Shown here in pieces: positions 1 through 16,536 of a stretch of DNA of 16,536 nt. Made by a program: the position numbers and the translations under genes. The DNA comes from Thermoproteota archaeon (GTDB lineage: Archaea > Korarchaeota > Korarchaeia > B14-G2): positions 1-16,536 of the forward strand of contig QMWA01000017.1 in assembly GCA_003661385.1 (NCBI GenBank), given 5' to 3'. The notes below the pieces were generated by a model. It did not search any database and was not told where the DNA came from. It worked only from the letters and a program-made list of their open reading frames with translations. Numbering within the stretch: position 1 is the first letter of the stretch; the number at the start of each line of letters is the position of its first letter.

Positions 1-180
1 GATACCGACAGCCATGTGAAAGCATGGCATAGCAGCCTCAAGCTACCGCTTAGCCAAGCTAACACCACCCACTGCTGCAAGTCAGCCCTCATAGCCTCAG
101 GAGCCTAGCACCATGGTGCTGCCCATGTGACAGTTGTGAAGCCCACCAGCCTCGTCTGCTGCAAGCTTAAGCTGCAGCAT
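1..180. other. No recognisable gene at left edge
   Basis: One plus frame is open from base 1 to a TAG at 106-108, but its 35 codons do not resemble a known protein and it could be chance or the tail of a gene cut by the edge. I see no tRNA or other RNA gene. A short hairpin (GCCATG at 11-16 pairing with CATGGC at 23-28) and a 14-bp palindrome at 107-120 are the only structures I can point to. Confidence 0.4.
107..120. repeat. 14-bp perfect palindrome
   Basis: The sequence AGCACCATGGTGCT is its own reverse complement. It lies about 60 bp upstream of the TATA-like element of the HisA-related gene and directly after the stop of the open frame at 1-108. There is no T-run, so it does not look like an archaeal terminator. 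It could be a protein-binding site or chance. Confidence 0.35.
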
Positions 181-182
181 AG

Positions 183-190
183 TTTTTATC
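183..190 (+). promoter_or_regulatory. TATA-like promoter of the HisA-related gene
   Basis: An AT-rich element (TTTTTATC) stands alone in GC-richer DNA. Its centre is about 25-27 bp upstream of the GGTG at 213-216 and 33 bp from the TTG start. That spacing fits an archaeal TATA box feeding a transcript with a leader of about 8 nt. Confidence 0.5.
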
Positions 191-218
191 CTGGTGTGGC
201 AGCTGGCTTTAGGGTGGC

Positions 219-941
219 TTGAGGGTCATTGGCGTCATAGACATGATGGGCGGTGTAGCTGTCAGAGCTATCAGAGGTGAAAGAGAGAGATATAGGCCTG
301 TTGAATGCAAGCTATGTAGGGGAAGCAGACCAATTGACATAGCTGAAGGCTACAGGAGAGTTTATAAGGTCAGTGAGCTATATGTAGCTGACCTAGATGC
401 TATAATGGAGAGGGGCTCGAACCTAGATGCCATTAAGCCTTTGGTTGAAGCAGGCTTTAGTGTGATGGTTGATGCTGGAGTAAGGTCTATAGAGGAGGCA
501 GAGGAGCTCGTGGAGGCCGGCTGCAGGGTCATACTGGCAACAGAGACAGCAGACCTAAGCCAGATAGAGGAGATGGGGGAGACATTAGGCTGGAGGAGGG
601 TTACCATAAGCCTGGACTTCAAGGGTGGGAGGCTCCTGTCAAAGGGGAGCTTAAGGGGACTGAGCTGCAGGGAGGCAGCTGAAGCCATCAGGCACCTGCC
701 AGCAAGCGAAGTCATAGTGCTAGAGCTCTCCAGAGTCGGGACGCTGACAGGCCCACCAACAGATCTCGTTAAAGCGGCTTCAGCAGCGCTAAAAGCCCAG
801 GTGCTAGCAGGAGGAGGCATAAGAGGGCTAGAGGATCTCAGGGAACTGAAGAAGGCAGGTGCATCAGGAGCTCTGATGGCAACAGCCCTACAGGACATGC
901 TAATCCCACCAGAGGACATAAAGGAAGCCATGAAGCTCTAG
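219..941 (+). CDS. HisA/HisF-related TIM-barrel protein
   Basis: This 240-residue protein has the half-barrel features of the HisA/HisF family: an N-terminal strand with Asp8 followed by GG and a basic stretch, a second conserved Asp at 133 (ISLDFKGG), and the phosphate-binding VLAGGGIRG at 195-203. Residues 26-42 (RPVECKLCRGSRPIDIA) differ from histidine-pathway HisA and match the separate hisA/hisF-related group known from methanogens and methylotrophs, so I would not call it the histidine enzyme. No other his gene is nearby. The start is TTG at 219, behind GGTG at 213-216. A degraded second copy follows at once. The function of this subgroup is not firmly known; an aminoaldose isomerase-like reaction or a role in C1-cofactor synthesis is inference. 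Confidence 0.8.
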   Translation: MRVIGVIDMMGGVAVRAIRGERERYRPVECKLCRGSRPIDIAEGYRRVYKVSELYVADLDAIMERGSNLDAIKPLVEAGFSVMVDAGVRSIEEAEELVEAGCRVILATETADLSQIEEMGETLGWRRVTISLDFKGGRLLSKGSLRGLSCREAAEAIRHLPASEVIVLELSRVGTLTGPPTDLVKAASAALKAQVLAGGGIRGLEDLRELKKAGASGALMATALQDMLIPPEDIKEAMKL

Positions 942-953
942 CAAGGCACACCA

Positions 954-1280
954 CGCGGTATAGGTCTGTTAGTGTAGGCCTCTAAGGATAAGCTTAGGGC
1001 TGGGTTGTAGAGATGCTACCGAAGCACTTTCTAAGGTTCCTGTTCGTGAAGTTATTGTGCTGGAGCTCTCTAAGGTTGGCACGCTCAGGGGCCCTGCTTA
1101 GACCTGGTTAAGGTGGCTTCCAGCGTGCTTAGGTGCGATGTTCTGGCTGGTGGTGGCGTCAGGGGCCTCATGGACTTTGCTGCCTTGAGGAGAGCAGGCG
1201 CCTCTGGTGTTCTGGTTGCTACTGTGCTTCAGGACATGCTTGTCTCCCCAGAGGACGTGAGGAGGGCCATGGAGCTTTAG
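954..1280 (+). pseudogene. Decayed second copy of the HisA-related gene
   Basis: Bases 988-1280 encode, across two frames, the C-terminal 40% of a protein like the intact upstream gene. It starts at residues equivalent to S144-L145 and ends at the same C-terminus with a TAG at 1278-1280. Reading stops at TAG 1099-1101; removing a one-base deletion there restores the DLVKVAS frame. In the last 46 codons 30 residues match the intact copy. A short remnant at 959-970 (11 of 12 bases equal to 291-302) suggests a big internal deletion joined the N-terminal quarter to the C-terminal part. No start, TATA box or continuous frame remains, so it is not functional. Silent positions differ widely from the intact copy, so this is not a recent tandem duplication. 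Confidence 0.85.
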
Positions 1281-1298
1281 GTGTAGCTGGTGGAAAGG

Positions 1299-1306
1299 GA
1301 TAAAAG
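1299..1306 (+). promoter_or_regulatory. TATA box of SRPBCC gene 1
   Basis: GATAAAAG lies immediately after the pseudogene stop. Its centre (about 1303) is 25 bp from GGTG at 1328-1331. It rules out a start at TTG 1310, which would be upstream of the transcript. Confidence 0.65.
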
Positions 1307-1336
1307 GGCTTGGTGTACTCGCTTTGTGGTGGGTGG

Positions 1337-1801
1337 TTGAGAGCTTCAGCTTCTCATGTCGTTAAGGCCTCTCCGCTGAGGGTCTTCTGGTACTCTGCTG
1401 ACGAGGAGAATGCTCCTGAGTGGCTTAGCTTGGTCTGTGAGGCTAGGAGGGTCGATGGCACCAGAATCGGGCTTGGCTCTAAGTCTTATTTCAGAGCTGA
1501 TGTCTTCGGGTTTGAGAGCGAGTTCATCTCTGAGGTTGTTGAGTGGAGGCCTCTCTCTAGAGCTGGGCTTGTGATGGTTAGGAGGATTAAGGGGCCTCTC
1601 ACAGACTTCTCTATGTGGCTCTCCTATAGGGGGCTTGATGGGAGGACTAGAGTAGACTTAGCAGTTGAGTTCGAGCTTGGGCTGCCTCCTGTCGCGAAGC
1701 AGGCAGTTGAGCTCGCAGCCAAGATGTCTGTGGACGGGAAGCTGAGGGAGAGCCTCAGGAGGCTTAGCAGGCTGCTTGAAGTCATGATACCGCTAGCTTA
1801 G
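1337..1801 (+). CDS. SRPBCC / polyketide-cyclase-like protein (paralogue 1)
   Basis: A 154-residue protein of the SRPBCC (START/Bet v1-like) type, recognisable from its N-terminal pattern: a strand ending in VVKASP, then the helix VFWYSADEENAPEWL, then a strand with EARRV and a GxGSK turn. These small helix-grip proteins bind hydrophobic ligands in a central cavity; the ligand here is unknown. A homologue on the opposite strand at 6114-6554 aligns along the full length. I chose TTG at 1337 because it matches the paralogue's N-terminus, follows GGTG at 1328-1331 by 5 nt, and lies about 34 bp from the TATA box. The nearest in-frame alternative, TTG 1310, would be upstream of the transcript. It is followed by a convergent gene. 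Confidence 0.7.
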   Translation: MRASASHVVKASPLRVFWYSADEENAPEWLSLVCEARRVDGTRIGLGSKSYFRADVFGFESEFISEVVEWRPLSRAGLVMVRRIKGPLTDFSMWLSYRGLDGRTRVDLAVEFELGLPPVAKQAVELAAKMSVDGKLRESLRRLSRLLEVMIPLA

Positions 1802-1849
1802 GGGTTAAGCTGCCCCAGAGCCTCCCTCAAGCTGAGGAGGATGTGGCTG

Positions 1850-2848
1850 CTACCCTGTGTTTTGCCATGGTGATCTAGCTGCTCTCCTGGCTTCCTCTAC
1901 TGCTTCAGCTACCTCCTGGGCTAGCTGAGCCAGCTCCTCTGGCGGCTTTGGCTCCCGCCCCTCTACTGCGTTCTCTGAGTCTCTTTCTACCTCTGCTTTG
2001 AGGTAGCTGGTGAATGCTTTGTCATGTGGGCATGGTGATAGGCCTATCCAGCACCTTCCCTTGTCTAGGCACTGGCTGCACTTCTCGCTGAAGTACAGGT
2101 GGGCTTTCCAGAGGAGGTAGCCTGGCTTCCACCTTTCTAGCACCGCTAGCTTCTCTCTCGTAGCCCACTCCTCTACCTCCTTGGATGCTGCTGCCTTAGC
2201 TACCTCACCTGCTGCCTTGAGGGCTTCAGCTGGGCTCTTGTGGTATGCCTCCTCTACGAGCTCTGATAGCGCTCTCGGGGATGGCGTCACGTCCCTTATC
2301 GCTCTCAAGGCTTGTACCGGCTTTTCAGCTAGAGCTTTGAGTAAGATTGGCTTTGCTCTGAGAGCTAGCCTGGCTACCATGCCGAGTGTGGGCGCAGTGA
2401 ACGCCTTGAGGGCTTCTGCCTCCTCCCTTGGGCTGGAGGCTCTGGTGTACTCATATAGGCTCTTGAGGTCCTCTTTGAGGATGCTTCCCTCAGGAACCTG
2501 CTTCAGGAGCCTCCTGATCTCCTTGGAGGCTCTCTTCTTCAGCCCTAGCTCCACTAGGATGGTCACATACTCTACTTTGGCTGCTAGGCCTAGCTGCTCT
2601 GAGGCTTCTCTGAATGCTTCAGCTGCCTCATCCAGCTTGCCTTGGTATGCTAGGGTTCTGCCTAGGTTGAGGAGGAGCACTGGGTCCCTGGTGTCCTGGT
2701 ATCCTCTCCTGAGCTCCTCTGCTGCCTCGCTTAGCTCCCCATGTGAGGCTAGTAGAGCTGCTGCTAGAGCTGAAGCCTTGGCCCTGTGCTCTTCTAGCTG
2801 CCTTAGCGCCCTGACTACAGGCCTCCAGCCTTCTCCTACAGCTGACAT
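1850..2848 (-). CDS. TPR-like repeat protein with C-terminal four-Cys cluster
   Basis: A 332-residue, Ala/Leu/Glu-rich helical protein. Residues about 25-115 carry TPR-like helix pairs (SHGELSEAAEELRRGY, YQGKLDEAAEAFREA), the usual protein-interaction scaffold. Near the C-terminus are four cysteines, C257-x2-C260-x5-C266-x6-C273 followed by PH, able to hold zinc or an iron-sulfur cluster. No signal peptide or membrane segment is visible. ATG 2848 has no Shine-Dalgarno. The same frame stays open upstream to a TAG next to the TATA box and encodes protein-like sequence, but contains no ATG/GTG/TTG. A CTG at 2962-2960 sits behind GGAGG with the promoter spacing used by other genes here and would add 38 residues. 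Function unknown. Confidence 0.65.
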   Translation of the reverse strand: MSAVGEGWRPVVRALRQLEEHRAKASALAAALLASHGELSEAAEELRRGYQDTRDPVLLLNLGRTLAYQGKLDEAAEAFREASEQLGLAAKVEYVTILVELGLKKRASKEIRRLLKQVPEGSILKEDLKSLYEYTRASSPREEAEALKAFTAPTLGMVARLALRAKPILLKALAEKPVQALRAIRDVTPSPRALSELVEEAYHKSPAEALKAAGEVAKAAASKEVEEWATREKLAVLERWKPGYLLWKAHLYFSEKCSQCLDKGRCWIGLSPCPHDKAFTSYLKAEVERDSENAVEGREPKPPEELAQLAQEVAEAVEEARRAARSPWQNTG

Positions 2849-2995
2849 GATGATCTTGAGGGGGAGCTTGGACTTGAGGCACTTCTCCAGAGGCTCTCTA
2901 GGGTCTCCTCCCCCGGATAGTGCCTCCCTGAGCTGAGCTATGTGTGCGGCAATAGGATGCAGCTTGACCGCCTCCGCTGGCCTCTTGTGCTCTGG

Positions 2996-3004
2996 CTATT
3001 ATAG
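2996..3004 (-). promoter_or_regulatory. TATA box of the TPR-like gene
   Basis: On the minus strand this reads CTATAATAG. Its centre (about 3000) is 25 bp from GGAGG at 2975-2971, the geometry seen for several other genes in the window. It is divergent from the promoter of the ribbon-helix-helix gene, with about 20 bp between the two TATA boxes. Confidence 0.5.
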
Positions 3005-3019
3005 CTGATGGCGCAATGC

Positions 3020-3027
3020 TTATAAGT
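3020..3027 (+). promoter_or_regulatory. TATA box of the ribbon-helix-helix gene
   Basis: TTATAAGT is a strong archaeal TATA box. Its centre is about 25 bp from GGTG at 3049-3052, which precedes the ATG at 3060 by 7 nt. Confidence 0.75.
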
Positions 3028-3034
3028 GTATTTT

Positions 3035-3048
3035 AGATACATGTATCT
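3035..3048. promoter_or_regulatory. 14-bp perfect palindrome, likely operator
   Basis: AGATACATGTATCT is exactly self-complementary and fills the space between the TATA box and the predicted transcription start at about 3048. A dimeric repressor bound here would block polymerase recruitment. The gene it precedes encodes a ribbon-helix-helix domain, a family that binds short palindromes as dimers, so autoregulation is the natural inference. No second copy was noticed in the window. Confidence 0.6.
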
Positions 3049-3059
3049 GGTGTCCATGT

Positions 3060-3992
3060 ATGAGTGTCGGGGGTGGCATAGAGGATGTCGTGAAGAAGGT
3101 CCGTGAAGCTGTTGAGAAGCTCAGCGAAGACCTCAAGAAGTTCAGCAAGGAGTTCCAGGAGGTAGCCTACTCAGACATCTCAGATGAGGAGAAGATGGCT
3201 GAGCTAAGCAGGATAATAGCAGAGTGCAAGAAGGCCTTGAGAAGCAGGTCCCTGGAGTTCAGGGTTAAGCTCGCTGAAGCGATCTCAGAGCTGCCTAAGC
3301 ACCCAACAGCCCTCAGCTATAGCGAGGTCAAGGAGGCGCTCGATGAGGTGAAGGAGGAGTTTGAGGAGGTAAGGGAGGAGGTGGAGGACTTCATAAGCGA
3401 GGTGAAAGACGCTAGAGGAGAGATAGCTAGGGACCTGAAGAGGAAGAGGCTTGAGGAGGGGGAGGATAGGAGGAAAAAAGCGGTATTCACCGTGGTGAAG
3501 ACAGAGGGGGAGAAGCCAGTCATCAAGATAGTGAAGACAGAGGGGGAGCCTGCTGCTAGAGGCTTCTCAGTAAGGATACCTGAGATAAGGATACCTGACA
3601 TCGGCAGGATAGTTGAGGACGCGCTGTCGCATGCACTCAAGGGGCTTGAGGAAGCTAGGTCAGCTACAGGAACTAGAGTAGTGTCCTCAATCAGGATCCC
3701 TGAGTCTGATGCGAAGCTCATAGACTTCCTGACTGAGGCAGGTGTCTTCTCGAGCAGAAGCGAGGCTATAGCGTACTTCACTCACAAGGGGATCCAGGCT
3801 TCGAGAGACTGGCTTGAGAAGGTCAAGGACAGGGTGAAGGAGCTGATGGAGATCCAGGAGGCAGTCAGGAGGGAGATAGAGAGCATAAAGAGGGAGATAG
3901 GGGAGGCTGCTGGAGTAGAGGTTGAGGCTGAGGGAGGGGAGCAGAAGGAAGCTGAGGAGGAGAAGGGAGGAGGGGAGGCTGAGAGAGCTTAG
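3060..3992 (+). CDS. Coiled-coil protein with ribbon-helix-helix DNA-binding domain
   Basis: A 310-residue, highly charged protein. Residues 7-140 are mostly heptad-like helix (KKVREAVEKLSEDLKKF; a Glu/Val/Lys-rich run at 90-115), suggesting a long coiled coil. Residues 141-182 contain two small direct repeats (VVKTEGE/IVKTEGE and VRIPE/IRIPD). Residues 207-245 fit a CopG/Arc/MetJ-type ribbon-helix-helix: strand VVSSIRIP, helix ESDAKLIDFLTEAG, then SSRSEAIAYFTHKGI. A further helix and an acidic Glu/Gly tail complete the protein. Most such regulators are much shorter, so the DNA-binding domain is embedded in a larger structural protein, perhaps one with a chromatin or scaffold role. The start ATG is supported by the TATA box and GGTG. 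Its own promoter holds a perfect palindrome. The exact role is unknown. Confidence 0.75.
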   Translation: MSVGGGIEDVVKKVREAVEKLSEDLKKFSKEFQEVAYSDISDEEKMAELSRIIAECKKALRSRSLEFRVKLAEAISELPKHPTALSYSEVKEALDEVKEEFEEVREEVEDFISEVKDARGEIARDLKRKRLEEGEDRRKKAVFTVVKTEGEKPVIKIVKTEGEPAARGFSVRIPEIRIPDIGRIVEDALSHALKGLEEARSATGTRVVSSIRIPESDAKLIDFLTEAGVFSSRSEAIAYFTHKGIQASRDWLEKVKDRVKELMEIQEAVRREIESIKREIGEAAGVEVEAEGGEQKEAEEEKGGGEAERA

Positions 3993-4000
3993 GTGGCGTG

Positions 4001-4675
4001 CTAGCTGGTTTCCCCAAGCTCCTCTAGGGCTCTTAGAGCTTCTACGTCGCTTAAGTCCCTCCACTTCCTGTAGGCGTCTGCTACAGCGTAGATTGGGTGG
4101 GTTCTCAGGTTCGGTGCGACCACGGCATCTGCCTGCTGAGCTAGGAGAGCTGCTGCCCTAGCTGATGCTGCTGGAGCTGCTGCAGCAACCCATGATGCAC
4201 CCAGCTTTCTTGCAGCTTTGACTGCTACCAGCATTGTGTAGCCTGTAGCCATCCCGTCATCTACTACTATGGCTCTCCCCCTGATAGCTTCTGGCAGCAG
4301 CCTCCTGTATAGCTTTGATCTCTCCTCTACTGAGGCTAAAGCCCTTTGTATGCACTCCTCCACCTGCCTGGGGGTTAGGGCTGCCAGCTCCGCTAGCCTC
4401 CAGTCTACGTGTACGTCTCCTAGCCATGATACTGCTCCAAAGCCTGCCTCTGTAGTCCAGGGGTAAAGCACCTTCCTGACTACCACGGCTTTGGCTGGTA
4501 TGGCTAGGGCTGAAGCTACCTCAGCTGCTACTGGAGCTCCTCCAGCTGGTATCGCCAGTATGACATCGGCTTTAATGCCTGCCTCCCTTATGAGGGCAGC
4601 TAGAGCCCTCCCTCCGCTCCTCCTGCCCCCGTATACCCTAGTTTTGTCTCTGAGCTCACGGCTTTCAACTATCAT
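4001..4675 (-). CDS. Phosphoribosyltransferase-fold protein
   Basis: A 224-residue protein of the predicted phosphoribosyltransferase type. Diagnostic parts are the type I PRPP-binding loop AIVVDDGMATGYT at residues 135-147, followed by a helix and a strand (GASWVAAAAPAA), and the earlier conserved segments AIPAGGAPVAAEVA (41-54) and VVVRKVLYPWTTEAGFGAVS (64-83). The last two are typical of the free-standing COG1926-like group rather than of hypoxanthine or orotate enzymes. The substrate base is not known. ATG 4675 lies about 29 bp from the symmetric TATA box at 4701-4708, giving a leader of only about 4 nt. It converges with the ribbon-helix-helix gene (8 bp apart) and is divergent from the HExxH gene. 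Confidence 0.8.
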   Translation of the reverse strand: MIVESRELRDKTRVYGGRRSGGRALAALIREAGIKADVILAIPAGGAPVAAEVASALAIPAKAVVVRKVLYPWTTEAGFGAVSWLGDVHVDWRLAELAALTPRQVEECIQRALASVEERSKLYRRLLPEAIRGRAIVVDDGMATGYTMLVAVKAARKLGASWVAAAAPAASARAAALLAQQADAVVAPNLRTHPIYAVADAYRKWRDLSDVEALRALEELGETS

Positions 4676-4700
4676 GTGGCTTGCTTTAGGTCACTAAGGC

Positions 4701-4708
4701 ATATATAT
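4701..4708. promoter_or_regulatory. Symmetric TATA box shared by two divergent genes
   Basis: ATATATAT is palindromic and is the only AT-rich element between the starts at 4675 (minus) and 4730 (plus). Both starts lie 25-30 bp from its centre, so one box could place polymerase in either direction on leaderless or nearly leaderless transcripts. Confidence 0.6.
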
Positions 4709-4729
4709 GTCGGTGCTTAGTGCTCTGTG

Positions 4730-5206
4730 ATGAGTGTCGCTAGAAGGCTGAGTGAGTGTACTGACTTCAGGTGCGTGTTCAGGCTTGTGAAGCAGTGTGT
4801 TAGGGAAGTGCTGGGTAGGGAGAGAGCTGGGGTTTCTCTTGCGCTAGTTGAGCTTCCTGCTTCGATTGCAGCAGCCTCCATGCCTGATGGGACCATAATC
4901 CTGAACAGAACCTTGCTTAGGGCTCTTGGAGAGAGCTTGAGCCGCGTCGAGTTCAACGCCTACCTGTTCTATGTGCTGCTCCACGAGTACCTCCACACCC
5001 TAGGGTACGTGTCTGATGAGGTTGTTGAGGAGCTTGCAGCTGAAGTCTGCAGCGAGAAGCTCGGGAGAAACCACCTATCAACTAAGATAGCTGTAGATGG
5101 GCTTAGGGTTGTGCTGGCTAAGCTCAGGAGGATCCCGTCGCCGTCTGGGAGCGGCGTTGAGGTTGTCCTTGGGATTGACAGCGAGGTCATGGACTACTAC
5201 AGCTAG
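4730..5206 (+). CDS. Small HExxH (zincin-like) protein
   Basis: A 158-residue soluble protein with a clear zincin signature: the helix FYVLLHEYLHTLGY contains H85-E86-x2-H89, two zinc-binding histidines and the catalytic glutamate. A third ligand is not obvious; E97 or another glutamate in VSDEVVEELAAEVC is a candidate. A strand with ELPAS and IILNRTLL precedes the helix, as in archaeal minimal metallopeptidases. No signal peptide or membrane segment is seen. A1 of ATG 4730 is 25 bp from the TATA centre, so the transcript is probably leaderless; GTG 4727 would lie just outside it. Next comes the tRNA thiolase, 9 nt downstream. The peptidase substrate is unknown; activity is inferred from the motif only. 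Confidence 0.65.
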   Translation: MSVARRLSECTDFRCVFRLVKQCVREVLGRERAGVSLALVELPASIAAASMPDGTIILNRTLLRALGESLSRVEFNAYLFYVLLHEYLHTLGYVSDEVVEELAAEVCSEKLGRNHLSTKIAVDGLRVVLAKLRRIPSPSGSGVEVVLGIDSEVMDYYS

Positions 5207-5215
5207 GTGCTCTAG

Positions 5216-6136
5216 TTGAGGGTGTGCAGGCACTGTGGGAGCCGGGCTGGCGAGGTTAGAGTAGGCTATGCTAGGATGTGGCTCTGCAGAGACTGCTTCA
5301 CCAGGTTCTTTGAGAGGAAGGTCAGGAGGACGCTTGAGAAGTACAGGATGCTCAAGGGCGTCAGCAGGCTTGCTGTAGCTGTTTCAGGAGGGAAGGATAG
5401 CGCTGCCCTGCTGGCTGCTCTCGCTAGGCTTGAGCTAGGAATCGAGCTGGCTCCCATACACTTGAACCTGGGGATCCCAGGGTACTCTAGTGAGTGTGAG
5501 AGGAAGGCTAGGGAGCTAGCTGAGCACCTTGGGCTTAGGCTCCAGGTCTTCAAGCTCGAGGAGGAGGGGTTCACTGTTGGGATGCTGGGTGAGACCAGGC
5601 TGAGGAGGAGGGCTTGCGCAGCATGTAGCACTGTGAGGAGGTACTGGCTTAACAGGCTTGCTAGGGAGCTTGATGCTCAAGCTGTTGCTACAGGCCATAA
5701 CCTTGATGACACTGTTGAGGTGCTGTTCAACGCGTACTTCACTGGAGACTTGGAGACCATAGCTAGGCTTAAGCCAGCTCTGCCAGCTAGGGGGAAGCTC
5801 GTGGCCAGGATTAAGCCTCTGATAGCTCTGACGGAGGAGGAGGCCCTGGAGTACGCTGAGATCCTGGAGCTCCCGTTTACCAGCGTGAAGTGCCCTCTAG
5901 GCAAGGGGTCTAGGAGCTTGAGGAGGAAGAAGCTGATTGAGACGATAGCTGAGGAGGTTCCTGGGTACAAGCACACCTTCCTCTCAGCTCACCTCAGGGT
6001 TTTTCAGCCCATGGCTGAGGAGCATGCTGAGCTGGGTGAGCTCGGGGAGTGCAGGCTGTGTGGTGAGCCTAGCTCTCAGGAGGTTTGCGGGTACTGTAGG
6101 GTTAAGTCTGCTGTCAGAGCCTATCTAGCTTCCTGA
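5216..6136 (+). CDS. TtuA/Ncs6-family tRNA 2-thiouridine synthase
   Basis: A 306-residue PP-loop ATPase that adenylates a uridine in tRNA and replaces its oxygen with sulfur. All family landmarks are present: an N-terminal zinc site (C4, C7, C24, C27), the PP-loop SGGKDS at 57-62, the cluster/catalytic cysteines C134-x2-C137, a third cysteine C226 (VKCPLGKGS), HNLDD at 161-165, and a C-terminal zinc site (C279, C282, C291, C294). C134, C137 and C226 correspond to the three residues that hold the 4Fe-4S cluster in TtuA. Whether the target is position 34 or position 54 cannot be told from sequence alone. The start TTG 5216 is preceded by GGTG at 5206-5209. It follows the HExxH gene in one operon and overlaps the convergent SRPBCC gene by 23 bp at the 3' end. 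Confidence 0.9.
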   Translation: MRVCRHCGSRAGEVRVGYARMWLCRDCFTRFFERKVRRTLEKYRMLKGVSRLAVAVSGGKDSAALLAALARLELGIELAPIHLNLGIPGYSSECERKARELAEHLGLRLQVFKLEEEGFTVGMLGETRLRRRACAACSTVRRYWLNRLARELDAQAVATGHNLDDTVEVLFNAYFTGDLETIARLKPALPARGKLVARIKPLIALTEEEALEYAEILELPFTSVKCPLGKGSRSLRRKKLIETIAEEVPGYKHTFLSAHLRVFQPMAEEHAELGELGECRLCGEPSSQEVCGYCRVKSAVRAYLAS

Positions 6137-6554
6137 GGCTGTCCATGAGGCTCCTCCTGAGCTTGTATGCTATCAGCTTCTCTAGGATCGCTTTAGCTGG
6201 CTGAGGCATGTCCAGCTGGAACTCCAGTATGAGCTTCACCCTGGTTTTCCTCGGGCTGAGCTGCTCGTATAGGCCTTCAAGGGAGTACTCTCTGAGCGGG
6301 CCTCTGAGCTTCTCGACCATGATGTCTCTGAACCTCCTTAGCGGCTCCCACTCTATGGCTTCTGTTATGAACTCGAACTCTGATCCAGCTACCTCAGCCC
6401 TGTAGTACACCCTAGAGCCCTTTCCAAGCTGCCCTGCTACCCTCCTGGCCTCGTATATAGACTCTATCCACTTCGGGGCGTTCTCCCCGTCTGCAGTGAA
6501 CCAGAAGACCCTCTGAACGGGGGACTTCACTACACGCTCAACAACCACCTTCAA
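6114..6554 (-). CDS. SRPBCC / polyketide-cyclase-like protein (paralogue 2)
   Basis: A 146-residue protein with the same layout as the gene at 1337-1801: VVKSPVQRVFWFTADGENAPKWI at the N-terminus, EARRV, a GKGSRVYYRAEV strand, EFITEAIEWEPL, and a long C-terminal helix. The helix-grip fold binds a small hydrophobic ligand; the ligand is unknown. Start TTG 6554-6552 is preceded by GGTG at 6563-6560 with 5 nt spacing and by a CTTAAG element 25 bp further upstream. The final codons overlap the tail of the convergent tRNA thiolase gene by 23 bp. Having two copies 4.5 kb apart on opposite strands suggests dispersed duplication followed by divergence. Confidence 0.75.
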   Translation of the reverse strand: MKVVVERVVKSPVQRVFWFTADGENAPKWIESIYEARRVAGQLGKGSRVYYRAEVAGSEFEFITEAIEWEPLRRFRDIMVEKLRGPLREYSLEGLYEQLSPRKTRVKLILEFQLDMPQPAKAILEKLIAYKLRRSLMDSLRKLDRL

Positions 6555-6738
6555 GCTAGCACCAGGTGGGTGACTGCATGAGGTGCTTAAGCGTTACCGT
6601 GAGCTGCTGGCAGCCTGCACTTCAGGCGGGCTTCAGGCTTCTGCCTCCTTCGCCTGCCGAGCTGAAGCTTCACTTGCTGGGCGCCTTATGCTGCTGAGGC
6701 CGGTGCTTCAGCTAGAGGCTTGGCTTCAGGTGCACAAC
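6555..6738. other. Divergent intergenic region with repeated CTTCAG motifs
   Basis: About 180 bp between two divergent genes, with CTTCAG recurring several times from 6619 on. A 53-codon plus-strand frame (GTG 6583 to TAA 6742-6744) runs through most of it, but it has no promoter and no known similarity, and its stop lies inside the next gene's TATA box. A weak minus TATA-like CTTAAG is at 6586-6591. No tRNA or C/D-box layout was found. Confidence 0.35.
6586..6591 (-). promoter_or_regulatory. Weak TATA-like element of SRPBCC gene 2
   Basis: CTTAAG is centred about 25 bp from GGTG (6563-6560 on the minus strand). It is short and alone would not be called, but the spacing matches the other promoters in the window. 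Confidence 0.35.
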
Positions 6739-6746
6739 CTTTAAAT
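6739..6746 (+). promoter_or_regulatory. TATA box of the zinc-ribbon/KaiC/AEP operon
   Basis: CTTTAAAT is centred 25 bp from GGTG at 6768-6771. It contains the ATG at 6745, so that ATG cannot be the start of the first gene; translation should begin at TTG 6778. Confidence 0.7.
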
Positions 6747-6777
6747 GCCCTGCTGGCTTGGATTGCTGGTGTGTACT

Positions 6778-6951
6778 TTGGCTAGTGAGCAGTGTGAGCA
6801 TGGTGATGTTGAGCTTCTTGGAACCGAGAAGGGGGAGAGGGGGGTTAACAAGTACTTTAGGTGTAGGAAGTGTGGTGCTGTGCTAGTTCTCTCTGAGGAG
6901 GGGGTCCTGTACGAGGTTCCAGCAGCGAGGGAGCAGCTGGGATCCCGTTAA
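6778..6951 (+). CDS. Small zinc-ribbon protein
   Basis: A 57-residue protein with C6-x-H8 near the N-terminus and C29-x2-C32 in the strand YFRCRKCGAVLVL, a one-ribbon zinc site. Such small proteins usually act as nucleic-acid or protein adaptors. I chose TTG 6778 because it follows GGTG (6768-6771) by 6 nt and a TATA box by about 36 bp; the upstream in-frame ATG 6745 is inside the TATA box. It is the first gene of an operon with a KaiC-like ATPase and a primase-like protein. Its last residues overlap the region where the next gene's frame already encodes family-like sequence one base out of phase, so the two may form a fusion or a frameshifted product. Function unknown. Confidence 0.6.
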   Translation: MASEQCEHGDVELLGTEKGERGVNKYFRCRKCGAVLVLSEEGVLYEVPAAREQLGSR

Positions 6952-6988
6952 GCTGCTTGCTGGTGTTCTAGCTGAGAACCCTGGCTTC

Positions 6989-8302
6989 ATGCTCTCAGTT
7001 AGAGGTGAGGCTGGCTCAGGTAAGACTATACTAGCCCTCCAGCTGCTATCCGCTCTCTCAAGTAAGCTGAAGCCCATCTACATATCGAGCAGGGTTACTC
7101 CTCAGAAGCTCTACTCTAGTTACCCTTGGGTTAAGAGCTCTCTTCCAGCAGATGCGGTGGTAGATGCAACTAAGCCCTCAGAGGAGGGAGGGCTAGGGAT
7201 GCTCAGGTACATTGACAAGCCATCCTTCATCAGAGCTTTAGTAGGACTACTTGAGCGAAGAGGCGAGGCTATAGCTGCAGTTGACAGCGTTGAGGGAGTT
7301 AAGAGCTCTATCGGAGCTGACTTCATGGACCTCAGCCTAGAGGAGGACTTGATAGCGCTAGCTGAAGGCCACGGCTGCAGGCTGATACTCTTGTATGAGG
7401 GGAGCAAGGCAGCAGACTACCTGGCTGACGGTGTGGTTGAGCTATCCTACAGCGACTATGAGGGGGCTAGGCTGAGGAGGATAAACATCAGGAAGCTCAG
7501 AGGGTACTCTGTTGAGAAGCCTGAGAGGGTTTTCACGCTGGATGGAGGTAGGCTGAGAGCTCTACCCCATAGCCCGGTCTACAGGTACCCTACTGGAGTG
7601 AAGTGGAAGCCTAAGCCTGAAAGAGAGGGGTACTTCACAGCTGGGATCCCATTGCTAGACGAGCTAGTTGGTGGCCTGCCAGCTGGAGGAACCCTATTAC
7701 TGAGCTTAGAGGACAATGTGCCAAGTGAAGCTGTGTGCTCTATCCTGTACCCTATGCTAGCTGACTTCGTGTCCAAGGGTAGGCCTATATTCCTGCTTCC
7801 CTCTCACTCTGTAGTCCTGCTTCCAGCCTTCCTCAGCATCCTCAAGTACTTCGAGAACCTCATGGACCTCTTCCTGCATGCTATAGAGAAGGAGATGGCT
7901 GGTAAGATGGACAAGTTCCACGTCGTCTACAGGGCTGGAGAAGCCTACTCACTCTACAGGGAGTGGCTTAAGAGGTGTAGAGCCGCCTCAGGAGGGAAGC
8001 CTGTCCTCTCAGTGGTCGGCTTAGACACCCTGGAGCACAGGTTTGAGCTTAGGGATGCGATTGCAGCCTTAAGCAGGATGGTCTCTGATGTGAGGAGGTT
8101 TGGGTGGCTTCTAGTCTTGATCTCGACAAGCTCCTCTCCTGAGCTCAGTGGGGTTGCAGCTACCGTAGCTGGCAGGCACATCAGGCTTGAGTACAGGCTT
8201 GGAGCGGTTGTAGTCAGAGGAGTCAAGCCCTCAACATTTACCGTAGCAGTTGAGCCCCTCAGGGAAGGCGAAGCTGTCCCTGAGCTTGTTAAGCTGGTTT
8301 AG
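6989..8302 (+). CDS. Two-domain KaiC/RAD55-like ATPase, second P-loop degenerate
   Basis: A RecA-superfamily protein of at least 437 residues. Domain 1 has Walker A GEAGSGKT (6-13 from ATG 6989) and Walker B AIAAVDSVEG (D99). Domain 2 begins GIPLLDELVGGLPAGG (219-234) exactly like a KaiC domain, but the P-loop position reads SLEDNVPSEAV, without GKT, so it probably cannot hydrolyse ATP; its Walker B region is LSVVGLDTLEH. ATG 6989 has no Shine-Dalgarno and would cut off the first strand of the fold. The same frame upstream encodes SWDPVKLLAGVLAENPGF, which looks like the true N-terminus, but has no ATG/GTG/TTG; CTG 6953 or a frameshift from the zinc-ribbon gene are options. It is followed 8 nt later by a primase-like gene. 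Confidence 0.75.
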   Translation: MLSVRGEAGSGKTILALQLLSALSSKLKPIYISSRVTPQKLYSSYPWVKSSLPADAVVDATKPSEEGGLGMLRYIDKPSFIRALVGLLERRGEAIAAVDSVEGVKSSIGADFMDLSLEEDLIALAEGHGCRLILLYEGSKAADYLADGVVELSYSDYEGARLRRINIRKLRGYSVEKPERVFTLDGGRLRALPHSPVYRYPTGVKWKPKPEREGYFTAGIPLLDELVGGLPAGGTLLLSLEDNVPSEAVCSILYPMLADFVSKGRPIFLLPSHSVVLLPAFLSILKYFENLMDLFLHAIEKEMAGKMDKFHVVYRAGEAYSLYREWLKRCRAASGGKPVLSVVGLDTLEHRFELRDAIAALSRMVSDVRRFGWLLVLISTSSSPELSGVAATVAGRHIRLEYRLGAVVVRGVKPSTFTVAVEPLREGEAVPELVKLV

Positions 8303-8310
8303 GTGGTGGC

Positions 8311-9687
8311 TTGAACCCTGAGGAGGCGCTTGAGCACTATAGCAGAGAGCTTGTGAGGAGAGAGGTTGTAGGCTTCTGTAGAGGGAGGTGGGTTGCACTC
8401 GAGTGCTACAGCAGGGAGGGGAGGCTCTTCCTGAGGTATGGTAGGGAGCAGAGGCCTCTCAGCCTGTCCAGCGAGGAGGAGCTTGAGCAGCTGCTCAAGA
8501 GGTACAGGGGGCTTAAGCCCAGGTCAGTGTACGCCTCAGCTAACGTCTACAGGAGGCTTGAGAGCCAGGAGGACACTGAGAGCAGGGAGAACATCATGCT
8601 ATGTACCCCTACATGGGACATAGACTGCAGGCTAAGCGACTGGAGAGCTGCACTTGAGGCAGCTAGAGCTGTAGTAGACTACCTTGAGAAGGCGGGGGTA
8701 GCTGAGTCTGTGTACTTGAAGTGGAGCGGTGAAGGAGTGCACGTCCATGTCCATGAGAGGGCTTTCTCACAGAGCTTGCTGAGGAAGGCTTCCCCCCTAG
8801 ACCTAGCTTACTCCGTTGTCGAGTATGTTGCAAGGCAGGTTCAGAGCAAGGTCAGTGAGCTAGCTGATAGGGGGGTTAAGCTAGAGAACGTGATGGACTT
8901 GAAGAGGGTGTTCACAGCACCCCTCTCACTACACAGGAAGCTAGACCTCTGCTGCGTGTGCTTTAAGCCAGGTGACCTAGACAGCTTTGAGCTGGAGTGG
9001 GCTGACCCAAAGGCTCCAAGGCACAGCATGGACTGGAGGAAGTACAGTGAGGGGGAGCTAGACCACCTAGCTGAGAAGGCCTTAGCTGCAGTAGGAGGCT
9101 ACCCAGGCTGGCCTGGCTCAGCCAGGAAGGCTGCTAGGCCTGCTGTAGGCAGAGCTAGGAGGCCCTCTGGGGAAGGGAGGCTTGGTAGGTTACAGGTGAT
9201 GGCGTTGCTTCAGGCTGCTAGATACTACCTGCTTACAGGAGACATCGAGAAGGCGAAGTCTTTTGGGCTGAACAGGGCTATATTCTACGCCTGGGCGAAG
9301 CACTATGGGCCTAGAGGGAGGCCTAAAGCGAGGAGAGGCAGGGGGAGAGCCCCTGCTATGGCAGCTGAGAGAGCTGAGGAGGAGAGGGAGGGGGAGAGGG
9401 TGGTCTACATAGGAGACGAGGGGGCTTTCATCTCTGATAGAGGGTGGTTTAAGATAGGTGACATGGAGCAGACTCCAGAGGACTATGATAGGCAGGTAAA
9501 GTCTAGGATAGAGGCTGTGATGAGCTATGATGAGGCGTGGGAGGCTGCAGTAAGCTACCTGAGGAAGTTCCCGAGGGAGGTCCTGCTTAGCCAGCAGAGG
9601 TTCTTCAGCCAGGCCTACAAGCCTGTGAGAGACAAGTTCATGGAGGTAGCTGGCAAGAGGAAGAGGACGCTAGAGGACTGGTGGTAG
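8311..9687 (+). CDS. Archaeo-eukaryotic-primase (AEP)-like protein
   Basis: A 458-residue protein with the three AEP catalytic motifs in order: motif I TWDIDC (D103, D105), motif II SGEGVHVHVH (139-148) and motif III KRVFTAPLSLHRKLDL (198-213). AEP enzymes make RNA or DNA primers or fill gaps. It is not a standard PriS: the N-terminal 95 residues, the basic Arg/Gly linker (about 335-350) and the C-terminal helical module (GAFISDRGWFKIGDMEQTPE, then helices to 458) differ from the replicative small subunit. A cysteine pair, LCCVC at 213-217, follows motif III. Start TTG 8311 lies behind GGTGGTGG (8302-8309), 8 nt after the KaiC-like gene, so the two are co-transcribed. A repair, plasmid/virus-derived or accessory-replication role is inference. 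Confidence 0.7.
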   Translation: MNPEEALEHYSRELVRREVVGFCRGRWVALECYSREGRLFLRYGREQRPLSLSSEEELEQLLKRYRGLKPRSVYASANVYRRLESQEDTESRENIMLCTPTWDIDCRLSDWRAALEAARAVVDYLEKAGVAESVYLKWSGEGVHVHVHERAFSQSLLRKASPLDLAYSVVEYVARQVQSKVSELADRGVKLENVMDLKRVFTAPLSLHRKLDLCCVCFKPGDLDSFELEWADPKAPRHSMDWRKYSEGELDHLAEKALAAVGGYPGWPGSARKAARPAVGRARRPSGEGRLGRLQVMALLQAARYYLLTGDIEKAKSFGLNRAIFYAWAKHYGPRGRPKARRGRGRAPAMAAERAEEEREGERVVYIGDEGAFISDRGWFKIGDMEQTPEDYDRQVKSRIEAVMSYDEAWEAAVSYLRKFPREVLLSQQRFFSQAYKPVRDKFMEVAGKRKRTLEDWW

Positions 9688-9789
9688 AGGCTCTGGGAGC
9701 AGCCTAGCTGCAGGACCTGGAGGCAGGCTGCTGAGCTGGAGCTGGTTTGCTAGCAGAGAGCTGCTGACTTCCTCAGGCCTCTGTGTAGG

Positions 9790-10935
9790 CTATAGGATCT
9801 CAGCTATCGAGTAGCTTTGTGACCCTAGCCCTATTTGCTCAGCGTACTCGAGTAGGGTTCTCCAGCTTGGCTTTCCTTGCTCTGAGAACCTTGCTGTAGG
9901 CGGGTAGATGTGGAGGGCTGAGAACTTGTCTGCTCCAGGGCCAGCTACCTTAAGGGACTCTGCTAGCGGGGAGTATGCTCTAGCTGAGTTCACCAGGTCT
10001 ACTGATGCCTTGTCTACTGCGACAGGGTCTCTTGAGGCCACTACGCCGATGTCGTGTGTGGCAGGTATGTCTGAGAAGGGAGCGCAGTCGCAGTGCAAGG
10101 TCACATCGACTATGTAGTTGACGAAGCCATGCTTCCCCCTGAACTCGTCTAGGACGGCTTTGGCTGCCTCAGCTACGGCCATCGACATCTCCTTGTTGCT
10201 CCTGTGCATCTCACTCCATGTGCTGAAGGCCTTGCATAGCTCCCAGCAGCCACACCCCCATAGGCACCTCTCCTCACTGACCTCAGCTTTACCTCCCTTG
10301 AGCTCTATAGCGCCAGCTGGGCAGAAGCTGATGCACTTCCCGCAGCCATCACAGAGCTCAGCTTTGACCCAGGGCTTCCTAGCCAAGTGCACTCTAGCCT
10401 TCCCTGTCTTCGAGAGGCAGCCTACTCCGACGTTCTTCAGTGCGCCACCTATCCCTGTCCTAGCATGCCCCTTGAAGTGTGCTACACTGAGGATGAAGTC
10501 TGCCTCGAGTACTCCAGCTGCAGCCTCGACTTCACCTAGCACCCTTCCAGCCTTCAGCTTGACGTGATGCAGGCCTCTTAGGCCATCTAGGATGACTACT
10601 GGAGCCCCGATAACCTGTGGGGTGAAGCCGTTGCTCCAGGCTACCTCCAGGTAGCCGGGGGCTGTCCCCCTATTCGACCTGAGGGAGATGCTTGTGGTGT
10701 CGCCTACTACAGGGGTTGCAGCCATGTCCTTGATGGCTTCAACTAGGCTCCTTACCAGCTTAGGCCTGAGGCTCCTGAACCCCCACTTCTCTCCCATGTG
10801 GACCTTTATCAGCGCTATGTCCCCTCTGGACAGCCTGTCGAGGGCACCTGAGTCCTCTAGGACACGCTTAGCCTTCAAAGGCAGGGATTCCTCAGCTGAC
10901 TGAGCTCTAGCACTACCACATGACACATAGCTCAA
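9790..10935 (-). CDS. DUF362 protein with embedded 4Fe-4S domain
   Basis: A DUF362-family protein (381 residues from TTG 10935). The DUF362 body shows in IALIKVHMGEKWGFRSLRP, DFILSVAHFKGHARTGIGGALKNVGVGCLS and the later DIGVVASRDPVAVDKASVDLVN. A ferredoxin-like insert holds CDGCGKCISFCP and then CLWGCGCWELC, whose spacing differs from the usual second motif. Members are redox proteins of uncertain substrate. The longest frame begins at GTG 10950, but TTG 10935 fits better: GGTG at 10944-10941 precedes it by 5 nt and a TATA-like GTTATCT lies 25 bp beyond. The gene stands alone, convergent with the AEP-like gene. Confidence 0.8.
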   Translation of the reverse strand: MSYVSCGSARAQSAEESLPLKAKRVLEDSGALDRLSRGDIALIKVHMGEKWGFRSLRPKLVRSLVEAIKDMAATPVVGDTTSISLRSNRGTAPGYLEVAWSNGFTPQVIGAPVVILDGLRGLHHVKLKAGRVLGEVEAAAGVLEADFILSVAHFKGHARTGIGGALKNVGVGCLSKTGKARVHLARKPWVKAELCDGCGKCISFCPAGAIELKGGKAEVSEERCLWGCGCWELCKAFSTWSEMHRSNKEMSMAVAEAAKAVLDEFRGKHGFVNYIVDVTLHCDCAPFSDIPATHDIGVVASRDPVAVDKASVDLVNSARAYSPLAESLKVAGPGADKFSALHIYPPTARFSEQGKPSWRTLLEYAEQIGLGSQSYSIAEIL

Positions 10936-10966
10936 GGCCTCACCTAGCACCTGGTGTAGAGGCTGT

Positions 10967-10974
10967 AGATAACC
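10967..10974 (-). promoter_or_regulatory. TATA-like element of the DUF362 gene
   Basis: On the minus strand GGTTATCT is centred about 25 bp before GGTG at 10944-10941. Weak sequence, good spacing. Confidence 0.35.
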
Positions 10975-10990
10975 GTTGACGTGGAGGCTG

Positions 10991-11653
10991 CTAGCTCTTG
11001 AGCTTGATCCACTTGCCTACTTGAGCCTGCCTTGGGACAGCTAGCCTGACGTACCTCCTGACCTGCTCGCTCCAGAGCACTCTACGCTCCTCTACCTTCA
11101 GCTCTAGTGTGTAGTCTGCTATGTGCCTGAGGCTCTCTTGGAAGCTCTTCGAGTGTACTCCCTGCTCTAGCGTGGCTGCTATGGAGTTCCCTCTGAGAGC
11201 TGCCTTGACTCTGAGCGTGTCAAGGAACCTCCATACGCTGTCAGCTGGGAAGTGGAATGCTAGCGTCGTTATGGAGTCTACAGCCATCCTCCATGGGCTA
11301 GTAGCCTCAGCTTCAGCTATGATGGCATCCAGGGTTGTGACCGGCTTGTACCTCATGTCTCCAACCAGCACTCCACCCCTCCAAGTGAAGAAGTCTAGTA
11401 TGTGCAGCAAGCCCTCCTTAAGCTTCTCAGATAAGTCTACCTTGACATGCCCCTGTAGCTCCAGCTCGAACCTGTGAGGAGGCTCATCTACGACAGCTGC
11501 CAGACAGGGCTCCTCTCTAGCTAGGCCTTCAGCCAGGTACCTCTTGACCAAGGTGGACTTCCCGCTGCCAGGCGGCCCCAGTATCAGCAGAAGCCCTCCT
11601 CCAACTGGGTTAGCGAGCATGTCTAGAGGGCTAGACAAAGGTGAACCTACCAT
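10991..11653 (-). CDS. KaiC/RAD55-like single-domain ATPase (minus paralogue B)
   Basis: A 220-residue RecA-superfamily ATPase. Walker A is GPPGSGKS (26-33) and Walker B is RMAVDSITTL (D126). After the second strand, the position where KaiC proteins usually have two glutamates reads VVDEPPHRF. It is clearly paralogous to its upstream neighbour: AEGLxRxEPCLA, DxPP, a WRxG segment, and TLEQxVHxxxFExxLxxxA all align. Short RAD55/KaiC-like proteins like these act as regulatory or recombination-related ATPases; the partner is unknown. Start ATG 11653 is about 31 bp from a TATA box (11681-11688) that overlaps the stop codon of the upstream gene, so it may have its own promoter as well as read-through. 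Confidence 0.8.
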   Translation of the reverse strand: MVGSPLSSPLDMLANPVGGGLLLILGPPGSGKSTLVKRYLAEGLAREEPCLAAVVDEPPHRFELELQGHVKVDLSEKLKEGLLHILDFFTWRGGVLVGDMRYKPVTTLDAIIAEAEATSPWRMAVDSITTLAFHFPADSVWRFLDTLRVKAALRGNSIAATLEQGVHSKSFQESLRHIADYTLELKVEERRVLWSEQVRRYVRLAVPRQAQVGKWIKLKS

Positions 11654-11680
11654 GCTTTAGCATACCCCTGAGCTTAATAA

Positions 11681-11688
11681 CCTTATAC
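11681..11688 (-). promoter_or_regulatory. TATA box of the downstream KaiC-like paralogue
   Basis: GTATAAGG on the minus strand overlaps the stop codon of the upstream paralogue and sits about 31 bp from ATG 11653. A second AT-rich stretch (TTATTAAG) follows directly and could serve instead. Confidence 0.45.
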
Positions 11689-12405
11689 CCCTATAACTCC
11701 CCCCCTTATCAGGAAGCCTCTGTCAGTCACCTCGTAGGGGAACCAGCTTGTTGAGTGAGCTACTCTAGAGGATAGCACCCTTATGTACCTCTTTATCCTG
11801 CCCTTCTCCTCTATGAGCTTCAGCTTGATCACGTTCTCAGCTAGGTAGGAGAGAGTCCTCTCGAATGCAAGCGTATGGACCTCCTGCTCTAGGGTCACGA
11901 GGCTCAGCATGCCTCCTTCAAGAATCCTAGCCCTAAGGGAGTTGAAGAACTCCCTTGCAGCTTGAAGCCCGCTGTCTAGAGCCAGGGTGCTTAAGCTGTC
12001 TAAGGCTAGCCTCCCTCTCTTCATCTCCTTCCTCAGCTTCTCTATCTCGACCATCAGAGCAGTAAGATTCCCCACTACAGGGTACTCCTGCTTCTGAGAT
12101 GGCATCCCGAGCCTCCAGCTATAGCAGTCGAGTATCCTTAGCTTCCTGACCAGCCTCGCTTCAACCAGCCACCTCTCCTCTAGGCTTCTTATGAGGTGAG
12201 CTGGCGGCATATCCGTCACGACAGCTAGGCAGGGCTCTCCTCGCTTCAGCCCTTCAGCTAGAAACTGGCCTGTGAAGGTGGACTTGCCTGAGCCTGGTGG
12301 TCCAGCCAGCAGTATCGTCCCACTTGGAATCGGCTCGTGTATGAGCTTCTCGAAACCTGGGATGACGGAGGAGGGCTTGAAGAGAGGCCTCGTGGGCGCC
12401 TGCAT
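11683..12405 (-). CDS. KaiC/RAD55-like single-domain ATPase (minus paralogue A)
   Basis: A 240-residue RecA-superfamily ATPase. The N-terminus PSSVIPGFEKLIHEPIPSG (11-29) is the standard KaiC entry to the first strand. Walker A is GPPGSGKS (35-42) and Walker B is RLALDSLSTL (D136). As in its neighbour, the segment after strand 2 is VVTDMPPAH, with no Glu-Glu pair, and a TLEQEVHTLAFERTL segment follows. These shared departures mark the two as one lineage distinct from the canonical KaiC gene at 12975. ATG 12405 follows GGAGCTGGT and lies about 41 bp from a TATA element shared with the divergent gene. The downstream paralogue begins 29 bp after its stop. Function unknown. Confidence 0.8.
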   Translation of the reverse strand: MQAPTRPLFKPSSVIPGFEKLIHEPIPSGTILLAGPPGSGKSTFTGQFLAEGLKRGEPCLAVVTDMPPAHLIRSLEERWLVEARLVRKLRILDCYSWRLGMPSQKQEYPVVGNLTALMVEIEKLRKEMKRGRLALDSLSTLALDSGLQAAREFFNSLRARILEGGMLSLVTLEQEVHTLAFERTLSYLAENVIKLKLIEEKGRIKRYIRVLSSRVAHSTSWFPYEVTDRGFLIRGGVIGV

Positions 12406-12442
12406 GGTACCAGCTCCGGCCTAGAAGTGCTGCAGCAGAATG

Positions 12443-12450
12443 TTTAATAA
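12443..12450. promoter_or_regulatory. TATA element shared by two divergent genes
   Basis: TTTAATAA on plus reads TTATTAAA on minus. It is the only AT-rich stretch between the KaiC-like gene (start 12405, minus) and the unknown gene (plus). On the plus side GGTG at 12472-12475 is 25 bp from its centre, and a CTG follows 5 nt later at 12481. Confidence 0.6.
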
Positions 12451-12519
12451 AGATTTCTAGGTGGCCTACTGGGTGAGAGCCTGGCTAGGGCTCTCAGCAG
12501 GAGCGCTGTCGCGTTAGCG

Positions 12520-12927
12520 GTGGCAGCGTGGGGTAAAGTCGACAGCGTGGATACCCTCAGGCTCCTGGCCTACTTCATAGCCCACATCATATCGGACTCC
12601 AGGCTCCGAGTGGAGTGGAGGGGGGTGCCGGTAGGCCCTGACATAGACCAGGCTTTAGCCTCTCTAGCTGATGAAAGGGGCGCGCAGGTCGACGAGAAGC
12701 TTAAAGCAAGGGTTCTCAGCATGATATCCACCTTGAAGAGGGTTGGGGCAAGGGATAGGAGGAAGCTGGCTCTGCTAGCTACAATGGACTATGCTGTCAG
12801 ATACCTCCGCACTCCCATAGAGTACCTCCCTCTAGTAGCATACAAGCTTGATGAGGAGTATAGTAACGAAGAGGTTGACTGGGCTATAAGGGCGCTATCA
12901 GCCATCCATAGGCTCCTGCCAGTCTAG
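12520..12927 (+). CDS. Unknown helical protein
   Basis: I do not recognise this 135-residue protein. It is predicted mainly helical (VDTLRLLAYFIAHIISD; RDRRKLALLATMDYAVRYL; NEEVDWAIRALSAIHRLL), soluble, and without cysteines or a signal peptide. GTG 12520 is the first standard start. However, the frame is open further upstream and encodes protein-like sequence (ESLARALSRSAVALAVAAWG). CTG 12481 sits 5 nt after GGTG and 34 bp after the TATA centre, exactly like other starts here, and would give 148 residues. It is divergent from one KaiC-like pair and lies just upstream of another KaiC gene, which has its own TATA box. A functional link to KaiC ATPases is only positional. Confidence 0.55.
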   Translation: MAAWGKVDSVDTLRLLAYFIAHIISDSRLRVEWRGVPVGPDIDQALASLADERGAQVDEKLKARVLSMISTLKRVGARDRRKLALLATMDYAVRYLRTPIEYLPLVAYKLDEEYSNEEVDWAIRALSAIHRLLPV

Positions 12928-12936
12928 CTTGATGAA

Positions 12937-12944
12937 AAATATTT
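12937..12944 (+). promoter_or_regulatory. TATA box of the canonical KaiC gene
   Basis: ATATTTAA begins 10 bp after the upstream stop codon. Its centre is about 34 bp from ATG 12975, implying a leader of about 9-11 nt. Confidence 0.65.
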
Positions 12945-12974
12945 AAGGTGAGGGGGGCTGGGCACTAGGATAAC

Positions 12975-13742
12975 ATGCTTAGGAGAGTGAGGAGTGGAAT
13001 TCCAGGCTTCGACGACATCGTTGGAGGAGGGCTGATTAAGGGCAGAACCTACATGATACTTGGTGGCCCTGGCGCTGGGAAGACTATCTTCGCACTCCAG
13101 TTCCTCCATACTGGTGCAGCAGAGTATGGTGAGCGAGGCGTCTACGTGACGCTAGAGGAGAGCGTGGACTCCATAATGCACACCGCAAGGCAGTTCGGCT
13201 GGGACCTAGCTAAGCTAAAGCAGGAGGAGAAGATAGAGATAGTGGATGCATCGCCATTCTACTCCCCACTCGCCACATCGATGTTCGCAGTGAAGTCGCC
13301 TGGGGTCCTAGGTGAGAGAGAGTTCGACATGATGACGCTGATAACGCTCGTGAAGCAGGCTTGCAGCAGAGTCAACGCAGAGAGGATCGTCATAGACTCC
13401 CTGACCCCCCTGATACTCCAGTACAGGGAGCTCTTCGAGGCTAGGATGCAGATACTCCAGCTGACCAAGACGCTGTCTGAGCTCGAGGGCGCTACCTCGC
13501 TGATAGTAGCTGAGCTCACCTCCCCGACAGCTGAGGCCACGCTCTTCGGCATAGAGCCCTATGTGGTTGACGGAGTCATACTACTCTACAACATAAGGAG
13601 CAGAGCAGAGAGGATCAGAGCTATAGAGGTCTTGAAGATGAGGGGGTCACCACACAGCAACATGCTACACCCGTTCCAGATAACCAAGGATGGCATAGTG
13701 GTTTACCCCAAGGAGAAGGTGTTTGAGGGAGGAGTCCAGTGA
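12975..13742 (+). CDS. KaiC-domain ATPase, canonical single domain
   Basis: A 255-residue textbook single KaiC domain. It opens with VRSGIPGFDDIVGGGLIKG (5-23), Walker A GGPGAGKT (30-37), the catalytic glutamate pair in VTLEES (E61, E62), and Walker B RIVIDSLTPL (D141). The later segments VAELTS and VVDGVILLYNIR are also family features. Archaeal members are ATPases or autokinases of regulatory function; no circadian role should be assumed. There are no fused extra domains. Start ATG 12975 has a TATA box at the right distance. Its TGA overlaps the GTG start of the MetE-like gene by 4 nt, so the two are translationally coupled. Confidence 0.9.
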   Translation: MLRRVRSGIPGFDDIVGGGLIKGRTYMILGGPGAGKTIFALQFLHTGAAEYGERGVYVTLEESVDSIMHTARQFGWDLAKLKQEEKIEIVDASPFYSPLATSMFAVKSPGVLGEREFDMMTLITLVKQACSRVNAERIVIDSLTPLILQYRELFEARMQILQLTKTLSELEGATSLIVAELTSPTAEATLFGIEPYVVDGVILLYNIRSRAERIRAIEVLKMRGSPHSNMLHPFQITKDGIVVYPKEKVFEGGVQ

Positions 13743-14788
13743 AGACAACTGATGTAGGGAGCCTCCCTCCACTTGAGCCTAGAGAGAAGCTGGATAGAGC
13801 TGCATCAGCATACGTAAGCGTCGTAGGCTACCTCACTGAGAGCAGCTTAGCCAAGCTCTTCGAGAAGGTGGTCTTAAAGAGCTTGGAGGACAAGGTCAAG
13901 GCTGGAGTGGAGGCCCCAAACTACCCTCAGCTAAGAGACATGAACGAGATGTTCATGAGGCAGGTTTCAGGCGTCAGGAGAGCTAGGGGAGGCTACGAGG
14001 TTGAGGGGAGGCTCAGAGCCCTCTCACCTAAGGTGCCTGAGCTTGAGGTTTTGAGGCGTAACCTCAGTGTGCTAAGGGAGCTCGGCGTCTCAGAGCTTAG
14101 AGCGTGTGTGACAGGCCCCTACACCCTGTCAACGCTCTTCAAGACGAGGACACCAGACCTCATAGCTCAGCTAGGTGAGGTTGTCACCAAGTTCACTGAG
14201 GCCTCGGTGTTCAACCTCAGGGGAGCTAGAGTCACCTTAGTCTTCGTAGACGAGCCTGTCCTAGGGTTCCTAGATGACCCTCTGCTAGACCCTGAGTCTG
14301 TGGGGCGTGAAGCTCTGCTCAAGGCCTGGGAGCAGGTCTGCCATAAGGCCTCTTCTCTGGGGGCTGAAGCCGGCTTCCACCTGCATACTACAGCTAACCC
14401 GCTGTTCTGGGAGGTGGAGCACCTCAAGATAATCCAGTCACATGTTGGGGACCCGATCTACGAGAGGAAGGAGCCTAAGCTCGAGGAGCATGACAAGCTG
14501 ATTGCAGCTAGCGTATGCAGGACAGACCTAGACGCCTTGATAGCTGAGAAGGTCGGTGAAGGCAGGCTAGGTGAAGTTTGGGCTAGCATAAGGTCTGGAG
14601 GAAGCAGTGGAGTAGAGTACCTCGAGGGCCTTGAGCTGATGGCTAGGAGAGCTAGGAGAGCTCTAGAGCTCTATGGCAGCAGGGTAGCCTGCTCCTGCCC
14701 TGAGTGCGGGCTGGGAAGCTTCCCAAGCTACAGCCTAGCACTAGAGTGCTTGAGGAGGGCTTCTGAGGCAGCTAAGATTGCAAGGTAG
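13739..14788 (+). CDS. MetE-like (cobalamin-independent methionine synthase family) methyltransferase
   Basis: A 349-residue protein of the UROD/MetE superfamily, equal in size to the catalytic half of MetE. Visible landmarks are the N-terminal TTDVGSLPP, VTGPYTL (124-130), the strand FVDEPVLGF (D171, E172), and the C-terminal CPECGLGSF (C323), which matches the zinc-cysteine motif NPDCGL. The other part of the zinc site, HxC in MetE, reads H214-L-H216 here. Archaeal stand-alone catalytic halves take the methyl group from a corrinoid or pterin and pass it to homocysteine; the donor here is unknown. Start GTG 13739 overlaps the KaiC stop by 4 nt and follows GGAGGAG. Coupling to a KaiC ATPase is unusual. 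Confidence 0.7.
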   Translation: MKTTDVGSLPPLEPREKLDRAASAYVSVVGYLTESSLAKLFEKVVLKSLEDKVKAGVEAPNYPQLRDMNEMFMRQVSGVRRARGGYEVEGRLRALSPKVPELEVLRRNLSVLRELGVSELRACVTGPYTLSTLFKTRTPDLIAQLGEVVTKFTEASVFNLRGARVTLVFVDEPVLGFLDDPLLDPESVGREALLKAWEQVCHKASSLGAEAGFHLHTTANPLFWEVEHLKIIQSHVGDPIYERKEPKLEEHDKLIAASVCRTDLDALIAEKVGEGRLGEVWASIRSGGSSGVEYLEGLELMARRARRALELYGSRVACSCPECGLGSFPSYSLALECLRRASEAAKIAR

Positions 14789-14849
14789 TGTGTATTAGCT
14801 CGTGGGCTGAGGCCGTGGGAGGCTGAGGATGCAGCTGAGCTTCTAGAGG

Positions 14850-15638
14850 CTAGAGTGTACACCTTATCCTGCCTCCGTCAACTGGTATGACTGCGCCCGT
14901 TATGAAGCTTGCTCTCTCGCTTGCTAGGAAGGCGACAGCCCAGGCTATCTCCTCTGGCTCAGCTAGCCTCTTGACATCTGACCCCTCAGCCATCTCCTCG
15001 AGGACCTCAGCTAGCTGCCTGCCGCTCTGGGAGGCTAGGTGCTCAGCGTACTCTCTTAGCCTCTGAGTCAGCGTCAGGCCTGGCATCACAGCGTTCACGA
15101 GGACATTGTGCCTCGCCAGCTCAGCTGAAAGCTGCTTCACAAGGCCTGCTAGGCTCAGCCTGACCACATTGGATAGGGCTATCTGGGGCTCAGGCTGCTT
15201 TATAGCCACAGATGTCACGAACACTATCCTCCCCCACCCTCTCTCAGCCATCCTGGGAGCTAGCATCCTGCAGAGCCTCACTGCGCTCATCAGGAGGAGC
15301 TCAAAGGCTTGAAGCCAGTCTCCGTCGCTTAGGGTGAAGAAGCCGCCTGGCTTAGGGCCTCCAGTGTTGAAAACCAGGATGTCGACGCCACCCTGCTCTA
15401 GAGCCCACCTGGCTAAGGCCTCCACATCCTCCTTAACCGTGAGGTCAGCTCTCCTCCAAAGCACCTTGGAGCCTGTTTTCCTCTCTATCTCAGCTGCAGC
15501 ACTCCTCAAGTTCTCCTCTCTCCTAGAGGATATCATCACCTTAGCCCCCTCTCTAGCGAGCTCCGTCGCTACAGCCAGCCCAATCCCCTTACTCGATGCA
15601 GTGACCAGAGCAGCTCTCCCCCTAAGCCCAAGGTCCAC
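14850..15638 (-). CDS. Short-chain dehydrogenase/reductase with altered active site
   Basis: A 262-residue Rossmann-fold protein of the SDR family (from GTG 15638). The cofactor motif is TASSKGIG, the NNAG position reads FNTGG, and the C-terminus ITGAVIPVDGG is typical. The catalytic Ser is present (VTSVAIK), but the expected Tyr-x3-Lys 13 and 17 residues later is replaced by Ser-x3-Arg (LSNVVR). An SDR subgroup with this departure exists, so it may be a different reductase chemistry or a non-catalytic member. The longest frame starts at GTG 15647, but GTG 15638 gives the usual MDLGLRGR opening, follows GGTG (15648-15645) by 6 nt, and fits the TATA spacing. No direct neighbour on its strand. 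Confidence 0.85.
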   Translation of the reverse strand: MDLGLRGRAALVTASSKGIGLAVATELAREGAKVMISSRREENLRSAAAEIERKTGSKVLWRRADLTVKEDVEALARWALEQGGVDILVFNTGGPKPGGFFTLSDGDWLQAFELLLMSAVRLCRMLAPRMAERGWGRIVFVTSVAIKQPEPQIALSNVVRLSLAGLVKQLSAELARHNVLVNAVMPGLTLTQRLREYAEHLASQSGRQLAEVLEEMAEGSDVKRLAEPEEIAWAVAFLASERASFITGAVIPVDGGRIRCTL

Positions 15639-15669
15639 AGCAGACACCCCAGGATGCTGGAGAGCAGGG

Positions 15670-15676
15670 TATTAAA
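15670..15676. promoter_or_regulatory. TATA element shared by SDR and S-layer-like genes
   Basis: TATTAAA on plus (TTTAATA on minus) lies midway between divergent starts at 15638 and 15704. The minus GGTG is 25 bp from its centre; the plus ATG is 31 bp away. Confidence 0.6.
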
Positions 15677-15703
15677 GTGGAGCTGGCCTGGAGGTCTGGT
15701 AGC

Positions 15704-16536
15704 ATGAAGCTTCAAGCTGTGCTGTTAGCGGCAGCAGCTCTCCAGCTAGCTGCCATAGCCCCTCAGCTGAGGATATCAGAGCTGCCTAAGCTACCTAGCA
15801 TCCTGGTCGTGTACAGCACCCTCAACCCTGATCCATCTGGCAATGAGGCTGACAGGCAGGCTGCCTTTATGATAGCAAACGCCCTCAGGGAGATGGGGGC
15901 CAGAGCTGAGGTCAAGGGGTGCAGTGAAGTAGGCTTAGAGGAGCTCTCAGCTCACAGCATTATTGTCGTGGGTGGGCCAGCCTCCAATAGGGTTGCAGCT
16001 GACGTAAACAGCTCTCTGCCTCTCCCATTCCACCTAGGCTACTACGTGGACTGGTGGTGGGCTCTGAGGGGGAGCAGCCCTGGCTTCGGCACCCTACAGC
16101 TCATGAGCTCACCCTACAGCAGTAGCAGAGTGCTGCTGCTTGTCGCTGGAGTCTGCAGGGAGGGCACTAGAGCTGCAGCAGAGCTCCTCGTAGAGCACAT
16201 ACGTGAGCTGGGCTGCAGGCTTTGTGTTGTAGAAGGCTCGCAGGCCATAGCTCTCTTCACGACGCCAGTCATCTGCATAGACTTCCCAGTCTTCTACGAG
16301 GTTGCTGGCAGAAGGCTCAGGATAGTGGGGGCAATGGCCCTGAACCAGACACCTCCACTAGCCATAGTCGTAGTCAACACGTGGCTGAGTGGAGCTGGCA
16401 TGGGGGGAGCTGGCTCAGCATACCCTGTCTACAGCACACCCTGGTGCGTTGAGGAAGTGAGGCTGAACTCAGCGTCCAGGGAGCAAGCTGAGATCGAGGT
16501 TGGCGGAGTTAAGGCTAGGGTGAAGCCAGGTGAGGA
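15704..16536 (+). CDS. Secreted S-layer-like protein, N-terminal part (cut by window)
   Basis: The frame is open from ATG 15704 to the window end (277 codons, no stop). Residues 1-20 (MKLQ, then Ala/Leu-rich to IAPQ) form a signal peptide. The mature part has ILVVYSTLNPDPSGNEADRQ, a run resembling the archaeal S-layer/cell-surface pattern SIIVVGGPASNRVAADVN, then LLLVAGVCREGTRAAAELLVEH. These match the GGPxAN and 'xAGxxxxDTRAAAxYL' style segments of S-layer domains. Several cysteines are present, and a Trp-rich DWWW lies mid-way. Such proteins are exported and form or attach to the cell envelope. The start is supported by the TATA box at 15670-15676 and GGAGGT at 15690-15695. The C-terminal part is missing, so membrane anchors cannot be judged. 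Confidence 0.65.
   Translation, partial: MKLQAVLLAAAALQLAAIAPQLRISELPKLPSILVVYSTLNPDPSGNEADRQAAFMIANALREMGARAEVKGCSEVGLEELSAHSIIVVGGPASNRVAADVNSSLPLPFHLGYYVDWWWALRGSSPGFGTLQLMSSPYSSSRVLLLVAGVCREGTRAAAELLVEHIRELGCRLCVVEGSQAIALFTTPVICIDFPVFYEVAGRRLRIVGAMALNQTPPLAIVVVNTWLSGAGMGGAGSAYPVYSTPWCVEEVRLNSASREQAEIEVGGVKARVKPGE

Follow-up and report, generated by a model that had tools for sequence, protein, structure and literature searches.

Does a korarchaeon that encodes a replicative primase also possess a dedicated three-gene system for the priming or repair of its DNA? This question is raised by the 16,536-nucleotide stretch that was analysed, referred to here as the window, which belongs to a genome of 1.74 Mb in 206 contigs. 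A sequence-only reading had placed three same-strand open reading frames at 6739–9687, behind one TATA box, and had proposed that the encoded zinc ribbon, KaiC-like ATPase and archaeo-eukaryotic primase (AEP) act as a unit. The three frames are present where they were placed, all on the forward strand, with the zinc ribbon starting at 6745 or 6778 and ending at 6951, the ATPase ending at 8302 and the AEP occupying 8311–9687. The TATA-like box, TTTAAAT, is found at 6740–6746 of the same strand, about 32 nt upstream of a TTG at 6778, and its position would fit a leaderless start at that codon. From this TTG the small zinc-ribbon protein (CxH...CxxC, 6745–6951, forward strand) has the 57 residues originally assigned to it, and from the ATG at 6745 it has 68. 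The last two genes are indeed 8 nt apart, the AEP starting with a TTG at 8311 that is preceded by GGTGG.

The identity of the third protein as an AEP is borne out both by its predicted fold and by active-site residues that are invariant in 77 relatives. The AlphaFold model, built from the alignment of these relatives (mean pLDDT 90), divides the 458 residues into a catalytic core (residues 1–278, 8311–9144, forward strand; pLDDT about 98), a disordered linker (residues 276–287, 9136–9171, forward strand; pLDDT below 50) and a C-terminal module. In comparisons carried out with Foldseek and VIA-align, the core of the model shows the AEP/RRM-type catalytic fold of the superfamily, with the highest score for Prim-PolC (Z 20.5, 3.0 Å over 246 residues), followed by LigD Pol (Z 19–20) and the Methanocella NHEJ polymerase (19.7), then archaeal and human PriS (about 15, range 15–16) and the CRISPR-associated Prim-Pol (about 13). 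The catalytic geometry was judged by fold and residue conservation, and D103, D105, H144 and E192, which correspond to the AEP motifs hhhDhD/E, sxH and hD/E, are invariant throughout the alignment.

Motif I, D103-I-D105 (8617–8625, forward strand), retains both aspartates in 77/77 sequences, and in motif II, S139-G-E-G-V-H144-V-H146 (8725–8748, forward strand), S139, G140, G142 and H144 are equally invariant; conservation of this degree means that the DxD and SGxGxHxH patterns first noticed in the sequence are not due to chance. The third pattern, SLHRK, did not hold as the third acidic motif, which is most likely formed by E192, shortly ahead of it. In the motif III region (E192...D196..R199....PLSLHR, 8884–8937, forward strand), whose register was taken from conservation and from hhalign alignment to PriS, E192 and R199 are found in 77/77 sequences, H208 in 76/77 and D196 in 75/77. 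D196 lies opposite the aspartate of the PriS VTxD in the profile alignment, and by this alignment E192, which precedes it by four residues and is predicted to lie on a strand, is most likely the motif III acid and the third metal ligand. The idea that short AEPs, paralogues that lack the C-terminal module, are marked as dead by loss of D196 was withdrawn, because the alignment with PriS and the DPANN primases makes E192 the catalytic acid; this residue is replaced (by Ala or Cys) in only three of the aligned short AEPs (L040, L042 and L045).

The N-terminal region, which had been thought novel, is collinear over its full length with the catalytic half of the fused DPANN primases (hhalign, 255 columns, 99.7%, E=1e-25). 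In profile searches, the protein is claimed by no Pfam, NCBIfam or PHROG model: it stays below the cut-offs of PF01896 and of NCBIfam primase_sml, PF01896 is matched by 12 of the 77 relatives with E down to 8.7e-5 at best, and the similarity to LigD in Pfam is marginal (E about 0.001–0.03). A family that escapes the models of Pfam and NCBIfam also escapes surveys that apply the PF01896 cut-off (such as PMC12770985). In a tree of AEP cores, the family occupies a branch of its own (SH-aLRT 98), and PriS and the DPANN primases are each supported at 99. The family is not described in the open literature searched, nor was a described family with such a composition found there, in agreement with the initial failure to recognise a known system. 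We conclude with strong confidence that the window AEP belongs to an uncatalogued chromosomal family of archaeal primase-polymerases related to PriS.

The real novelty of the protein is its C-terminal module (residues about 290–458, 9178–9687, forward strand), which is strongly conserved and has no recognised fold. The model shows two long helices, a small beta sheet and a helical bundle, and the module modelled alone reaches a pLDDT of 85 and a pTM of 0.81. The long helices carry GRxQVMxLLQAARYY...AKSFGLNRAIFYAWAK, a near-invariant stretch of the module reads GRFQVMxLLQAARYYLLxGDLEKAKSFGLNRAIFYAWAK, and between the window and Korarchaeum the module is about 58% identical, against about 44% for the core. 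It has no match in Pfam or NCBIfam, and none in PDB or BFVD better than E=0.6 (Foldseek against PDB: E=1.8), a result that is not proof of a new fold. Comparison with PriL-CTD and with the DPANN C-termini gave an hhalign probability of 0.1% (positive control 97%), conserved cysteines that could hold an Fe-S cluster were not seen, and as to a PriX or PriL Fe-S_N fold, the module modelled alone returned no PDB match under E=1, which is not proof of its absence. Korarchaeum is among the lineages in which the module has a gene of its own, and in four Korarchaeum species RNase HII follows this stand-alone gene by 4–28 nt. Of 398 genomes sampled from the phylum to which a Pyrodictiaceae member belongs, 112 encode the module, in about two thirds of the cases within an AEP-sized frame and otherwise in a shorter one.

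A scan of GTDB species genomes yielded 228 relatives of the AEP in TACK, Asgard and some DPANN archaea, which rules out a korarchaeal speciality; 26 of 61 related genomes contain matches, and the majority of the genomes compared are MAGs. The best 80 of the 228 relatives, at 40–58% identity, come, among others, from Bathy-, Nezha-, Brock-, Baldr-, Odin- and Njordarchaeota, Methanomethylicota, Desulfurococcales, Thermofilales, Nitrososphaeria and Nanopusillus. In most cases the full-length AEP gene stands by itself on the chromosome, and the genome has an intact replicative primase as well. As proposed, the window AEP stands apart from the replicative enzyme: PriS and PriL lie together on contig 14 of the same genome, as they do in most other Korarchaeia, and the window protein is not that replicative primase. 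Of 20 named AEP-positive genomes, drawn from several phyla, 18 also encode a PriS matching PF01896 or else a fused primase, and Nanopusillus has its own fused primase in addition to the AEP. Across phyla, no repair gene is consistently common in the neighbourhoods. One Brockarchaeon has RNase HII 147 nt after the AEP, and in one Desulfurococcales genome the AEP is immediately followed by Mre11-Rad50.

The association with the two upstream genes is a different matter. In the genomes examined, the complete zinc-ribbon/ATPase/AEP operon was found only in the window genome, the three genes being neighbours in no related genome, one of the two outcomes named beforehand as refuting the proposal, and a conserved operon is ruled out since the ribbon and the GvpD-like ATPase are located elsewhere in the other genomes examined. 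None of 80 named loci has a KaiC or RecA gene at a distance of up to 5 kb from the full-length AEP, from which we take the window trio to be a local arrangement. The ribbon is present in one copy in the window genome and has relatives in 4 of 28 related genomes, where none adjoins an AEP. A candidate linkage in Korarchaeum was rejected, as the matches near the C-terminal-module gene resemble a LysW-type carrier protein and not the same ribbon. In one Wolframiiraptor-like clade, a similar ribbon and the AEP are 1.1–1.2 kb apart.

The ATPase, a two-domain GvpD/KaiC-like RecA-fold protein (6989–8302, forward strand), was called KaiC-like in the sequence-only reading, and it does exceed the cut-off of Pfam KaiC PF06745 (39.3 bits against 26.6, E=6e-10), but its closest match is GvpD_P-loop PF07088 (47.8 bits against a cut-off of 24, E=2e-12), with a weak match to GvpD bR2 (basic region 2) in the C-terminal half. 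One intact and one degenerate P-loop were correctly recognised, the first being GEAGSGKT and the second domain having SLEDNVPSEA in the corresponding place. The open frame extends over 6887–8302 with its first ATG at 6989; homology to paralogues begins upstream of this ATG, so that translation may in fact set in near 6953, at a codon other than ATG. Homologues of this ATPase occur elsewhere in Korarchaeia, at sites of their genomes away from the AEP. The short AEPs, which are carried by Korarchaeia and a sister class, have a different, single-domain KaiC-like ATPase directly upstream on the same strand in 12 of 18 korarchaeal loci, and contig 8 of the window genome holds such a pair tail to tail. 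The ATPase–AEP link therefore arose with two different ATPases, and in Korarchaeota it is genuine, although looser than was first proposed. That the zinc ribbon, ATPase and AEP of the window form a dedicated functional unit, for which the shared strand, the 8-nt gap and the independent linkage of KaiC-like ATPases to short AEPs can be cited, is doubtful in view of the lack of conservation of the arrangement.

The best functional clue for the AEP family is an anti-correlation with PolY (PF00817), which is present in 12 of the 112 module-positive and 164 of the 286 module-negative genomes (Fisher p=1e-18, phylogeny ignored). Among 50 named AEP-positive genomes spread over many phyla, only 8 have PolY. 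The nameable co-occurrences belong mainly to Brockarchaeota and Nitrososphaeria-like lineages, with one Baldrarchaeon, and because they fall in few lineages and the test takes no account of phylogeny, the anti-correlation may rest on a few clade-level events. A review of primase-polymerases (PMC4538821) poses as an open question the way in which fork-stalling damage is tolerated by archaea that do without Y-family polymerases and other repair pathways, and looks, so far, to the replicative primase itself. Combining this question with the PolY clue, we tentatively favour the view, which falls a little short of being probable, that the AEP acts beside PriS-PriL as a non-replicative primase-polymerase, in damage tolerance or in the filling of gaps. 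The repair or damage-tolerance role suggested at the outset gains indirect support from the PolY anti-correlation. The RNase HII and Mre11-Rad50 neighbours also speak for this view, and the lack of a repair gene shared consistently across phyla speaks against it.

Under such a role, the AEP, without PriL or a zinc stem, would extend or re-prime on single-stranded gaps behind stalled forks, and its C-terminal module would bind DNA or a partner, giving damage tolerance to archaea that are mostly devoid of Y-family polymerases. The AEP of Korarchaeota might be loaded or regulated by a RecA-fold ATPase of the KaiC-like kind, which in the window is GvpD-like, much as recombinase-type ATPases act; this is the weakest step of the proposal. 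The more far-reaching claim, that a widespread archaeal PrimPol with an undescribed C-terminal fold stands in for Y-family polymerases in many TACK archaea devoid of them and has been coupled at least twice to KaiC-like ATPases in Korarchaeota, is one that we put forward as speculative and somewhat unlikely. A separate AEP family beside PriS-PriL, present mostly in archaea that lack PolY, makes the question of fork stalling directly testable.

Alternatively, the AEP could be a second replicative primase, independent of PriL and sharing the priming of Okazaki fragments, with its module in the role of PriL-CTD. Its core is nearest by profile to the catalytic half of the DPANN fused PriS-PriL, the layout of an AEP followed by a C-terminal part of 150–200 residues is the same, and the proximity of RNase HII fits the handling of RNA primers. 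Nevertheless, the module has neither detectable similarity to PriL-CTD nor conserved Fe-S cysteines, it is found in just 112 of the 398 genomes of one phylum, and PriS-PriL or a fused primase is kept in the same genomes, and we regard this explanation as unlikely.

A repair polymerase of the LigD Pol or Prim-PolC kind, engaged in end joining or gap filling, appears to us unlikely to the same degree. It would account for the top structural scores, which include that of the archaeal Methanocella enzyme, and for the Mre11-Rad50 neighbours in one genome, but by profile the protein is closer to PriS and the DPANN primases than to LigD. Moreover, the model aligns only from residue 27 of M. tuberculosis LigD, so that the N-terminal segment of LigD, which we take to carry the 5'-phosphate-binding residues, has no visible counterpart in the AEP. 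In a general inspection of the neighbourhoods, neither a ligase nor Ku was recognised. A mobile-element remnant or a defence-associated enzyme comparable to the CRISPR-associated Prim-Pol, which is among the structural matches, is highly improbable even though AEPs are frequently element-borne (PMC5862659), given that relatives are absent from 50,697 phage records, 72,556 plasmids and IMG/VR, that none of the three window proteins matches a defence gene, and that element genes are not prominent among the neighbours of 80 loci.

The primase-polymerase that we tentatively place in damage tolerance or gap filling can be set against several known systems. With the GvpD/KaiC-family ATPases, the window ATPase shares matches above the GvpD P-loop and KaiC cut-offs, and it differs from them in its degenerate second P-loop, in a context unrelated to gas vesicles or the clock, and in adjoining an AEP only in the window genome. 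LigD Pol, Prim-PolC and the Methanocella NHEJ polymerase provide the closest solved folds to the AEP core, with Z about 20, although identity is only about 14–16% and the AEP has a different, conserved C-terminal module. The DPANN cluster-2 fused PriS-PriL of the N. equitans type (PMC7414124, PMC2643942) resembles it in the collinear AEP core, the single polypeptide and the C-terminal extension; the C-terminal part of the AEP family is, however, unrelated by profile, no PriL-type domain or homologue of PriL-CTD being detectable in it, and the family forms a separate clade. Archaeal PriS has the same AEP fold and motifs I–III, with PGSLHGK as the equivalent of PLSLHR, whereas the AEP family remains under the Pfam and NCBIfam cut-offs, sits on a long stem branch and coexists with PriS-PriL. 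Finally, eukaryotic PrimPol is the counterpart of the AEP in its proposed role, in which a second AEP, not the replicative one, carries out repriming or translesion synthesis (PMC4538821); the archaeal family is devoid of a UL52-type zinc domain and its module is unrelated as far as seen, the likeness seen being one of proposed role.

Besides the AEP of the window (8311-9687), the same genome encodes a second, short AEP on contig 8 (positions 17401-18234; locus L038:7947-8858), which lacks the C-terminal module, is 51% identical to the window AEP and groups with it in the tree. Its gene overlaps tail to tail with that of a KaiC-like protein. In the short AEPs of one korarchaeal clade (L040:7947-8819, L042:7962-8804 and L045:7866-8852), to which K. 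cryptofilum presumably belongs, the position of the probable third catalytic acid, E192 in the window AEP, is occupied by Ala or Cys, and because of this replacement these proteins may be catalytically dead.

In three genomes of the phylum, the KaiC-like ATPase encoded 5' of a short AEP is split by an intein-like insertion. The ATPases concerned reach 823 aa (L049:5425-7896), 802 aa (L047:970-3378) and at least 531 aa (L043:8842-10437), as compared with about 265 aa, and all three share the insertion point, before SEAFGFGLEHIADG.

The C-terminal module is also found as a stand-alone gene in Korarchaeum species (L062:7968-9164, and L064, L060 and L057), followed 4-28 nt downstream on the same strand by the gene for RNase HII. 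In genome G139, the AEP core and the module lie on separate contigs (L107:7599-8885 and L108:7791-8519), and in genome G169 the frame of the fused AEP is broken by a stop within the module (L109:7503-8756).

Just downstream of the window AEP, three more KaiC-like ORFs are clustered within 10991-13742, two on the minus strand (10991-11653 and 11683-12405) and one on the plus strand (12975-13742). The window also encodes two related START/polyketide-cyclase-like proteins (1310-1801 and 6114-6554), which are apparently paralogues. A ribbon resembling the zinc ribbon of the window operon is present in a Wolframiiraptor-like clade (L205, L207, L209, L211 and L215; for example, L205:12513-12695), where it is encoded about 1.15 kb 3' of the AEP, on the opposite strand.
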